A DNA stretch of 64,000 nucleotides from Streptococcus parasanguinis (GTDB lineage: Bacteria; Bacillota; Bacilli; Lactobacillales; Streptococcaceae). A model generated the notes under the pieces. It did not search any database, was not told where the DNA came from, and saw only the letters and a program-made list of their open reading frames with translations. The position numbers and the translations under genes were made by a program. Every line of letters starts with the position of its first letter. The first letter of the stretch is position 1. Of this stretch, positions 1-64,000 are shown one piece after another. The stretch lies in assembly GCF_031582885.1 (NCBI RefSeq), contig NZ_CP133988.1, positions 999,501-1,063,500 on the forward strand, written 5' to 3'.

Positions 1-215
1 CAACATCTGAAAGCAAAGAGAAGGGCAAGAACGAAGATGAGAAGCAAGATGAGAAGCAAGATGACAAGGAAGAGGCAGCAACAGAAACCAAGACACCAGG
101 TAAACGGAAAATCCTTCCATCTACCGGACAAGAAACAAGCTATCTAGCTCTTTTTGGAGTGACAGTAGCTACGATGAGTCTTGTCTGGTACAAGAAGAAA
201 AAGACGACTCACTAA
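1..215 (+). CDS. LPXTG cell-wall-anchored surface protein, C-terminal end only
   Basis: The reading frame enters from outside the window and ends at the TAA at 213-215. The visible 70 residues form a Lys/Glu/Asp-rich repetitive spacer (DEKQ repeated), then the sortase motif LPSTG, a hydrophobic stretch and a positively charged tail ending KKKKTTH. This is the standard sortase A sorting signal: the protein would be cut between T and G and linked to peptidoglycan. The functional N-terminal part is outside, so its role as adhesin, enzyme or otherwise cannot be judged. Confidence 0.85.
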   Translation, partial: TSESKEKGKNEDEKQDEKQDDKEEAATETKTPGKRKILPSTGQETSYLALFGVTVATMSLVWYKKKKTTH

Positions 216-236
216 CGTGTTTCATAAGAAAGATCT

Positions 237-264
237 AAAAAAGGAGTCGCTGGCTCCTTTTTTT
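237..264 (+). terminator. Rho-independent terminator of the LPXTG gene
   Basis: AAAAGGAG and CTCCTTTT arms enclose a short loop and are followed by a run of T. It lies 22 bases after the stop codon. Confidence 0.8.
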
Positions 265-383
265 CTCCTAAAATACAGGACAGATAGTCCCATATTGGAA
301 ACTGTACTAGGACAATGAAAACTACTGAAAAGAACAGTTTCTTTTCAAAAAGAAGCTTAAACTCTTTAAAATAGATGGAATCG

Positions 384-412
384 TGTTATAATAAAATCAT
401 AAAACGTTTTCA
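384..412 (+). promoter_or_regulatory. pflA promoter with overlapping cre-like site
   Basis: An extended -10 (TG at 384-385, TATAAT at 387-392) has no good -35. Directly downstream, 399-412 reads ATAAAACGTTTTCA, matching the CcpA cre consensus TGWAARCGYTWNCW except at the first two bases. Its position over the transcription start suggests CcpA control of pyruvate formate-lyase activation by sugar supply. The site is seen; the regulation is inferred. Confidence 0.55.
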
Positions 413-429
413 AGAGAAGAGGTTCCTCA

Positions 430-1224
430 ATGGAAAATGAAACAGTTGATTATGGAAAAGTAACAGGAATGGTACACTCAACAGAAAGTTTTGGGGCAGT
501 AGACGGGCCTGGGATCCGCTTTATTGTCTTCCTTCAAGGGTGTCAAATGCGGTGTCAATACTGCCACAATCCAGATACTTGGGCAATGGAAACCAACAAG
601 TCCCGTGAACGGACAGTGGATGATGTCCTAGAAGAAGCCCTCCGTTATCGTGGATTTTGGGGCCAAAAAGGGGGAATCACTGTCAGTGGAGGAGAAGCCC
701 TCTTGCAGATTGACTTCTTGATCGCCCTCTTCACCAAGGCTCAAGAGTTGGGCATTCATTGTACCTTGGATACCTGTGCCCTTCCTTTCCGGAATACACC
801 TCGTTATTTGGAAAAATTCGACCGCTTGATGGCGGTGACAGACTTGGTGCTTCTGGATATCAAGGAAATCAATGATGAACGACACAAAATTGTGACCAGC
901 CATACCAATAAAACAATTTTAGCTTGTGCCAAGTACTTATCTGATATTGGAAAACCAGTCTGGATTCGTCACGTTTTGGTCCCAGGTTTGACAGACCGAG
1001 ATGACGACCTGATCGAACTTGGAAAATTTGTTAAAACCCTTAAAAATGTTGATAAATTTGAGATCCTTCCTTACCATACTATGGGGGAATTCAAATGGCG
1101 TGAATTGGGCATTCCGTACAAGTTGGAAGGTGTGAAACCACCGACAAAAGAACGGGTCCAAAATGCAAAAGATTTGATGGAAACAGAAAGTTACCAAGAT
1201 TACCTGAAACGGGTCAAAGGATAA
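430..1224 (+). CDS. pflA: Pyruvate formate-lyase-activating enzyme
   Basis: Radical SAM enzyme that installs the glycyl radical on pyruvate formate-lyase, opening the anaerobic mixed-acid branch (formate plus acetyl-CoA). The CxxxCxxC [4Fe-4S] motif is at Cys38, Cys42 and Cys45, followed by the SGGE motif that helps bind SAM. Length of 264 aa is normal for the family. It is a single-gene unit with its own promoter and terminator. The start follows an AGAAGAGG Shine-Dalgarno stretch. A cre-like site at the promoter fits carbon control of fermentation. Cytoplasmic. Confidence 0.95.
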   Translation: MENETVDYGKVTGMVHSTESFGAVDGPGIRFIVFLQGCQMRCQYCHNPDTWAMETNKSRERTVDDVLEEALRYRGFWGQKGGITVSGGEALLQIDFLIALFTKAQELGIHCTLDTCALPFRNTPRYLEKFDRLMAVTDLVLLDIKEINDERHKIVTSHTNKTILACAKYLSDIGKPVWIRHVLVPGLTDRDDDLIELGKFVKTLKNVDKFEILPYHTMGEFKWRELGIPYKLEGVKPPTKERVQNAKDLMETESYQDYLKRVKG

Positions 1225-1231
1225 AAAGTAT

Positions 1232-1260
1232 AGACAGATGGGCCTTCCAGCTGTCTTTTC
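1232..1260 (+). terminator. pflA terminator
   Basis: AGACAGATGG pairs with CCAGCTGTCT (one mismatch) around a short loop, then TTTTC. It starts eight bases after the pflA stop. Confidence 0.75.
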
Positions 1261-1348
1261 TATTGAAATGCACAACTATTCCCTTTCTTTAAATAGCAAA
1301 ACGTGCTAAAATAGAGTGAATCTATAAATGAAATAAAGAGGTAGAAAC

Positions 1349-2284
1349 ATGTCAAAAATTCTCGTTTTTGGTCACCAAAATCCTGACTCAGATGCTATCG
1401 GTTCATCTGTAGCCTTTGCTTATCTTGCAAAAGAAGCTTACGGTTTGGATACAGAAGCAGTGGCTCTTGGAACTCCAAATGAAGAAACAGCTTTCGTATT
1501 GGATTATTTTGGTGTGGAAGCACCACGCGTTATCACATCTGCTAAAGCAGAAGGTGCAGAGCAAGTCATCTTGACAGACCACAACGAATTCCAACAATCT
1601 GTTTCAGATATCGCTGAAGTAGAAGTTTACGGTGTAGTGGATCACCACCGTGTGGCTAACTTTGAAACTGCAAGCCCACTTTACATGCGTTTGGAACCGG
1701 TTGGATCCGCATCATCTATCGTTTACCGCATGTTCAAAGAACATGGTGTAGCTGTTCCAAAAGAAATCGCAGGTTTGATGCTATCAGGTTTGATTTCAGA
1801 TACTCTTCTTTTGAAATCTCCAACCACTCACCCATCAGATAAAGTCATTGCTCCTGAATTGGCTGAATTGGCTGGTGTCAACTTGGAAGAATACGGTCTT
1901 GCCATGCTCAAGGCTGGTACAAACTTGGCAAGCAAATCTGCTGAAGAATTGATTGATATCGATGCCAAGACATTTGAACTCAACGGAAACAATGTTCGTG
2001 TGGCTCAAGTGAACACAGTTGATATTGCTGAAGTCTTGGACCGCCAAGCTGAAATCGAAGCAGCCATCCAAGCCGCAAATGCCGCTAACGGCTACTCTGA
2101 CTTTGTCTTGATGATTACAGACATCGTCAACTCAAACTCAGAAATTTTGGCTCTTGGTGCTAATATGGACAAGGTAGAGGCAGCTTTTAACTTCAAACTT
2201 GAAAACAACCACGCTTTCCTTCCAGGTGCTGTTTCACGTAAGAAACAAGTGGTACCACAATTGACTGAAAGCTTTAATGCATAA
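1349..2284 (+). CDS. ppaC: Manganese-dependent inorganic pyrophosphatase (family II)
   Basis: Hydrolyses pyrophosphate released by biosynthesis. It belongs to the DHH phosphoesterase family: the N-terminal HQNPDSD motif (His9, Asp13, Asp15), Asp77 and the DHH motif at Asp98-His99-His100 supply the Mn ligands. The C-terminal DHHA2 domain carries SRKKQ, the substrate-binding SRKKQ signature of family II enzymes. At 311 aa it is full length. Start at ATG behind AGAGGTAG. Monocistronic, closed by the hairpin at 2311-2335. Cytoplasmic. Confidence 0.96.
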
Positions 2285-2310
2285 TCATAGATGGGGAAGC
2301 CCATTGTTAC

Positions 2311-2335
2311 AAAGGAGTTTCGGCTCCTTTTTTGC
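2311..2335 (+). terminator. ppaC terminator
   Basis: AAAGGAG / CTCCTTT hairpin with loop TTTCGG, followed by a T tract. It ends 13 bases before the next start codon, so the downstream gene probably relies partly on readthrough. Confidence 0.75.
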
Positions 2336-2347
2336 TAGGAGAGAAGT

Positions 2348-2860
2348 ATGTTAGAAAATGGTGATTTGATTTTTGTGAAAGATGATTCGGATATAGGACA
2401 GGCCATCCAGGAATCTACTGGTCACTATAGCCATGTGGCCATCTTTTTGGACGGACAGGTCTATCATGCCACGGTAGAAGGTGGTGTCCTTGCTCAGTCT
2501 CCTGAGGAATTCTTTGAAGCTGGAAAAGTCTATGACCTTTATCACTATGAGCAGATTGATGGTGCAGAGGTCAAAAAGCGAGCAGAGAGTCTCTTAGGGG
2601 CACCCTACAATGCGTCCTTTTACCCAGATGGAGATGGTTTCTATTGTTCCCAGTTCATCGCTGAACTACTCCCTGTTTTTGAGACCATTCCCATGAAGTT
2701 TGGAGATGAGGAAGAGGAGATTAGTCCGTTCTGGCTGGACTACTACAAGGAACTTGGCTTAGCCGTTCCTCTAGATCAGCCCGGAACCAACCCGAGTCAG
2801 TTAGCCCAGTCTCCCCGTCTACAGTTTAAAGAAAGGTATTTGGATGATTCAGATCATTAA
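2348..2860 (+). CDS. YiiX/YaeF-type permuted papain-like amidohydrolase
   Basis: 170 aa. The order GDLIFV, then HYSHVAIF with His26 and His29, then FYCSQF with Cys100, is that of circularly permuted NlpC/P60-like (C92, YiiX/YebB) enzymes, where His precedes the catalytic Cys. Family members are thought to cleave amide or ester bonds in lipids or wall components. No signal peptide or membrane segment is seen, so this one is probably cytoplasmic. Start at ATG behind AGGAGAG. Its last 17 bases overlap the next gene, implying a two-gene operon. Substrate unknown. Confidence 0.75.
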   Translation: MLENGDLIFVKDDSDIGQAIQESTGHYSHVAIFLDGQVYHATVEGGVLAQSPEEFFEAGKVYDLYHYEQIDGAEVKKRAESLLGAPYNASFYPDGDGFYCSQFIAELLPVFETIPMKFGDEEEEISPFWLDYYKELGLAVPLDQPGTNPSQLAQSPRLQFKERYLDDSDH

Positions 2861-3491
2861 TCCCACACGTTTGACACGTCAGCCATTTTTCAAGGACTTG
2901 ATCAACTATCTGGACCAGCAGGATGATGTGATCCTGCGGCAAATCAAGGCCCAATTTCCAGATCAACCAGTGGATAAGCTGATGGAGGAGTATATCAAAG
3001 AGGGCTTCATCCTTCGAGAAAATAAACGCTACACTCTCAATTTGCCTTTCTTAGAGTCAGCTGATCGAGTTGAACTGGATCAAGAGGTCTTTGTTCGAGA
3101 GGACAGTGCAGTTTATCAAGAATTAAAAGCCAAGGTCTTCCAAACAGAACTTCGCAACACGACTAATGCAGCAATTCTCATAGAGGAGACTGACTTCGAA
3201 CGACATGCACAGACTCTTTCCAATTACTTCTACAAGGTGAAACACCAATATCCTTTGACGGAGGAGCAAGAGAAACTCTATGCTATTTTGGGCGATGTGA
3301 ATCCCGAGTATGCTCTCAAGTATATGACCAGCTTTTTGCTCAAGTTCCTCAAAAAAGAAGAAGTCCAGCAAAAGCGCAGAGACATCTTTGTTGATAGTTT
3401 AGAAGTCTTAGGCTATATCCGCAAAAATGCTGAAGGCAAATATGAATTAGCAGTGGACTTGGACAAGGAAAGACTGATGTTTATCAAATAA
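2844..3491 (+). CDS. DUF1803-type streptococcal protein of unknown function
   Basis: 215 aa, soluble, rich in charged residues and predicted helices, with no signal peptide or membrane segment. The opening (IINPTRLTRQPFF) and layout match the DUF1803 proteins of streptococci; this is recognition from memory. The N-terminal half, ending in a short basic segment (ENKRYTL), could be a winged-helix-like fold, but no catalytic motif is evident. It overlaps the upstream amidase gene by 17 bases, so translation is probably coupled. Ends at a strong bidirectional terminator. Confidence 0.65.
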   Translation: MIQIINPTRLTRQPFFKDLINYLDQQDDVILRQIKAQFPDQPVDKLMEEYIKEGFILRENKRYTLNLPFLESADRVELDQEVFVREDSAVYQELKAKVFQTELRNTTNAAILIEETDFERHAQTLSNYFYKVKHQYPLTEEQEKLYAILGDVNPEYALKYMTSFLLKFLKKEEVQQKRRDIFVDSLEVLGYIRKNAEGKYELAVDLDKERLMFIK

Positions 3492-3495
3492 TAAA

Positions 3496-3525
3496 CAAGG
3501 CTAGGAAAACTTCCTAGCCTTCTTT
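3496..3525. terminator. Bidirectional terminator between DUF1803 gene and murE
   Basis: AAGGCTAGGAA and TTCCTAGCCTT arms around a three-base loop, with A/T-rich flanks on both sides. It serves the convergent genes at 2844-3491 (+) and 3533-4978 (-). Confidence 0.85.
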
Positions 3526-3532
3526 CGTTTGA

Positions 3533-4978
3533 TTATAAATAACGTTCAGCGATGGCGGCATCGCCTGGATATTCTTCTTTTACGCCATTGACGATTTGGT
3601 AGCAGTCAGCTCCTTTTCCGGCGATAATGACGGCATCTTCAGGCTTGCTAGTCATTGCCATAGCCACTTGAATGGCTTGTTCGCGATCTGCGATTTTTTC
3701 GACAGGTCGCGTGATATAACTACTAATCTCTTCAGCGATAGCCAAAGGATCTTCATAGTTGGGATCATCCGCTGTGAGGAAGACTTGGATCTCAGGATGG
3801 TCTTCTAAGAGTAAGCCAAAGTCTTTGCGGCGGCTTTCTCCCTTATTACCGGTTGATCCAAGGACCAGTGAAATGGTCCCCGTTTGATGGGTTTCAACTA
3901 CTGAGAGCAGTTTTTTCAAGCTATCTCCATTATGGGCATAGTCGATGAAAACCTTAGCGCCATTTTTCTGAGTCAAGACTTCCATTCGGCCAGGAACGCG
4001 CGTCTTAGCAATCCCTTTTTGGATATCCTCGAGGCTCGCACCTAGACGAAGACAGGCAAGACCCGCTGCTACAGCATTTTCTTGGTTGAAATGTCCAATC
4101 AGTTGGATATCATAGTTTCCAGCTAATTTACCAGTGGCTGAGAAGCTGAAAGCTTTGGAGGTTTCAATTTGATTCTCAGACTGGCTTCCATAAAAATCGT
4201 GGTCTTGGTTTGCGACTTGGTCCGCTAAAACTTGGAAATGATCCATATCACTATTGATGACAACGGCTTGGCTGTTCTTCATGAGGAGACGTTTGTGGTA
4301 GAAATAATCCTCAAAAGTTGGGTGTTCAATCGGTCCAATATGGTCTGGACTGATGTTGAGAAAAACACCAACGTCAAAGGTCAGACCGTAAACCCGTTTC
4401 ACTAGATAAGCTTGACTGGAAACTTCCATAATGAGGTGGGTCCGATCATTGGCTACTGCCTCAGCCATCATGGAAAAAAGATCCAAGCTCTCTGGCGTTG
4501 TCAGGGTCGATTTAAAGAAGTTCTTACCATCCAGTGTCGTATTCATGGTAGACAGCATAGCTGGTCGGTGACTTTGTTCCAAAATATGGTAAGCAAAGTA
4601 GGCCGCTGTTGTCTTTCCCTTAGTCCCTGTGAAGGCCAATAGTTTTAATTGTTTCTCAGGGTGTCCATAAAACTCCATGGCGATTAAGCTCATGGCCTGT
4701 TTGATATCATTGACGAGGATGGCAGGAATACCAACTTCATAATCTTTTTCAGAGACATAAAAGCCGAGTCCATTAGAAATAGCCTGTTCCAGGTATTCTT
4801 TTTTGAAGTTGGCCCCTTTGACAAAAAAGAGGGTGCTAGCAGAAACCTTACGGCTATCATAGCTAATAGCATCAAAACTTGTTCCTTCTAGATGGTAGTA
4901 GTATTCACCATTTACTAGAACTTCTCGGAAATTTTGGTCATGTTTTAAAATGTTGAGGGTTTGTTCAATTGTAATCAT
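3533..4978 (-). CDS. murE: UDP-MurNAc-L-alanyl-D-glutamate--L-lysine ligase
   Basis: Cytoplasmic Mur ligase that adds the third residue of the peptidoglycan stem peptide; in streptococci this is L-lysine. 481 aa with the three Mur domains: an N-terminal UDP-binding part, a central ATPase with the P-loop TGTKGKTT and the conserved [14 protein letters not shown] segment around the carbamylated-Lys/metal site, and a C-terminal domain with DDPNYEDP. The DDPNYEDP motif replaces the DNPRxEDP of diaminopimelate-adding enzymes and indicates lysine specificity. It is divergent from the MurJ-type flippase, so two steps of wall precursor supply share one intergenic region. Confidence 0.95.
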
Positions 4979-5006
4979 AAAACTATTGTAAACCTAAAGT
5001 CCCTAT

Positions 5007-5035
5007 TTTACAAGTGTCATGGAAAAGTTTATAAT
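5007..5035 (+). promoter_or_regulatory. Promoter of the MurJ/YtgP-type flippase gene
   Basis: TTTACA (5007-5012), 17-bp spacer, TATAAT (5030-5035). Because transcription would begin near 5042, the open frame upstream of 5066 is not translated; this settles the start at ATG 5066. Confidence 0.8.
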
Positions 5036-5065
5036 GAAGAGAAGAAGAAACGAAAGAGGACACCA

Positions 5066-6694
5066 ATGAGTCACGAACAAAATGACCAGCAAGCCCAGAT
5101 GCTACGCGGGACTGCCTGGATGACAGCCAGCAACTTTATCAGCCGTTTGCTAGGAGCCGCTTATATTATTCCTTGGTATATTTGGATGGGGAAATATGGG
5201 CCACAAGCCAATGGTCTTTTTACAATGGGCTACAATATCTATGCTTGGTTTCTTTTGATTTCGACAGCCGGAGTACCCGTAGCTGTTGCTAAGCAAGTAG
5301 CCAAATACAATACCCGGGACCAAGCCGATCATAGCTTTGCTTTGATTCGGGGCTTCTTGAAATTTATGGGAATTCTAGGCCTTGGATTTGCCATTCTCAT
5401 GTATCTTTTGTCTCCTGTCTTTGCGAGTCTTTCAGGTGGGGGAAAAGAGTTGATTCCGATCATGCAGAGCCTTTCTTGGGCTGTCTTGATCTTTCCTTCG
5501 ATGAGTGTCATTCGGGGATTTTTCCAAGGTTTTAACAACATGAAGCCTTACGCCATTAGCCAGATCGCTGAACAAGTCATCCGGGTCATCTGGATGTTGC
5601 TCACGACCTTCTTCATTATGAAGATTGGCTCAGGTGATTACGTGCAGGCTGTGACGCAGTCGACCTTTGCGGCCTTTATCGGTATGGGAGCGAGCCTTCT
5701 GGTGCTCTTTTATTACCTTGCAAAGACAGGCTTGCTCTCTTCTATTTTTAAAAAGCAAGAGGGAAGTGAAGGGATTGATACTCGGGCTCTCTTGATCGAT
5801 ACGATTCGTGAGGCTATTCCTTTTATCATCACAGGTTCCGCGATTCAGCTCTTCCAAATTGTTGACCAGATGACCTTTATCAATGTCATGTCTTGGTTCA
5901 CAGATTATAGTCAAAAGCAGCTCTTGGTCATGTTTAGTTATTTCTCTGCTAATCCAAACAAAATCACCATGATCTTGATTGCGGTAGCGACTTCGATTGG
6001 GGGAGTCGGGATTCCTCTTTTGACAGAGAATTATGTGAAGGGGGACCTAAAAGCGGCTGGGAAGCTCGTACAGGATAACTTGACCATGTTGCTAGCTTTC
6101 TTACTTCCAGCCACCTTTGGTGCAGTAGCAGTCGCAAAACCACTTTATACGGTTTTCTATGGGCAACCAGATGGCTTGGCCTTAGGACTCTTCATCGTAG
6201 CGATGTTGCAGACCGTAATTCTCGGTCTTTACACGGTCTTATCGCCAATGATTCAAGCTCTCTTTCAAAATCGCAAGGCCATTCGCTACTTCCTTTATGG
6301 TGTAGTGGTGAAATTGGTCCTACAAATTCCATTTATTTTGGTCTTTCGTTCTTATGGACCACTTTTGTCAACGACCATTGCCTTAATGGTGCCAATCGTT
6401 CTCATGTATCGAGAGATCCAAACCATCACTCAGTTTAATCGCACCATCGTCTTCAAGCGGACCTTGCTTGGTTCTATCCTGACTATGGTGATGCTACTTG
6501 GAGTCTTGATCGCTGGCTTGATTTTGGGCTGGATTTTCCCACCAAATGGCCGTGTATCGAGCATGATTTATATCATCGTCATTGGCGGATTAGGAGTTGT
6601 TATCTATGGAGCCTTAGGATTATGGCTACGGTATTTTGACCGCTTTATCGGAGGTCAAGCTGCACGTCTCAGACAAAAATTCCGGATTAAATAA
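5066..6694 (+). CDS. ytgP: Lipid II flippase of the MurJ/YtgP (MOP) family
   Basis: 542-aa polytopic membrane protein of the MATE-like MOP superfamily. In Gram-positive bacteria YtgP/MurJ homologues carry lipid II across the membrane for wall synthesis. The N-terminal part (LRGTAWMTASNFISRLLGAAYIIP) matches the first helix of the family, and about 14 hydrophobic segments follow. The frame opens at 4961 inside murE, but ATG 5066 is chosen because the promoter lies at 5007-5035 and AAGAGGA precedes 5066 at good spacing. Next to murE, as in pneumococcus. Some annotations call it a polysaccharide transporter. Confidence 0.85.
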   Translation: MSHEQNDQQAQMLRGTAWMTASNFISRLLGAAYIIPWYIWMGKYGPQANGLFTMGYNIYAWFLLISTAGVPVAVAKQVAKYNTRDQADHSFALIRGFLKFMGILGLGFAILMYLLSPVFASLSGGGKELIPIMQSLSWAVLIFPSMSVIRGFFQGFNNMKPYAISQIAEQVIRVIWMLLTTFFIMKIGSGDYVQAVTQSTFAAFIGMGASLLVLFYYLAKTGLLSSIFKKQEGSEGIDTRALLIDTIREAIPFIITGSAIQLFQIVDQMTFINVMSWFTDYSQKQLLVMFSYFSANPNKITMILIAVATSIGGVGIPLLTENYVKGDLKAAGKLVQDNLTMLLAFLLPATFGAVAVAKPLYTVFYGQPDGLALGLFIVAMLQTVILGLYTVLSPMIQALFQNRKAIRYFLYGVVVKLVLQIPFILVFRSYGPLLSTTIALMVPIVLMYREIQTITQFNRTIVFKRTLLGSILTMVMLLGVLIAGLILGWIFPPNGRVSSMIYIIVIGGLGVVIYGALGLWLRYFDRFIGGQAARLRQKFRIK

Positions 6695-6700
6695 ACCTGA

Positions 6701-6875
6701 GAGGCTGGGATAGAAGTCCTAGCCTCTCAATTATTTTTGGATTGTCGAGCAAGACGCAGTGGTTGAGTGGGCTCTACTACGCTGATTTCATCAGCTTTTA
6801 CAGCCCTACTCAACTGTGCGGAGGTGGGACGACGAAATCGAATTCTAACGAATTAACGATTTCTGTCCCACTCTC
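6701..6875 (+). repeat. 175-bp interspersed repeat R, copy 1
   Basis: Fills the ytgP-metC gap together with the metC promoter region. It begins GAGGCTGGGA and ends TGTCCCACTCTC, which pair as imperfect terminal inverted repeats. Inside are a terminator-like hairpin (GAGGCTGGG...CCTAGCCTC), a long central hairpin (GTTGAGTGGGCT...AGCCCTACTCAAC) with inner GCTGA/TCAGC, and a third (GAAATCGAATTC...GAATTAACGATTTC). Copies at 13903-14077 and 62575-62749 have exactly the same length and differ at few positions. No ORF inside. It probably acts as terminator for ytgP. Confidence 0.85.
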
Positions 6876-6985
6876 TTTTCTTATAGTTTGAAACTATAGC
6901 TAGGTCTTGAAAATGGGAAAACCGCTCTCCTCATAATAGTGATAAAATAGTAATCAGTTAGATTGAATGTTTATCGGAGGGCAAT

Positions 6986-8083
6986 ATGAGTAAAAAACGC
7001 AATATCAATACTATCTTGGCACAGGCAGGAATCAAGTCGGATAAAGCAACGGGAGCTTTAACGACTCCTTTGCATTTCTCTACGACTTACCAACACTCAG
7101 AATTTGGTCAGTCTACAGGTTTTGACTATACCCGTACGAAAAATCCAACACGCGCAACAGCTGAGAAGACTTTGGCAGCTATCGAAAGTGCAGACTATGC
7201 TTTGGCGACAAGCTCTGGAATGTCAGCCATCGTGCTTGCTTTTAGCATTTTCCCAGTTGGTTCAAAAGTCTTAGCCGTTCGTGACCTTTATGGAGGTTCT
7301 TTCCGTTGGTTTAACCAACAAGAGCAAGAGGGTCGTTTCTCTTTCACCTATGCCAATACAGAAGAAGAACTGATCCACCATCTAGATAATGATCCGGTGG
7401 ATGTCCTCTATATTGAAACACCAACAAATCCATTGATGTTGGAATTTGATATTGCTCATTTAGCTAAATTGGCCCATGCAAAAGGTGCCAAAGTCGTGGT
7501 GGACAATACTTTCTATAGCCCTATCTATCAACGCCCAATTGAAGAGGGAGCGGATATTGTTCTTCATTCAGCAACCAAGTACCTAGCTGGTCACAACGAT
7601 GTCTTGGCTGGTGTTGTCGTGACAAATGAGGCAGACTTGTATGACAAACTCTTTTACAACTTGAACACGACAGGTGCTGTTCTTTCCCCATTTGACAGCT
7701 ATCTGCTGATCCGTGGTCTCAAGACGCTCTCTATCCGGATGGAGCGCTCTACAGAGAATGCTCGCAAGGTGGTCGAGTTTTTGAAAACCTCCCCTCAGGT
7801 CAAAGAAGTCCTCTACACTGGAAAAGGTGGAATGGTCTCCTTTAAAATTCAAGATGAGAAAAAAATTCCTAACTTGTTGAATTCCCTTCAAGTCTTTACC
7901 TTTGCAGAAAGCCTTGGCGGAGTTGAAAGTTTGATCACTTATCCTACCACTCAAACTCATGCGGACATTCCTGCAGAAGTTCGCCATTCATATGGTTTGA
8001 CAGATGATCTTCTTCGGTTGTCCATCGGAATCGAAGATGCGGATGATTTGATTGAAGATTTGAAACAAGCATTGGAGGCTTAA
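6986..8083 (+). CDS. metC: Trans-sulfuration PLP enzyme (cystathionine gamma-synthase / beta-lyase family)
   Basis: 365 aa, fold-type I Cys/Met metabolism PLP enzyme. The cofactor lysine lies in HSATKYLAGHNDV, and YIETPTNP and VVDNTF are family signatures. The closely related cystathionine gamma-synthases, beta-lyases and O-acetylhomoserine sulfhydrylases cannot be told apart reliably by eye, so the symbol is tentative. The downstream MalY/PatB-type lyase begins one base after this stop, which points to a two-gene operon for methionine/cysteine interconversion. Start at ATG behind CGGAGGG. Confidence 0.8.
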   Translation: MSKKRNINTILAQAGIKSDKATGALTTPLHFSTTYQHSEFGQSTGFDYTRTKNPTRATAEKTLAAIESADYALATSSGMSAIVLAFSIFPVGSKVLAVRDLYGGSFRWFNQQEQEGRFSFTYANTEEELIHHLDNDPVDVLYIETPTNPLMLEFDIAHLAKLAHAKGAKVVVDNTFYSPIYQRPIEEGADIVLHSATKYLAGHNDVLAGVVVTNEADLYDKLFYNLNTTGAVLSPFDSYLLIRGLKTLSIRMERSTENARKVVEFLKTSPQVKEVLYTGKGGMVSFKIQDEKKIPNLLNSLQVFTFAESLGGVESLITYPTTQTHADIPAEVRHSYGLTDDLLRLSIGIEDADDLIEDLKQALEA

Positions 8084-8084
8084 G

Positions 8085-9248
8085 ATGACCAAATATGATT
8101 TCACGACTTTACCGAATCGCTTGACCCACCATACCTACAAGTGGAAAGAAACAGAGACAGATCCAGAAATCATTCCTGCTTGGATCGCGGACATGGATTT
8201 TAATGTCATTCCAGAAGTACGAGAAGCTGTGATCGGCTATGCAGACCAAATGGTCTACGGCTACACCTATGCCTCAGATAGCCTCTACCAGTCTATCCTT
8301 GATTGGGAAAAAGAAGAGCACGGCTATTCCTTTGACAAAGAAGCGATCGTCTTTATCGAAGGTGTTGTTCCAGCCATTTCAACAGCTATTCAAGCCTTTA
8401 CTAAGGAAGGGGATGCTGTCTTAATCAATACGCCGGTCTATCCTCCATTTGCACGAAGTGTCAAACTCAATCGTCGAAAATTGATCGAAAATTCATTAGT
8501 TGAAAAGGATGGTCTTTTCCAAATTGATTTTGATCAGCTGGAAAAAGATATTGTGGAGCAAGAGGTGAAACTCTATGTTTTGTGTAACCCGCACAATCCT
8601 GGAGGCCGTGTATGGGATCGTGAAGTCTTGGAAAAAATCGGCCACCTCTGTCAAAAACATGGTGTCCTTCTCGTTTCAGATGAGATCCACCAAGATTTGG
8701 CCTTGTTTGGCCACCGTCATATCAGCTTTAACACGGTTGATCCAAGCTTTAAAGATTTCGGCTTGATCTTAACCAGTGCAACCAAGACTTTTAATATTGC
8801 AGGAACAAAAAATTCCTATGTGGTCATTGAAAATCCAAAGCTTCGTACGGCTTTTAAACAACGGCAATTGGCCAATAATCAACATGAAATTTCAGGCTTG
8901 GGCTATATTGCAACAGAAGCGGCTTATCGCCATGGTAAACCTTGGTTGACAGAACTCAAGCAAGTCTTTGAAAAACACATTGACTATGTGGTTGATGAAT
9001 TGCATGAAAAGACCAAAATTCGTGTCATGAAACCCCAAGGCACCTATCTTCTTTGGTTGGACTTTTCAGCCTATCCTTATAGCGATGATGAGCTGCATGC
9101 TAAAATTCATGACCAAGCCAAATTGATTTTGAACCGTGGAACAGATTTTGGAAAAGAAGGAAACTTGCATGCCCGCCTCAATGTGGCAGCTCCATTCACC
9201 CTCATTGAAGAAATCACCAAACGCTTGGTGGAAACTTTTCACAAATAA
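8085..9248 (+). CDS. patB: MalY/PatB-type aminotransferase-like C-S lyase
   Basis: 387 aa class I/II aminotransferase fold. Members of the MalY/PatB branch cleave cystathionine or cysteine to pyruvate, ammonia and thiol (or H2S). The PLP lysine is in TSATKTFNIAGTKNSY; PAWIADMDF near the N-terminus and NPHNPGGRVW are typical of this branch. Translationally coupled to the preceding trans-sulfuration gene, with GGAGGCTTAAG as ribosome binding site overlapping its end. In oral streptococci such enzymes are known H2S producers; that activity is inferred here. Confidence 0.85.
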   Translation: MTKYDFTTLPNRLTHHTYKWKETETDPEIIPAWIADMDFNVIPEVREAVIGYADQMVYGYTYASDSLYQSILDWEKEEHGYSFDKEAIVFIEGVVPAISTAIQAFTKEGDAVLINTPVYPPFARSVKLNRRKLIENSLVEKDGLFQIDFDQLEKDIVEQEVKLYVLCNPHNPGGRVWDREVLEKIGHLCQKHGVLLVSDEIHQDLALFGHRHISFNTVDPSFKDFGLILTSATKTFNIAGTKNSYVVIENPKLRTAFKQRQLANNQHEISGLGYIATEAAYRHGKPWLTELKQVFEKHIDYVVDELHEKTKIRVMKPQGTYLLWLDFSAYPYSDDELHAKIHDQAKLILNRGTDFGKEGNLHARLNVAAPFTLIEEITKRLVETFHK

Positions 9249-9251
9249 GTG

Positions 9252-9280
9252 TTGACTTTCTGTAAGTGAAGGAGTACAAT
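9252..9280 (+). promoter_or_regulatory. mgtA promoter
   Basis: TTGACT (9252-9257), 17-bp spacer, TACAAT (9275-9280). It lies four bases after the patB stop and directly before the M-box. Confidence 0.8.
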
Positions 9281-9288
9281 AAACTCGA

Positions 9289-9430
9289 AATACGGTAGGT
9301 GAGGCTACCACAAGGATACGGATGACTACCGCAAAGCAGTGGAGACACTACTCGTTGGTCAACAGTCCTGATCGCAAAGGTCAAGACTAAGCTCATTTCA
9401 TTGCCTTGCGGAGCTAAAGCTTGGACGGTC
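9289..9430 (+). ncRNA. M-box magnesium riboswitch
   Basis: The leader contains the M-box landmarks in order: GGTAGGTGAGGCTACC, ACAAGGATACGG, TTGGTCAACAG and GAGCTAAAGCTTGG. The element folds compactly when Mg2+ is bound and favours termination. A strong terminator sits at 9475-9507 and the next large gene is a Mg2+ P-type ATPase, exactly the expected context. It occupies the patB-mgtA gap, which otherwise has only the leader ORF at 9541-9630. Confidence 0.88.
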
Positions 9431-9474
9431 AGTTTTTTGAGAGTTTTGATTGAAAAATAAATGACGAGTTTCAT

Positions 9475-9507
9475 GAGTCCTACCGATCGAGGGTAGGACT
9501 CTTTTTT
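9475..9507 (+). terminator. M-box expression-platform terminator
   Basis: GAGTCCTACC / GGGTAGGACTC arms around GATCGA, followed by six T. Readthrough would require low Mg2+. Confidence 0.85.
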
Positions 9508-9540
9508 ATGACTTACCAAGAAAAGAGAAAGGAGAGAGCT

Positions 9541-9630
9541 ATGATACAAATCGATGATCATCCCGAACCGCACCGAACCAGCCAATCGCTGATTTGTGTC
9601 GTAGGGACTCTAAAAGTGATTGGCTCCTGA
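9541..9630 (+). CDS. Candidate leader peptide of mgtA (29 aa)
   Basis: ATG at 9541 follows a strong AAAGGAGAG Shine-Dalgarno. The frame runs 29 codons to TGA at 9628-9630, 18 bases before the mgtA start. The early residues read IDDHPEPH: acidic residues alternating with prolines, the kind of sequence that destabilises translating ribosomes at low Mg2+ in the enterobacterial MgtL leader. Within and around it, 9580-9587 can pair with 9618-9625 (AGCCAATC/GATTGGCT) and 9546-9552 with 9591-9597 (ACAAATC/GATTTGT); these two pairings exclude each other. Translation and function are inferred. Confidence 0.5.
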   Translation: MIQIDDHPEPHRTSQSLICVVGTLKVIGS

Positions 9631-9648
9631 TTGAAAAAGGAGATACCA

Positions 9649-12309
9649 ATGCAAACAAATAAAGAAAGACTCATTGCTGCTCTTCAAGAACCACTTGAAA
9701 GCACCTTTGCCACCTACAAAACCAGTGCCCTTGGTTTAGTTGACGATCAAGTAGAAGAAAACCGCGATATTTATGGCGAAAATGTCATCACAAAAGGTCA
9801 AGAAGATTCTATGATCAAAAAGATCTATGAATCGATCATCAATCCTTTTACAGTGATTTTGTTGGTCATTGCGCTGGTTTCCTTCATCACTAATGTCTGG
9901 CTAGCAAAACCAGGTGAACAGGATCCAACGACCTCCATCATCATTGTGACCTTGGTCCTGATCTCTGGTGGTATCCGCTTCATTCAAGAATTGCGGAGCG
10001 ACAAAGCAGCTAGCAACTTATCACGTATGATTGTCAATACAGCGACCGTTCTGCGTGATGGAGCGGAACAAGAAATTCCGATCGATGAAATCGTCGTAGG
10101 AGATGTGATCAAACTAAGTGCCGGCGATATGATTCCAGCAGATGTGGTCTTGATTGATTCCCGTGACTTCTTTGTCCAACAATCTGGCCTCACAGGGGAA
10201 AGTGATGCTGTTGAAAAGGTTTGTCTCAGAAAAGCCGCCAGTCAAAATCTAGACAGTCTCTTGGAGAGTGAAAGCTTGGCCTTCATGGGAACCAATGTCA
10301 TTTCTGGACGGGCGACAGCCTTGGTCTTGGTCGTGGGGGATGAAACCATGATGGGCGCCATTGAGCAAACCATCAACACCTATGACGAACCAACCTCATT
10401 TGAGAGAGAAATGAATACCATCTCTTGGCTCTTGATTCGGCTCATGTTAGTGATGGTGCCCGTTGTCTTTGTGATCAATGGCCTAACAGATGGTGACTGG
10501 TTAGAAGCGGGTGTCTTTGCCCTCAGCGTTGGGGTTGGTTTGACTCCTGAAATGTTGCCGATGATTATTACAGCGAGTCTTGCTAAGGGCTCCATCATCA
10601 TGGCCAAGGAAAAAGTCGTTATCAAAAAACTCAATGCCATCCAAGACCTCGGCGCCATCGATATTTTGTGTACTGATAAGACAGGTACTTTGACCCAAGA
10701 TGAAATCGTTTTGGAGTATCCGCTTGATATTCATGGCGATTTGGATCTATCAGTCCTTCGCCGGGCTTACTTGAATTCCTATTTCCAAACCGGGCTAAAA
10801 AATTTGATGGACCGGGCGATTATCAATCGGACCCAGAAAGAAGCCAAGAAACATGAGATTGTTCGCGATCTGGATCAAACTTTCCATAAGATTGATGAAT
10901 TACCCTTTGATTTTGAACGTCGTCGCATGAGTGTCATTGTCAAAGACGAAGACGGTGTGGTCAGCATGGTGACCAAGGGTGCCTTGGAAGAAATGCTTTC
11001 TGTATCGACTTATGTTGAGTATAAGGGAGAGATTAAACGCCTGACAGATGAAGTCCGTCAAGAGGTCCTCGCTGAAGTTGCTCAATTAAATGAACAAGGT
11101 CTTCGTGTTTTGGGAGTCAGCTACAAAACCGACTTGGACGAAAATGACATCTTTAGTGTTGAAGATGAACGAGACATGATCCTAACCGGTTACCTTGCCT
11201 TTCTTGATCCACCAAAACCTTCTGCAGCTCCCGCTATCAAAGCTCTTGCAGAATATGGCGTAACCACCAAGATCTTAACTGGGGACAATGAAAAGGTAAC
11301 CCAAGCTGTCTGTGAAAAAGTAGGGCTAGATGTAGAGCGGATTCTTTTGGGAAGCGAAATCGATACGATGACTGACCAAGAGTTAGCACAAGTTGTGGAA
11401 ACAACAACGGTCTTTGCCAAATTATCACCAGATCAAAAAGCGCGGATCATCGTCTGCCTCAAGAACAATGGCCACAAGGTTGGTTACATGGGAGATGGGA
11501 TCAACGATGCTCCATCTATGAAGGTGTCAGATGTCGGGATCTCTGTGGACACCGCTGTGGATATTGCCAAGGAAACAGCAGATGTCATCCTTCTAGATAA
11601 GGACTTGATGGTCCTTGAAAAAGGTTTGGTTGAAGGCCGCAAGGTCTATGCCAATATGACCAAGTATATCAAGATGACGGTCTCTTCTAACTTCGGGAAT
11701 ATCTTTTCTCTTCTCTTTGCCAGCATCTTTTTGCCCTTCCTTCCAATGGCTCCTGTTCATTTGATTGTGCTCAATCTTATCTATGATCTTTCTTGTATCG
11801 CCCTTCCTTTTGACAATGTCGACAAGGAATTCCTCAAGAAACCTCGTATCTGGGAAGCAAACTCCATCATGCGCTTTATGGCCTGGATTGGTCCAATTTC
11901 ATCTGTATTTGATATTATTACCTACATGCTTCTTTATTTCCTTGTTGTCCCAATGATTTTAGGTCATGGCTACAACCATGGAGCAGCAGATGCAGCAGCC
12001 TTTATCATGGTGTTCCAAACTGGATGGTTTATTGAATCTATGTGGTCTCAAACCATGGTTATTCATATGTTGCGTTCACCAAAACTTCCATTTATCCAAA
12101 GTCGTCCAGCCTTCTCAGTCGTGGTGACGACTCTAGCAGCAGCCTTCTTTGTAACCTCCCTTCCATATAGTCCTTTGGCTTCTATCTTGAAGTTGAGCCA
12201 ACTAAATGGATTGTACTTTGTTCTATTGTTTGCGATTATCGTCCTCTATATGCTTAGTGTGACGGTTGTCAAACGTATCTATATTAAGAAGTACAAAGAA
12301 TGGTTGTAA
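9649..12309 (+). CDS. mgtA: Magnesium-importing P-type ATPase MgtA
   Basis: 886 aa P3-type ATPase that imports Mg2+. Motifs in order: LTGESD (actuator), CTDKTGTLT with the phosphorylated Asp, the nucleotide-binding KGALEE region, and GDGINDAPS at the hinge. About ten membrane segments, with six after the cytoplasmic catalytic part. An in-frame TTG at 9631 would give six extra residues, but AAAAAGGAG at 9634-9642 is placed for ATG 9649. Upstream M-box, terminator and leader ORF indicate layered control by Mg2+. Confidence 0.93.
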   Translation: MQTNKERLIAALQEPLESTFATYKTSALGLVDDQVEENRDIYGENVITKGQEDSMIKKIYESIINPFTVILLVIALVSFITNVWLAKPGEQDPTTSIIIVTLVLISGGIRFIQELRSDKAASNLSRMIVNTATVLRDGAEQEIPIDEIVVGDVIKLSAGDMIPADVVLIDSRDFFVQQSGLTGESDAVEKVCLRKAASQNLDSLLESESLAFMGTNVISGRATALVLVVGDETMMGAIEQTINTYDEPTSFEREMNTISWLLIRLMLVMVPVVFVINGLTDGDWLEAGVFALSVGVGLTPEMLPMIITASLAKGSIIMAKEKVVIKKLNAIQDLGAIDILCTDKTGTLTQDEIVLEYPLDIHGDLDLSVLRRAYLNSYFQTGLKNLMDRAIINRTQKEAKKHEIVRDLDQTFHKIDELPFDFERRRMSVIVKDEDGVVSMVTKGALEEMLSVSTYVEYKGEIKRLTDEVRQEVLAEVAQLNEQGLRVLGVSYKTDLDENDIFSVEDERDMILTGYLAFLDPPKPSAAPAIKALAEYGVTTKILTGDNEKVTQAVCEKVGLDVERILLGSEIDTMTDQELAQVVETTTVFAKLSPDQKARIIVCLKNNGHKVGYMGDGINDAPSMKVSDVGISVDTAVDIAKETADVILLDKDLMVLEKGLVEGRKVYANMTKYIKMTVSSNFGNIFSLLFASIFLPFLPMAPVHLIVLNLIYDLSCIALPFDNVDKEFLKKPRIWEANSIMRFMAWIGPISSVFDIITYMLLYFLVVPMILGHGYNHGAADAAAFIMVFQTGWFIESMWSQTMVIHMLRSPKLPFIQSRPAFSVVVTTLAAAFFVTSLPYSPLASILKLSQLNGLYFVLLFAIIVLYMLSVTVVKRIYIKKYKEWL

Positions 12310-12325
12310 TTGATTGATAGAAAGA

Positions 12326-12370
12326 GTGAGTCCGAACTTAAAAAATTAAGTGTAAGGGCTCTCTTTTTTT
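12326..12370 (+). terminator. mgtA terminator
   Basis: GAGTCC (12328-12333) pairs with GGGCTC (12356-12361), with inner ACTTA/TAAGT, then eight T. Confidence 0.7.
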
Positions 12371-12382
12371 TGTAAAATTTGG

Positions 12383-12388
12383 TATAAT
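12383..12388 (+). promoter_or_regulatory. upp -10 element
   Basis: TATAAT at 12383-12388 with a poor -35 in the T tract of the mgtA terminator. It leaves a leader of about 135 bases before upp, which holds a GGAAATGAAGATTTCC hairpin; no riboswitch family was recognised in it. Confidence 0.5.
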
Positions 12389-12528
12389 AAGAAGAATGTA
12401 AAGTTGGAAATGAAGATTTCCATGTGCTGTGAGTATCAAAGAGGGACTGAAAGAAAGAGTAGAGCTTGACTCCACTTTTATCATAGTTCTTTTTTGAAAA
12501 ATAACAGCTTAGAAAGAAGGATCTCAAA

Positions 12529-13158
12529 ATGGGAAAATTAGAAGTTATTACACATCCACTGATTCAACACAAATTGTCTATTCTCCGCCGCACGGATACC
12601 TCTACGAAGGCCTTTCGTGAATTGGTAGATGAAATTGCTATGTTGATGGGCTACGAAGTGTTGCGTGAATTGCCTCTTGAAGATGTTGAAATTGAAACTC
12701 CTATTACTAAAACCGTTCAAAAGCAAATCGCAGGGAAGAAATTGGCTATTGTCCCAATTCTTCGTGCAGGGATTGGGATGGTCGATGGTCTCTTGAGTTT
12801 GGTACCAGCTGCTAAGGTTGGCCATATCGGGATGTACCGTGATGAAGAAACCTTGAAACCAGTTGAATACTTGGTGAAATTGCCAGAAGATATTGATCAA
12901 CGTCGTATCTTTGTAGTAGACCCGATGCTTGCTACGGGTGGATCCGCTATTCTAGCGATTGATTCCTTGAAAAAACGTGGCGCTAGCCATATCAAATTTG
13001 TCTGCCTGGTATCGGCGCCAGAAGGGGTGAAAGCTCTTCAAGAAGCTCACCCAGATGTTGATATCTTTACAGCAGCCCTCGATGATCATTTGAATGAACA
13101 TGGCTACATTGTTCCTGGTCTTGGAGATGCGGGTGACCGTTTATTCGGTACCAAATAA
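12529..13158 (+). CDS. upp: Uracil phosphoribosyltransferase
   Basis: Salvages uracil to UMP using PRPP. 209 aa, the normal length. The PRPP-binding motif [11 protein letters not shown] is present, as is the C-terminal uracil-binding segment ([13 protein letters not shown]). Start at ATG behind GAAAGAAGGATC. Same order upp-clpP as in pneumococcus, but clpP has its own CtsR-controlled promoter, so the two need not be co-regulated. Cytoplasmic. Confidence 0.96.
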
Positions 13159-13194
13159 GAAACCATTCATGATTCGTCCGAAAGGTGCTTAAGA

Positions 13195-13224
13195 TTTGAC
13201 CTTTTTTGACCATTGGTTTATAAT
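13195..13224 (+). promoter_or_regulatory. clpP promoter with CtsR operator
   Basis: TTTGACC-TTT-TTTGACC at 13195-13211 is the direct heptad repeat bound by CtsR (read as GGTCAAA on the other strand). The same bases give a -35 (TTGACC, 13196-13201), 17 bp upstream of TATAAT at 13219-13224, so bound CtsR would block RNA polymerase. The match is direct; control by heat and protein stress follows from the known regulon. Confidence 0.88.
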
Positions 13225-13286
13225 AGCACATATACTTTGAACCTCACGAATTGTGAAAATGAATGGATACTAAAGGAGAAGAATAG

Positions 13287-13877
13287 ATGATTCCAGTAGT
13301 TATTGAACAAACCAGTCGTGGAGAACGTTCTTACGATATTTATTCCCGTCTGTTGAAAGATCGAATTATCATGGTAACAGGACCAGTTGAGGACCAAATG
13401 GCTAACTCCATTATCGCTCAATTGCTCTTCTTGGATGCCCAAGATAATACAAAAGATATCTATATGTATATCAATACACCAGGTGGCTCTGTCTCGGCAG
13501 GTCTAGCCATTGTAGATACCATGAACTTTATCAAGTCAGATGTCCAAACCATTGTCATGGGGATGGCAGCTTCTATGGGAACAATTATCGCTTCAAGCGG
13601 CGCGAAGGGCAAACGCTTCATGTTGCCAAACGCCGAGTATATGATTCACCAACCAATGGGTGGTACTGGTGGTGGTACCCAACAAACCGATATGGCGATT
13701 GCAGCAGAACACTTGCTCAAAACACGGAATAACTTGGAAAAAATCCTTGCGGAAAATTCAGGTCAATCCATTGAAAAAGTGCATGCTGATGCTGAACGTG
13801 ACAATTGGATGAGCGCGCAAGAAACACTTGAATATGGCTTTATTGATGAAATCATGGCCAATAATAAATTGGACTAA
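13287..13877 (+). CDS. clpP: ATP-dependent Clp protease proteolytic subunit
   Basis: Serine peptidase that forms the tetradecameric barrel used by ClpC, ClpE and ClpX. 196 aa. Catalytic Ser96 in GMAASMG and His121 in MIHQPMGG are present. Start at ATG behind AAAGGAGAAG. The gene is monocistronic, with the CtsR operator upstream and repeat R copy 2 downstream as probable terminator. Confidence 0.97.
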
Positions 13878-13902
13878 ACCATCCTATGGGAAGGTCCGTC
13901 AA

Positions 13903-14077
13903 GAGGCTGGGACAAAAGTCCTAGCCTCTCAATTATTTTTGGATTGTCGAGCAAAACGCAGTGGTTGAGTGGGCTCTACTACGCTGATTTCATCAGCTTT
14001 TACAGCCCTACTCAACTGTGCGGAGGTGGGACGACGAAATCGAATTCTAACGAATTACCATTTTCTGTCCCACTCTC
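13903..14077 (+). repeat. 175-bp interspersed repeat R, copy 2
   Basis: Occupies most of the clpP-ylbG gap. Same 175-bp length, terminal GAGGCTGGGACA/TGTCCCACTCTC inverted repeats and three internal hairpins as the copy at 6701-6875. It differs from copies 1 and 3 by a few substitutions, for example ACCATTTTCTG near the right end. It probably ends clpP transcription. Confidence 0.85.
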
Positions 14078-14154
14078 TTTTTTGCTCTCATAAAAGAGTA
14101 GTTCTTTTTCTTGAAATTTGATATACTAGTAACAGAACGAGAAAGGGATTGACC

Positions 14155-14433
14155 ATGTTTGAGAAACAAGAAAGAACAGGCTTGATTGTCAAGTTGTATT
14201 ACAATCGAGACGGAAAAAAATTACAATCTGTCGGAGATGTCTTGTACCATTCTAAGAAATGCCGCTATGTCCAATTGTATGTGGATAGTGACAAGGCAGA
14301 CCAAGTCATGGAAGATTTAAAAAAAGAACGTTATGTTAAAAAGGTCTTGCCTTGCTATCTCAAAGATTTGGATACGGATTTTGTGGGTAGTTTAGAGCGA
14401 TTGGAGACCCCATCTGTGGTCACAGAAGGATAG
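14155..14433 (+). CDS. ylbG: YlbG/DUF2129 family protein
   Basis: 92 aa. Matches the YlbG family (DUF2129), small cytoplasmic proteins of Firmicutes with no firmly assigned biochemical role. The family signature region (YHSKKCRYVQLYVD...YVKKVLPCYLKDLDTDF) is intact. A TTG at 14149 is in frame, but ATG 14155 is preferred because AAAGGGA lies six bases upstream of it. Position between clpP and livJ matches pneumococcus. Confidence 0.85.
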   Translation: MFEKQERTGLIVKLYYNRDGKKLQSVGDVLYHSKKCRYVQLYVDSDKADQVMEDLKKERYVKKVLPCYLKDLDTDFVGSLERLETPSVVTEG

Positions 14434-14435
14434 AA

Positions 14436-14468
14436 AACGCAATCATTTGATGGATTGCGCTTTTTTTA
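14436..14468 (+). terminator. ylbG terminator
   Basis: CGCAATC / GATTGCG arms around ATTTGATG, then CTTTTTTT. It abuts the livJ promoter. Confidence 0.8.
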
Positions 14469-14497
14469 TTGACAATTGTCAGATAATTCGGTATATT
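14469..14497 (+). promoter_or_regulatory. livJ promoter with CodY-like box
   Basis: TTGACA (14469-14474), 17-bp spacer, TATATT (14492-14497). The spacer holds AATTGTCAGATAATT at 14474-14488, which matches the CodY box AATTTTCWGAAAATT at 13 of 15 positions. CodY is known to repress branched-chain amino acid transport in streptococci, so this is a likely operator. TGACAATTGTCA at 14470-14481 is also a perfect palindrome. Confidence 0.75.
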
Positions 14498-14541
14498 CTT
14501 AATGTATTTAATTTAAGATTCATTTAAGGAGATCATTACAA

Positions 14542-15699
14542 ATGAAGAAAAAATTTGCTCTTTCATTTTTAACCATTGCAAGTGTCGCTCTTCTTGCAGC
14601 TTGTGGTGAAGTTTCTACTTCAGGTTCAAACACAACTGGTAACGAAATCGGCAAAGAATTGAAGGTCGGTTTTAACTTTGAAAAAACTGGTGAAGTAGCA
14701 GCCTACGGTAGTGCCGAACAAAAAGGTGCTCAATTGGCTGTTGATGAAATCAACGCTAAGGGTGGAGCTGACGGTAAGAAGATCGTTGTCACAGACAAAG
14801 ATAACAAATCTGAAACAGCTGAAGCAGCTACAGTCACTACAAACCTTGTCACTCAATCAAAAGTGAACGCTCTTGTAGGACCTGCAACTTCAGGTGCCAC
14901 TGCAGCAGCGGTTGCCAATGCTGGTAAAGCAGGTGTACCATTGGTAACACCATCAGCTACTCAAGATGATTTGACAAAAGGTCAAGATTACCTTTTCCGT
15001 GCTACCTTCATCGATAGCTTCCAAGGACAAATCATTGCTAAATACACAACTGATAACTTGAAAGCGAAGAAAGTTGTTCTTTACTATGATAACTCATCTG
15101 ACTATGCGAAAGGGATTGCTGAAGCCTTCAAGAAATCTTACAAAGGTGAAATCGTAGCAACAGAAACCTTCCAATCTAAGGATACAGACTTCCAAGCTGC
15201 CCTTACAAAAATCAAAGATAAAGACTTCGATGCGATTGTTCTTCCAGGTTACTACACAGAAACTGGTAAGATCGTAAACCAAGCGCGTGGTATGGGAATC
15301 AAACAACCAATCATTGGTGGTGATGGATTTAGCGATGCTAAATTCGTTGAACAAGCAACACCTGCTGCAGCTACAGATATCTACTACGTAGCTGGATTCT
15401 CTACTGAAGGTGAAATGACTGATAAAGCCAAGAAATTCGTAGAAGCCTACAAAGCGAAATACAATGAAGAACCTTCAATGTTCGCAGCTTTGGCTTATGA
15501 TTCAGTTTACATGGTTGCAGAAGCATCTAAAGGTGCGAAGAACTCTGTCGAATTGAAAGACAACCTTGCGAAGTTGAAAGACTTGGAAGGTGTGACTGGT
15601 ACAATGTCAATCGACAAGAACCACAACCCGGTTAAATCAGCTCTTATGATTGGCTTGAAAGATGGTAAAGTCAAATCTGTTGAGTCTGTTAAACCATAA
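14542..15699 (+). CDS. livJ: Branched-chain amino acid ABC transporter substrate-binding lipoprotein
   Basis: 385 aa type I periplasmic-binding-protein fold specific for Leu/Ile/Val. Signal peptide with lipobox LLAACG, so Cys21 would be lipidated and the protein held on the outer face of the membrane. It heads livJHMGF; a stable hairpin at 15722-15751 separates it from livH and probably gives more binding protein than permease. Codon use is strongly biased to preferred codons, consistent with high expression. Confidence 0.93.
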   Translation: MKKKFALSFLTIASVALLAACGEVSTSGSNTTGNEIGKELKVGFNFEKTGEVAAYGSAEQKGAQLAVDEINAKGGADGKKIVVTDKDNKSETAEAATVTTNLVTQSKVNALVGPATSGATAAAVANAGKAGVPLVTPSATQDDLTKGQDYLFRATFIDSFQGQIIAKYTTDNLKAKKVVLYYDNSSDYAKGIAEAFKKSYKGEIVATETFQSKDTDFQAALTKIKDKDFDAIVLPGYYTETGKIVNQARGMGIKQPIIGGDGFSDAKFVEQATPAAATDIYYVAGFSTEGEMTDKAKKFVEAYKAKYNEEPSMFAALAYDSVYMVAEASKGAKNSVELKDNLAKLKDLEGVTGTMSIDKNHNPVKSALMIGLKDGKVKSVESVKP

Positions 15700-15721
15700 T
15701 TATCATTTGTTGTTTGTACAA

Positions 15722-15751
15722 GAGGCTGGGAGAATGAAAATTCCTGGCCTC
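15722..15751 (+). terminator. Intra-operon hairpin between livJ and livH
   Basis: GAGGCTGGGA pairs with TCCTGGCCTC (with G-T pairs) and is followed by GCTCTTTATT, a weak T tract. Placed as a partial terminator or processing stop. The arm sequence resembles the first hairpin of repeat R. Confidence 0.6.
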
Positions 15752-15780
15752 GCTCTTTATTGTTAGAAAGGATGGTTCAA

Positions 15781-16650
15781 ATGCTCCAGCAATTAGTGAA
15801 CGGTCTAATCTTGGGAAGTGTCTATGCACTCTTGGCCCTTGGTTATACCATGGTGTATGGAATTATCAAATTGATCAACTTTGCCCACGGGGATGTCTAC
15901 ATGGTAGGTGCCTTTATGGGATACTTCTTATTGAACTCATGGAAAGTGAACTTCTTTGTAGCCTTGCTTCTAGCTATGGTCGGGACAGCTATTTTAGGGG
16001 TTGTGATTGAATATCTGGCTTATCGTCCGCTTCGTCATTCGACTCGGATTGCTGCCTTGATCACAGCCATCGGGGTTTCCTTCTTACTCGAATATGGGAT
16101 GGTCTTCTTTGTAGGTGCCAATACCCGTTCCTTCCCGCAAGTCATTGAAACGGTTCGTTACAACGTCGGTCCTATTTCAATCTCCAACATTCAGTTGATG
16201 ATCTTGGGAGTGTCTATTTTCTTGATGATCGCTCTTCAATTCATTATTCAAAAGACAAAGATGGGGAAAGCCATGCGGGCTGTATCTGTGGATAGTGATG
16301 CCGCTCAATTGATGGGGATTAATGTCAATCGGACCATTAGCTTTACCTTTGCCTTGGGATCAGCCTTAGCGGGTGCTGGTGGTGTCTTGATTGGTTTGTA
16401 TTACAACTCGATCGAGCCTTTGATGGGGATGACACCAGGGATCAAAGCCTTTGTCGCAGCCGTTCTTGGAGGAATCGGAATCATTCCAGGTGCTGCCCTA
16501 GGTGGATTTGTTATCGGTTTGTTGGAAACCTTCGCTACAGCGATCGGTCTTTCAGACTTCCGTGATGCCATTGTGTATGCCATCTTGATTGTGATCTTGC
16601 TCATCCGTCCAGCAGGTATCCTCGGTAAAAATGTGAAAGAGAAGGTGTAA
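15781..16650 (+). CDS. livH: Branched-chain amino acid ABC transporter permease LivH
   Basis: 290 aa inner-membrane permease with about eight hydrophobic segments. The opening NGLILGSVYALLALGYTMVYG and INFAHGD are hallmarks of LivH. A TTG at 15760 is in frame, but AGAAAGGA at 15765-15772 positions ATG 15781. Pairs with LivM to form the channel for substrate delivered by LivJ. The livM start follows three bases after the stop. Confidence 0.92.
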   Translation: MLQQLVNGLILGSVYALLALGYTMVYGIIKLINFAHGDVYMVGAFMGYFLLNSWKVNFFVALLLAMVGTAILGVVIEYLAYRPLRHSTRIAALITAIGVSFLLEYGMVFFVGANTRSFPQVIETVRYNVGPISISNIQLMILGVSIFLMIALQFIIQKTKMGKAMRAVSVDSDAAQLMGINVNRTISFTFALGSALAGAGGVLIGLYYNSIEPLMGMTPGIKAFVAAVLGGIGIIPGAALGGFVIGLLETFATAIGLSDFRDAIVYAILIVILLIRPAGILGKNVKEKV

Positions 16651-16653
16651 GCC

Positions 16654-17601
16654 ATGAAACAAAATTTAAAAGTAAATTTAGTCTGGCTTGGTCTTTTGGT
16701 CGCAGGTTTTGCCTTGATCCAAGTCTTGGTTGCAGCGGGTGTGCTCAACCTCTTCTATATCCAAATTTTAGAACAAATCGGGATTAATATTATCCTTGCA
16801 GTTGGCTTGAACCTCATTGTTGGTTTCTCAGGTCAATTCTCACTCGGCCATGCCGGATTTATGGCGATTGGTGCTTACTCTGCAGCCATTCTTGGTTCCA
16901 AATCACCAACCTATGGGGCTTTCTTTGGCGCGATGGTTTTAGGTGCTTTGATTGCTGGTGTCGTTGCCTTGATCGTTGGGGTTCCAACCCTTCGTTTGAA
17001 AGGGGACTACCTCGCGATTGCGACACTTGGGGTTTCTGAAATCATCCGGATCTTGATCGTCAATGGGGGTACTCTAACAAATGGTGCTGCTGGGATCCTT
17101 GGTTTGCCAGCCTTTACAACTTGGCAATTGGTTTACCTCTTTGTTGTCATTACAACGATCTTTACGATTAACTTCTTACGCAGTCCAATTGGACGCTCTA
17201 CCCTTTCTGTTCGTGAAGACGAAATCGCAGCAGAATCTGTTGGGATCAATACGACCAAAGTCAAAGTCATTGCCTTTGTATTTGGTGCGATCACAGCGGC
17301 GATTGCGGGATCTCTCCAAGCCGGCTTTATCGGCTCGGTTGTTCCTAAGGATTACTCTTTCACCAATACCATTAATGTCTTGATCATTGTCGTGTTCGGT
17401 GGTTTGGGATCAATGTCAGGAACAGTTGTGGCAGCTATCGTCTTGGGTATCTTGAACATGGTGCTTCAAGACTTCTCAAGTGTCCGTATGATCATTTACT
17501 CATTGGCTTTGATTCTCGTGATGATCTTCCGTCCAGGTGGTCTTCTTGGAACATGGGAATTCAGCTTGAAAAAACTACTCTCAAAAAAGGAGGCTAACTA
17601 A
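16654..17601 (+). CDS. livM: Branched-chain amino acid ABC transporter permease LivM
   Basis: 315 aa permease partner of LivH, with multiple hydrophobic helices and the family segment GLNLIVGFSGQFSLGHAGFMAIGAY shortened to its core GQFSLGHAGF, which defines LivM. Ends at 17601, sharing one base with the livG start, so translation is coupled through the operon. Confidence 0.92.
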   Translation: MKQNLKVNLVWLGLLVAGFALIQVLVAAGVLNLFYIQILEQIGINIILAVGLNLIVGFSGQFSLGHAGFMAIGAYSAAILGSKSPTYGAFFGAMVLGALIAGVVALIVGVPTLRLKGDYLAIATLGVSEIIRILIVNGGTLTNGAAGILGLPAFTTWQLVYLFVVITTIFTINFLRSPIGRSTLSVREDEIAAESVGINTTKVKVIAFVFGAITAAIAGSLQAGFIGSVVPKDYSFTNTINVLIIVVFGGLGSMSGTVVAAIVLGILNMVLQDFSSVRMIIYSLALILVMIFRPGGLLGTWEFSLKKLLSKKEAN

Positions 17602-18365
17602 TGGCACTTCTTGAAGTAAAAAATTTAACAAAAAACTTTGGTGGTTTGACAGCCGTTGGGGATGTGACCATGGAACTCAATGAAGGGGAATTGGTTGGTT
17701 TGATCGGACCCAACGGTGCCGGTAAAACAACCCTCTTCAACCTCCTAACAGGGGTATATGAACCAAGTGAAGGGACCATTACCTTAGATGGTCAGCTACT
17801 TAATGGTAAAGCACCTTATAAAATCGCTGCAGGTGGTCTGGGACGGACTTTCCAAAATATTCGTCTCTTTAAAGATTTGAGCGTTTTGGACAATGTCTTG
17901 ATTGCCTTTGCTAATCACCACAAACCACATGTCTTTGCGAGTCTTTTCCGCTTGCCAAGCTATTACAAGAATGAAGAAGCTTTGAAAGCGAAAGCCCTTG
18001 AATTGTTAGCGATTTTTGGTTTGGAAAAAGAAGCAGATACCTTGGCCAAAAACTTAGCTTACGGACAACAACGTCACTTGGAGATCGTTCGTGCCCTTGC
18101 TACAGAGCCAAAAATCCTCTTCTTGGATGAACCTGCTGCAGGGATGAACCCTCAAGAAACAGCAGAATTGACCCAATTGATTCGTCGCATTCAAAAAGAA
18201 TTTAATATTACGATCATGCTGATTGAGCACGATATGAGCTTGGTTATGGAAGTAACGGAACGGATTTATGTATTGGAATACGGTCGCTTGATTGCCCATG
18301 GTACGCCAGATGAAATCAAGACCAACAAACGCGTAATCGAAGCCTATCTAGGAGGTGAAGCCTAA
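17601..18365 (+). CDS. livG: Branched-chain amino acid ABC transporter ATP-binding protein LivG
   Basis: 254 aa ATPase. Walker A GPNGAGKTT, signature LAYGQQRHLE (the Liv/urea type replaces LSGGQ), Walker B ILFLDEPAAG, and the switch His in LIEHD. One-base overlap with both neighbours (TAATG). It pairs with LivF to power LivHM. Confidence 0.94.
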   Translation: MALLEVKNLTKNFGGLTAVGDVTMELNEGELVGLIGPNGAGKTTLFNLLTGVYEPSEGTITLDGQLLNGKAPYKIAAGGLGRTFQNIRLFKDLSVLDNVLIAFANHHKPHVFASLFRLPSYYKNEEALKAKALELLAIFGLEKEADTLAKNLAYGQQRHLEIVRALATEPKILFLDEPAAGMNPQETAELTQLIRRIQKEFNITIMLIEHDMSLVMEVTERIYVLEYGRLIAHGTPDEIKTNKRVIEAYLGGEA

Positions 18366-19075
18366 TGTCTATGTTAAAAGTTGAAAATCTTTCTGTACAC
18401 TATGGCATGATCCAGGCTGTCCGTGATGTCAGTTTCGAGGTAAACGAAGGGGAAGTTGTCTCTCTTATCGGTGCTAACGGTGCTGGGAAAACATCTATTC
18501 TTCGTACCATTTCAGGTTTGGTGCGTCCAAGTGCTGGGAAAATCGAGTTTTTAGGTCAGGAAATTCAAAAGGTTCCGGCTCAAAAGATTGTAGCAGCAGG
18601 ACTCTCTCAAGTTCCAGAAGGTCGTCATGTCTTTCCGGGCTTAACTGTTATGGAAAACTTGGAGATGGGAGCTTTCTTGAAGAAAGATCGAGAAGAAAAT
18701 CAAGCTAACTTGAAGAAAGTTTTCTCCCGTTTCCCACGTTTGGAAGAACGGAAGAACCAAGATGCAGCAACCCTATCTGGTGGGGAACAACAAATGCTAG
18801 CAATGGGTCGTGCACTTATGTCGACGCCAAAACTCTTGCTTCTGGATGAACCTTCTATGGGATTGGCTCCAATCTTTATCCAAGAAATCTTTGATATCAT
18901 CCAAGATATCCAAAAACAAGGGACAACGGTTCTCTTGATCGAGCAAAATGCCAACAAGGCTCTTGCTATCGCAGACCGCGGTTATGTTTTGGAAACAGGG
19001 AAAGTCGTTCTTTCCGGAACAGGAAAAGAACTCTTAGCCTCAGAAGAAGTCCGCAAGGCCTACCTTGGTGGATAA
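18365..19075 (+). CDS. livF: Branched-chain amino acid ABC transporter ATP-binding protein LivF
   Basis: 236 aa ATPase, last gene of the liv operon. Walker A GANGAGKTS, signature LSGGEQQ, Walker B LLLLDEPSMG, switch LIEQN. ATG 18365 overlaps the livG stop; a second ATG two codons later is possible. Its terminator hairpin is at 19104-19128, the left partner of the duplicated pair around structured element A. Confidence 0.94.
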   Translation: MSMLKVENLSVHYGMIQAVRDVSFEVNEGEVVSLIGANGAGKTSILRTISGLVRPSAGKIEFLGQEIQKVPAQKIVAAGLSQVPEGRHVFPGLTVMENLEMGAFLKKDREENQANLKKVFSRFPRLEERKNQDAATLSGGEQQMLAMGRALMSTPKLLLLDEPSMGLAPIFIQEIFDIIQDIQKQGTTVLLIEQNANKALAIADRGYVLETGKVVLSGTGKELLASEEVRKAYLGG

Positions 19076-19103
19076 GATTTCTAAAGTTCACTAGAATGTT
19101 AAA

Positions 19104-19411
19104 AAGAAAGGTCTTGAAGACCTTTCTTCGGATTGATGACAAAGATAATTTAGAAACTTTCCTTAGGTGAGTACGGACGTCAGCGAACTTCTACGAAGTT
19201 CCATGACTTAGTTTTGAGCCTAAGGTCTCAAAACTCCCGAGTGCTTGAAATAAACTTGTTTCAAGCACTTTTCTCACGGCGGAAAGTTTCTATATACTCC
19301 TAATGATTCAAAAATAGCATAATTTCTATTATGAAGAAACATTAATCTAATTTTATAGGAAAAACGGTTTGAATATGTTCGAAAGAAAGGTCCTGAAGGC
19401 CTTTCTTTTTT
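19104..19411 (+). repeat. Structured element A with duplicated terminator
   Basis: Fills the livF-rgg gap of 448 bp. Core at 19153-19290 (138 bp): terminal stem GAAACTTTCC/GGAAAGTTTC plus GTGAG/CTCAC, then hairpins GAACTTC-TAC-GAAGTTC, GTTTTGAG/CTCAAAAC and GTGCTTGAAA/TTTCAAGCAC. Left flank: terminator hairpin 19104-19128 (GAAAGGTCT/AGACCTTTC). Right flank: its near-copy 19382-19411 (GAAAGGTCC/GGCCTTTC plus T6). Inner link CGGATTGATGACAAAGATAA is shared with copies D and E. Orientation is the same as livF. No ORF. Confidence 0.85.
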
Positions 19412-19523
19412 CATTTGTACTGGCTGAGATTTTTTCTTAGTAAAATAATTTAAAATATATAATTTCCTTTATTAATTTGGTAAAATAAACGTAATTACTA
19501 ATGACTGAAATGGATAATAAGTT

Positions 19524-20390
19524 ATGCATATAGATCGAAAAATTCAATTGGGTGAATTATATAAGGAACTAAGAATCGCCAGAGGCTTAAAACAAAAGGA
19601 TGTTGCTAGAAAAGGATTAAGCATAGCACAATTGTCTAAATTTGAGAATGGGCAAACAATGTTAAGTGCTGATAAATTATTAATAGCGATAGAATCAATT
19701 CACATGACTTTTGAAGAGTTTGGCCATAAATTAAATAATTATGAATTACCTAAAGATATTATTTTAGGTAAGAAGATATCCACTTTATTTTTGAAACAGG
19801 ATATTAAAGGATTAGAGTATCTATTAACTGAAGTATTACAGAGTGAAGAGACGGATCAATATCAAAGAATTCAGTCATTTATTATTGAAAATGCGATTCA
19901 TTCATTAGATCAAAACTATGAAATAAATATAGAAGATAGAAAAGTATTGGTAGATTATCTATTTTCAATTGAATCTTGGACATGGTTTGAATTATATGTA
20001 TTTGGGAATACCATGACTTTAATTTCTGATGAAGATTTATTATTTTTTGGAGATCAGCTTGCGGAAAGGACTAAAGATTATAATTTTCTTAAACACAATT
20101 TAAGTTCTTTAAAATTAACGTACATAAATTTAATTGGCGAATTAATTTTAAGAAAAATTGATACTCAAGTTCCATTGTTTATACTCGAGCTAGAAAAGCT
20201 TCTTTTCCCATATGACATGCTAGAAATCATGTTGTTAAAATTTTTAAAATTAGTAAATGGTTACTTAAATTCAAAAAATTCTAAAAAGGAAATTAAACAA
20301 TTTATAGAGTCTCTTCGAGTTGTTGGTGATAGTCAACTGATTAATATTTTAGAGGTAAAATTGGACCAGTTTGGGATACATATAAATTAG
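19524..20390 (+). CDS. Rgg/GadR/MutR-family transcriptional regulator
   Basis: 288 aa. An N-terminal helix-turn-helix of the XRE type (about residues 8-60: LGELYKELRIARGLKQKDVA...LSKFENGQ) is followed by an all-helical C-terminal domain as in Rgg proteins, which often bind short peptides. Base composition is far more AT-rich than the flanking genes, and codons such as ATA and AGA are frequent, which suggests transfer. The MFS gene 213 bases downstream, equally AT-rich, is the likely target. I found no convincing short hydrophobic peptide ORF with a ribosome binding site nearby. Confidence 0.85.
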   Translation: MHIDRKIQLGELYKELRIARGLKQKDVARKGLSIAQLSKFENGQTMLSADKLLIAIESIHMTFEEFGHKLNNYELPKDIILGKKISTLFLKQDIKGLEYLLTEVLQSEETDQYQRIQSFIIENAIHSLDQNYEINIEDRKVLVDYLFSIESWTWFELYVFGNTMTLISDEDLLFFGDQLAERTKDYNFLKHNLSSLKLTYINLIGELILRKIDTQVPLFILELEKLLFPYDMLEIMLLKFLKLVNGYLNSKNSKKEIKQFIESLRVVGDSQLINILEVKLDQFGIHIN

Positions 20391-20603
20391 GCAAAAGATC
20401 AGATGTATGAGATAGGATATTTCATATTTGAAACTCTGTTAAATATTTAAAATTTAGTAGTAAACTATATTTAGATATAACAATTAAATACTTCGATATT
20501 TTGTTAATTCATATAAAAGAAAAAGTAATTCTGAAAGACTTAAAAATATTTTTTATTTGAATGAAGTTATGTCTATCAAGTTTCTACTAGAAAGGTATAG
20601 CAG

Positions 20604-21842
20604 ATGAAAGTTTTTTTAAGAAATATTTTTTTTAGGAATCTGGTCTTGTCTAGTTTCTTCGATGATTTAGGATCAACTATTTATAATCTTGTTTTTGTAG
20701 TTTTTGCAGCAAGTATGGCGAATAGTAAATTGGCGGTTGGTGTAGCAAGTTTTATACAATATATTCCAACGATTTGTGCTCTTTTTATTGCAATGCAGGC
20801 TGACAAAACAAAGAATAAGAAATTGTGGTTGCTATTATTAGGATATATACAAGCAGTATTATTTATTATGGTTGCGTTCTTATCGAAAGAAAATTCATGG
20901 CTAGTTTTCTCGATTGTATGTTTCATTAACATCCTATCAGATTGTATTGCAGAGTACAGAAGAGGCCTAGTATTACCTATGTTTCAGTCGCACATTCCCG
21001 AAGAAGACCTGATGGAAGCGTACTCTTTTGATCAAGTAATTAGTCAAATAACTTTGATTTCTGGTCAAACTTTAGGAGTTTGGTTACTAACGATTTCTCA
21101 TAATAACTTCTTCTTTTTAGCTACGATAAATGCTATAAGTTTCTTATTATCATCGATGGTATTGCTTAAAATCCAAAGGCAATTGACACATCCAGAAGTT
21201 AATTATTCACCAGAAAATGGGTTTATCTTACAACTTAAGAACCTTTACAAAAATAGTAAAAGTATATTTAAATATCAAGAGAAAGTACGTTTTGGTCTAA
21301 TGATTTTTTCAATTTTAGGATTAAATTCGCTAGGCAGTGCTATTTTAATAATGTACAATTTGAAATTTACAGAAATAACTCCTTTTGGTTTATCTTTTGC
21401 TCAGTCGGTGTTTTTACTTCAAACAATATTATTTGTTTCAGCCCTAATTGGTGGAATGACCCCTAATGATTATTTTTCTAAACTTTCACTTATTAAAATA
21501 CTTCAAATAGATAGTGAATTATTAATAGTAATTGGAATATGTGGTTGGATAAATGGTTTGGAAATAATTTCTTTTAGTGTGTTGGCATTCATGATGTATC
21601 TTAGTAGTAAGGTAAATCCCAAATTAAATAGTCTCTTAATGGTAAAACTTCCACCGGATATTCTTGCACAAACTAGTAGTTTTTTTAAGGTTATATCAGT
21701 ATTATCAATGCCAATAGCAACTATTTTGTTTACAAGTTTATCTATGTGGAACTCTCAGTTTGCCTGGGGTGTATTCTTATTATTATCCATTGTGGTATTT
21801 GTACTTTCCTTATTTTCTAATAAATCGGTTACTAGTGACTAA
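20604..21842 (+). CDS. MFS transporter paired with the Rgg regulator
   Basis: 412 aa with about twelve hydrophobic segments and the MFS-type cytoplasmic loop (QADKTKNKKLWLL) after the second helix. It opens with RNLVLSSFFDDLGSTIYNLVF, typical of the MFS_3/MDR-like exporters found beside Rgg genes. Start at ATG behind AAAGG. AT-rich like the regulator. Export of a drug, peptide or metabolite is plausible but the substrate cannot be read from the sequence. The 213-bp gap before it contains only very short ORFs without ribosome binding sites. Confidence 0.8.
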   Translation: MKVFLRNIFFRNLVLSSFFDDLGSTIYNLVFVVFAASMANSKLAVGVASFIQYIPTICALFIAMQADKTKNKKLWLLLLGYIQAVLFIMVAFLSKENSWLVFSIVCFINILSDCIAEYRRGLVLPMFQSHIPEEDLMEAYSFDQVISQITLISGQTLGVWLLTISHNNFFFLATINAISFLLSSMVLLKIQRQLTHPEVNYSPENGFILQLKNLYKNSKSIFKYQEKVRFGLMIFSILGLNSLGSAILIMYNLKFTEITPFGLSFAQSVFLLQTILFVSALIGGMTPNDYFSKLSLIKILQIDSELLIVIGICGWINGLEIISFSVLAFMMYLSSKVNPKLNSLLMVKLPPDILAQTSSFFKVISVLSMPIATILFTSLSMWNSQFAWGVFLLLSIVVFVLSLFSNKSVTSD

Positions 21843-21933
21843 GATTAGTTTGCAAGATTTAAATGTTGCATAAAAAGTTACGTGTGTTTGATTTTTCTAA
21901 ATTTTGAAAACAAGAGAAAACTGCTGAAAGCGT

Positions 21934-21962
21934 TTGAAATCATTCTTAAAATCAAGTATAAT
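21934..21962 (+). promoter_or_regulatory. Promoter of the CBS-ACT gene
   Basis: TTGAAA (21934-21939), 17-bp spacer, TATAAT (21957-21962). It places transcription start near 21969 and rules out the in-frame start at 21882. Confidence 0.8.
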
Positions 21963-21992
21963 AAAACTAATAAAAGCATAGGAGAACTTGTT

Positions 21993-22649
21993 ATGGCTGT
22001 TAAAGATTTTATGACACGTAAAGTGGTTTACATTAGTCCAGATACTACAATTGCCCATGCGGCAGATTTGATGCGCGAACAAGGTTTGCACCGTTTGCCA
22101 GTCATTGAAAATGATAAATTGGTTGGTTTGGTGACAGAGGGTACGATTGCAGAAGCAAGTCCATCTAAAGCAACAAGCTTGTCTATTTTCGAGATGAACT
22201 ATCTGTTGAACAAGACCAAGGTCAAAGATGTCATGCTTCGCGATGTCATTACCGTCTCTAAATTTGCGAGCTTAGAAGATGCGACCTACCTCATGTATAA
22301 GAACAAGGTGGGAATTCTTCCAGTCGTGGACAATGACCAAGTGTCTGGTGTCATCACAGACCGTGATATTTTCCGTGCCTTCCTTGAAGTATCGGGCTAT
22401 GGAGAAGAAGGAGTTCGTGTTCGCTTTGTGACAGAAGATAAGGTTGGCGTTCTAGAACAAATCATTCACTTGATTGTAGAAGAGGGGTATAACATCGCCA
22501 ATACAGTCAATATCCCAACCAAAGACGATCGTGTGGTTATCGAAGTCCAAATTGATGGGGTGACAGATCTAGAAACAATCCGTAGTAAATTTGAAGCCAA
22601 CGGTTTGAAAGTTGATGAAATCACTCGAACAATCGCAAAAGCTATTTAA
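21993..22649 (+). CDS. CBS-domain pair plus ACT domain protein (AcuB-like)
   Basis: 218 aa. Two CBS motifs (about residues 5-60 and 80-135: VKDFMTRKVVYISPDTTIAHAADLM shortened in family terms to the MT..V pattern, and VKDVMLRDVITV) form a nucleotide-sensing Bateman module; the C-terminal 75 residues look like an ACT domain (RVRFVTEDKVGVLEQI). Pneumococcus has the same gene right after livF, but here the rgg-MFS pair and element A intervene. ATG 21993 is chosen for its promoter and AGGAG. Ligand unknown. Confidence 0.82.
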   Translation: MAVKDFMTRKVVYISPDTTIAHAADLMREQGLHRLPVIENDKLVGLVTEGTIAEASPSKATSLSIFEMNYLLNKTKVKDVMLRDVITVSKFASLEDATYLMYKNKVGILPVVDNDQVSGVITDRDIFRAFLEVSGYGEEGVRVRFVTEDKVGVLEQIIHLIVEEGYNIANTVNIPTKDDRVVIEVQIDGVTDLETIRSKFEANGLKVDEITRTIAKAI

Positions 22650-22651
22650 TA

Positions 22652-23008
22652 AAAAAATCAGGCTGGATGACAATCCAGTCTGATTTTTGTATAAAGTAAC
22701 TTAATAAATTCTGTAAAAATAATTATGATTTTATTAATTATGACGTGTATTCTAAGATTTTCCGCCGTGAGAAAGGAGCATGAAACATACTTGTTTCATG
22801 CTCTCGGAATTTTTGAGAGTAAAACAGTTTGGGGAACTGTTTTAGCCTGAGCTTAGAAATTAAAAAGCGAAGGGGCTCAAAACTAATTGAATACGGGTCA
22901 CGGATTGTATCTTGATTTAGTCATGGAACTTTGTAAAAGTTCGCTGACATCCGTACTCACCTAAGGAAAATCGTAAATAGAAAAAAAGCTAGATGAAAAT
23001 CTAGCCTT
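22652..23008 (-). repeat. Structured element C, long variant, with duplicated terminator
   Basis: Fills the 366-bp gap between convergent CBS-ACT and yitT genes and is oriented with yitT. Core 22756-22972 (217 bp): terminal stem GATTTTCC/GGAAAATC, a first hairpin (GAACTTTTACAAAGTTC), then an enlarged middle with about 80 extra bases including an AAAACAGTTCCCCAAACTGTTTT hairpin split over its arms AACAGTT/AACTGTT, and the last hairpin GAGCATGAAAC/GTTTCATGCTC. Flanking hairpins at 22984-23008 (CTAGAT/ATCTAG) and 22652-22688 (CTGGAT/ATCCAG) match each other with paired changes. Confidence 0.75.
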
Positions 23009-23015
23009 ATTTCTA

Positions 23016-23903
23016 TTAACGGGTAATGGGTTGTTTTTCTTTATCTAAAGTAAAGCCTTCGCCGAGAATTTCATGGGCTTCAGAAATGGTGATGAAGGCG
23101 AATGGATCGATCTGATTGATGATGTCTTTCATTTGTTTCATCTCATTCCGTGAAACGACACAGTAGACGATATCCAGGTCCTTACGGCTGTAATAGCCCA
23201 TCCCGCGGATAAAGGTAATCCCGCGACCCAGATCGTCGGATACTTTTTGGGCAATTTCTTCTGGTTTAGATGTGACGATAAGGAAGCCTTTTCCAGCAAA
23301 ACCACCTTCTCCAATCAAGTCGATCACAAGGGTGTCAATCAGGATAAAGAAGAGGGTATACATAGCCGTACGGACATCTTGGAAGACAACGACAACAGTT
23401 ATCAGAACAATGGCATCTACAATCAACATGAGTTTTCCCATACTGAGGGAAGTGTATTTGTTAAAGATGCGAGCGAGGATATCTGTTCCTCCAGTAGTTC
23501 CACCAGCATTGAAGATGATCCCTAGCCCCAAACCAAGCACAACCCCTGAGGCGATACAGGCAAGCAGAATATCTCCTTTAAAGGCTGTAAAGATAAAGTG
23601 ATGGTAGTGGTGGCTGAGGGGCATGGCTTCAAAAATCGCCATCCAAGCCGAAACCGAGAAAGTCCCAAGTAAGCTCAGATAAAGAGATTTTTTGCCCAGC
23701 AGTTTCCAAGCCAGAACGAAGAGAGGGATATTGATCAGCAAGTTCATCAGGGATACGGGGACTTTTAAGAGGTAATAGGTGATCAAGGTAATCCCTGTCG
23801 CTCCTCCTTCATAGAAGTGAAAGGGAATGACCAAAAAATAGATCCCAAATGAAAAAATGCCGGCCCCCAAGATGATAGCCAGAATATCTTTAAATTTAAA
23901 CAT
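23016..23903 (-). CDS. YitT family membrane protein (DUF161/DUF2179)
   Basis: 295 aa. About five or six hydrophobic segments with the GGxTG-type motifs of the YitT family (YEGGATGIT, NAGGTTGGTDI) are followed by a soluble C-terminal DUF2179 domain (GFLIVTSKPEEIAQKV...ITFIRGMGYY). Transport of a small solute is suspected for the family but not established. Monocistronic on the minus strand, with its terminator forming the left flank of element C. Confidence 0.82.
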   Translation of the reverse strand: MFKFKDILAIILGAGIFSFGIYFLVIPFHFYEGGATGITLITYYLLKVPVSLMNLLINIPLFVLAWKLLGKKSLYLSLLGTFSVSAWMAIFEAMPLSHHYHHFIFTAFKGDILLACIASGVVLGLGLGIIFNAGGTTGGTDILARIFNKYTSLSMGKLMLIVDAIVLITVVVVFQDVRTAMYTLFFILIDTLVIDLIGEGGFAGKGFLIVTSKPEEIAQKVSDDLGRGITFIRGMGYYSRKDLDIVYCVVSRNEMKQMKDIINQIDPFAFITISEAHEILGEGFTLDKEKQPITR

Positions 23904-24052
23904 GATAGGTTGTCTCCTAAAACTTTATAAGAACATTGTAACAAAAAAGTGAAAAAATGAAAATGACTTTGAAAAATTTTCTCTCCTAAAATACAAGATT
24001 TTTACCCTTATTTTTGGTAAAATAAAAAGAAGAAAACTAGAAAGAGGATACT

Positions 24053-24691
24053 ATGGTAAACGGTACATTAATTTCATTTGAAGGTCCAGAAGGAGCGGGG
24101 AAATCATCGGTCCTAGAAGCCGTTTTGCCTCTACTTGAAGAAAAAGGAATTCCTTTTATTACAACCCGTGAACCAGGCGGTGTAGACATTGCAGAAAAGA
24201 TCCGCCAAGTCATTTTAGATCCAGACCATACTAGTATGGATGCCAAGACAGAGTTGTTGCTTTATATTGCTAGTCGCCGGCAGCATTTGGTGGAACGTGT
24301 CTTGCCGGCCCTTGCAGCTGGGAAAATCGTCTTGATGGACCGCTTTATTGATAGCTCGGTCGCTTATCAAGGGTATGGTCGCGGTCTGAGTGTGGAAGAT
24401 ATCGAGTGGCTCAATCAATTTGCGACAGATGGTCTTAAACCAGATCTCACCCTTTACTTTGATGTGGATGTCGAAGAAGGGCTCGCTCGAATTGCCAAAA
24501 ACCAAGAGCGGGAAGTCAATCGTTTGGATTTGGAAGGATTGGAGCTTCACCAAAAAGTAAGACAGGGTTATTTGGCCTTGTATGAAAAGGAACCAGAGCG
24601 CATTGTGAAAATCGATGCCAGTCAATCCTTTGAAGCAGTCTTTGCGGATGTCTTGGCTGTTTTAGAAAATCGCTTGGGGATATTGAAATGA
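24053..24691 (+). CDS. tmk: Thymidylate kinase
   Basis: Phosphorylates dTMP to dTDP. 212 aa, P-loop [28 protein letters not shown] lid and substrate region, and DR motif. First gene of the tmk-holB-yabA-rsmI replication/translation cluster conserved in Firmicutes. Its stop overlaps the holB start in an ATGA arrangement. ATG behind AAAGAGGA. Confidence 0.96.
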
Positions 24692-25581
24692 AGCTAGAAG
24701 AGATCCAACAGCTCCAGCCAGAATTGGTGGAGCGCTTCACCCAGATCTTGGAAAATAAACAGCTCAGTCATGCTTATCTCTTTACGGGTTCTTTTGCCAG
24801 TTTTGAGATGGCCCTCTTGCTAGCTCAAAGTCAATTTTGCGAAGATTTGCAGGGAGTCTGGCCTTGTGGCAAATGCCGTTCCTGCCGCTTGATTGAAGAA
24901 GAAGAATTCTCAGACGTAAAGATCGTGCGTCCAGTCAACCAGATCATTAAGACCGACCGCATTCGCTCGCTCGTTCAAGACTTTTCTCAATCAGGATTTG
25001 AAGGAAGTCGGCAGGTCTTTATCGTCCAAGATGCGGATAAGATGCATACCAATGCGGCCAATTCTCTCTTAAAAGTCATGGAGGAGCCCCAGAGTGAGAT
25101 CTATCTCTTCTTGTTGACATCCGATGAAAACTTGATCTTACCGACCATCAGGAGTCGGGCTCAGCAGGTCCATTTTCCTAAAAAGCAAGCCTACCTAACC
25201 GAACTACTAGAAAAAGAAGGCTTGATCAAATCACAGGCAAATTTAGTAGCTCGTTTTAGTTTTAGTCTCGAAGAGGCAGAGCAGCAAAAAAAGAATGCTA
25301 CGTTTTTTGAACTGGCAAAAGTTTGTGATCAATTCATCGAACGTTGTCAATCCAATTTAAATCGTGCTTATTTTGAAGTGACCCGCTTGGTGAGTCTAGC
25401 AGATGATAAGGAAAAACAAAGCCAGGCCTTTCGTTTGATGGAGTTGGCTTTAGAAGAGCAATTGCGCTTGAGTAGATCCCAGCAGTTGCTTGAGAAATTG
25501 AGTCTTGCTCGTAGGATGTGGAAGGCCAATGTTTCTTTTCAAAATGCTCTAGAATATATGGTTTTGAGCTTAGAAAGTTAA
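24688..25581 (+). CDS. holB: DNA polymerase III delta' subunit
   Basis: 297 aa clamp-loader subunit. Sequence retains the zinc-binding CGKCRSC segment, the sensor-like [20 protein letters not shown] and RSRAQ motifs of the AAA+ delta' family. No functional P-loop is expected or seen. Four-base overlap with tmk and ten bases before yabA, so one operon. Confidence 0.93.
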
Positions 25582-25590
25582 GGAGTCAGA

Positions 25591-25911
25591 ATGAATAAAA
25601 AAGAATTATTTGATGCTTTAGACGGCTTTTCTCAGAATTTGTTGGTCACCTTGGCTGAAGTTGAAGCCATCAAGAAAAATTTGAAACAAGTCATCGAAGA
25701 AAATACAGCTCTTCGCTTAGAAAATGATAAATTGAGAGAGCGTTTGGGGGAAGTTGAGAAGACTTCATCCGCAAAGTCACAACACCATGGACGTGAAAAT
25801 TTGCAACGCATTTACAACGACGGTTTTCATATTTGCACTTATTCTTATGGTCAACGCCGTGAGAACGATGAAGAGTGTATGTTTTGTGACGAGTTGCTAT
25901 TTAGGGAGTAA
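25591..25911 (+). CDS. yabA: Replication initiation control protein YabA
   Basis: 106 aa. Binds DnaA and the sliding clamp to restrain re-initiation. N-terminal leucine-zipper coiled coil (residues about 1-55) and C-terminal zinc domain with H..C..CMFCDE (HICTYSYG...ECMFCDELL). Full length for the family. Start at ATG behind AAGGAGTCAG. Confidence 0.93.
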
Positions 25912-25913
25912 GC

Positions 25914-26771
25914 ATGCAGATCCAACGAAGTTTTAAAGGGGAAAAGAAAACAGGGGTGCTTTACCTGGTCCCAACACCGATCGGCAATCGGGAGGATATG
26001 AGTTACCGCATGGTCCAGACCTTAAAAGATGTGGACTTGATCGCAGCTGAGGATACTAGAAATACAGGCCTCTTGCTCAAGCATTTTGAGATTGCGACGC
26101 CCCAGACTAGCTTTCATGAGCACAATGCCATGGAGAAAATTCCAGATCTGATCGCCCATTTAGAATCCGGAAAGGATGTGGCGCAAGTCTCAGATGCAGG
26201 ACTTCCTAGTATCTCTGACCCCGGTCATGATTTGGTCAAGGCAGCGATTGAACGAGAGATTCCTGTCGTAGCTGTGCCTGGTCCTAGTGCAGGTATAACG
26301 GGTTTGATTGCCAGTGGCCTAGCCCCTCAACCTCATATTTTTTATGGATTTCTGCCTCGCAAAGAGGGGCAACAAAAGGCCTTTTTCCAAGAAAAAGTGG
26401 CCTACCCTGAGACTCAGATCTTTTATGAGTCGCCCCATCGGGTGAAGGCGACCTTAGAGAATATGTTGGCTGTCTATGGGGATCGTTCGGTCGTCCTGGT
26501 TCGTGAATTGACCAAGATCTACGAGGAATATACTCGTGGCAGTATTTCTGAGTTAGTCGCATTTCTTGAAGAAAATCCCCTCAAAGGGGAGTGTCTCTTG
26601 ATCGTCGAAGGAGCCAAGGAAGAAGAGCTAGACCTAGAAGAGGTCGACTTGATTCAAGAGATCGACACCTTGGTCCAAGAGGGCATGAAGAAAAATCAAG
26701 CAATTAAACAGGTCGCCAAACAATATGGCCTGCAAAAGAGTGAGCTCTATGCTCGTTACCATCAAGACTAG
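25914..26771 (+). CDS. rsmI: 16S rRNA (cytidine1402-2'-O)-methyltransferase
   Basis: 285 aa tetrapyrrole-methylase-fold enzyme that modifies C1402 in the decoding centre. Motifs: LVPTPIGNREDMS near the N-terminus, AAEDTRNTG, SDAGLPSISDPG and VPGPSA for SAM binding. ATG 25914 starts two bases after the yabA stop; the alternation GGGAGTAAGC gives its ribosome binding site. Last clear member of the tmk operon, although the acetyltransferase gene follows closely. Confidence 0.94.
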   Translation: MQIQRSFKGEKKTGVLYLVPTPIGNREDMSYRMVQTLKDVDLIAAEDTRNTGLLLKHFEIATPQTSFHEHNAMEKIPDLIAHLESGKDVAQVSDAGLPSISDPGHDLVKAAIEREIPVVAVPGPSAGITGLIASGLAPQPHIFYGFLPRKEGQQKAFFQEKVAYPETQIFYESPHRVKATLENMLAVYGDRSVVLVRELTKIYEEYTRGSISELVAFLEENPLKGECLLIVEGAKEEELDLEEVDLIQEIDTLVQEGMKKNQAIKQVAKQYGLQKSELYARYHQD

Positions 26772-26788
26772 GAAAGGTTGGAAGCAGG

Positions 26789-27370
26789 ATGGAAATTAGA
26801 ATGGCTTATCCCAACGAGATTAAGCGAATTATGGAAATTATCCAAGATGCCAAGGAAAGCCTGGCTCAAAGACAGGTCGACCAGTGGCAGGATGGCTATC
26901 CAGATGAAGAGATCATTTTTGAGGATATTCTAGAAAGTCGTGGCTATGTCGCCGTTGAAGATCAGGAAGTCGTGGCCTATGCAGCTGTCTACAAGGGCAA
27001 CGAAGCGGCTTACAATGAGATTTATGATGGTAAGTGGGAGCATGACAACTATATGTATGTCACTTTTCACCGGGTCGCTGTAGCCAAAGAAGCTGCTGGC
27101 AAAGGGGTAGCGCAGACCTTCCTTCAAGGTTTAATCGAAGGGGAAAAAGGGCCAGATTTCCGTTGCGATACGCACCCGGATAATCTGGTGATGCAGCATT
27201 TACTTGAAAAATTGGGCTACCATTATTGTGGAAAGGTCCCCATTGATGGCGTCCGTCTGGCTTATCAAAAGATCAAACGAAAAGCAGAAACTAGTCTATT
27301 CCAAGTGGTCTCAGAAGAGGACCGCTGGGACCAAAGAGCAGAAGCGGCCTACAATGACTCTCTATCTTAA
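26789..27370 (+). CDS. GNAT family N-acetyltransferase
   Basis: 193 aa with the GNAT core: RMAYPNEIKRIMEII at the start, a central VTFHRVAVAKEAAGKGVAQ segment holding the acetyl-CoA-binding V(A)xxxxGKG pattern, and a C-terminal HxxLEKLGYHYCG. Substrate cannot be read. It lies 17 bases after rsmI and overlaps the alkyltransferase gene by 17 bases, so the three probably form one transcript. Start ATG behind AGGAAAGG, spaced rather far; ATG 26801 is an alternative. Confidence 0.8.
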   Translation: MEIRMAYPNEIKRIMEIIQDAKESLAQRQVDQWQDGYPDEEIIFEDILESRGYVAVEDQEVVAYAAVYKGNEAAYNEIYDGKWEHDNYMYVTFHRVAVAKEAAGKGVAQTFLQGLIEGEKGPDFRCDTHPDNLVMQHLLEKLGYHYCGKVPIDGVRLAYQKIKRKAETSLFQVVSEEDRWDQRAEAAYNDSLS

Positions 27371-27845
27371 ACAATTTTATGAAAGCCCTATGGAGCTTCT
27401 TTCGATCATTGTCAGTGAAGAAGGCCTTGTTGAGCTTGATTTTTATGATCCGAAAGAGGAGGCGACTGATCCCTATGGGGCGCTGGAGCAGGTCCATCCC
27501 TTCCATGAGAAGGTGAAGGAGTGGTTGGACCACTATTTTGCGGGGGATCCAATCGCTATCAGCTTTCCACTAGCACCGCAAGGGACAGCTTTTCAAGAGC
27601 GGGTGTGGCAGTTATTGCGAGAGATCCCATATGGTGAGACCAAGACCTATGGCCAGCTGGCCCAGGATTTTTCTTGTGGTTCAGCCCAAGCCGTGGGACA
27701 GGCTGTTGGACGCAATCCCTTGACGATCTTAGTCCCTTGCCACCGCGTGATGGGAAAAGATGGACAACTGACGGGCTATGCATCTGGACTCGATCGCAAA
27801 CGCTGGCTCTTACACCATGAAGGAATTACCTGGAAGGAGAAATAA
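27354..27845 (+). CDS. ogt: Methylated-DNA--protein-cysteine S-methyltransferase
   Basis: 163 aa suicide repair protein that removes alkyl groups from O6-alkylguanine. The active-site motif PCHRVMG contains the acceptor cysteine, preceded by FQERVWQLLREIPYGETKTYG with the DNA-recognition helix. An earlier in-frame start (27204) lies inside the acetyltransferase gene and would add 50 residues foreign to the family; ATG 27354 gives the normal length with a 17-base overlap. Confidence 0.92.
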   Translation: MTLYLKQFYESPMELLSIIVSEEGLVELDFYDPKEEATDPYGALEQVHPFHEKVKEWLDHYFAGDPIAISFPLAPQGTAFQERVWQLLREIPYGETKTYGQLAQDFSCGSAQAVGQAVGRNPLTILVPCHRVMGKDGQLTGYASGLDRKRWLLHHEGITWKEK

Positions 27846-27850
27846 AATCG

Positions 27851-28204
27851 ATGTATACATTTATTGAATACCCAAAATGTTCGACTTGTCGAAAGGCTAA
27901 ATCAGAATTGGACGGTCTCGAATGTGAGTTTCAAAGCCAAAACATCGTCACAGAAACACCGACTAGCCAAGAATTGCAAGACTGGATGGCAGCTTCTGGC
28001 CTACCAATCAAGTCTTTCTTCAATACTAGCGGAATGAAATACCGGGAACTCGGTTTGAAAGATAAGGTGGATCAACTGACAGTGAAAGAAGCGGCGGATC
28101 TCCTTGCTTCAGACGGTATGCTGATCAAGCGGCCTTTGCTTGTCAAAGACGGAAAAGTTGTTCAAGTGGGCTACCGAAAACCATACGCAGACTTAGGTTT
28201 GTAA
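27851..28204 (+). CDS. ArsC/Spx-family thioredoxin-fold protein (YffB-like)
   Basis: 117 aa. Begins with a CSTC motif (YPKCSTCRKAK), ends with RPLLVKDGKVVQVGYRK, the conserved ArsC-family tail. Length and the CxxC place it with ArsC/SpxA-related proteins; it is shorter than Spx and lacks a clear RNA polymerase-binding signature, so a YffB-like reductase is more likely. Five bases after ogt, with GGAGAAATAAAATCG as ribosome binding site. Confidence 0.75.
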   Translation: MYTFIEYPKCSTCRKAKSELDGLECEFQSQNIVTETPTSQELQDWMAASGLPIKSFFNTSGMKYRELGLKDKVDQLTVKEAADLLASDGMLIKRPLLVKDGKVVQVGYRKPYADLGL

Positions 28205-28205
28205 A

Positions 28206-28510
28206 AGAAAAGGGAGTTGGATTTTCTTCAGATCTATAATAAAGGTATGCCAGAAGCTTTCCTTGGGTGAGTACGGACGTCAGCGAACTTCAAAGAAGTT
28301 CCATGACTTAGTTTTGAGCCTAAGGTCTCAAAACTCCCGAGTGCTAGAAACAATAATGTTTCTAGCACTTTTCTCACGGCGGAAAGTTTCGGTATATTCT
28401 TTATGAGATTCATAAGTTAGAACTTATTTTGATTTCTTGACAAAATCGCGTAACCTATCTTACTTATAATTTATTTATATATATTCTAAAGGGAGTTGGG
28501 CTCCCTTTTC
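28206..28510 (+). repeat. Structured element B with duplicated terminator
   Basis: Fills the 363-bp gap between the ArsC-like and ABC-F genes. Core 28253-28390 (138 bp): terminal stem GAAGCTTTCC/GGAAAGTTTC (one G-T pair), hairpins GAACTTC-AAA-GAAGTTC, GTTTTGAG/CTCAAAAC and GTGCTAGAAAC/GTTTCTAGCAC. Left flank 28206-28229 keeps AAAGGGAGTTGG but has lost its 3' arm; right flank 28488-28510 is an intact AAAGGGAG/CTCCCTTT terminator. The 100 bases right of the core resemble those of copy E. Oriented with the upstream gene. Confidence 0.82.
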
Positions 28511-28567
28511 ATTTTGCAGTGAAGATGATATAATCATACGAGTGAAATCAATGAAAGAGAGTCAAGC

Positions 28568-30109
28568 ATGAGTATTTTAGAAGTGAAAAATTTGAGTCAC
28601 GGTTTTGGGGACCGTGCGATTTTTGAGGATGTGTCCTTCCGTTTGTTAAAGGGAGAGCATATCGGTCTTGTCGGGGCCAATGGTGAGGGAAAATCGACCT
28701 TCATGAGCATCGTGACTGGTAAGATGCAACCTGACGAAGGCAAGGTGGAGTGGTCTAAGTATGTGACGGCAGGTTACCTGGATCAGCATTCGGTCTTAGA
28801 AGAAGGACAAACGGTTCGCGATGTTTTACGGACCGCTTTTGATGAGTTGTTCACAGCTGAAGCTCGCATCAATGACCTCTATATGGCCATGGCGGAAGAG
28901 GGAGCCGATGTTGATGCTCTGATGGAAGAGGTTGGGGAACTTCAAGAGCGTCTAGAAAGTCGTGATTTTTATACCTTGGATGCCAAGATTGATGAAGTGG
29001 CGCGTGCTCTTGGGGTCATGGACTTTGGCATGGATACAGATGTGACCTCCTTGTCAGGTGGGCAACGGACCAAGGTCCTCTTGGCCAAACTCTTGCTAGA
29101 AAAACCAGATATCTTGCTACTAGACGAGCCAACCAACTACTTGGATGCAGAGCACATCGATTGGCTCAAACGCTATTTGCAGAATTATGAAAATGCCTTT
29201 GTCCTCATTTCCCACGACATTCCATTCTTGAACGATGTGATCAATATCGTCTACCATGTGGAAAATCAGCAGTTAACCCGCTATTCAGGAGACTACTACC
29301 AATTCCTTGAAGTCTATGAAATGAAGAAATCGCAATTGGAAGCGGCTTATGAGCGCCAGCAAAAAGAGATTGCTGATTTGAAAGATTTCGTAGCCCGCAA
29401 TAAGGCGCGTGTGGCTACACGGAATATGGCCATGTCTCGTCAGAAGAAGCTGGACAAGATGGAACTCATTGAGTTACAAAGTGAGAAACCAAAGCCATCC
29501 TTTGAATTTAAAAATGCCCGGACTCCTGGACGCTTTATCTTCCAGGCCAAGGATCTTCAGATTGGCTATGACCGTCCTTTGACCAAGCCTTTGAACCTAA
29601 CGTTTGAACGCAATCAAAAGGTAGCCATCATCGGAGCCAACGGGATCGGGAAAACCACTCTCTTGAAGAGCTTGCTTGGAATCATCCCACCGATTGCTGG
29701 AGAAGTAGAGCGGGGAGATTACCTAGAGCTTGGCTATTTTGAGCAAGAGGTCGAAGGTGGCAATCGCCAGACACCGCTTGAAGCAGTTTGGGATGCCTTT
29801 CCGGCTCTCAACCAAGCAGAAGTCCGTGCCGCCCTTGCTCGCTGTGGTTTGACCACCAAACATATCGAGAGCCAAATCCAGGTGCTATCCGGTGGAGAGC
29901 AAGCCAAGGTACGCTTCTGTCTCTTGATGAACCGTGAAAACAATGTCTTGGTACTAGATGAGCCGACCAACCACTTGGATGTGGATGCCAAAGATGAATT
30001 GAAACGGGCTCTGAAAGAGTACAAGGGATCGATTCTCATGGTTTGCCACGAGCCAGATTTCTATGAAGGCTGGATGGACCAAATCTGGGACTTTAATGAA
30101 TTGACGTAA
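28568..30109 (+). CDS. ABC-F family ATPase
   Basis: 513 aa with two ABC domains on one chain and no membrane segments, the mark of ribosome-associated ABC-F proteins. Walker A motifs GANGEGKST and GANGIGKTT, signatures LSGGQRTK and LSGGEQAK, both with LDEPTN Walker B. The linker (about residues 240-310) is lysine/arginine-rich. Closest by layout to the YbiT/YkpA type. A role at the ribosomal E site is inferred from the family; a specific antibiotic-resistance role is not indicated. Convergent with slrA. Confidence 0.9.
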   Translation: MSILEVKNLSHGFGDRAIFEDVSFRLLKGEHIGLVGANGEGKSTFMSIVTGKMQPDEGKVEWSKYVTAGYLDQHSVLEEGQTVRDVLRTAFDELFTAEARINDLYMAMAEEGADVDALMEEVGELQERLESRDFYTLDAKIDEVARALGVMDFGMDTDVTSLSGGQRTKVLLAKLLLEKPDILLLDEPTNYLDAEHIDWLKRYLQNYENAFVLISHDIPFLNDVINIVYHVENQQLTRYSGDYYQFLEVYEMKKSQLEAAYERQQKEIADLKDFVARNKARVATRNMAMSRQKKLDKMELIELQSEKPKPSFEFKNARTPGRFIFQAKDLQIGYDRPLTKPLNLTFERNQKVAIIGANGIGKTTLLKSLLGIIPPIAGEVERGDYLELGYFEQEVEGGNRQTPLEAVWDAFPALNQAEVRAALARCGLTTKHIESQIQVLSGGEQAKVRFCLLMNRENNVLVLDEPTNHLDVDAKDELKRALKEYKGSILMVCHEPDFYEGWMDQIWDFNELT

Positions 30110-30112
30110 AGA

Positions 30113-30142
30113 CAAAAAGAGAACCGTTTGGTTCTCTTTTCA
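30113..30142. terminator. Bidirectional terminator between ABC-F gene and slrA
   Basis: AAAGAGAACC and GGTTCTCTTT arms around a short loop, with A and T runs on either side. Confidence 0.85.
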
Positions 30143-30988
30143 TTATTTCTTGAAATTGTAGTCTTTTAAGATCTCGATTTTCTCGATCTTGATATCTGTT
30201 TTTGGTTTGTCCTTATCATCGGTTTCGGCAGAGGCGATTTTATCGACCACATCCATGCCATCGATCACTTGGCCAAAGACAGTGTAGTTACCACCATCGA
30301 GGGTTGGATTTCCACCATTTTTATAAGCATCGATGATCTTAGCTGGGAAGCGGTCAGTTGGGAGTTTACTTGAAATATCATCCTTATTTTGGTTAATATA
30401 GAATTGACTACCATTGGTATTTGGACCAGAATTGGCCATGGCAAGGGCTCCACGAAGGTTGTAAAGGTATGGAGAATACTCATTCTCAAAACCAGTACCT
30501 GAATCTTTGGATTTGTCTTTGCCCTTCCAGATGGATTCGCCACCAGTACCATCTCCCTTAGGATCCCCAGTTTGGATCATAAAGTTGTTAATGACACGGT
30601 GGAAAAGTAAGCCATTGTAGTAGCCTTCTTTTGCATGGGTCAAGAAGTTTTCAACTGCAAGTGGGGCATATTTAGGGAAGAGCTTCACAGTGATATCGCC
30701 TTCAGTTGTTGTGATTTTAACCTCTGCTTCGTCTTCAGCCACTTCATTTGAGAGTTGTGGGAAGACGGCATTTTCATTGGTCATGGCATCGTTAAAATCT
30801 TTGCGCAGTTGTTCTAATTTCTTTTGTTCTTCTTCAATTTTCTTTTGATCTTTTTCACTAGAGCTAGAAGTTGCTGTCTGCTCTGTCTTTTCTTTACTTG
30901 AGCTTGAAGAGTTAGCGTCTGTTTTATTGGACGAACAAGCTGTTAAAGCCAAGCCGGAAAATAATAGTAATGCGATTAATTTTTTCAT
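30143..30988 (-). CDS. slrA: Cyclophilin-type peptidyl-prolyl isomerase lipoprotein SlrA
   Basis: 281 aa. Signal peptide with lipobox LTAC (Cys18), a Ser/Lys/Glu-rich spacer, then a cyclophilin domain from about residue 90 with FHRVINNFMIQTGDP, GALAMANSGPNTNGSQFYIN and TVFGQVIDGMDVV. It folds exported proteins at the outer membrane face. The frame extends six codons further upstream, but ATG 30988 has AAAGGAAG in front. Neighbouring ABC-F gene is the same as in pneumococcus. Confidence 0.92.
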   Translation of the reverse strand: MKKLIALLLFSGLALTACSSNKTDANSSSSSKEKTEQTATSSSSEKDQKKIEEEQKKLEQLRKDFNDAMTNENAVFPQLSNEVAEDEAEVKITTTEGDITVKLFPKYAPLAVENFLTHAKEGYYNGLLFHRVINNFMIQTGDPKGDGTGGESIWKGKDKSKDSGTGFENEYSPYLYNLRGALAMANSGPNTNGSQFYINQNKDDISSKLPTDRFPAKIIDAYKNGGNPTLDGGNYTVFGQVIDGMDVVDKIASAETDDKDKPKTDIKIEKIEILKDYNFKK

Positions 30989-31126
30989 ATTCTTCCTTTC
31001 CAACATAGTTGTCTTCCTCTATTGTACCTTAATTTTACGATACTTTCAAATTTAGACGGAAATCTCTCTTCACTAAAGTTGGTTAAAGATTGTCAATGCT
31101 TGATAAATCACTAATTAAGAAGGAAG

Positions 31127-31155
31127 TTGCGTAGAGATAGAAAATTCGGTATGAT
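31127..31155 (+). promoter_or_regulatory. Promoter of the unknown membrane-gene cluster
   Basis: TTGCGT (31127-31132), 17-bp spacer, TATGAT (31150-31155), 72 bases before the TTG codon at 31228. Confidence 0.5.
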
Positions 31156-31304
31156 GGGAGATATGTTAATTTGTTTGAAAATGAACGAATTCCTTCAAAA
31201 ACTGTATCATGAATAGGAGGCTACAAATTGGATTATAAAAATCTACGCAAAAACTATAGACTCTATATTAGATCTGCAGGCTTGTTAGCAATGCTTCTGA
31301 TCTT

Positions 31305-31991
31305 TTGCATTGGATTAGTGGTCAGGGATACTCTTCTTCAGACTGTGGCGTTTTATTGGTCCTTGCATGCTTGATTTTATTCATCCAATTGCTCAAGAAA
31401 AGCTACACCAACAAGTGCAACACCTTGCTCCATGTAAACTTAGATTTAGCTTTTTGGCAGCAATACCTTCAGTTGAACAAGAATGTGAAAAAAGCTATTT
31501 CACAGATAGATATTAAGCTGACATCGGTTGCCTATTCTTTTATGATGGGAGATTTTGATACTGTCATAAAAGAAGCTAGGGAAGCACTTAGTCAGACGGA
31601 TTATCCGCAGAAATATAAAAACTTTTTTGAAAGTTATCTCATGCGATCAACTGTCCTGACAGATCCTGATTTGTCTAGAGGAGAACTGGAGGGTCGGTTG
31701 AATGAATTGACTATCACAGACCCGACACTGGCTGAGAAAACAAGAAAGGTCTGTCTTGCCCTTTATGATTTAACCATTGCGCATCAAAGCAATGACTATT
31801 TCGAAGATTTAAGCAATGATTTCAAGTACCAGCAGTTGGAAATTATCTACTACCAAGCCTTGAATGCTACTCTTAAAGGTGATCAGCACAGAGCCAATGA
31901 TCTCTTTCACAAGTTGGTTTCAGAGGATGAGTCGCTCTATATCGTTCGAAAGGCTAAGCAATACTTGGAGGATGAGGGCAGTCATCTGTAA
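31305..31991 (+). CDS. Unknown membrane protein, probably frameshifted near its start
   Basis: I do not recognise the family. The long frame has one hydrophobic segment (GVLLVLACLILFIQLL) and then a soluble helical part of about 180 residues. It has no ribosome binding site at its first possible start (TTG 31305). A strong AGGAGG at 31215-31220 precedes TTG 31228 in another frame, which encodes DYKNLRKNYRLYIRS and a hydrophobic helix (AGLLAMLLIFCIGLV) before stopping at 31374. The two frames overlap between 31272 and 31374, so one indel near 31310-31330 would join them into a two-helix protein of about 254 aa. Confidence 0.55.
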   Translation: MHWISGQGYSSSDCGVLLVLACLILFIQLLKKSYTNKCNTLLHVNLDLAFWQQYLQLNKNVKKAISQIDIKLTSVAYSFMMGDFDTVIKEAREALSQTDYPQKYKNFFESYLMRSTVLTDPDLSRGELEGRLNELTITDPTLAEKTRKVCLALYDLTIAHQSNDYFEDLSNDFKYQQLEIIYYQALNATLKGDQHRANDLFHKLVSEDESLYIVRKAKQYLEDEGSHL

Positions 31992-32060
31992 ATCCTCTAA
32001 TCGAAATAGAGATTAATTGAAAGAGTCTGAACAAATACAAGGAGTTTTTGGAAGGTAAGA

Positions 32061-32927
32061 ATGAAGAAATCAATCTTTAAGGCTAATTTTTATGAAAGCC
32101 GTCGTTTGCGTCACGATGGCTTTATCGATTATATGGTCAAGGACACAAATAGTCGAAAAATCTACACAAAGACATTTAGTATTGCGAGAAAACTATTTTC
32201 ATTTTTGGGGATACTGTTCATGTTTGGATTTTCTGCATTAATGGAGACGCAAATTCATCACCCTGATCCAGAAGCACCATTTGATACCTGGGGGATCAAT
32301 TTCTATCCACTTTGGCTGTTTTTCTTGTGCTGGTTTTTGTGGTTTCTTGCTTGCAGAAAAAATCTGCGTAGAAAATATGATGCAAAGATTCCTTATACTA
32401 GTATCTTGAATTTGAATCTGTATCTGATTTGGATGGTGCTTGCTCTGAATTTGTTTTTTATCACCATCATAGGTAGATACCTTACGATTTTGGGGTTGGT
32501 TTTATTCTATGTTCTTACCGGAATCATATTGTTTATGATTATCCAATCTAGAATGAAATCGCTAAAAACTCGTCTTTATGGAGTGCAGGATCCTAGTGTA
32601 ACTGCTAGACAGCAAAAGATCATAGAAGTCATTACTGGACTAGGTGGAATAATTGTAGCAGGTTGGATGGTTCTGAAATTTCTTTTCCCCAAAATTGGAG
32701 AAGTAAAAGGTGATTTTTTAGGAACCATCTCATTTATAGGAATGGTATTTTTTGCAAATATTATTGTTTTGAGTATGGAAGTAGTGATGCTGTTACCATA
32801 TTCACTTTACGGCTACTACCGAAATAAATATTCAGAGGAATATCGCGAGTTCGAAGGAAAATCGCTGGAAGAGTGGTATGGCAAGAAGTACTTGAACAAA
32901 CACAAGGAGTTATTGAAAAATGAATAA
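32061..32927 (+). CDS. Unknown polytopic membrane protein
   Basis: 288 aa, not recognised. About six hydrophobic segments, an N-terminal charged stretch (KANFYESRRLRHDGFIDYMVKD) and a basic C-terminus (NKYSEEYREFEGKSLEEWYGKKY split by function into acidic and basic halves). No catalytic or transport motif seen. AAGGTAAGA precedes ATG 32061. The last eight bases overlap the next gene, so the two are co-translated. It forms a cluster with the genes at 31228-31991 and 32920-33423. Confidence 0.7.
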   Translation: MKKSIFKANFYESRRLRHDGFIDYMVKDTNSRKIYTKTFSIARKLFSFLGILFMFGFSALMETQIHHPDPEAPFDTWGINFYPLWLFFLCWFLWFLACRKNLRRKYDAKIPYTSILNLNLYLIWMVLALNLFFITIIGRYLTILGLVLFYVLTGIILFMIIQSRMKSLKTRLYGVQDPSVTARQQKIIEVITGLGGIIVAGWMVLKFLFPKIGEVKGDFLGTISFIGMVFFANIIVLSMEVVMLLPYSLYGYYRNKYSEEYREFEGKSLEEWYGKKYLNKHKELLKNE

Positions 32928-33423
32928 GAATTTTAACGAGATGTCGTTTGATGAATTGAAATGTTACCGTAGAGAAGTTCTTTGGAGATCTTTGGGCTTA
33001 TTACTGGTCATTATTTTAGTGATTACGGGAATGGTATTTATGGATGTGAACCATGTTTCTCCGTCCAATCAGAATCGTTTTCGGGGTATTGGTTTGACAA
33101 CGGTCATTGCGCTCTTTGGCTACTTGAAGCCTCTGATGGTAGCAAATCGCGTGATGCGAGACCATCCGGATTGGGTCAAGAAATCAGGTTTCGGAGCAAA
33201 AATTCCCTTGCCTATGGCTTGGCATGTCAAAAGACTTTGCGTCCTTGGAGCGAGTCTACTGGTGATTGGAGTAGGATTTACCTCACTATATAAACCACAA
33301 GTCCAACAAACAAATGTACAAGATCAAATCGATATCATTCAAATGGATCATGACTTGGAAAGAGAGCAAAAATTCGACCAAGTTCTAGATACCATCACAC
33401 CGGAGGATAAAAAATCTGAGTAA
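32920..33423 (+). CDS. Unknown small membrane protein
   Basis: 167 aa, not recognised. Three hydrophobic segments (LGLLLVIILVITGMVFM, a weaker one near LTTVIALFGYL, and LCVLGASLLVIGVGF) and an acidic soluble C-terminal tail of about 45 residues (DQIDIIQMDHDLEREQKFD). AAGGAG precedes ATG 32920 inside the end of the preceding gene. The partner genes and tail suggest a membrane complex, but no function can be assigned. Confidence 0.7.
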   Translation: MNKNFNEMSFDELKCYRREVLWRSLGLLLVIILVITGMVFMDVNHVSPSNQNRFRGIGLTTVIALFGYLKPLMVANRVMRDHPDWVKKSGFGAKIPLPMAWHVKRLCVLGASLLVIGVGFTSLYKPQVQQTNVQDQIDIIQMDHDLEREQKFDQVLDTITPEDKKSE

Positions 33424-33476
33424 GAACCATTTTGGAATTTGAACATCATTGAATATCGTTCTAAACAGCTCTAAAG

Positions 33477-33503
33477 AACAGTGCCCAATCGGTGCTGTTT
33501 TTT
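33477..33503 (+). terminator. Terminator of the membrane-gene cluster
   Basis: AACAGTGCC / GGTGCTGTT arms (two wobble pairs) followed by seven T. Confidence 0.7.
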
Positions 33504-33559
33504 TACTTTATTCTGAAAAATTGAGGAAATGATTTTACTAGAGAACTGGCTTAGAAATG

Positions 33560-33568
33560 TGATATAAT
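33560..33568 (+). promoter_or_regulatory. ftsK extended -10 promoter
   Basis: TGA-TATAAT at 33560-33568 ends only seven bases before the ftsK ATG at 33576, which would make the mRNA nearly leaderless. Confidence 0.55.
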
Positions 33569-33575
33569 AAAGGTT

Positions 33576-35936
33576 ATGGCAAACAATAATCAATCAAAAA
33601 AAACACGGTCGACGAGACGACTGTCTAAAGCAGAATTAGAAAGAAAAAAAGCGATTCATCGCATGATTGTGACCATTCTGATCAGTCTGGTTTTAGTCTT
33701 TGCGGCCTTGAAATTGGGGGCAGTAGGGGTCTTGGCCTACAACTTAATCCGACTGTTTGTTGGGAGTTTGGCTTACTTGGCTATTTTAGCGACCTTTTTC
33801 TACCTCTATGCCTTTAAATGGCTGGACAAACACGAAGGGGTGATTTCAGGATTCCTAAGCTTCTTTGCTGGGGTTCTCTTGATGTTTCAGGCCTTCTTTG
33901 TATCCTCCCTTCATTTAGACAATAATGGGATCAAGGTCACCTTTTCAAGAATCATGGCAGACCTGATTCATCTGCGAGTGGAGAGCTTTGCTGGTGGCGG
34001 TATGATCGGTGCCCTTCTTTATGCTCCGATTTCCTTCCTCTTTTCAAATATTGGCTCTTATTTTATTGGCCTTCTCTTTATTGGATTGGGGATCCTCTTG
34101 ATGAGTCCTTACTCCATCTATGATTTGTTTGAAAAGGGGTCGGAAGCCTTCCATGCTTCTATGGAAAAACGCAAAGAACGTCGCGAGCAGAAGTTCCTTG
34201 AAAAGGAAGCGAGAGCTGCTGAGGAAGCTGCTGCAGCTGAAAGAGAGCAAGAAGAAGCAAGTGCAATTCTTCCAACTCCCCTTTCAATGGAAGGGCATCC
34301 TGTAGACCCTGAAACGGGCGAGGTGTTGGCGGAGGAGCCGTTCACAGAGTCTTTCCCAGAAGCCGAAATTGTTGCACCAGCAACACCAGAGATCTACCTG
34401 CCAGATGAAGAATGGCCTGAAGAGCCTGAAGCATACGAAGAGTTTCCGAAAGCCGAAGAATTCGAGGATGATGGGGAAGAAGTTCAAGTGGATTTCACAC
34501 CTAAGGAACTCCTCCAGTACAAGCTTCCAACTATTGATCTCTTCGCACCTGACAAGCCCAAAAATCAATCCAAAGAGAAAAACATCGTTCGCCAGAACAT
34601 CCGCATTTTGGAAGAGACCTTTGCAAGCTTCAATATCAAGGCGACAGTGGAGCGGGCAGAGATCGGTCCTTCTGTTACCAAGTATGAAGTCAAGCCAGCT
34701 GTCGGAGTACGGGTCAACCGCATCTCCAATCTAGCAGATGATTTGGCCTTGGCTCTAGCTGCCAAGGATGTTCGGATTGAAGCACCGATTCCAGGGAAGT
34801 CTCTGGTCGGGATTGAAGTGCCTAACTCAGAGATAGCGACCGTTTCCTTCCGTGAATTGTGGGAGCAGTCCAAAACAGATCCAGCTAAACTCCTTGAGAT
34901 TCCTCTTGGGAAGGCTGTAGATGGTTCAGCTCGGACTTTTGATTTGGCTCGGATGCCCCACCTCTTGGTAGCGGGGTCTACTGGATCTGGTAAGTCAGTA
35001 GCGGTCAATGGGATTATTTCGAGTATCTTGATGAAGGCCCGTCCGGACGAAGTCAAGTTTATGATGGTCGATCCAAAGATGGTGGAGCTTTCAGTCTACA
35101 ATGATATTCCTCACCTTTTGATCCCAGTTGTGACCAACCCACGAAAGGCCAGTCGAGCCCTGCAGAAGGTCGTTGATGAGATGGAAAATCGCTACGAGCT
35201 CTTCTCGAAAGTGGGTGCTCGCAATATTGCTGGCTTTAATGCCAAGGTGGCTGAGTACAATGCCCAGTCTGAGATGAAGCAAGTTCCCCTTCCATTGATT
35301 GTGGTCATTGTTGATGAGTTGGCAGACTTGATGATGGTCGCAAGTAAAGAAGTGGAAGATGCCATTATCCGCCTGGGACAGAAGGCTCGTGCGGCAGGGA
35401 TCCACATGATCTTGGCGACTCAGCGGCCATCGGTTGACGTTATCTCAGGTTTGATCAAGGCCAATGTGCCTTCCCGTGTCGCTTTTGCGGTATCATCTGG
35501 GACCGACTCACGGACCATCTTGGATGAAAATGGAGCAGAGAAATTGCTCGGTCGTGGGGACATGCTCTTTAAACCGATCGATGAAAATCATCCGATTCGT
35601 TTACAAGGGTCCTTTATCTCAGATGACGATGTCGAGCGGATTGTGAATTTTGTCAAAGAACAAGCAGAAGCCGATTATGATGATGCCTTTGATCCAGGAG
35701 AAGTATCCGAGTCGGACTTTGACGGAGGCATGGGTGGCTCCGATGAGGGGGATCCTCTCTTTGAAGAGGCCAAGGCGCTCGTGGTTGAAACTCAAAAAGC
35801 CAGTGCGTCGATGATTCAGCGCCGCTTATCCGTTGGCTTTAACCGAGCGACTCGCCTCATGGAAGAGTTGGAAGCAGCGGGTGTGATTGGACCTGCTGAA
35901 GGAACCAAGCCTCGGAAAGTATTGCAACAATCATAA
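33576..35936 (+). CDS. ftsK: DNA translocase FtsK/SpoIIIE
   Basis: 786 aa septal motor that pumps chromosomal DNA toward dif during division. Four N-terminal membrane helices (residues about 25-190), an acidic linker, the RecA-like motor with Walker A GSTGSGKS and Walker [13 protein letters not shown], and a C-terminal winged-helix gamma domain ([24 protein letters not shown] in essence [11 protein letters not shown]). The start MANNN agrees with streptococcal homologues, although AAAGG is only two bases from the ATG. Confidence 0.93.
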
Positions 35937-36002
35937 GGATAGGGAAAAAGGGCGCTTGTCCCACTCCCTTTTCTTTTTATAGAAAATAGAAAGTAGGACC
36001 AG

Positions 36003-36389
36003 ATGAAGTTAGACATGATTCATCATATTGCCATCATTGGACGGGATCGCGATGCCATGTTGCATTTCTATGTGGACCAGTTGGGCTTTGCGATTGTCAG
36101 TGAATTTGACCGTCCTGAACGCGGAGATATCTTGATCAATCTCCGTCAGGGCCAGCTGACTTTAGAACTCTTTATCAAACCGACGGCCCCAGAACGACCT
36201 AAGCTTCCCTTACCAGAGCATGCGGGACTGCGTCATCTAGCCTTTAAAGTGGAAGATGTAGAGGCCTATCTAGCTAGATTGGATCAGCTAGGTATTGAGA
36301 ATACAGGCCTTCGCTATGATGACTTTGATGGTAAGAAAATGGCATTTTTCTTCGATCCAGAAGGATTGCCCTTGGAAATACATGAGTGA
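36003..36389 (+). CDS. VOC (glyoxalase-like) family protein
   Basis: 128 aa with the paired beta-alpha-beta-beta-beta modules of vicinal-oxygen-chelate proteins. Possible metal ligands: His7 (MIHHIAIIGRD), a Glu in the first module (LTLELF), His in GLRHLAFKV, and Glu in PLEIHE. These match glyoxalase I-like proteins. The substrate is not evident. Nine bases before the P-type ATPase start, so probably co-transcribed with it. Confidence 0.82.
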   Translation: MKLDMIHHIAIIGRDRDAMLHFYVDQLGFAIVSEFDRPERGDILINLRQGQLTLELFIKPTAPERPKLPLPEHAGLRHLAFKVEDVEAYLARLDQLGIENTGLRYDDFDGKKMAFFFDPEGLPLEIHE

Positions 36390-36397
36390 GGAACGCA

Positions 36398-38716
36398 ATG
36401 GATAGATTAGAAGGACTCAGTCAGGAAGAAGTAGCGAAAAAGATCCAAGAGGGCAAGCAAAATAAGGTCACAATCAAGACAGAAAAAAGCCTAGGACAGA
36501 TCATTCGAGACAATGTCTTTACCTACTTTAATCTGATATTTTTGATTTTGGCTATTTTGCTGGTAGCAGTGAAGTCTTGGAACAATCTCTTGTTTGTCCC
36601 GATTGTCGTGGTCAACTCCTTAGTTGGAATTGTGCAGGAAGTCCGTTCTAGACGGATCTTGCGTCAGATGCAATTTCTACACATGAGTGAGGCGATCGCT
36701 CTTCGCGAAGGCAAAGAAGTCGCTCTACCTATCGATCAGCTGGTGGAGGGGGATCTGGTTCGCTTTCAAGCTGGAGACCAAATCTATGCGGATGGGATCT
36801 TGCTGGAGGGCGACTTAAAAGTCGATGAGTCACAATTAACCGGTGAAGCTGATGAGGTTAAAAAAGGAGCGCAAGATGCGCTCATGTCAGGTAGCTTTGT
36901 GATTGCTGGTCAAGGACTGGCGCGATTGGAAAAAGTGGGGAATGACTCCTACATCAACCAATTGAGCTTGGAAGCCAAGCAGGTCAAGTCCCATGAGGAA
37001 TCTGATATGGTTCATGCGGTTAACCGCATCGTAGGGATCATTGGTCTCCTTATCATTCCTATAGGTTCCCTCCTTTTTCTTCGGAGCTATGTCAGCCTAG
37101 GTGACAGCCTTAAGCTCAGTGTGACTTCAACAGTCGGAGCCTTGATCGGGATGATTCCAGAAGGTTTGTACCTCTTGATGACCTTGGCGCTGGCTCTTGG
37201 TGCTGTCAGATTGGCCAAGGAAAAGGTTCTGCTCAATAGCATGAAGGGGATTGAGACCTTATCGCGCGTGGATGTCCTTTGTGTCGATAAGACAGGGACC
37301 ATTACAGAGCCGGGGATGGAAGTGACAGAGATTCGTCCGGTTAAAGGCGCTCAAGACTTGGAAGCTCTAGTTCAGTATGTCAAGGCTAGTATGGATCAAA
37401 ATGACACCATGGATGCCATCCGTAAATTTCACAAGACTCCAGTCAGTCAGCCTTGGAAGACTCTAGACGTTCAGCCCTTTACATCCAAGAAAAAGTATGG
37501 GACCATTGCCTTTGAAGGCGGGATCTATGTATTAGGCGCACCAGAATTTGTTTTACGAGAGAGCTTCTCTGAGCTTGAAAAAGAGATCGCCCCAGCTACG
37601 CAGGCAGGTAATCGGGTCTTGGCCTTTGGAAAATATAGGGGAGAAGACCTTAGAGAGACGTTAGAGGCTCCTGTAGATTTGGTAGCCTGGATTATTCTCT
37701 CCAATCCTTTGAGAAAAAATGCCAAAGAAACCTTCGCCTACTTTAAAGAACAAGGTGTAACCATTAAGGTCATTTCAGGGGACAACCCTGCTACAGTCTC
37801 AGCTATTGCACAAAAAGCAGGCATTGAAGGAGCAGAAGACTTGATCGATGCCAGAACCTTGCAGACGGAAGAAGACTTGCACCAAGCGGCGAGCCAGTAT
37901 ACAGTCTTTGGTCGGGTGACCCCAGAGCAAAAGAAAAGCCTTGTAGAAGGCTTGCAGGCAAAAGGACACAAGGTCGCTATGACCGGAGATGGTGTCAATG
38001 ATATTTTAGCCTTAAAAACAGCGGATTGTAGTATTGCGATGGAATCTGGAAATGATGCGACCAAAAAGATGGCACAAGTGGTCTTACTGGATTCCGACTT
38101 TGGGAAGATGCCGTCTATCGTGGCAGAAGGTCGGCGGGTGGTCAATAACATTCAACGATCAGCTAGTCTCTTTTTGATCAAGAATATTTTCTCCATTTTG
38201 TTGGCTATCTCAGTGACGCTCTTAGCCTTTACCTATCCCATCATGCCGTCGCAGATGTCTTTGATTAGTGGTTTTACAATTGGGATTCCAGGATTCTTCC
38301 TAGCGCTTGAGCCCAATAGCGAACGTATCAAAGGACGCTTTATCGAAACTGTCTTTAAAAATGCACTGCCTGCTGCCTTGACGGATTTTATACTAATCTT
38401 TAGTCTGGTTTTGCTCTCTTCAGCATTTGGTATCAAGTCGGAAGAGCTCTCGAGTGCAGCCATCTGCTTGATGGCCTTCGTCGGCTTTACCATCATCTAT
38501 CAAGAATCCCAGCCTCTCAATCACTACAAGAGACTGGTTCTCCTAGGAAATATCCTGGCTTTTCTGATTTCAAGCAGTATCCTAGGGAGATTCTTTATCA
38601 TGAGCCCCTTGAGGCTTCAAACGTTACTTATTTGTGCCGTCATGGCAGTTCTTTCTCTCTTCTTGATTCAATTCTTCAAGAAGTTAGTAGGCTGGCTCTT
38701 TCATCGAAAGAAATAA
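36398..38716 (+). CDS. Cation-transporting P-type ATPase (Exp7/CtpE-like)
   Basis: 772 aa. Phosphorylation motif CVDKTGTITEPG, hinge TGDGVNDILALKTADCS and about eight to ten membrane helices. The actuator loop reads TGEA rather than TGES, as I recall for the CtpE/Exp7 branch; CtpE is reported to take up Ca2+. The ion here is inferred at best. Start ATG 36398 is chosen over GTG 36386 because GAGGAA lies just before it. Followed by structured element D. Confidence 0.8.
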   Translation: MDRLEGLSQEEVAKKIQEGKQNKVTIKTEKSLGQIIRDNVFTYFNLIFLILAILLVAVKSWNNLLFVPIVVVNSLVGIVQEVRSRRILRQMQFLHMSEAIALREGKEVALPIDQLVEGDLVRFQAGDQIYADGILLEGDLKVDESQLTGEADEVKKGAQDALMSGSFVIAGQGLARLEKVGNDSYINQLSLEAKQVKSHEESDMVHAVNRIVGIIGLLIIPIGSLLFLRSYVSLGDSLKLSVTSTVGALIGMIPEGLYLLMTLALALGAVRLAKEKVLLNSMKGIETLSRVDVLCVDKTGTITEPGMEVTEIRPVKGAQDLEALVQYVKASMDQNDTMDAIRKFHKTPVSQPWKTLDVQPFTSKKKYGTIAFEGGIYVLGAPEFVLRESFSELEKEIAPATQAGNRVLAFGKYRGEDLRETLEAPVDLVAWIILSNPLRKNAKETFAYFKEQGVTIKVISGDNPATVSAIAQKAGIEGAEDLIDARTLQTEEDLHQAASQYTVFGRVTPEQKKSLVEGLQAKGHKVAMTGDGVNDILALKTADCSIAMESGNDATKKMAQVVLLDSDFGKMPSIVAEGRRVVNNIQRSASLFLIKNIFSILLAISVTLLAFTYPIMPSQMSLISGFTIGIPGFFLALEPNSERIKGRFIETVFKNALPAALTDFILIFSLVLLSSAFGIKSEELSSAAICLMAFVGFTIIYQESQPLNHYKRLVLLGNILAFLISSSILGRFFIMSPLRLQTLLICAVMAVLSLFLIQFFKKLVGWLFHRKK

Positions 38717-38721
38717 AAAAA

Positions 38722-39010
38722 AGACAACTCTTAAAGATAGAGTTGTCTCAGATTGAAGAAAAAGATAATTTTGAAACTTTCCTTAGGTGAGTACGGACGT
38801 CAGCGAACTTCCACGAAGTTCCATGACTTAGTTTTGAACCTAAAGTTTCAAAACTCCCGAGTGCTAGAAACAATCGTGTTTCTAGCACTTTTCTCACGTC
38901 GAAAAGTTTCAGTAAATATTTGGAGAATTTAAAATTAAAATGACTTCAGTCTATGCAGTATCATCAGGGTTATTTATAAAAAAACAACTCCAAAGATAGA
39001 GTTATCTTTT
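38722..39010 (+). repeat. Structured element D with duplicated terminator
   Basis: Fills the 298-bp gap between the P-type ATPase and DUF3397 genes. Core 38773-38910 (138 bp): terminal stem GAAACTTTCC/GAAAAGTTTC, hairpins GAACTTC-CAC-GAAGTTC, GTTTTGAA/TTCAAAAC (an A-T pair where other copies have G-C) and GTGCTAGAAAC/GTTTCTAGCAC. Left terminator hairpin 38722-38748 (AGACAACTCT/AGAGTTGTCT), right copy 38979-39010 (AACAACTC/GAGTTATC plus T4). The right copy also ends the minus-strand gene. Oriented with the ATPase gene. Confidence 0.85.
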
Positions 39011-39014
39011 GGTA

Positions 39015-39359
39015 TTAGATAAACAAACTAGCGGTTAGGATCAGATAGAGCAAGAAGGTGATCAGAAACCCAGCGCGCCAGAAGTATTTGATAAATTTAG
39101 GATAATAAAAACACTTTTTCTTTTTTAAGAAATAAATCGTTAGCCCCAAGGCCAAAAGCGAAAGGCTCAAGGCTAATAGTGGTAAGAGGCTGTGGTAAAA
39201 GGCGCTGTCTGAGATCAGGTAGTACTCCAAGGCAAATAAAGGAAAGGCAATATCGGTAGATCGCCATCCTCTTTTTTGGAGTTTAAAGAGGTGAATAATG
39301 ATGCCGCTCAGAATCAGCGTTAAAAAAATAAATAATACAGAAGCAACTTTGATTAACAT
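39015..39359 (-). CDS. DUF3397 family small membrane protein
   Basis: 114 aa with about four hydrophobic segments and a basic KLQKRGWRS loop after the first; layout and length match DUF3397 proteins of lactic acid bacteria. Function unknown. It is divergent from rplK. Its terminator is the right-hand hairpin of element D. Confidence 0.75.
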   Translation of the reverse strand: MLIKVASVLFIFLTLILSGIIIHLFKLQKRGWRSTDIAFPLFALEYYLISDSAFYHSLLPLLALSLSLLALGLTIYFLKKKKCFYYPKFIKYFWRAGFLITFLLYLILTASLFI

Positions 39360-39412
39360 AGCTTCATTCTATCATAAAACGAAAAAAAAGTTTACTATAT
39401 TTTAATTTTTTC

Positions 39413-39440
39413 TTGCAAAAAAAGAGAAATCGTGTATAAT
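39413..39440 (+). promoter_or_regulatory. rplKA promoter
   Basis: TTGCAA (39413-39418), 16-bp spacer, TATAAT (39435-39440). Followed by a GTATGC/GCATAC hairpin and the structured leader described next. Confidence 0.8.
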
Positions 39441-39459
39441 AGAAAGGTATGCACAAAGC

Positions 39460-39505
39460 ATACTTGTGGGAGGTAAAAATCTGTAATTACCGCCAAAACC
39501 ACAAA
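39460..39505 (+). promoter_or_regulatory. Candidate L1-binding leader upstream of rplK
   Basis: CTTGTGGGAGGTAAAA and CCACAA bracket a stem with inner GGTAA/TTACC. The GTGGGAG...ACCAC frame recurs before rplA, which suggests the two sites where ribosomal protein L1 represses its own operon. L1 autoregulation of this operon is known; these exact sites are inferred. Confidence 0.45.
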
Positions 39506-39519
39506 GGAGGATTTAAGAA

Positions 39520-39945
39520 ATGGCTAAAAAAGTCGAAAAACTTGTAAAATTGCAAATCCCTGCTGGTAAAGCTACTCCAGCTCCACCGGTTGGTCCAGCG
39601 CTTGGTCAAGCAGGTATCAACATCATGGGATTCACTAAAGAGTTTAACGCTCGTACAGCTGATCAAGCTGGTATGATCATCCCAGTTGTTATCACTGTTT
39701 ATGAAGACAAATCATTCGATTTCGTTACAAAAACACCACCAGCTGCTGTTCTTTTGAAAAAAGCTGCAGGTGTTGAAAAAGGTTCAGGTACACCGAACAA
39801 AACGAAAGTTGCAACTGTAACTCGTGCACAAGTACAACAAATCGCTGAAACTAAGATGCCAGATTTGAACGCTGCAAACATTGAGTCTGCAATGCGTATG
39901 ATCGAAGGTACTGCTCGTTCTATGGGATTCACTGTTACTGACTAA
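39520..39945 (+). CDS. rplK: 50S ribosomal protein L11
   Basis: 141 aa. N-terminal domain with [27 protein letters not shown] reduced to its core [10 protein letters not shown], which binds release and elongation factors; C-terminal RNA-binding domain at the GTPase centre. Strong AAAGGAGG and near-exclusive use of preferred codons. First gene of the rplKA operon. Confidence 0.98.
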
Positions 39946-39984
39946 TTGTAACAATCCTATTTGCCCGCAATACACTTGATCAAA

Positions 39985-40028
39985 TGACGAGTGACGTGGG
40001 AGATGAAAATCGATATGACCACATTACA
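39985..40028 (+). promoter_or_regulatory. Candidate L1-binding site upstream of rplA
   Basis: GTGGGAGATGAAAATCGATATGACCAC folds as GTGG/CCAC with asymmetric internal GAG and ATGA segments, the kind of loop recognised by L1 in rRNA and mRNA. It lies just before the rplA ribosome binding site, where bound L1 would block initiation. Confidence 0.5.
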
Positions 40029-40042
40029 AGGAGAAAGATAAA

Positions 40043-40732
40043 ATGGCTAAAAAAAGCAAACAACTTCGTGCTGCTCTTGAAAAAATCGACAGCACAAAAG
40101 TCTACAGCGTAGAAGAAGCTGTAGCTCTTGCAAAAGAAACTAACTTTGCAAAATTTGACGCAACTGTAGAAGTTGCTTACAACTTGAACATCGACGTGAA
40201 AAAAGCTGACCAACAAATCCGTGGTGCAATGGTATTGCCAAACGGAACTGGTAAAACAGCTCGCGTACTTGTATTTGCACGTGGTGCAAAAGCTGAAGAA
40301 GCAAAAGCTGCTGGTGCAGACTTCGTAGGTGAAGATGACCTTGTTGCGAAAATCAACGATGGTTGGTTGGACTTCGACGTTGTTATCGCTACACCTGACA
40401 TGATGGCTCTTGTTGGACGTCTTGGACGTGTCCTTGGACCACGTAACTTGATGCCAAACCCTAAAACTGGTACAGTAACAATGGATGTTGCGAAAGCAGT
40501 TGAAGAGTCTAAAGGTGGTAAAATCACTTACCGTGCTGATAAAGCAGGTATCGTTCAAGCGATCATCGGTAAAGTTTCATTCGATGATACTAAATTGGTT
40601 GAAAACTTTAAAGCTTTCAACGACACAATCCAAAAAGCAAAACCAGCTACAGCTAAAGGTACTTACGTAACTAGCTTGACTTTGACTACAACTCAAGGTC
40701 CTGGTATCAAAGTGGATGTTAACTCACTTTAA
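40043..40732 (+). CDS. rplA: 50S ribosomal protein L1
   Basis: 229 aa. Forms the L1 stalk that guides tRNA from the E site, and binds its own mRNA in many bacteria. The [14 protein letters not shown] and [14 protein letters not shown] segments are conserved. Start at ATG behind AAGGAGAAAG. Codon use is highly biased, like rplK. Terminated at 40741-40767. Confidence 0.98.
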
Positions 40733-40740
40733 TTGAAATG

Positions 40741-40767
40741 AAAAGCTGCCTTCGGGTAGCTTTTTTT
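40741..40767 (+). terminator. rplKA terminator
   Basis: AAAGCTGCC / GGGTAGCTTT around a TTC loop, then seven T. Confidence 0.85.
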
Positions 40768-40895
40768 GTACTCCATTTTTATTTGCTACAGTTGGTAAAA
40801 CTAATCGGATGGAAAAAAGAAAATTTTGATGGATATGACTATATAAAAAACGTAATTTATGGTAAAATAATACAGATCAAAAAAGGAGAGAGAAA

Positions 40896-41627
40896 ATGGT
40901 AGAACCTAAGTATAAACGTATCTTAATCAAGCTATCTGGTGAGGCTCTTGCTGGCGAACGTGGTGTCGGAATCGATATCAAAACTGTCCAAAATATGGCC
41001 CAAGAAATCAAGGAAGTTCATGAACTTGGAATTGAAATTGCCTTGGTGATTGGAGGGGGAAACCTTTGGCGTGGAGAACCTGCTGCTGAAGCAGGGATGG
41101 ATCGTGTTCAAGCAGACTACACAGGTATGCTTGGTACTGTCATGAACGCCCTTGTGATGGCTGATTCGCTTCAACAAGTTGGCGTGGATACCCGTGTTCA
41201 AACTGCGATTGCCATGCAACAAGTTGCAGAACCATATATCCGTGGTCGTGCCCTTCGTCACCTTGAAAAAGATCGGATCGTGATCTTTGGTGCAGGGATC
41301 GGTTCTCCTTACTTCTCAACAGATACGACCGCAGCCCTTCGTGCAGCTGAGATTGAAGCAGATGCCATTCTCATGGCCAAAAATGGGGTCGATGGTGTTT
41401 ACAATGCCGATCCGAAAAAAGATGCTTCAGCTGTGAAATTTGAGGAATTGACTCACCGTGATGTGATCAACAAAGGTCTTCGCATCATGGACTCAACAGC
41501 CTCTACTCTCTCCATGGACAACGACATTGACTTGGTTGTCTTTAATATGAATGAACCAGGCAATATCAAACGCGTTGTCTTTGGTGAAAATATCGGTACA
41601 ACCGTATCAAATAACGTAGAAAAATAA
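40896..41627 (+). CDS. pyrH: UMP kinase
   Basis: 243 aa amino-acid-kinase-fold enzyme converting UMP to [18 protein letters not shown] and [12 protein letters not shown]-type segments are present (here [14 protein letters not shown]). Start at ATG behind AAAGGAGAGAG. Nineteen bases before frr, the standard pyrH-frr pair. TAAAAT at 40863-40868 is a probable -10. Confidence 0.96.
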
Positions 41628-41646
41628 TAGAAAATAGAGGAAGATT

Positions 41647-42204
41647 ATGGCAAACCCAATCGTAGAAAAAGCAAAAGAAAGAATGACTCAGTCTCACCAA
41701 AGTTTGGGACGTGAATTTGGTACCATCCGTGCTGGACGTGCAAACGCAAGTCTTTTGGATCGTATTTTCGTAGAATACTACGGAGTAGAGACACCATTGA
41801 ACCAATTGGCATCTATCACCATTCCAGAAGCGCGTGTCTTGTTGATCACTCCATTTGATAAATCATCTTTGAAAGACATCGAGCACAGCATCAATGCTTT
41901 TGACCTTGGCATCACTCCAGCCAACGATGGATCTGTTATCCGCTTGGTTATCCCAGCTTTGACAGAAGAAACTCGTCGTGACTTAGCAAAAGAAGTGAAA
42001 AAAGTGGGTGAAAATGCTAAAGTAGCGATCCGTAACATTCGTCGTGATGCTATGGATGAAGCGAAGAAACAAGAAAAAGCAAAAGAAATCACAGAAGATG
42101 AATTGAAAGGTCTTGAAAAAGAGATTCAAAAAGTTACGGATGACGCTGTTAAGCATGTAGATGAAATGACAGCTCACAAAGAAAAAGAATTGATGGAAGT
42201 TTAA
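41647..42204 (+). CDS. frr: Ribosome recycling factor
   Basis: 185 aa. Splits post-termination ribosomes together with EF-G. Three-helix bundle with [11 protein letters not shown] and the conserved R131-type segment VRNIRRDA (here [12 protein letters not shown]). ATG behind GAGGAAGA. A weak terminator-like hairpin follows at 42233-42262. Confidence 0.97.
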
Positions 42205-42232
42205 TCCATCCCAACCATTACAGGAAAGATAG

Positions 42233-42262
42233 ACTCAGTTGGCACTGCTGGCTGGGTTTTAT
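42233..42262 (+). terminator. Probable pyrH-frr terminator
   Basis: ACTCAG / CTGGGT arms flanking GGC-GCTGG, then TTTTATTT. The stem is short. Confidence 0.5.
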
Positions 42263-42303
42263 TTCCATTATTCTTGTGAAGAGGCAAGAGGAAAGAAGGA
42301 AAC

Positions 42304-43158
42304 ATGAATACGAATCTAGCAAGCTACATCATGGGAATGGTCATTGATGAAAATGATCACTTCTATTTTGTTCAAAAAGATGGCCAAACCTACGCGCTTG
42401 ATAAAGCAGAAGGCCCACACCAAGTCGGAGAAAGTGTCAAGGGCTTTGCCTATACAGATATGAAGCAAAAACTACGACTCACGACACTTGAAGTCACTGC
42501 AACTCAAGAAAGCTTTGGCTGGGGAACGGTCACGGAAGTGCGCAAGGATTTGGGAGTCTTCGTGGATACAGGGCTTCCAGATAAGCAGATTGTTGTCTCA
42601 CTAGATATCCTACCGGAGATCAAAGATCTATGGCCTAAAAAGGGCGATCGTCTCTATATTCGTTTAGAAGTCGATAAGAAAGATCGGATTTGGGGGATCT
42701 TAGCCTACCAGGAAGATTTCCAGCGTTTGGCTCGTCCAGCCTACAACAATATGCAAAACCAAAACTGGCCAGCCATTGTCTACCGCTTGAAATTGTCTGG
42801 GACCTTTGTTTACCTTCCAGAGAATAATATGCTGGGCTTTATCCACCCAAGTGAGCGCTATGCAGAACCTCGTTTGGGAGAGGTCTTAAATGCTCGCGTT
42901 ATTGGTTTTCGTGAGGTGGACCGGACCTTGAACCTATCTTTGAAGCCACGCTCCTTTGAGATGTTGGAAAACGATGCCCAAATGATTTTGACCTATTTGG
43001 AAGCCAATGGTGGCTTTATGACCTTGAATGATAAATCATCTCCAGAAGAGATCAAGGCAACTTTTGGGATTTCAAAAGGCCAGTTCAAAAAGGCCTTGGG
43101 TGGCTTGATGAAGGCCAAAAAAATCAAGCAGGACCAGTTTGGAACAGAGTTAATCTAA
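42304..43158 (+). CDS. cvfB: CvfB family S1-type RNA-binding protein
   Basis: 284 aa with tandem S1/OB-like domains (for example [27 protein letters not shown] shortened here to [12 protein letters not shown], and [20 protein letters not shown]) and a C-terminal winged helix ([17 protein letters not shown]). Staphylococcal CvfB affects virulence gene expression. It heads the cvfB-yozE pair; the next start is eleven bases on. ATG behind AAGAAGGAA. Confidence 0.88.
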
Positions 43159-43168
43159 GAGGAGGCTT

Positions 43169-43384
43169 ATGCGAAAATCGTTTTATACTTGGCTGATGAC
43201 GGAGCGCAATCCTAAAAGCAATGCTCCTAAAGCCATTCTAGCAGATCTTGCTTTTCACGAGTCTGCTTTTCCCAAGCATACAGATGACTTCGACGAGGTC
43301 AGTCGCTATCTAGAAGAGCATGCGAGCTTTTCCTTTAATCTAGGAGAATTTGATGCGATCTGGGAAGAATACTTAGGTCATTAG
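43169..43384 (+). CDS. YozE family (UPF0346) protein
   Basis: 71 aa acidic helical protein. The [12 protein letters not shown] and [22 protein letters not shown] stretches (cores TWLM and FPKHTDDF) identify the YozE family, found widely in Firmicutes without known function. AGGAGG directly upstream, co-transcribed with cvfB. Confidence 0.88.
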
Positions 43385-43431
43385 TAACAGGAGATAGTGG
43401 TGAGCCGGGGATGGTCAATTCTCGGTCACTT

Positions 43432-43440
43432 TGTTATAAT
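43432..43440 (+). promoter_or_regulatory. phoH extended -10 promoter
   Basis: TGT-TATAAT at 43432-43440. Transcription starting near 43447 excludes an upstream in-frame GTG at 43397 and supports TTG 43475 as start of PhoH. Confidence 0.7.
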
Positions 43441-43474
43441 AGAGAAAACTTACAGAAATAGAGAGGTTCTTTAT

Positions 43475-44473
43475 TTGAAAGAACATTCAATTGATATTCA
43501 ATTAAGTCATCCAGATGATCTCTTCCATCTATTTGGATCCAATGAACGTCATTTGCGTTTGATGGAGCAAGAGTTGGATGTGATCATCCATGCTCGAACA
43601 GAAATTGTTCAGGTTATTGGGCAAGAAGAAGATTGTGAGAAAGCTAGACAAGTCATTGAGGCTTTGCTGATCTTGGTGAATCGTGGCATGACCATCGGGA
43701 CACCAGATGTGGTGACCGCCATTCAAATGGTCCGTAATGATGAGTTGGATAAGTTTGTCGCCTTGTATGAAGAAGAAATCATCAAGGATAGCTACGGCAA
43801 GCCCATTCGGGTCAAAACGCTGGGGCAAAAGATTTATGTCGATAGTGTCAAGCACCATGATGTGACCTTCGGGATTGGACCAGCCGGGACAGGGAAAACC
43901 TTCTTAGCGGTGACCTTGGCCGTCACCGCCCTCAAGCGTGGTCAGGTCAAGCGGATCATTTTGACCCGTCCTGCTGTAGAAGCTGGAGAGAGCCTTGGTT
44001 TCCTTCCGGGTGACCTCAAGGAAAAAGTAGACCCTTATCTACGACCGGTCTATGATGCTCTTTACCAGATTTTAGGGAAAGACCAAACCACTCGGATGAT
44101 GGAGCGGGAGATTATCGAGATTGCGCCTTTGGCTTATATGCGGGGGCGGACCTTGGACGATGCCTTTGTCATTCTCGATGAAGCGCAAAATACAACTATC
44201 ATGCAGATGAAGATGTTCTTGACCCGTCTGGGGTTTAACTCCAAGATGATTGTCAATGGAGATACTAGCCAGATTGACCTCCCTCGAAATGTCAAATCCG
44301 GCTTGATTGATGCCCAGGAGAAATTGAATAATATTTCTCAGATCGACTTTGTGCATTTCTCTGCCAAGGATGTTGTTCGCCATCCGGTAGTTGCTGAAAT
44401 TATCCGGGCCTACGAGCCCATCCCGAATCCAGTCCTCAAAGAAAAACTGGATGTGGAAGAAGAAGCAGAATAA
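43475..44473 (+). CDS. phoH: PhoH family ATPase
   Basis: 333 aa. N-terminal KH-like part and a P-loop NTPase domain with Walker A GPAGTGKT and Walker B FVILDEAQN. PhoH proteins are linked to RNA metabolism near ybeY. Translation starts at TTG 43475 behind AGAGG (8-base spacing), because the promoter lies upstream at 43432-43440. The gene ends in a GTGGGAAA-type hairpin that is also the left part of the diverged R copy. Confidence 0.88.
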   Translation: MKEHSIDIQLSHPDDLFHLFGSNERHLRLMEQELDVIIHARTEIVQVIGQEEDCEKARQVIEALLILVNRGMTIGTPDVVTAIQMVRNDELDKFVALYEEEIIKDSYGKPIRVKTLGQKIYVDSVKHHDVTFGIGPAGTGKTFLAVTLAVTALKRGQVKRIILTRPAVEAGESLGFLPGDLKEKVDPYLRPVYDALYQILGKDQTTRMMEREIIEIAPLAYMRGRTLDDAFVILDEAQNTTIMQMKMFLTRLGFNSKMIVNGDTSQIDLPRNVKSGLIDAQEKLNNISQIDFVHFSAKDVVRHPVVAEIIRAYEPIPNPVLKEKLDVEEEAE

Positions 44474-44480
44474 AAAAGGG

Positions 44481-44648
44481 AGTGGGAAAGAACTCAGACT
44501 AATTAAAAAGAGTTCGTTTTCCCACCCCCGCACAGTTGATTAGGTCGTCTTTGGAGCTTTAAAAGCGAACAAAGATGCCAATCAACCACTGCGTCATGTA
44601 GTTATTACTATCATACAACGAAGGCTGGACACTTTTTGCCCAGTCTTT
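44481..44648 (-). repeat. Diverged copy 4 of repeat R, reverse orientation
   Basis: Occupies the gap between convergent phoH and ald. Read on the minus strand, GACGCAGTGGTTGATTGG, AACTGTGCGGGGGTGGGA and the terminal GGGCAAAAAGTGTCCAGCC hairpin follow the order of the 175-bp repeat at 6701, 13903 and 62575, but most stem sequences differ. The phoH-side arms GTGGGAAAGAACTC/GAGTTCGTTTTCCCAC would terminate phoH. Confidence 0.65.
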
Positions 44649-44661
44649 TAAATATTAGAAA

Positions 44662-45774
44662 TTAAACCAATTCGTCGATTGGTGTGAAGTCACGCTCTAA
44701 ACCGGTAGCAACGGGTTGGCTAGTGATGTGACCTTGGTAAGTGGTGACCCCTTGGCGCAGGCCTTCGTCGAGGGCAATGGCCTTGTGGAAGCCATTGTCA
44801 GCTAGGGATTCGACATAAGGAAGGGTCACATTGGTAAGGGCGATAGTAGAGGTACGAGCGACAGCCCCTGGAATATTTGCAACGGCATAGTGGAGCACGC
44901 CATGTTTTTCGTAAACTGGTTCCGTATGCGTTGTGACACGGTCTGCTGTTTCAATAACCCCACCTTGGTCAACGGCCACATCGACGATGACTGAACCGGG
45001 ACGCATTTGTTTGACCATATCGTCTGTTACTAATTTAGGAGCTTTCGCACCAGGAATCAAGACAGCCCCGATGACAACATCAGCATCACGGACGCTGGCT
45101 TCAATGTTAAATGGGTTGGACATAAGGGTTTGGATTTGGTGACCAAAGACATCTTCCAGAACAGCCAAACGTTTAGCACTGATATCTAAGATGGTCACTT
45201 GGGCACCGAGTCCAAGGGCGATACGAGCTGCGTGGGTTCCAACGACCCCGCCTCCGATGATGGTAACTTTTCCTTTGGGAACACCTGGCACCCCACCTAG
45301 GAGGACTCCTGATCCACCTTCTTGTTTGGTCAGGAAGTGAGCACCGATTTGCACGGCCATCCGTCCAGCCACCTCACTCATTGGCACCAAGAGTGGCAAT
45401 TGTCCATCTAAGTCTCGAACGGTTTCGTAGGCTACACCAGTTGTCTTGGCTGCAACCATGGCATCTGCTAATTCAGGAGCAGCAGCCATGTGCAAGTATG
45501 TGAAGAGCAAGAGGTCTTCGCGAAGGAAGCCATATTCTTCAGCGAGGGGTTCTTTGACTTTGACCACCATCTCAGCGGCCCAAGCTTCTGCAGCAGTCGC
45601 AACGATGGTTGCCCCTTGCTTCGTGTAATCTTCATCCGCAAAGCCAGAACCAAGTCCGGCATTTGTTTCCACCAAAACGTGATGACCTTTCTTCACCAAG
45701 CTTTGTACGCCTGCAGGTGTCAAACCGACCCGATTTTCGTTGTTTTTAATTTCTTTAGGAATTCCAATGAGCAT
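44662..45774 (-). CDS. ald: Alanine dehydrogenase
   Basis: 370 aa NAD-dependent enzyme interconverting L-alanine and pyruvate plus ammonia. It starts [23 protein letters not shown], contains the Rossmann motif [18 protein letters not shown] (core GGGVVG) and catalytic Lys/His in the N-terminal and central domains. The frame continues 26 codons upstream, but AAGGAGG sits seven bases before ATG 45774. Monocistronic. Family length is 370-378. Confidence 0.93.
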
Positions 45775-45974
45775 TCTTGCCTCCTTGCTCAGATTTAGGT
45801 GTAAAAAGGCCATTGGTGTGAGATGGCTCTCTTGACTCAATGACCTTTTCACTCCTTATCTGATTGTTTTGATTGATTTAATTGTATAGAAAAGTGGGTT
45901 AAAAAGCAAGAAAAATTTGAGCTTGCCTTCCTTTATGTTATTTGCTAAACTAATCCCTAAAGAAGGAGAGTCAA

Positions 45975-46583
45975 ATGGAAAATTTATATGTGAAGTTAGC
46001 GGCTTATCGAGAAATAGAGACTGAGCGCTTGCACTTGCGTCCGGTCACTCTTGAAGACGCACCGGCTATGTTTGAGTATGCTTCTGATGAGACAGTTACG
46101 CGCTATACCTTTGCAACCAATCAAAGTCTAGAAGAGACGCGTAATAATATTGCCCTCTTATACCTAGCGAGCCCACTTGGAAGATGGGGGATCGAGCTCA
46201 AAGAGAATGGAAAATTTATCGGGACGATTGATTTACTGGATTTGGATCTTTGTCTGAAGAAGGGGAGTATCGGCTATGTTCTGAATAAAGACTATTGGAA
46301 CCAAGGTCTTGCGACAGAGGCTACCAAGGCAGTCATTGCCTTGGCTTTTGAACAGTTAGGGATGAACAAGCTCATTGCTGTTCATGATCAGGACAACCCA
46401 GCTTCTGGACGGGTGATGGCCAAATCAGGGATGAAATATTCTCACGAGGAGCCCTACGCGATGCTAGACTTGCATGAAGAAGGGAGAATGGTGACGAGAG
46501 TTCATTATGTCCTCACTAAAGAAGAATATTTGGCAGAAAAAATGAGTCAGGATATTGACAAAAGACCTATCTCCATGATATAG
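45975..46583 (+). CDS. GNAT acetyltransferase of the RimJ/RimL type
   Basis: 202 aa. ETERLHLRPVTLEDAPAMFEY and GSIGYVLNKDYWNQGLATEATKAVI (cores LRPVTLEDA and NQGLATEA) mark the RimJ/RimL branch, with NxxSGRVMAKSGM for the later part of the fold. May acetylate an N-terminus or small molecule; substrate unknown. ATG behind AAGGAGAG. Twelve bases before the tRNA gene, so the tRNA may be co-transcribed. Confidence 0.85.
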   Translation: MENLYVKLAAYREIETERLHLRPVTLEDAPAMFEYASDETVTRYTFATNQSLEETRNNIALLYLASPLGRWGIELKENGKFIGTIDLLDLDLCLKKGSIGYVLNKDYWNQGLATEATKAVIALAFEQLGMNKLIAVHDQDNPASGRVMAKSGMKYSHEEPYAMLDLHEEGRMVTRVHYVLTKEEYLAEKMSQDIDKRPISMI

Positions 46584-46595
46584 TAGATAGGTACT

Positions 46596-46668
46596 GCTGG
46601 TTTAGCTCAGTCGGTAGAGCGCATCCATGGTAAGGATGAGGTCGCCGGTTCAATCCCGGCAACTAGCA
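46596..46668 (+). tRNA. tRNA-Thr (anticodon GGT)
   Basis: Cloverleaf drawn by hand: acceptor GCTGGTT/AACTAGC (one G-T), D arm with TAGCTCAGTCGGTAGAGC, anticodon stem CATCC/GGATG with loop ATGGTAA giving GGT, T arm GCCGG-TTCAATC-CCGGC. 73 bases; CCA not encoded. Confidence 0.95.
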
Positions 46669-46680
46669 TAGCAGAAGAGG

Positions 46681-46714
46681 GAAGCTTAGAGAGGGTCTAG
46701 GCTTCTTTTTTTGC
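46681..46714 (+). terminator. Terminator after tRNA-Thr
   Basis: GAAGC-TTAGA and TCTA-GGCTTC arms, then seven T. Confidence 0.75.
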
Positions 46715-46762
46715 GAGTCCATCTTTAAAAGTCCGGTTTTTTCAACAATTTTCAAAAAAACG

Positions 46763-46791
46763 TTGACAAGCAAGGAAATCCGTGGTAAAGT
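46763..46791 (+). promoter_or_regulatory. Promoter of the ABC exporter leader
   Basis: TTGACA (46763-46768), 17-bp spacer containing an extended TGG, TAAAGT (46786-46791). Confidence 0.75.
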
Positions 46792-46822
46792 TAGAACAAC
46801 AAAGAGAAAGGAGAAAACCATC

Positions 46823-46894
46823 ATGAACAAAGTAGATGTTTTGATGACACAATTTAATACACAGCTTCTCCAATCTCAGTTGAGTTCGATGTAA
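46823..46894 (+). CDS. Leader peptide of the ABC exporter (23 aa)
   Basis: ATG 46823 follows AAAGGAGAAAA, a strong ribosome binding site, and runs 23 codons to TAA at 46892-46894, with Gln and Leu clustered in the second half (QLLQSQL). Directly behind are two terminator hairpins before the exporter genes. This is the layout of ribosome-mediated attenuation, as for BmrB upstream of Bacillus BmrCD. Translation is inferred. Confidence 0.65.
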   Translation: MNKVDVLMTQFNTQLLQSQLSSM

Positions 46895-46905
46895 ACTATA
46901 AATGG

Positions 46906-46940
46906 AACCCAAGATGGAGGAGTTTGTCTTGGGTTTTTTG
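46906..46940 (+). terminator. Attenuator hairpin 1
   Basis: AACCCAAGA / TCTTGGGTT with six T. Its loop base GGAGGAG (46916-46922) can pair with CTTCTCC (46865-46871) inside the leader ORF, so the position of a ribosome could decide the fold. Confidence 0.85.
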
Positions 46941-46988
46941 TATGCATTTTTACCTGCCTTAACTGAATTGGTGATAGGCATCAGAAGG

Positions 46989-47035
46989 CCCAAGTGTGGA
47001 CTGAGCACGTACTCAGCTCCTTGCTTGGGTTTTTC
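46989..47035 (+). terminator. Attenuator hairpin 2
   Basis: CCCAAG (46989-46994) pairs with CTTGGG (47024-47029), with inner CTGAG/CTCAG, then TTTTTC. The CCCAAG arm can alternatively pair with CTTGGG of hairpin 1, an antiterminator. Confidence 0.8.
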
Positions 47036-47060
47036 TGTGCCATTTTGAAAAGGAGAATAT

Positions 47061-48785
47061 ATGATCAGAGCTATTTGGGAGTATATCAGGGAACGCAAGT
47101 GGCGATATGTGAAGATCGCTATGGTCCTGATTCTTTATGATTACACCTTATTGATCCCGACGCAAGTTATCCAGCGTTTAGTGGATCATTTGAGTCAGCA
47201 GACGCTGACGCAATCGAACTTTGTATGGGATATGGTCCTCTTGGTAGGATCAGCCATCCTCAATTACCTGACGGCTTTTTATTGGCAGTTGCGCCTCTTT
47301 CAGTCGTCAGTCCATTTCAAGGCGACCCTTCAGGGACAAGCGTTTCGTAAGCTAGTAGCTATGCGGCGTCCCTTTTTTGAGAAATTCCGTTCAGGAGATC
47401 TCTTGACGCGCTTTACGACAGATGTGGATGGGATGGCCGATATGGCTGGTTACGGGATGATGGTGCTCCTGTTTGGCGGTGGCTTGTTTGCCTTTATTAT
47501 TCCGACCATGTTTTTCATTTCTTGGCAATTAACCTTGATTTCCTTTATTCCCATGATCTTCCTCGTCGTCTCTACCTATTTTTTGAGTAGAAAGCAGGAG
47601 GAGTATGTTGAGCAAAACCGGGAAGCAGTCGCTCAGTTGAACGATGAGGTCTTGGAGTCGATCGAAGGGATCCGGGTCATGCGGGCCTATAGTAGACGGG
47701 ACCAGCAGGTCAAACAGTTTCAGAAAAAAACAGCCAGTCTATCCAAAACAGGGGACAAAATTGCCTCTATCCAGTATTCTTTTGGACCTTTAGCCCTGTT
47801 GTTTATTGGATTCTCGACGGTCTTGCTCCTGCTATTTGGAGGCCAGTCCCTGGCAAGCGGGCAGTTGAGCCTTGGTAAATTATTGGCTTTACAGCTGTAT
47901 TTGGTCTTTTTAATTGAGCCTATGTGGATGATGGCGGACCTGATCTTGGTCTACCAGACAGGGCAAATCTCCTATAAAAAATTAAAAGAAGTGATTGATG
48001 AAACGGATGATCTGGAGCCAGATGGTTCTCACTACCTAGAACAGATTGATTTGGTGCAGTTTAAGGACTATTCTTTCAGCTATCCTGGTGCTGAGCGAAA
48101 GAGCCTGTCAGGCATTGATTGGACCATTCAGAAAGGACAGACGGTTGGAATTGTTGGTCGTACCGGTGCAGGAAAGACTACCCTGGTTCGACAATTCTTG
48201 CGGCAGTACCCAGTTGGTGAGGGAGAATTCTTGATCAACCAGCAACCGATCGTGGACTACAACCGACACTCCATTGAAGATAAAATTGGCTATGTTTCCC
48301 AAAAACATATTTTATTTTCCAAGTCTATCCGTGAGAATATAGCGCTTGGTAAAAAAGGAGCCAGCCAAGAAGACTTGGTAGAAGCAATAGCCCAGGCTGC
48401 TTTTGCGGATGATCTCGAGCGGATGTCTCATGGAATGGACACCTTGATCGGTGAGAAAGGGGTCTCTGTATCAGGAGGTCAAAAACAGCGGATTTCTCTG
48501 GCACGTGCCTTCTTAAGAGATGCAGAGCTCTTGCTGTTAGATGATTCCCTTTCTGCAGTGGATGCGAAGACTGAACAGGCCATTATTGACACGATTCAAA
48601 AGGAACGAAAAGACAAGACGACCATCATTGTTTCCCATCGCTTGTCTGCAGTTCATCAGGCGGATTGGATCATCGTCTTGGATCAAGGGCAGATTGTAGA
48701 AGAAGGCAGGGCTAGTGATTTATTAGCTCAAGAGGGCTGGTATTATGAACAATACCAACGGCAGCAAAAACAGGAAGGAGAATAA
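47061..48785 (+). CDS. Multidrug ABC exporter half-transporter, degenerate-site subunit (BmrC/LmrC-like)
   Basis: 574 aa: six membrane helices then an ATPase domain with Walker A GRTGAGKTT, signature VSGGQKQR and Walker B LLLLDDS. The Asp replacing the catalytic Glu after Walker B marks the degenerate half of heterodimeric exporters such as BmrCD and LmrCD; pneumococcal PatAB is another candidate relative. Partner follows one base after the stop. Two attenuator hairpins and a leader peptide lie upstream. Exports drugs from the inner leaflet; substrates unknown. Confidence 0.88.
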   Translation: MIRAIWEYIRERKWRYVKIAMVLILYDYTLLIPTQVIQRLVDHLSQQTLTQSNFVWDMVLLVGSAILNYLTAFYWQLRLFQSSVHFKATLQGQAFRKLVAMRRPFFEKFRSGDLLTRFTTDVDGMADMAGYGMMVLLFGGGLFAFIIPTMFFISWQLTLISFIPMIFLVVSTYFLSRKQEEYVEQNREAVAQLNDEVLESIEGIRVMRAYSRRDQQVKQFQKKTASLSKTGDKIASIQYSFGPLALLFIGFSTVLLLLFGGQSLASGQLSLGKLLALQLYLVFLIEPMWMMADLILVYQTGQISYKKLKEVIDETDDLEPDGSHYLEQIDLVQFKDYSFSYPGAERKSLSGIDWTIQKGQTVGIVGRTGAGKTTLVRQFLRQYPVGEGEFLINQQPIVDYNRHSIEDKIGYVSQKHILFSKSIRENIALGKKGASQEDLVEAIAQAAFADDLERMSHGMDTLIGEKGVSVSGGQKQRISLARAFLRDAELLLLDDSLSAVDAKTEQAIIDTIQKERKDKTTIIVSHRLSAVHQADWIIVLDQGQIVEEGRASDLLAQEGWYYEQYQRQQKQEGE

Positions 48786-48786
48786 G

Positions 48787-50523
48787 ATGAAAGTATTGAA
48801 ACGATTATTATCGAGGATCACGCTTTATCCAACTGTCTTTCTTGCTGGCTTTATTTGCCTCTTACTAGCCACCATTTTTTCTGAATTGTCACCCTTTCTT
48901 CTCCAAAAGATGATCGATGGGCCTTTGACCGCACTGACCCACGGTGGCGGACAAGGGGACTTGATTCAGATGGGAGGATTCTATCTCTTGGTCTTGAGCC
49001 TGGGGCAGCTGATTAGCTACATGGGCAATCGGATCTTACTGCATGGAAGTAATCAAGTAACCGCTAGTCTGAGAGACCAAGCCTTTCAAGTCATGCAAGG
49101 ACTGCCTATTTCTTATTTTGATGATAAGCCGGCTGGGAAGATCGCGACAAGAATTGTCAATGATACGGAGACCTTGCGGACCCAGTTTTATAACTCTTGT
49201 ATGATTTTAGTCATCTACTTGGTGCGTTTCCTCTTTATCCTAGGGATTCTCTTTTACCTAAGTCCTATGATGGGCCTTCTCTTGTGTTTGGTCTTTCCAA
49301 TTTTCTATGGGATTCAGTATCTCTACAAGGTCATGACGGACCAGCCGATGAAGGATTTCTTTGATGCGCGAAGCGAGGTCAATACCCAGGTCAATGAACT
49401 CTTGCATGGTGCCAGTATGATTCAGCTCTATCATCAAGAGCCTGGTGTGGTAGAGGAGTTTGAAGCCACTACTCAGAAGATGTTAGGAGCCAATGATCGA
49501 ATCCTCCTGGCCGATTCTATCGCTTCTTGGACCTTGACGGAATTGCTCAAGTTTTTAGTGATTGCAGGCATTTTGACTATCGCTGGGATTTCTTTCCTAC
49601 AGGGTAATATCGGTGTGACGGCTGGTTTCCTATTTATCAATATTAACTATGTGATTAATCTATTTGATCTCATGGCCAATCTTAGTCGTCAATTCCCAAA
49701 TATTCGGCGATCCTTAGAAACGGGGAGCCGCGTCCTTGCTTTCTTAGACCAACCTTTGGAGGCCGATGGTGCATCGGAACTGAAGATAGAAAAAGCTCAA
49801 GTCGTGTTTGACGACGTTCAATTTGCCTATGATGAAGGCAAGCCAGTTCTGCGGGATATTGCCTTTCAGGCAAGTCCAGGTCAAACCATCGCTCTGGTGG
49901 GCCATACTGGATCGGGTAAGTCTTCGATTATGAACCTGCTCTATCGTTTTTATGATCCTCAAGAAGGAGCGATTTTGATCGATGGTCAAGATATTCGCCA
50001 AGTCTCTCGGGAGAGCCTACGAAGCCATATGGGGATTGTTCTGCAGGATCCTTATCTATTTACGGGGACCATTGCTAGTAATGTGGCCATGAGTCAGGAT
50101 CACATTGATCGGGAGGCAGTCCAAGATGCCTTGAAAAAAGTCGGGGCTTGGCCCTTTGTAGAGCGCCTTGAAAAGGGAATCGACCATCCAGTCGTAGATA
50201 AAGGATCCGCCTTTTCAAGTGGCGAACGCCAATTGATTTCCTTTGCGCGGACGCTCTATATGAATCCGCAAATTCTGATTTTGGATGAGGCAACTTCTCA
50301 CATTGATACGGAAACAGAAGAAATCATCCAGAAGGCTATGGCAGTCCTGCAAAAGGGCCGGACCACCTTTATCATTGCCCATCGCTTGTCCACTATTCAA
50401 GATGCGGATCAGATCTTAGTCTTATCTGAAGGACGCATTGTGGAACGTGGTAGACACGAGGAACTAGTCGCACAAGGCGGGATCTATGCCCAGATGAATG
50501 CTATCCAGCAAACAGTGGTGTAA
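48787..50523 (+). CDS. Multidrug ABC exporter half-transporter, catalytic-site subunit (BmrD/LmrD-like)
   Basis: 578 aa: six helices then an ATPase with Walker A GHTGSGKSS and an intact Walker B plus Glu (LILDEATSHID). Its signature is FSSGERQL instead of LSGGQ, so the degenerate ATP site would be built from this signature and the partner's DD motif, and the active site from this Walker B and the partner's SGGQ. An upstream in-frame ATG (48745) lies inside the first gene; ATG 48787 has AAGGAGAATAAG before it. Confidence 0.88.
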   Translation: MKVLKRLLSRITLYPTVFLAGFICLLLATIFSELSPFLLQKMIDGPLTALTHGGGQGDLIQMGGFYLLVLSLGQLISYMGNRILLHGSNQVTASLRDQAFQVMQGLPISYFDDKPAGKIATRIVNDTETLRTQFYNSCMILVIYLVRFLFILGILFYLSPMMGLLLCLVFPIFYGIQYLYKVMTDQPMKDFFDARSEVNTQVNELLHGASMIQLYHQEPGVVEEFEATTQKMLGANDRILLADSIASWTLTELLKFLVIAGILTIAGISFLQGNIGVTAGFLFININYVINLFDLMANLSRQFPNIRRSLETGSRVLAFLDQPLEADGASELKIEKAQVVFDDVQFAYDEGKPVLRDIAFQASPGQTIALVGHTGSGKSSIMNLLYRFYDPQEGAILIDGQDIRQVSRESLRSHMGIVLQDPYLFTGTIASNVAMSQDHIDREAVQDALKKVGAWPFVERLEKGIDHPVVDKGSAFSSGERQLISFARTLYMNPQILILDEATSHIDTETEEIIQKAMAVLQKGRTTFIIAHRLSTIQDADQILVLSEGRIVERGRHEELVAQGGIYAQMNAIQQTVV

Positions 50524-50548
50524 GATTGTCCTGCAAAGAATAAGATTG

Positions 50549-50593
50549 AAAACCAGCCTGTATCTAGTATATAGGCTGGTTTTATGCTATAAT
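50549..50593 (+). terminator. Exporter terminator overlapping ybeY promoter
   Basis: AAACCAGCCT / AGGCTGGTTT arms (50550-50582) with TTTTA. An extended -10 TGC-TATAAT (50585-50593) for ybeY begins immediately after the stem. Confidence 0.75.
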
Positions 50594-50619
50594 GAAGTGA
50601 TAATAGTGAGGTGATCCAG

Positions 50620-51117
50620 ATGTATATTGAAATGGTAGATGAGACTGGTCAAGTCTCTGACGAAATCTTAAAACAAACGCAAGAAATTTTAGAATTTGCT
50701 GCTCAAAAAATTGGGAAAGAAGACAAGGAAATGGCTGTGACTTTTGTAACCAATGAACGCAGTCATGAACTAAATCTTGAATACCGTGATACGGATCGTC
50801 CGACGGATGTCATCAGTTTAGAATACAAGCCAGAGATGGAGATTTCTTTTGACGAGGAAGACCTTACAGAAAATCCAGAATTGGCAGAGATGATGGCTGA
50901 GTTCGATACCTATATTGGTGAGCTCTTTATTTCAATTGATAAGGCGCGTGAGCAAGCTGAAGAATATGGCCACAGCTTTGAGCGCGAAATGGGATTTTTA
51001 GCAGTGCATGGTTTTCTTCACATCAATGGCTATGATCACTATACGCCGGAAGAAGAAAAGGAAATGTTTGGCTTACAGGAAGAGATTTTGACAGCCTATG
51101 GACTCACAAGACAATAA
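50620..51117 (+). CDS. ybeY: Endoribonuclease YbeY
   Basis: 165 aa zinc-dependent RNase for 16S rRNA 3'-end maturation and 70S quality control. The H-rich motif [11 protein letters not shown] is intact. GTG 50611 is in frame, but GAGGTGAT is positioned for ATG 50620, which also gives the pneumococcal length. Overlaps dgkA by 20 bases. First gene of the ybeY-dgkA-era-mutM-coaE run. Confidence 0.94.
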
Positions 51118-51496
51118 GCGAAAATGGAAAAATCGGGACTTCACTTCAAGCCTGGAGTTTGCGATAACAGGAATTTTCACTGCGATCAAAGAAGAGCGCA
51201 ATATGCGCAAGCATGCCTTATCAGCCCTCGTAGCAATTCTTGCTGGTTTGGTATTTAGGATTTCTGCGACAGAATGGCTCTTTTTATTGCTCAGCATCAC
51301 CTTGGTGATTGCTTTTGAGATTATGAATTCAGCCATTGAAAATGTGGTGGATTTAGCTAGTAACTACCATTTCTCCATGTTGGCAAAGAATGCCAAAGAC
51401 ATGGCGGCTGGAGCAGTCCTTGTCGTATCAGGTTTTGCCCTACTAACAGGACTGGTGATTTTTGTGCCCAAATTCTGGGCCTTGGTATTTGGATAA
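51098..51496 (+). CDS. dgkA: Diacylglycerol/undecaprenol kinase
   Basis: 132 aa with three hydrophobic helices and the family motif [10 protein letters not shown]. Gram-positive members phosphorylate undecaprenol, feeding the lipid carrier for wall synthesis; in S. mutans DgkA contributes to acid tolerance. Start ATG 51098 within ybeY, behind GACAGC rather than a good ribosome binding site, so translation is likely coupled to ybeY. Confidence 0.9.
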
Positions 51497-51525
51497 GAGG
51501 GAGTATGCCCTCGTGAAAGGATAAT

Positions 51526-52425
51526 ATGACATTTAAATCAGGCTTTGTAGCCATTTTAGGACGTCCCAATGTTGGGAAGTCAACGTTTTTGAACCACGTC
51601 ATGGGGCAAAAGATTGCCATCATGAGTGACAAGGCGCAGACAACGCGCAATAAGATTATGGGGATTTATACGACGGATAAGGAACAGATCGTCTTTATCG
51701 ATACCCCAGGGATTCACAAACCCAAGACAGCGCTTGGAGACTTCATGGTGGAGTCGGCCTATAGCACCCTTCGAGAAGTGGATACCGTTCTCTTTATGGT
51801 GCCAGCAGATGAGCCACGTGGGAAGGGCGATGACATGATCATCGAGCGCCTCAAGGCTGCTAAGGTGCCGGTTATTCTGGTGGTCAACAAGATCGACAAG
51901 GTGCACCCTGACCAACTCTTGGCGCAAATCGATGACTTCCGTAGTCAGATGGATTTCAAGGAAATCGTGCCGATTTCAGCCCTTCAAGGAAACAATGTTT
52001 CGCGTTTGATTGATATTTTAAGTGAAAACTTAGAAGAAGGTTTCCAATATTTCCCTGCCGACCAAATCACTGACCACCCAGAGCGCTTCTTGGTCTCTGA
52101 AATGATACGAGAAAAGGTCTTGCACTTGACGCGGGAAGAAATTCCTCACTCTGTTGCTGTAGTGGTGGATTCCATGAAGCGGGATGAAGAAACCGATAAG
52201 GTTCATATCCGTGCAACCATCATGGTCGAGCGCGATAGCCAAAAAGGCATTGTCATCGGAAAAGGCGGGGCTATGCTTAAGAAGATCGGAACCCTCGCGC
52301 GTAAGGATATCGAACTCATGCTAGGGGACAAGGTCTTCTTAGAAACATGGGTTAAGGTCAAGAAAAATTGGCGGGATAAGAAATTGGATCTTGCCGATTT
52401 CGGCTACAACGAAAAAGAATATTAA
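51526..52425 (+). CDS. era: GTPase Era
   Basis: 299 aa. Small-subunit assembly GTPase. G motifs [24 protein letters not shown]-terminal KH domain with [11 protein letters not shown] that binds the 3' end of 16S rRNA. ATG behind AAAGGATAAT. It links ybeY and dgkA with ribosome maturation in one cluster. Confidence 0.97.
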
Positions 52426-52473
52426 GAAGAGGTGGGCAGAAGCCTGCTTCTTGTTTTTAGAGAAGGAGAAGCT

Positions 52474-53298
52474 ATGCCTGAATTACCAGAAGTAGAGACC
52501 GTTCGACGCGGTCTTGAGAAATTAATTCTTGGAAAAACCATCCAGTCCGTGGAAGTAAAGTATCCTAAGATGATTCAGACGGATCTGGATGCTTTTTGTC
52601 AAGATCTTCCAGGTCAAGAAATTCGGGTCATGGGGCGCCGTGGGAAATACCTTTTATTTTATCTGACGGATCTGGTCCTCATCTCGCATTTGCGGATGGA
52701 AGGCAAGTATTTCTTTTATCCAGACGAGGTTCCTCTTCGCAAGCATGCCCATGTCTTCTTTCATTTTACAGATGGTAGCACCCTAGTCTATGAAGATGTC
52801 CGCAAGTTTGGGACCATGGAAGTCCTCATACCTGAGCTTGTCGACAGCTATTTTTTGGCGAAAAAAATTGGTCCAGAGCCGACGGAAGCGGATTTTAAAG
52901 AGCCAGCCTTCCAAGTAGCTCTTAAAAAATCAAAGAAACCCATTAAATCAGCTCTTTTAGACCAAAAATTAGTGGCTGGTCTGGGCAATATCTATGTGGA
53001 TGAGGTCCTTTATCGAGCCAAGGTTCATCCAGCCCGTTTGGGTCAAAGCTTGACTGCTAGAGAAGCCAAAGCAATCCGCAATGAAACGATTGCTGTGCTT
53101 GCTCAGGCTGTTGAAAAGGGTGGCTCCACCATTCGTTCCTACAGCAATGCTTTTGGAGAAGACGGCACCATGCAGGAAGAACACCAGGTCTATGGGAAAA
53201 CAGGGCAGCCGTGTTTGCGCTGCGGGACACCAATCGAGAAAATCCAGCTGGGGGGACGCGGAACCCATTTTTGCCCTCACTGCCAAAAGGAGAACTAG
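52474..53298 (+). CDS. mutM: Formamidopyrimidine-DNA glycosylase
   Basis: 274 aa. Removes 8-oxoguanine and nicks the abasic site. Starts with PELPEVET after Met, so Pro2 is the catalytic nucleophile; this fixes ATG 52474 (behind AGAAGGAGAAG) over the frame opening at 52432. C-terminal zinc finger with [10 protein letters not shown] and HFCPHCQ. Its stop is directly followed by the coaE ATG. Confidence 0.96.
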
Positions 53299-53895
53299 AT
53301 GGCAAGAATCATCGGATTAACAGGAGGGATTGCTTCAGGAAAGTCCACTGTCACCTCCTATTTGAAAGAAAAAGGCTATCCGGTTATTGATGCTGATCGA
53401 GTGGTCCATGACTTGCAAGCACCAGGAGGAGCCCTCTACCGTGTCCTAGTAGATCATTTTGGTAGAGAGATCCTTACCAAAGAAGGAGAGTTGGATCGCG
53501 TCGCTTTGGGTCAGCGGATCTTTTCAGACCCTAGTGAACGAGACTGGTCCAATCGCGTCCAAGGCAGGCTTATTCGTGAGGCTCTAGCAGAGGTAAGAGA
53601 TAGACAAGCTGCACAATCCGATCTCTTTTTTATGGATATTCCACTCTTAATTGAACAAGGCTATGAAGAGTGGTTTGAATCTGTCTGGTTGGTAGCTGTA
53701 TCAAAAGAAACCCAGCTCAAACGCCTGATGGAACGCAACCACTTATCAGAACTGCAGGCCCAAGAACGCATCGCGTCTCAAATGCCGCTAGATGAAAAAA
53801 GAGTCCATGCAGATCTGGTCTTAGACAATAATGGCGATCTAACGGCCCTCTATGCCCAATTAGATGCAGCCCTAAAACAATTAGAAAGAAGATGA
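53299..53895 (+). CDS. coaE: Dephospho-CoA kinase
   Basis: 198 aa. Final step of coenzyme A synthesis. P-loop GLTGGIASGKST, DADRVVHDL and PLLIEQG lid motifs are present. ATG 53299 immediately follows the mutM stop with AAAAGGAG in front. Its TGA shares bases with an ATG at 53892 that would have been the start of the following exporter gene. Confidence 0.95.
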   Translation: MARIIGLTGGIASGKSTVTSYLKEKGYPVIDADRVVHDLQAPGGALYRVLVDHFGREILTKEGELDRVALGQRIFSDPSERDWSNRVQGRLIREALAEVRDRQAAQSDLFFMDIPLLIEQGYEEWFESVWLVAVSKETQLKRLMERNHLSELQAQERIASQMPLDEKRVHADLVLDNNGDLTALYAQLDAALKQLERR

Positions 53896-55111
53896 TTTTA
53901 TCACAAGAGAAATCAATTGGCGTAAAAATCTATATATTGCCTGGATCGGGTGCTTTTTCATCGGAGCTAGCCTTTCTTTAGTTGTCCCTTTTATGGCCCT
54001 CTTTGTGGAAGAGTTGGGTGTTACGGGTAAGGCTGTTCCCCTTTATGCTGGGATTGCCGTCGCAAGTTCTTCTGTAACCTCTGCGATCATGTCTCCCATC
54101 TGGGGGAGCCTGGCCGACCGCTATGGTCGAAAACCCATGATGCTTAGAGCTTCTATTGCCATGACGCTGACCATGGGAGGCATTGCCTTTGTTCCATCCG
54201 TCTTTTGGCTCTTGGTCCTGCGTTTGCTCAATGGGGTCTTTTCAGGCTTTGTTCCCAATAGTACAGCCCTGATTGCCAGTCAAGTTCCCAAGGACCAATC
54301 TGGCTATGCCCTAGGGACTTTGTCGACTGGTGTCGTAGCTGGAACCTTGATGGGCCCTTTGATTGGGGGACTCATTGCTGAAAATCTGGGAATGCGCAAT
54401 GTCTTTCTCTTGGTCGGCTTCTTCTTATTTTTGGTTTCCCTCTTAACCTTCTGGGGTATCGAGGAAGACTATGAGCCCCTTCCAAAAGAAGAACAAAAAT
54501 CCAGCTGGGAGTTGCTCATGTCTATTCAGCAAAAAGATATCCTCTTGGGCCTCTTTTTGACCAGCATGACCATTCAAATGATCGCCCAATCTATTTCTCC
54601 AATCCTGCCTCTTTATGTGCGGGCTTTGGGACAAAGAGACAACTTGATCTTTGTATCGGGGATGATTGTTTCAGCCATGGGAGTCTCCAGTATGCTCTTT
54701 TCAGGTTGGATGGGAAAACTCGGAGACCGAATTGGGAATCACAGGCTCTTATTAATCGCCCTTCTTTATAGTGGCTGTCTCTATATCCTTTGTGCCCAAG
54801 CGCAATCACCCCTTCAGTTAGGGATTTTACGCTTCCTCTTTGGGATCGGGACAGGGGCCCTACTACCAGGAGTTTCTGCATTATTGAATCGTTTAACCCC
54901 TCCTGAAGGGATTTCTCGGATCTTTAGCTACAACCAGCTCTTTTATTATTTAGGTGGCGTGTTAGGGCCAATGATGGGATCGAGTATTTTCATGCATTTT
55001 GGCTATCATTGGGTATTTTACGGTACAGCCCTTTTGGCCTTTACCGATTTGATGTTCCTCTTATTCTTATTTAGAAAGTATTTGAAAGTGAGAGACGTAC
55101 GTGCGAATTAA
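53892..55111 (+). pseudogene. pmrA: PmrA-like MFS drug exporter, frame broken close to the start
   Basis: The body (from 53885 in one frame to 55111) encodes a 12-helix MFS protein with the DHA1 motif GSLADRYGRKPMM, and homology to PmrA begins at INWRKNLYIAWIG. That stretch has no usable start codon; the first in-frame ATG is 53993, inside helix 1. The natural start, ATG 53892 overlapping the coaE stop, is one frame away. Restoring one A in GAGAAATC at about 53908-53912 would join them as MILSQEKINWRKN. So a single-base deletion is likely, real or from sequencing. Function then depends on the true sequence. Confidence 0.7.
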
Positions 55112-55250
55112 AGTTCAATTGACCTGCACCAGCTGTGGGAGTCAGAATTATTTGACCAGTAAAAATACCAAAACCCATCCTGAAAAGATCGAGGTCTTGA
55201 AGTATTGTCCCAAGGAAAGAAAAGTAACCTTACATATTGAATCAAAATGA
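55101..55250 (+). CDS. rpmG: 50S ribosomal protein L33
   Basis: 49 aa starting at GTG 55101, overlapping the exporter gene by 11 bases, behind GAGAGACG. Contains [21 protein letters not shown] (cores CTSC and YLTSKN) and [12 protein letters not shown]. Three cysteines remain rather than the four of a complete zinc ribbon. Position before secG matches pneumococcus. Confidence 0.92.
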
Positions 55251-55256
55251 TTTTCA

Positions 55257-55265
55257 TGGTATAAT
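55257..55265 (+). promoter_or_regulatory. secG extended -10 promoter
   Basis: TGG-TATAAT at 55257-55265, 27 bases before the secG start. Confidence 0.7.
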
Positions 55266-55291
55266 AGTGAGGATTTTAAGGAGTTTTGAAT

Positions 55292-55525
55292 ATGAGCGGA
55301 GCATTAACAACTATTTTACTAGTATTATCAGTATTGATTATTATCGCAATTTTTATGCAACCAACAAAAAACCAATCGAGCAACGTCTTTGACGCAAGTT
55401 CAAATGACTTGTTTGAACGTTCAAAAGCGCGCGGGTTTGAAGCCGTGATGCAGCGTTTAACAGCTATTATGATCTTCTTTTGGTTATTGATCGCGATGAT
55501 CTTAATGGTACTTTCTAGTAGATAA
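55292..55525 (+). CDS. secG: Protein translocase subunit SecG
   Basis: 77 aa with two membrane helices (residues about 5-22 and 55-73) separated by a polar loop, as in SecG of the SecYEG channel. Start ATG 55292 is eight bases after AAGGAG; TTG 55286 is a less likely alternative. It stands between rpmG and rnr. Confidence 0.92.
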   Translation: MSGALTTILLVLSVLIIIAIFMQPTKNQSSNVFDASSNDLFERSKARGFEAVMQRLTAIMIFFWLLIAMILMVLSSR

Positions 55526-55557
55526 GATAGGCTCAGACAATGTCTTTGCCTATTTTT
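55526..55557 (+). terminator. secG terminator
   Basis: ATAGGC-TCAGACA / TGTCTTT-GCCTAT arms, then TTTTATTTT. Confidence 0.75.
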
Positions 55558-55592
55558 ATTTTGTAAAACAAAGACACAAGTAGATAGAAAAA

Positions 55593-55624
55593 AGGAGGCT
55601 GGATAACCAGCAAATAAATCAATG
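55593..55624 (+). promoter_or_regulatory. rnr ribosome binding site with intervening hairpin
   Basis: AGGAGG (55593-55598) lies 23 bases before ATG 55622. Between them GCTGG-ATAA-CCAGC (55598-55611) forms a small hairpin that would shorten the effective spacing to about ten. A TAA at 55604-55606 excludes an earlier in-frame start. Confidence 0.55.
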
Positions 55625-57982
55625 AAAACAAGTATTAAAGAATATTTACAAGAGCATGACAAAGCCCAGATCAATGATCTGGCAGCAGCTCTAGGAAAGG
55701 AAGGGTCTAAGGATTTCCGTGACTTGGTCAAAACCATCTCTCTGATGGAACGCCGTCATGAGTTGAAATTCGAAGATGATGGCTCTCTTCGTTTGGCTCA
55801 AAAGAAGGCCCCAGCTATTACCCTCAAGGGGATCTTTCATGCGCATAAGAATGGCTTTGGCTTTGTCAGTTTAGAAGGCGAAGAAGAAGACCTCTTTGTT
55901 GGCCGAAATGATGTCAACCACGCTATCGATGGTGACACCGTTGAGATCGTCATTACCAAGGTAGCAGACCGAAACAAGGGAACGGCAGCAGAAGCTAAGA
56001 TTATTGATGTCTTGGAGCATAGCATCAAAACGGTAGTTGGACAAATCGTTCTGGATGAGGAAAAGCCTAAATATGCCGGCTACATTCGTTCGAAAAATCA
56101 AAAGATCAGCCAGCTGATCTATGTGAAGAAGCCAGCCATCCAATTGGAAGGGACCGAAATCCTCAAGGTCGAAATCGATCAATACCCAAGCCGCAAGCAC
56201 AATTATTTTGTGGCGACTGTGCGGGATGTGGTCGGTCATGTAACAGATCCAGGAATCGATGTCTTGGAAGTGTTAGAATCCATGGACATTGTCTCAGAAT
56301 TTCCAGAAGAAGTGCTGAAAGAGGCTGAGAATGTTCCAGATGCACCGTCTAAAAAGGATTTAGAGGGACGCTTGGATCTGCGAGAGGAGATCACCTTTAC
56401 CATTGATGGGGCAGATGCCAAAGACTTGGACGATGCGGTCCATATCAAGCTACTCAAGAACGGCAACTTTGAGCTGGGTGTTCACATCGCAGATGTTTCT
56501 TATTACGTTAAGGAAGGTTCAGCACTCGACAAGGAAGCTCTGAATCGGGCAACCTCTGTCTATGTGACCGACCGAGTAGTACCCATGTTACCAGAGCGTC
56601 TCTCCAATGGGATCTGTTCTTTAAATCCGAATGTGGATCGCCTGACCCAGTCTGCCATCATGGAGATTGATCCTCATGGCAAGGTTGTCAAGCATACCAT
56701 TACCCAAACAGTGATCAATACAACCTTCCGTATGACCTATAGCGACGTCAATGATATCTTAGCGGGCGACGAAGAAAAGGCTCAAACCTTTAAGAAAATT
56801 GTCCCAAGTATTCATCAAATGGCCACCTTGCATGGCATTCTAGAAAGCATGCGGATTCGCCGCGGAGCCCTCAATTTTGATACCAATGAGGCTAAAATCC
56901 TGGTCAATAAAGAAGGGAAACCGGTCGATATTGTCCTTCGCCAAAGAGGAATTGCCGAGCGCATGATTGAGTCCTTTATGTTGATTGCCAATGAAACAGT
57001 GGCGGAGCACTTTACGCGACTGAAACTACCGTTCATCTACCGAATCCATGAAGATCCAAAGGCAGAAAAAGTACAGAAGTTTATCGATTATGCTTCTAGT
57101 TTTGGAATCCAAATCTACGGAACGGCTAGTGAGATGTGTCAAGAAGCCCTACAAGAAATTATGCGCAAGGTCGAAGGGGAACCCTATGCAGATGTCCTTT
57201 CGATGATGTTGTTGCGCTCGATGCAACAGGCTCGTTACTCAGAGCACAACCATGGCCACTATGGGCTTGCTGCTGAGTATTATACCCACTTTACCAGTCC
57301 CATCCGTCGGTATCCGGACCTGATGGTTCATCGAATGGTGCGCGAATATGGAAAATCCCAAGAAGTAGCTGAACACTTTGAACAAGTCCTTCCGGACATT
57401 GCCAGCCAATCCTCTAGTCGGGAACGTCGAGCTATTGATGCGGAGCGCGAAGTAGAAGCCATGAAGAAGGCAGAATACATGGAAGACTATGTTGGGGAAG
57501 AGTACGATGCCGTGGTTTCCAGTGTGGTAAAATTTGGCCTCTTTGTGGAGTTGCCAAATACGGTTGAAGGCTTGATCCATATTACCAATCTCCCTGAATT
57601 CTACCATTTTAACGAACGAGATCTAACCCTTCGCGGGGAAAAATCCGGAGTGACCTTCCGTGTCGGTCAGCAAATCCGAATCAAGGTAGAAAGAGCCGAC
57701 AAGATGACCGGAGAGATTGATTTCTCTTATATTCCAAGTGAATGGGATGTCGTCGAAAAAGGCCTCAAGTCTAAAGGACGTGACCGAGATGGCAACCGCA
57801 GGGATCGCAGACGCAAGGACAAAAAAGTTTCTAAGGGATCAACCGCTAGAAAAGATGACAAGCGGAAAGATTCTTCCTCTAAAACCAAAAAGAAAAAAGG
57901 GAAGAAACCATTTTACAAGGAAGTAGCAAAGAAAGGAGCCAAACATGGCAAAGGGCGAAGGAAAGGTAGTCGCGCAAAATAA
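55622..57982 (+). CDS. rnr: Ribonuclease R
   Basis: 786 aa 3'-5' exoribonuclease. Order: N-terminal helix-turn-helix, two cold-shock domains, RNB catalytic domain with [12 protein letters not shown] (Mg-binding Asp residues), S1 domain, then a lysine/arginine-rich tail (about residues 740-786) that binds RNA. RNase R with SmpB and tmRNA degrades non-stop mRNAs; smpB begins inside the rnr tail (38-base overlap). Translation may depend on the hairpin next to its Shine-Dalgarno. Confidence 0.96.
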
Positions 57983-58412
57983 AAAGGCGAGACATGACTA
58001 CACCATCGTGGATACGATTGAAGCAGGGATGGTGCTGACGGGGACAGAGATCAAAAGTGTCCGTGCAGCACGCATTAACTTGAAAGATGGCTTTGCACAA
58101 GTAAAAAATGGCGAAGTTTGGCTTAGCAATGTCCACATTGCTCCTTACGAAGAAGGCAATATCTGGAACCAAGATCCAGACCGTCGTCGCAAGCTCCTGC
58201 TTCATAAAAAGCAAATCCAAAAGCTGGACCAAGACACCAAAGGGACCGGAATGACCTTGGTGCCTTTGAAGGTCTATCTCAAGGACGGCTATGCCAAATT
58301 ACTTTTGGGGCTCGCTAAAGGGAAACATGATTATGATAAGCGTGAATCCATCAAGCGTCGGGAACAAAACCGGGATATCGCACGGGTCATGAAACAATAC
58401 AATACACGTTAA
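57945..58412 (+). CDS. smpB: SsrA-binding protein SmpB
   Basis: 155 aa. Binds tmRNA for trans-translation. [20 protein letters not shown] (core GTEIKS..R) and [10 protein letters not shown] are conserved. ATG 57945 with AAAGGAG upstream lies 38 bases before the rnr stop. Ends at a terminator hairpin at 58418-58454. Confidence 0.96.
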
Positions 58413-58417
58413 AGAAA

Positions 58418-58454
58418 AAGGCAGTTTTGAACTTTGTTTCAGAACTGTCTTTTT
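58418..58454 (+). terminator. rnr-smpB terminator
   Basis: AGGCAGTTTTGA and TCAGAACTGTCT arms followed by TTTTC. Confidence 0.75.
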
Positions 58455-58467
58455 CATGGTTTCTACT

Positions 58468-58505
58468 TGTAATCGCTTGCAAAATAATTGCTTATATTAT
58501 ATACT
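58468..58505 (+). promoter_or_regulatory. Promoter of the C69 dipeptidase gene with cre-like site
   Basis: TTGCAA (58477-58482), 17-bp spacer, TATACT (58500-58505). TGTAATCGCTTGCA at 58468-58481 fits a relaxed cre pattern and overlaps the -35, suggesting CcpA control. Confidence 0.5.
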
Positions 58506-58587
58506 AAAATTAAGGTGTTGGTATAGTTGTTTTTCTTAGGCTTGAAAGTTTTTCTAGCCTCTTTTGTAGTCAATAAGGAGAAAGACT

Positions 58588-60333
58588 ATGAAGAAAATCC
58601 TATTCAAACTACTGTTTGGCCTCATGCTGATCGCTCTCTTCCCTGTGCAGGTCGCACAAGCCTGTTCGGCCTTCATTGTAGGGAAGGACTTAACCACGGA
58701 TGGCTCTATGCTGTACGGTCGTACAGAGGACTATCCCTATGCACCAGATGGTGGACGCCACAATCAAAACTTTGTTGTAGTTCCAGCAAAGGACTACAAG
58801 GAAGGGGATAAGATCGAAGATGAGTCCAATGGCTTTACCTATCCTCATTTGAGCCATGAAATGAAGTACACAGCGACCTATGATGCTGCGCGTGGTGATG
58901 GAAGTAACGGGAATTTCGGAGCTCATGGTTTTAATGAAGTGGGCGTGTCAATGACAGCGACAGTATCAGCGACTCCTCATGACAAGATTTTGAAAGCCGA
59001 CCCTTTGGTCAAGGATGGCCTACCAGAAGCTTCCATGATCGACTTGGTCTTGCCTCGTGCAAAAACTGCTCGAGAAGGAATCGAAATTGTTGCCAAGACC
59101 TTGGATGAAAAAGGTTCTGCCGAAGGGAACATTATCGTTGTAGCAGATAAAAATGAGCTCTGGTACATGGAAATCCTCTCAGGTCATCAATATGTGGCCA
59201 TTAAATTCCCACAAGACCGCTATGCGATTTTTGCCAATACCTACTATCTGGGACATGTGGATCTCAAGGACAAGGACAATGTCATTGCTTCAAAAGATGT
59301 AGAAGCAGTAGCTAAGAAAGCCGACCATTACAAGACGGATAAGGATGGCAAGTTCCATATTGCGGACTCTTATGGTCCGGATGAATACACGGAACGCAAC
59401 CGCTCACGGACCTATGCAGGGATTACCCTGATGGATCCAAAAGCGGATGTCAAATATGATGATCAACACTTTGATCTGCTTCGTAAACCAACGGATCCTT
59501 CTAAAAAGTATAGTCTAGAAGATGTCTTTGCAGAACAACGGAACCGTTTTGAACACCTCAAACAATTTACAGCAGATGACTTGGCCGAACCAGGTAAAAA
59601 AGTCGATACCAAAAAATACAAGTATGCTTTAGGAAATGAAAACGTCATTGATGCCCATGTCTATCAAATCAAGAAAGACTTGCCAAGTCCATTTGGTGGA
59701 ATTGTTTGGTTGGGTCTTGCCCAAAGTCGGAATACCCCATATGTCCCATTCTATGGCTTGGTCAATGACACCTACGGTGCCTTTAAAGTCCGCTCTGCTA
59801 AGTACGATCCAACTTCATGGTATTGGGCTGTTTGGCATATCGACCAAATGGTCATGAAATATCCAGATCTCTTTGGCACCAGTATCCAAGATAAGTGGAA
59901 AGAAATGGAGGCTGGCTGGATCAAGGAACAAGCTGCTTTGGATCAAAAATACAGTGGCCTCACAGATGATCAAGCCAAAGCCCTTCAAGGTGAAGTCACC
60001 AAGGAATCCATGGATCGGGCAGATATGATCTTCAAACAAATCAAGGCTACTGAAAAGGAAATGGAAGATAAGATCCGTGAAGAAAAGGGCTTGGAAGCAG
60101 ACTTTGTCTATGATGGCTATAATAAAGCGAACTTAATGGCTGCTGCTGAAAAAGATCCTTCAGATAAGAAGCCAGAAACTTGTCAGGAAGCTCTTGGAGA
60201 TACCCCTAAAAAGGCTAGCCAAACCCAAGATTCAAGTGTGGTCTTCTCAGTCCTTCTTGGAGTATTGGCTGTTTGTGGATTTAGTTTAGCTGGATTCTTT
60301 TATAAAAAATCAAAAAATAAAGAGGATGAATAG
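58588..60333 (+). CDS. Secreted, membrane-attached C69 family dipeptidase
   Basis: 581 aa. Signal peptide to Ala25, then Cys26 at the start of CSAFIVGKDLT, the usual N-terminal nucleophile of C69 (PepD-type) peptidases after processing. The central GRTEDYP and RNRFEHL regions fit the family. The C-terminus is a hydrophobic helix (SVVFSVLLGVLAVCGFSLAG) followed by KKSKNKEDE, like a surface anchor but lacking any LPXTG. Probably held in the membrane, cleaving dipeptides outside the cell. ATG behind AAGGAGAAAG. Confidence 0.85.
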   Translation: MKKILFKLLFGLMLIALFPVQVAQACSAFIVGKDLTTDGSMLYGRTEDYPYAPDGGRHNQNFVVVPAKDYKEGDKIEDESNGFTYPHLSHEMKYTATYDAARGDGSNGNFGAHGFNEVGVSMTATVSATPHDKILKADPLVKDGLPEASMIDLVLPRAKTAREGIEIVAKTLDEKGSAEGNIIVVADKNELWYMEILSGHQYVAIKFPQDRYAIFANTYYLGHVDLKDKDNVIASKDVEAVAKKADHYKTDKDGKFHIADSYGPDEYTERNRSRTYAGITLMDPKADVKYDDQHFDLLRKPTDPSKKYSLEDVFAEQRNRFEHLKQFTADDLAEPGKKVDTKKYKYALGNENVIDAHVYQIKKDLPSPFGGIVWLGLAQSRNTPYVPFYGLVNDTYGAFKVRSAKYDPTSWYWAVWHIDQMVMKYPDLFGTSIQDKWKEMEAGWIKEQAALDQKYSGLTDDQAKALQGEVTKESMDRADMIFKQIKATEKEMEDKIREEKGLEADFVYDGYNKANLMAAAEKDPSDKKPETCQEALGDTPKKASQTQDSSVVFSVLLGVLAVCGFSLAGFFYKKSKNKEDE

Positions 60334-60341
60334 ATCCTAAC

Positions 60342-60376
60342 AAGGAGGTTTCGCTAGAAAGCGGAGCCTCTTTTTC
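60342..60376 (+). terminator. Terminator of the C69 dipeptidase gene
   Basis: GAGG-TTT-CGCT / AGCG-GAG-CCTC bulged hairpin, then TTTTT. Confidence 0.75.
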
Positions 60377-60439
60377 CAACTTGTAAAAAGGGTCTTTTTT
60401 CTGTATGATAAGGGTACTGAAAGAAAAAGGAGAAGCAGT

Positions 60440-61300
60440 ATGACACAAAAATTGATCGCTTACAAACGCATGCCTATCTGGACCAAGGATACCATGCCAG
60501 AAGCTCTTCAAAGAAAGCACAATACCAAGGTGGGAACCTGGGGGAAGATTACAGTTTTAAAAGGTCAGTTACGATTTATTGAATTGACCGAAGAGGGGGA
60601 AGAAATCGCGAGCCACCTCTTTGAAACAGGAGCAGAGAACCCCATGGCCGAGCCCCAGGCCTGGCATCGTGTCGAAGCGGCGACTGACGATGTGGAGTGG
60701 TACCTAGAATTTTACTGTGAGCCAAAAGACTATTTCCCCAAAAAATACAATACCAATCCTGTCCATTCAGAAGTGCTAGAAGCAGTGGGAATTGTCCCCG
60801 CTGGAAAGGCATTGGATCTAGGATGCGGGCAAGGACGCAACGCCCTCTTTTTGGCCCAACATGGCTTTGACGTGACAGCTGTGGATCAAAATGAACTGGC
60901 TCTTGATATCTTACAAAGTATTGTCGCTGAGGAAGATCTAGATATGCCAGTGGGACTCTATGATATCAATGCTGCAGCTCTTACCCAAAACTATGATTTC
61001 ATCGTATCGACAGTGGTCCTCATGTTTTTAGAGGCTGATCGGATTCCAGCGATTATCCGCAATATGCAAGAGCATACCAATCCAGGTGGCTACAATCTCA
61101 TTGTCTGTGCCATGGATACGGAAGATTATCCCTGCCAGATGCCCTTCTCGTTCACCTTTAAAGAAGGAGAATTGGCGGAGTATTACAAGGATTGGGAGTT
61201 GGTCAAGTACAATGAAAATCCAGGCCATCTCCATCGTCGAGATGAAAATGGCCATCGGATTCAACTTCGATTTGCAACCATGTTGGCAAAGAAAAAATAA
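60440..61300 (+). CDS. tehB: TehB-like SAM-dependent methyltransferase with N-terminal DUF1971-type domain
   Basis: 286 aa. Residues 1-85 form a small beta-rich domain (DUF1971-like, WTKDTMPEAL...KGQLRFIEL); the rest is a class I methyltransferase with ALDLGCGQGRN at the SAM site and FIVSTVVLMFL. The family detoxifies tellurite by methylation in assays; its natural substrate is uncertain. Last gene of the conserved run. ATG behind AAAAAGGAGAAG. Confidence 0.9.
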   Translation: MTQKLIAYKRMPIWTKDTMPEALQRKHNTKVGTWGKITVLKGQLRFIELTEEGEEIASHLFETGAENPMAEPQAWHRVEAATDDVEWYLEFYCEPKDYFPKKYNTNPVHSEVLEAVGIVPAGKALDLGCGQGRNALFLAQHGFDVTAVDQNELALDILQSIVAEEDLDMPVGLYDINAAALTQNYDFIVSTVVLMFLEADRIPAIIRNMQEHTNPGGYNLIVCAMDTEDYPCQMPFSFTFKEGELAEYYKDWELVKYNENPGHLHRRDENGHRIQLRFATMLAKKK

Positions 61301-61302
61301 AG

Positions 61303-61621
61303 AAAAAGCAGGATGTTAAGATCCTGCCTTCAGATTGAAGACAAAGTCATATAAAAAACTTTCCTTAGGTGAGTACGGACGTCAGCGAACTTCTTCGAAG
61401 TTCCAAGACTTAGTTTTGAGCCTAGGGTCTCAAAACTCCCGAGTGCCTGAAATGTTATTGTTTCAGGCACTTTTCTCACAGCGGAAAGTTTCGGTATTTT
61501 CTTGAATCGATTTAAAAATTGGAACTCATTTTTATTTTTTTTTGCAAAATCGCTTAACTTATTTTACTTTAAAGTAATTTGTCTACATTCTAAAAGTAGG
61601 ATGTTAGGATCCTGCCTTTTT
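61303..61621 (+). repeat. Structured element E with duplicated terminator
   Basis: Fills most of the 416-bp gap between tehB and the TetR gene. Core 61355-61492 (138 bp): terminal stem AAAACTTTCC/GGAAAGTTTC, hairpins GAACTTC-TTC-GAAGTTC, GTTTTGAG/CTCAAAAC, and GTGCCTGAAA/TTTCAGGCAC. Left terminator 61303-61329 (GCAGGAT/ATCCTGC) and right copy 61592-61621 (GTAGGAT/ATCCTGC plus T5). The link TTCAGATTGAAGACAAAG after the left hairpin recurs in A and D. Oriented with tehB. The remainder of the gap holds the TetR terminator. Confidence 0.85.
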
Positions 61622-61671
61622 GCTTTCTACAAACAAGTTGGACAAGGTGATCTGAATGTTGTTTATTTGCC

Positions 61672-61709
61672 AAAAAGAAAAACCTTCTCCATAAAGGAAG
61701 GAAAAGGTT
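61672..61709 (-). terminator. Terminator of the TetR gene
   Basis: On the minus strand AACCTTTTCC / GGAGAAGGTT arms are followed by TTTCTTTTT. Confidence 0.75.
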
Positions 61710-61716
61710 GGGGAAT

Positions 61717-62259
61717 TTAGTTCCAGTTAGCAAAGTCGCAGACGCTAAGAATGATCGTCCCGATTTCGATTGGCTCTTCCTTGGCACCAGATTCTAACCA
61801 GGTCACAATCACAGATTCGATTGTAGCGATGAAAATTTCTAGCCCATACTTGTATGGAACTTGAAAGTCTGAAATGATGTGTTCTTTCGCATGGGGAGTA
61901 TCGTCTAATGCATGGAGGGTAAAACTTCTTATTAGTTTACGGAAGTCTGAGCAGCAGGATTGGGACAATGCATAAATAAAATCATAATTCTCTTTAATAG
62001 CAGTCAAGACATTGAGAAAGTTTACCTTGACAGGGCTTCCTTCAACGAAGAGGCTATCCAATTCTTGCATCATGTCCATTTTCATTTGCTCAAACATATC
62101 GTATTTATCGACATAGTGCAAGTAGAAGGTCCCGCGGTTAATCCCAGCGGTTTCAGTTAATTGTCGAATAGTGATGCTTTCAAAAGGTTGTTGCAAGAGG
62201 AGTTTTGAGAGCGCATTTCGTAAGTCTGACTTGGTTGTTGTTTGTCTTTGGCGTACCAT
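61717..62259 (-). CDS. TetR/AcrR family transcriptional regulator
   Basis: 180 aa. N-terminal helix-turn-helix (about residues 10-55: LRNALSKLLLQQPFESITIRQL, then GINRGTFYLHYVDKYDMF) of the TetR type; divergent helical C-terminal half for ligand and dimer contacts, containing two adjacent cysteines (SCCSDF) that could sense oxidation or metal. ATG behind AAAGGAAC. Its own upstream region has a dyad at 62303-62338. No obvious target gene beside it except mntH. Confidence 0.85.
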   Translation of the reverse strand: MVRQRQTTTKSDLRNALSKLLLQQPFESITIRQLTETAGINRGTFYLHYVDKYDMFEQMKMDMMQELDSLFVEGSPVKVNFLNVLTAIKENYDFIYALSQSCCSDFRKLIRSFTLHALDDTPHAKEHIISDFQVPYKYGLEIFIATIESVIVTWLESGAKEEPIEIGTIILSVCDFANWN

Positions 62260-62302
62260 ATGTTCCTTTCTGTAGTTGTATCAATCTGTTTATATTTATT
62301 TG

Positions 62303-62338
62303 ACGTTAAAATAATTTATATGTTAAATAATTTTACGG
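62303..62338. promoter_or_regulatory. Inverted repeat upstream of the TetR gene
   Basis: GTTAAAATAATTTA and TAAATAATTTTAC are near-complementary arms around a short centre, 44-79 bases before the TetR start. A likely operator for autoregulation; inferred from position only. The rest of the 62260-62574 stretch is AT-rich with no further feature seen. Confidence 0.4.
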
Positions 62339-62574
62339 CACTAACAAATAGCATTATACTCCAAAAGAATAAATTAGACAACAATTCTAATTTTTGTACA
62401 GATAACGGAAAGTGTACAAAAATTTTACAAGTTTATGAATGACGGGCACTGACAAGATTTTGTGAAAATCTCACAATAATTAGTGATTTAAAATAATTCC
62501 CTCCTAAAAAAATGGTCAGGAAATTTTTAGGAAATGGAGGAGCAAGATGGAAAAGGGAGTGTAATAAACCAAAA

Positions 62575-62749
62575 GAGGCTGGGACAAAAGTCCTAGTCTC
62601 TCAATTATTTTTGGATTGTCGAGCAAGATGCAGTGGTTGAGTGGGCTCTACTACGCTGATTTCATCAGCTTTTACAGCCCTACTCAACTGTGCGGAGGTG
62701 GGACGACGAAATCGAATTCTAACGAATTACCGATTTCTGTCCCACTCTC
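62575..62749 (+). repeat. 175-bp interspersed repeat R, copy 3
   Basis: Lies between the TetR gene and mntH, ending three bases before the mntH stop codon (62753-62755). Same length and terminal inverted repeats (GAGGCTGGGACA/TGTCCCACTCTC) as the copies at 6701 and 13903. Here its left-to-right orientation is opposite to both neighbouring genes, so it terminates mntH from the other side. Confidence 0.85.
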
Positions 62750-62752
62750 TCT

Positions 62753-64000
62753 TTATTTGATAAAAGTTGTCACGATCAAATTGAAATTTAAGATGGTTAA
62801 GACAATCGCAACGAGATAGCCTAAGAACGTATTCCATTTCGCATTGACATGTTCTCCCATGATTTCCTTGTTGGAGGTGAAATAAACCAGAGGGAAGATG
62901 GAGAAAGGAAGGGCCACTGATAGGAAGACTTGAGAATATACCAGAAGGTCATCGAGGACATGTTCTTGGTCACCGAATAAAATTGCGACAATGATAACGG
63001 GAAGGAGGGCAATGATCCGAGTCATGAGACGCACCACCCATTGTGGTAGTCTAAATCGCAAGAAACCTTCCATAACGATTTGACCGGTTAGGGTCCCAGT
63101 AATGGTTGAATTTTGACCACTAGCTAACAAAGCGATGGCAAAGAGAGTGGACAAGAAAGGACTTGCGATGGCACCAGCAATATGGTTATCTTTGAGGGCA
63201 TTGTACATGCTAGAGAAAGCACCAATCTTATCTCCGTGCCCGAAGAAGAGGGCCGCTCCAAGAATCAAGAGGAGGGAGTTGACGACAAAAGCCAAACTCA
63301 ATTCAATATTTGAATCCCAGGTCATAAAGCGCACTGCCCGTTTGATATCTGCTGGATCCTTATAATCAACTTTTCGCGTTTGCGAAATGGAAGAGTGGAG
63401 GTAGAGGTTGTGGGGCATCACCGTTGCTCCGATGATTCCAAGTGCCAAGGTCAGGGCTTCATTTCCTTTTGGAAGCCCAATTCCCAGCACCTCTTTTTGA
63501 GGGAGGAAGCCAGCGAAGATTCCCCCGATATCTGGCTTCGAAAGAAAGACGAGATAACCAAAAATCGCAAGGATTGTGAGGATCAGGGTTGATACGATGG
63601 CCTCGATCTTTCGGAATCCTAGATGCATAAGGCCCAATAAGAGGAAAACATCAAAGATGGTGATCAGAATGGAAAAGAGCAAAGGCCAACCAAAGAGGAG
63701 GTGGAGGGCAATCCCTGAGCCGATGACTTCCGCTAAATCTGTCGCCATCAAGGCAAGTTCGATCACAATCCAAAGGGTATAGCGAAGCCATTTTGGCAAG
63801 TGATGGGCGGTTGTTTGGGCCAGGTCCTTACGATGGACAATCCCTAATTTCCCAGCCATTTGTTGCAACTGCATGGCGATTAAAGAGGAGAGAAGAACCA
63901 CTGATAAGAGGAGGTAGCGGTATTGTGCCCCTCCGACCACACTGGTAATCCAGTTTCCCGGGTCCATATAGCCGACAGCTACCAGACTTCCTGGTCCTGA
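62753..64000 (-). CDS. mntH: Manganese/iron NRAMP transporter, N-terminal part outside the window
   Basis: Proton-coupled divalent-metal importer. The frame is open to base 64000, giving 415 visible codons of a usual length of about 440 or more. The helix 1 metal site DPGNW and helix 6 [10 protein letters not shown] are intact, and at least ten hydrophobic segments remain. Stop at 62753, three bases from repeat R copy 3. Mn2+ is the usual streptococcal substrate; regulation cannot be judged because the upstream region is missing. Confidence 0.93.

Follow-up and report, generated by a model that had tools for sequence, protein, structure and literature searches.

A putative ribosome-based Mg2+ attenuator behind the M-box riboswitch of mgtA in Streptococcus parasanguinis and its relatives

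Mg2+-dependent destabilisation of the ribosome is known from enterobacteria as a means of sensing this ion. In the leader peptide MgtL, ribosomes lose stability on acidic and proline codons when Mg2+ is low and mgtA is turned on, with control usually exerted through Rho-dependent termination (PMC11282234, PMC11552253). Salmonella mgtQ is an acidic upstream open reading frame (uORF) of eight codons in which stems 1:2 and 3:4 alternate with stem 2:3 and mgtB is controlled at translation; this precedent is experimental, and a start-codon mutant of mgtQ lowers mgtB (PMC8092293). The corL-corA leader of E. coli and Salmonella also combines a uORF with alternative structures in the leader of a Mg2+ transporter gene, and its output is Rho-dependent (PMC11552253). 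In Mycobacterium tuberculosis, the pe20 M-box is likewise followed by a small conserved uORF (uORF2/Rv1805A) located before Mg2+-related genes, but there the M-box itself controls uORF translation and Rho termination, and the peptide is specific to mycobacteria (PMC12810186). We found no streptococcal, lactobacillal or other Firmicutes/Gram-positive precedent in the open-licence literature, although a report that we have not seen may exist.

Here we describe the mgtA leader in a window of 64,000 nucleotides from Streptococcus parasanguinis. The host genome is a single contig of 2.14 Mb and the mgtA product is 99% identical to a Streptococcus parasanguinis protein. A sequence-only reading of the window had proposed an M-box riboswitch with its terminator before mgtA, followed by a 29-codon ORF with a strong ribosome binding site that ends 18 nt before the gene. 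All of these features were recovered, at the positions collected in Table 1. The M-box match covers model positions 1-169 and its score compares with a gathering cut-off of 44 bits; the genome contains one M-box copy. Together with the intrinsic terminator that forms its expression platform (9284-9507), the aptamer is an ordinary member of RF00380; the leader ORF with its switch is not part of the riboswitch. An Rfam search of positions 9442-9760 at E<=5 returned chance matches only, and the leader ORF and its switch match no family. A single copy of the DDHPEP coding pattern is present in the genome. The acidic and proline-rich stretch IDDHPEPH noted earlier is present, though as residues 4-11 of a peptide that opens with MIQ and not as its very start.

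Table 1. Features of the mgtA leader and gene, in window coordinates
Feature	Position	Strand	Basis
Sigma-70-type promoter, TTGACT-17-TACAAT (predicted)	9252..9280	+	Consensus scan, 10/12 matches
M-box (ykoK) Mg2+ riboswitch aptamer, first sensor	9284..9441	+	Rfam RF00380, 89.8 bits, full length
Riboswitch intrinsic terminator, 10-bp stem 9475-9501 and T run to 9507	9475..9507	+	Terminator scan
Leader ORF Shine-Dalgarno (SD) sequence, AAAGGAG	9528..9534	+	Sequence; kept in relatives
Leader ORF (uORF), 29 codons and stop, MIQIDDHPEPHRTSQSLICVVGTLKVIGS	9541..9630	+	Sequence; conserved in streptococcal mgtA leaders
IDDHPEP codons, proposed ribosome-destabilising acidic/proline motif	9550..9570	+	7 synonymous vs 1 non-synonymous variant types
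Segment 1, including leader start codon; partner 9590-9604 (helix 1:2)	9539..9553	+	Fold; core 7 bp 99% paired in 16 sequences
Segment 2; 9580-9590 partners segment 3 (helix 2:3), 9590-9604 partners segment 1	9580..9604	+	Fold, co-variation
Segment 3; 9615-9625 partners 9580-9590, 9619-9628 partners segment 4	9615..9628	+	Fold; three pairs changed on both sides
Segment 4; mgtA SD AGGAG 9638-9642 and CCAAT 9646-9650 overlapping mgtA start, within helix 3:4	9638..9650	+	Fold
mgtA, Mg2+-translocating P-type ATPase, 886 aa, ATG at 9649	9649..12309	+	TIGR01524, 1071 bits, cut-off 611

By analogy, the closest known system appears to be Salmonella mgtQ-mgtB rather than MgtL. Both have a short SD-bearing uORF with a strong SD and conserved acidic codons near its start, directly 5' of the gene for a Mg2+ P-type ATPase, and in both the alternatives are stems 1:2 and 3:4 or stem 2:3, with the transporter SD computed here to lie in helix 3:4; a translational output is what we propose for the streptococcal leader. 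The low mgtB of the mgtQ start-codon mutant parallels the OFF state computed here for the ribosome-free leader. The two differ in length and setting: mgtQ, with 8 codons, is intergenic in an operon driven by PhoP, whereas the present ORF, with 29 codons, follows an M-box in a 5' leader, its hosts lack Rho and its sequence is unrelated to mgtQ; we assume convergence and do not claim descent. With MgtL the leader shares its location upstream of mgtA, alternative stems and an acidic/proline start (EPDP in MgtL, DDHPEP here), a composition that fits the proposal that destabilisation at low Mg2+ switches mgtA on here too. The likeness to MgtL suggested by the sequence-only reading holds for this composition and fails for the Rho-dependent output: a profile search of the genome for Rho gave at best 38.8 bits, with the cut-off at 509, and a Rho-based MgtL mechanism was rejected. 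We claim no sequence or structural homology to MgtL. The gene for bL31 is present in the genome. Because the genome lacks Rho, and with mgtQ as the better model, we propose that the leader attenuates translation in the manner of mgtQ, with sequestration of the mgtA SD as its output.

We consider it likely that the mgtA mRNA carries two controls in series, the M-box and then the leader ORF as a Mg2+-responsive translational attenuator. At high Mg2+ the M-box would abort transcription at its terminator, and the transcripts that read through would carry the attenuator. In a leader that is free of ribosomes or fully translated, helices 1:2 and 3:4 would form and hide the mgtA SD and start. At low Mg2+ a ribosome would pause or fall off at the DDHPEP codons, as expected because 70S ribosomes are then less stable; with segment 1 covered, segment 2 would become free to form helix 2:3 with segment 3, and the mgtA SD would be released. 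We infer that the leader ORF is translated, and streptococcal ribosomes are probably destabilised at DDHPEP; that Mg2+ is also the signal of the second stage is suggested by analogy with MgtL and MgtQ and by the gene context.

Conservation of the ORF was examined in the window and 80 further mgtA homologue loci, using 200-420 nt upstream of each gene. A leader ORF was recognisable in 79 of these 81 leaders, the exceptions being L059, which is masked by N, and L081 from Granulicatella, which is without an accepted SD pattern yet carries MPEPDSKQ. Both L081 and L032 were missed by our SD/composition rule and taken from the upstream sequence; the L032 type was found by the rule elsewhere. In the great majority of the 81 leaders the peptide starts with M(I)QIDDHPEPH, and an acidic/proline start is retained in the divergent ones: MQIDDYPEPH in sanguinis, MQIDDHPEPDT in L029, MQIDDHTEPDPN in L037, MPNDDHPSQQ in S. 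intermedius (L032), MPEDGHPEK in S. massiliensis (L041), MLSDDYSEKP in L031, MSSDDHPISQQ in L082 and MPNADSEP in Abiotrophia (L079). An M-box is present in 133, and the coding pattern DD[HY]PEP in 136, of 247 Streptococcus genomes; by hand comparison of the two tables, the pattern lies within about 1 kb downstream in about 123 of the 133 M-box genomes. The M-box streptococci without this pattern mostly have the divergent leader forms just listed. DDHPEP, the start region and the stems are kept throughout the M-box streptococci, which is the conservation that the earlier interpretation had called for.

Two modes of constraint are apparent along the ORF. Over 19 distinct haplotypes, the one non-synonymous variant type within the IDDHPEP codons is His to Tyr, and in the absence of coding constraint the 7:1 split in favour of synonymous types would have a probability of 6e-5 to 8e-4, each variant type being counted as an independent event. 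Beyond residue 11 the amino acids drift; L012 has a leader of 18 residues, and L037 reads the conserved bases CAGCTGATCGCTGATTTG in a different frame, while the RNA pairs persist. Given this early synonymous bias and the later drift, early stop and frame change, the start of the leader is kept as peptide and the remainder as RNA. A conserved peptide start could also belong to a functional small protein, for instance one acting on MgtA, and small proteins of enterobacterial Mg2+ transport, MgtR and MgtU, exist (PMC8092293). However, the drift after about residue 11, with one species stopping at residue 18 and another shifting frame, disfavours such a function, and the peptide has no family match; we regard it as very unlikely. 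Short ORFs are common, and one could in principle fall by chance on a structured leader, but conservation, synonymous bias, the SD and recurrence across families contradict this idea, to which we give almost no credence.

The stems of the leader were also followed at the RNA level. The two mutually exclusive stems of the sequence-only reading are exact complements, although each proved longer than described, at 11 bp for helix 2:3 and 15 bp with G-U for helix 1:2, which hides the leader's own start codon. A third helix, 3:4, in which the fold pairs part of segment 3 with the mgtA SD and start, had been missed. Helix 2:3 is mutually exclusive with both 1:2 and 3:4. In the folding model, helices 1:2 and 3:4 together would represent the OFF state, with the mgtA SD and start hidden, and helix 2:3 the ON state; we infer this direction. 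In 16 diverse sequences the helix 1:2 core and helix 2:3 were 95.8% paired, and sliding the partner segments against each other lowered pairing to 18-44% in a control on the same sequences. The downstream hairpin of the mitis group is longer and has a different sequence, and it again covers the SD in the predicted fold.

Repeated sequences were encountered in and around these leaders. An element of about 105 nt (TACTCTTCGAAAATCAAATTC...GATTTTCATTGAGTA) lies inside the loop of the pre-SD hairpin in L033, L040, L044, L047, L050 and L053, and the stem is intact. In L077 (S. mitis) MQIDDHPEP is retained and the rest of the leader is rearranged by a repeat insertion, possibly representing a decaying switch. 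Elsewhere in the window, positions 6727-6891 and 13929-14093 contain near-identical intergenic ORF pairs (MSSKTQWLSGLYYADFISFYSPTQLCGGG..., with MSRAVKADEISVVEPTQPLR on the other strand), which constitute a repeated intergenic element.

The earlier suggestion that the stems relay ribosome position to mgtA was borne out computationally. A 31-nt ribosome footprint was masked at each leader codon and the probability of an unpaired mgtA SD was calculated. In the window this accessibility rose from 0.17 on the ribosome-free leader to 0.37-0.41 when codons 3-8 occupied the P-site, and was back at 0.17 once the P-site had passed codon 8. The open interval coincides with the IDDHPE codons, which in this model would be the place where destabilisation acts; masking does not separate pausing from drop-off. 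DDHPEP consists of two adjacent acidic residues and one more, and is weaker than typical long acidic runs. Similar opening was obtained for most leaders examined. Compared with dinucleotide shuffles, nine of 12 representative leaders had p<0.05, and a Fisher p of 9e-6 was obtained for 8 divergent leaders; these p-values are optimistic because the scored codons were picked after the first profiles were known. By this calculation the SD opens modestly in the window, the opening in the mitis group is narrow, and masking opened no SD in L032 and L079. In a wider set, the SD opened at early codons in 21 of 31 leaders and not in the other 10. The switch was very clear in L174 (0.03/0.96), L163 (0.02/0.99), L143 and L165; L174 and L163 show the same behaviour in other families with unrelated sequences. 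The centre of the open window did not correlate with the centre of the acidic residues (rho 0.12); in a post hoc comparison its end correlated with the first acidic residue (rho 0.52, p 0.017).

These profiles bear on another explanation, in which the ORF merely couples translation or keeps the leader unfolded, the stems set a constant level of mgtA and regulation is left to the M-box alone. Coupling is common in operons, and the 18-nt gap in the window would permit re-initiation at mgtA. However, this gap ranges from 18 to 158 nt across leaders, the computed SD opening is limited to early codons, and selection acts on the first ten residues at the peptide level; we consider coupling quite unlikely.

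Translational attenuation in series with the M-box implies two devices, and some genomes place them apart. In genomes of the sanguinis/cristatus type, a gene of 203 amino acids starting with MK[FL]WYSSTSPFARKVYA lies between the M-box and the leader ORF, which are then about 800 nt apart; loci with this insertion (start MKFWYSSTSPFARKVYA) are L013, L019, L098-L101, L105, L107 and L110. By inspection the inserted gene looks like a glutathione S-transferase, and it is presumably under control of the Mg2+ riboswitch. The leader ORF remains directly before mgtA despite the insertion, and because it stays with mgtA the M-box and the leader can be regarded as separable modules.

Acidic ORFs behind M-boxes recur in other Bacilli. 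Homologues of mgtA in other Lactobacillales mostly have an M-box, and behind it there is frequently an ORF whose start is different yet acidic, such as MDDSSSK, MDDSPSKK, MEEEQEQ, MEAPSPEP, MPQFLEDDPAEP, MRSLMIENDNSD, MEKSSSNDSPGDD and MSHRQEDELEEPD. In the rest of the Bacilli, MEGSPSSQ, MDSSPSNP, MDGDPRSY, MDSDSRSY and others were found after M-boxes, some of them preceding MgtE-like genes (named by inspection of the first residues). In one streptococcus (L083), an ORF starting with MDNSPVPEPSLIVK lies about 400 nt after the M-box and before an MgtE-like gene, a leader of this type in front of another transporter family. We collected all SD-preceded post-M-box ORFs of Lactobacillales and Bacillales without sequence selection (non-redundant n=48). 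Of the 48, 27 have at least two acidic residues in positions 2-11. The corresponding share was 14.7% for shuffles (p 3e-11), 23% for the genes downstream and 10% for control ORFs taken from the same loci. SD-preceded ORFs numbered 0.78 per post-M-box segment vs 0.23 in shuffles. A number of M-box loci across the Bacilli showed no such ORF by our search rule, and for several Bacillales and non-lactobacillal leaders (L185-L212; MEGSP, MDSSP, MDGDP and MDSDS types) no SD switch was predicted. Several of the leaders without SD switch outside Lactobacillales have stretches of seven T behind the ORF, suggestive of terminators, and these might indicate transcriptional attenuation.

Another possibility is that the attenuator responds through DDHPEPHIH to charging of His- or Pro-tRNA or to EF-P activity and not to Mg2+. 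Mitis-group leaders have three His and two Pro within the first 12 codons, and Salmonella MgtP responds to tRNA-Pro (PMC8092293). However, the divergent leaders (MEEEQEQ, MDDSSQSE, MQIDDHTEPDP, MPNADSEP) keep acidic residues and not His/Pro, and all these leaders lie between a Mg2+ riboswitch and a Mg2+ transporter; since neither His nor Pro is retained from family to family, we disfavour this signal as unlikely. With Mg2+ retained as the preferred signal, we lean towards the broader view that M-boxes of Bacilli are commonly trailed by a second, ribosome-based Mg2+ sensor in the form of fast-diverging leader ORFs with acidic starts, before MgtA-type and some MgtE-type transporters. Such a two-stage gate would act on transcription and then on translation, with an origin independent of MgtL and MgtQ.

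If the streptococcal leader works in the proposed way, Gram-positive bacteria without Rho would follow the same logic as enterobacteria, on an mRNA that also carries a riboswitch for Mg2+. The ribosome would then have been recruited convergently as a meter of Mg2+, and M-box leaders in Bacilli would owe some of their length to this second device. The arrangement would also allow a clean test of why one sensor for this ion is not enough for a cell.
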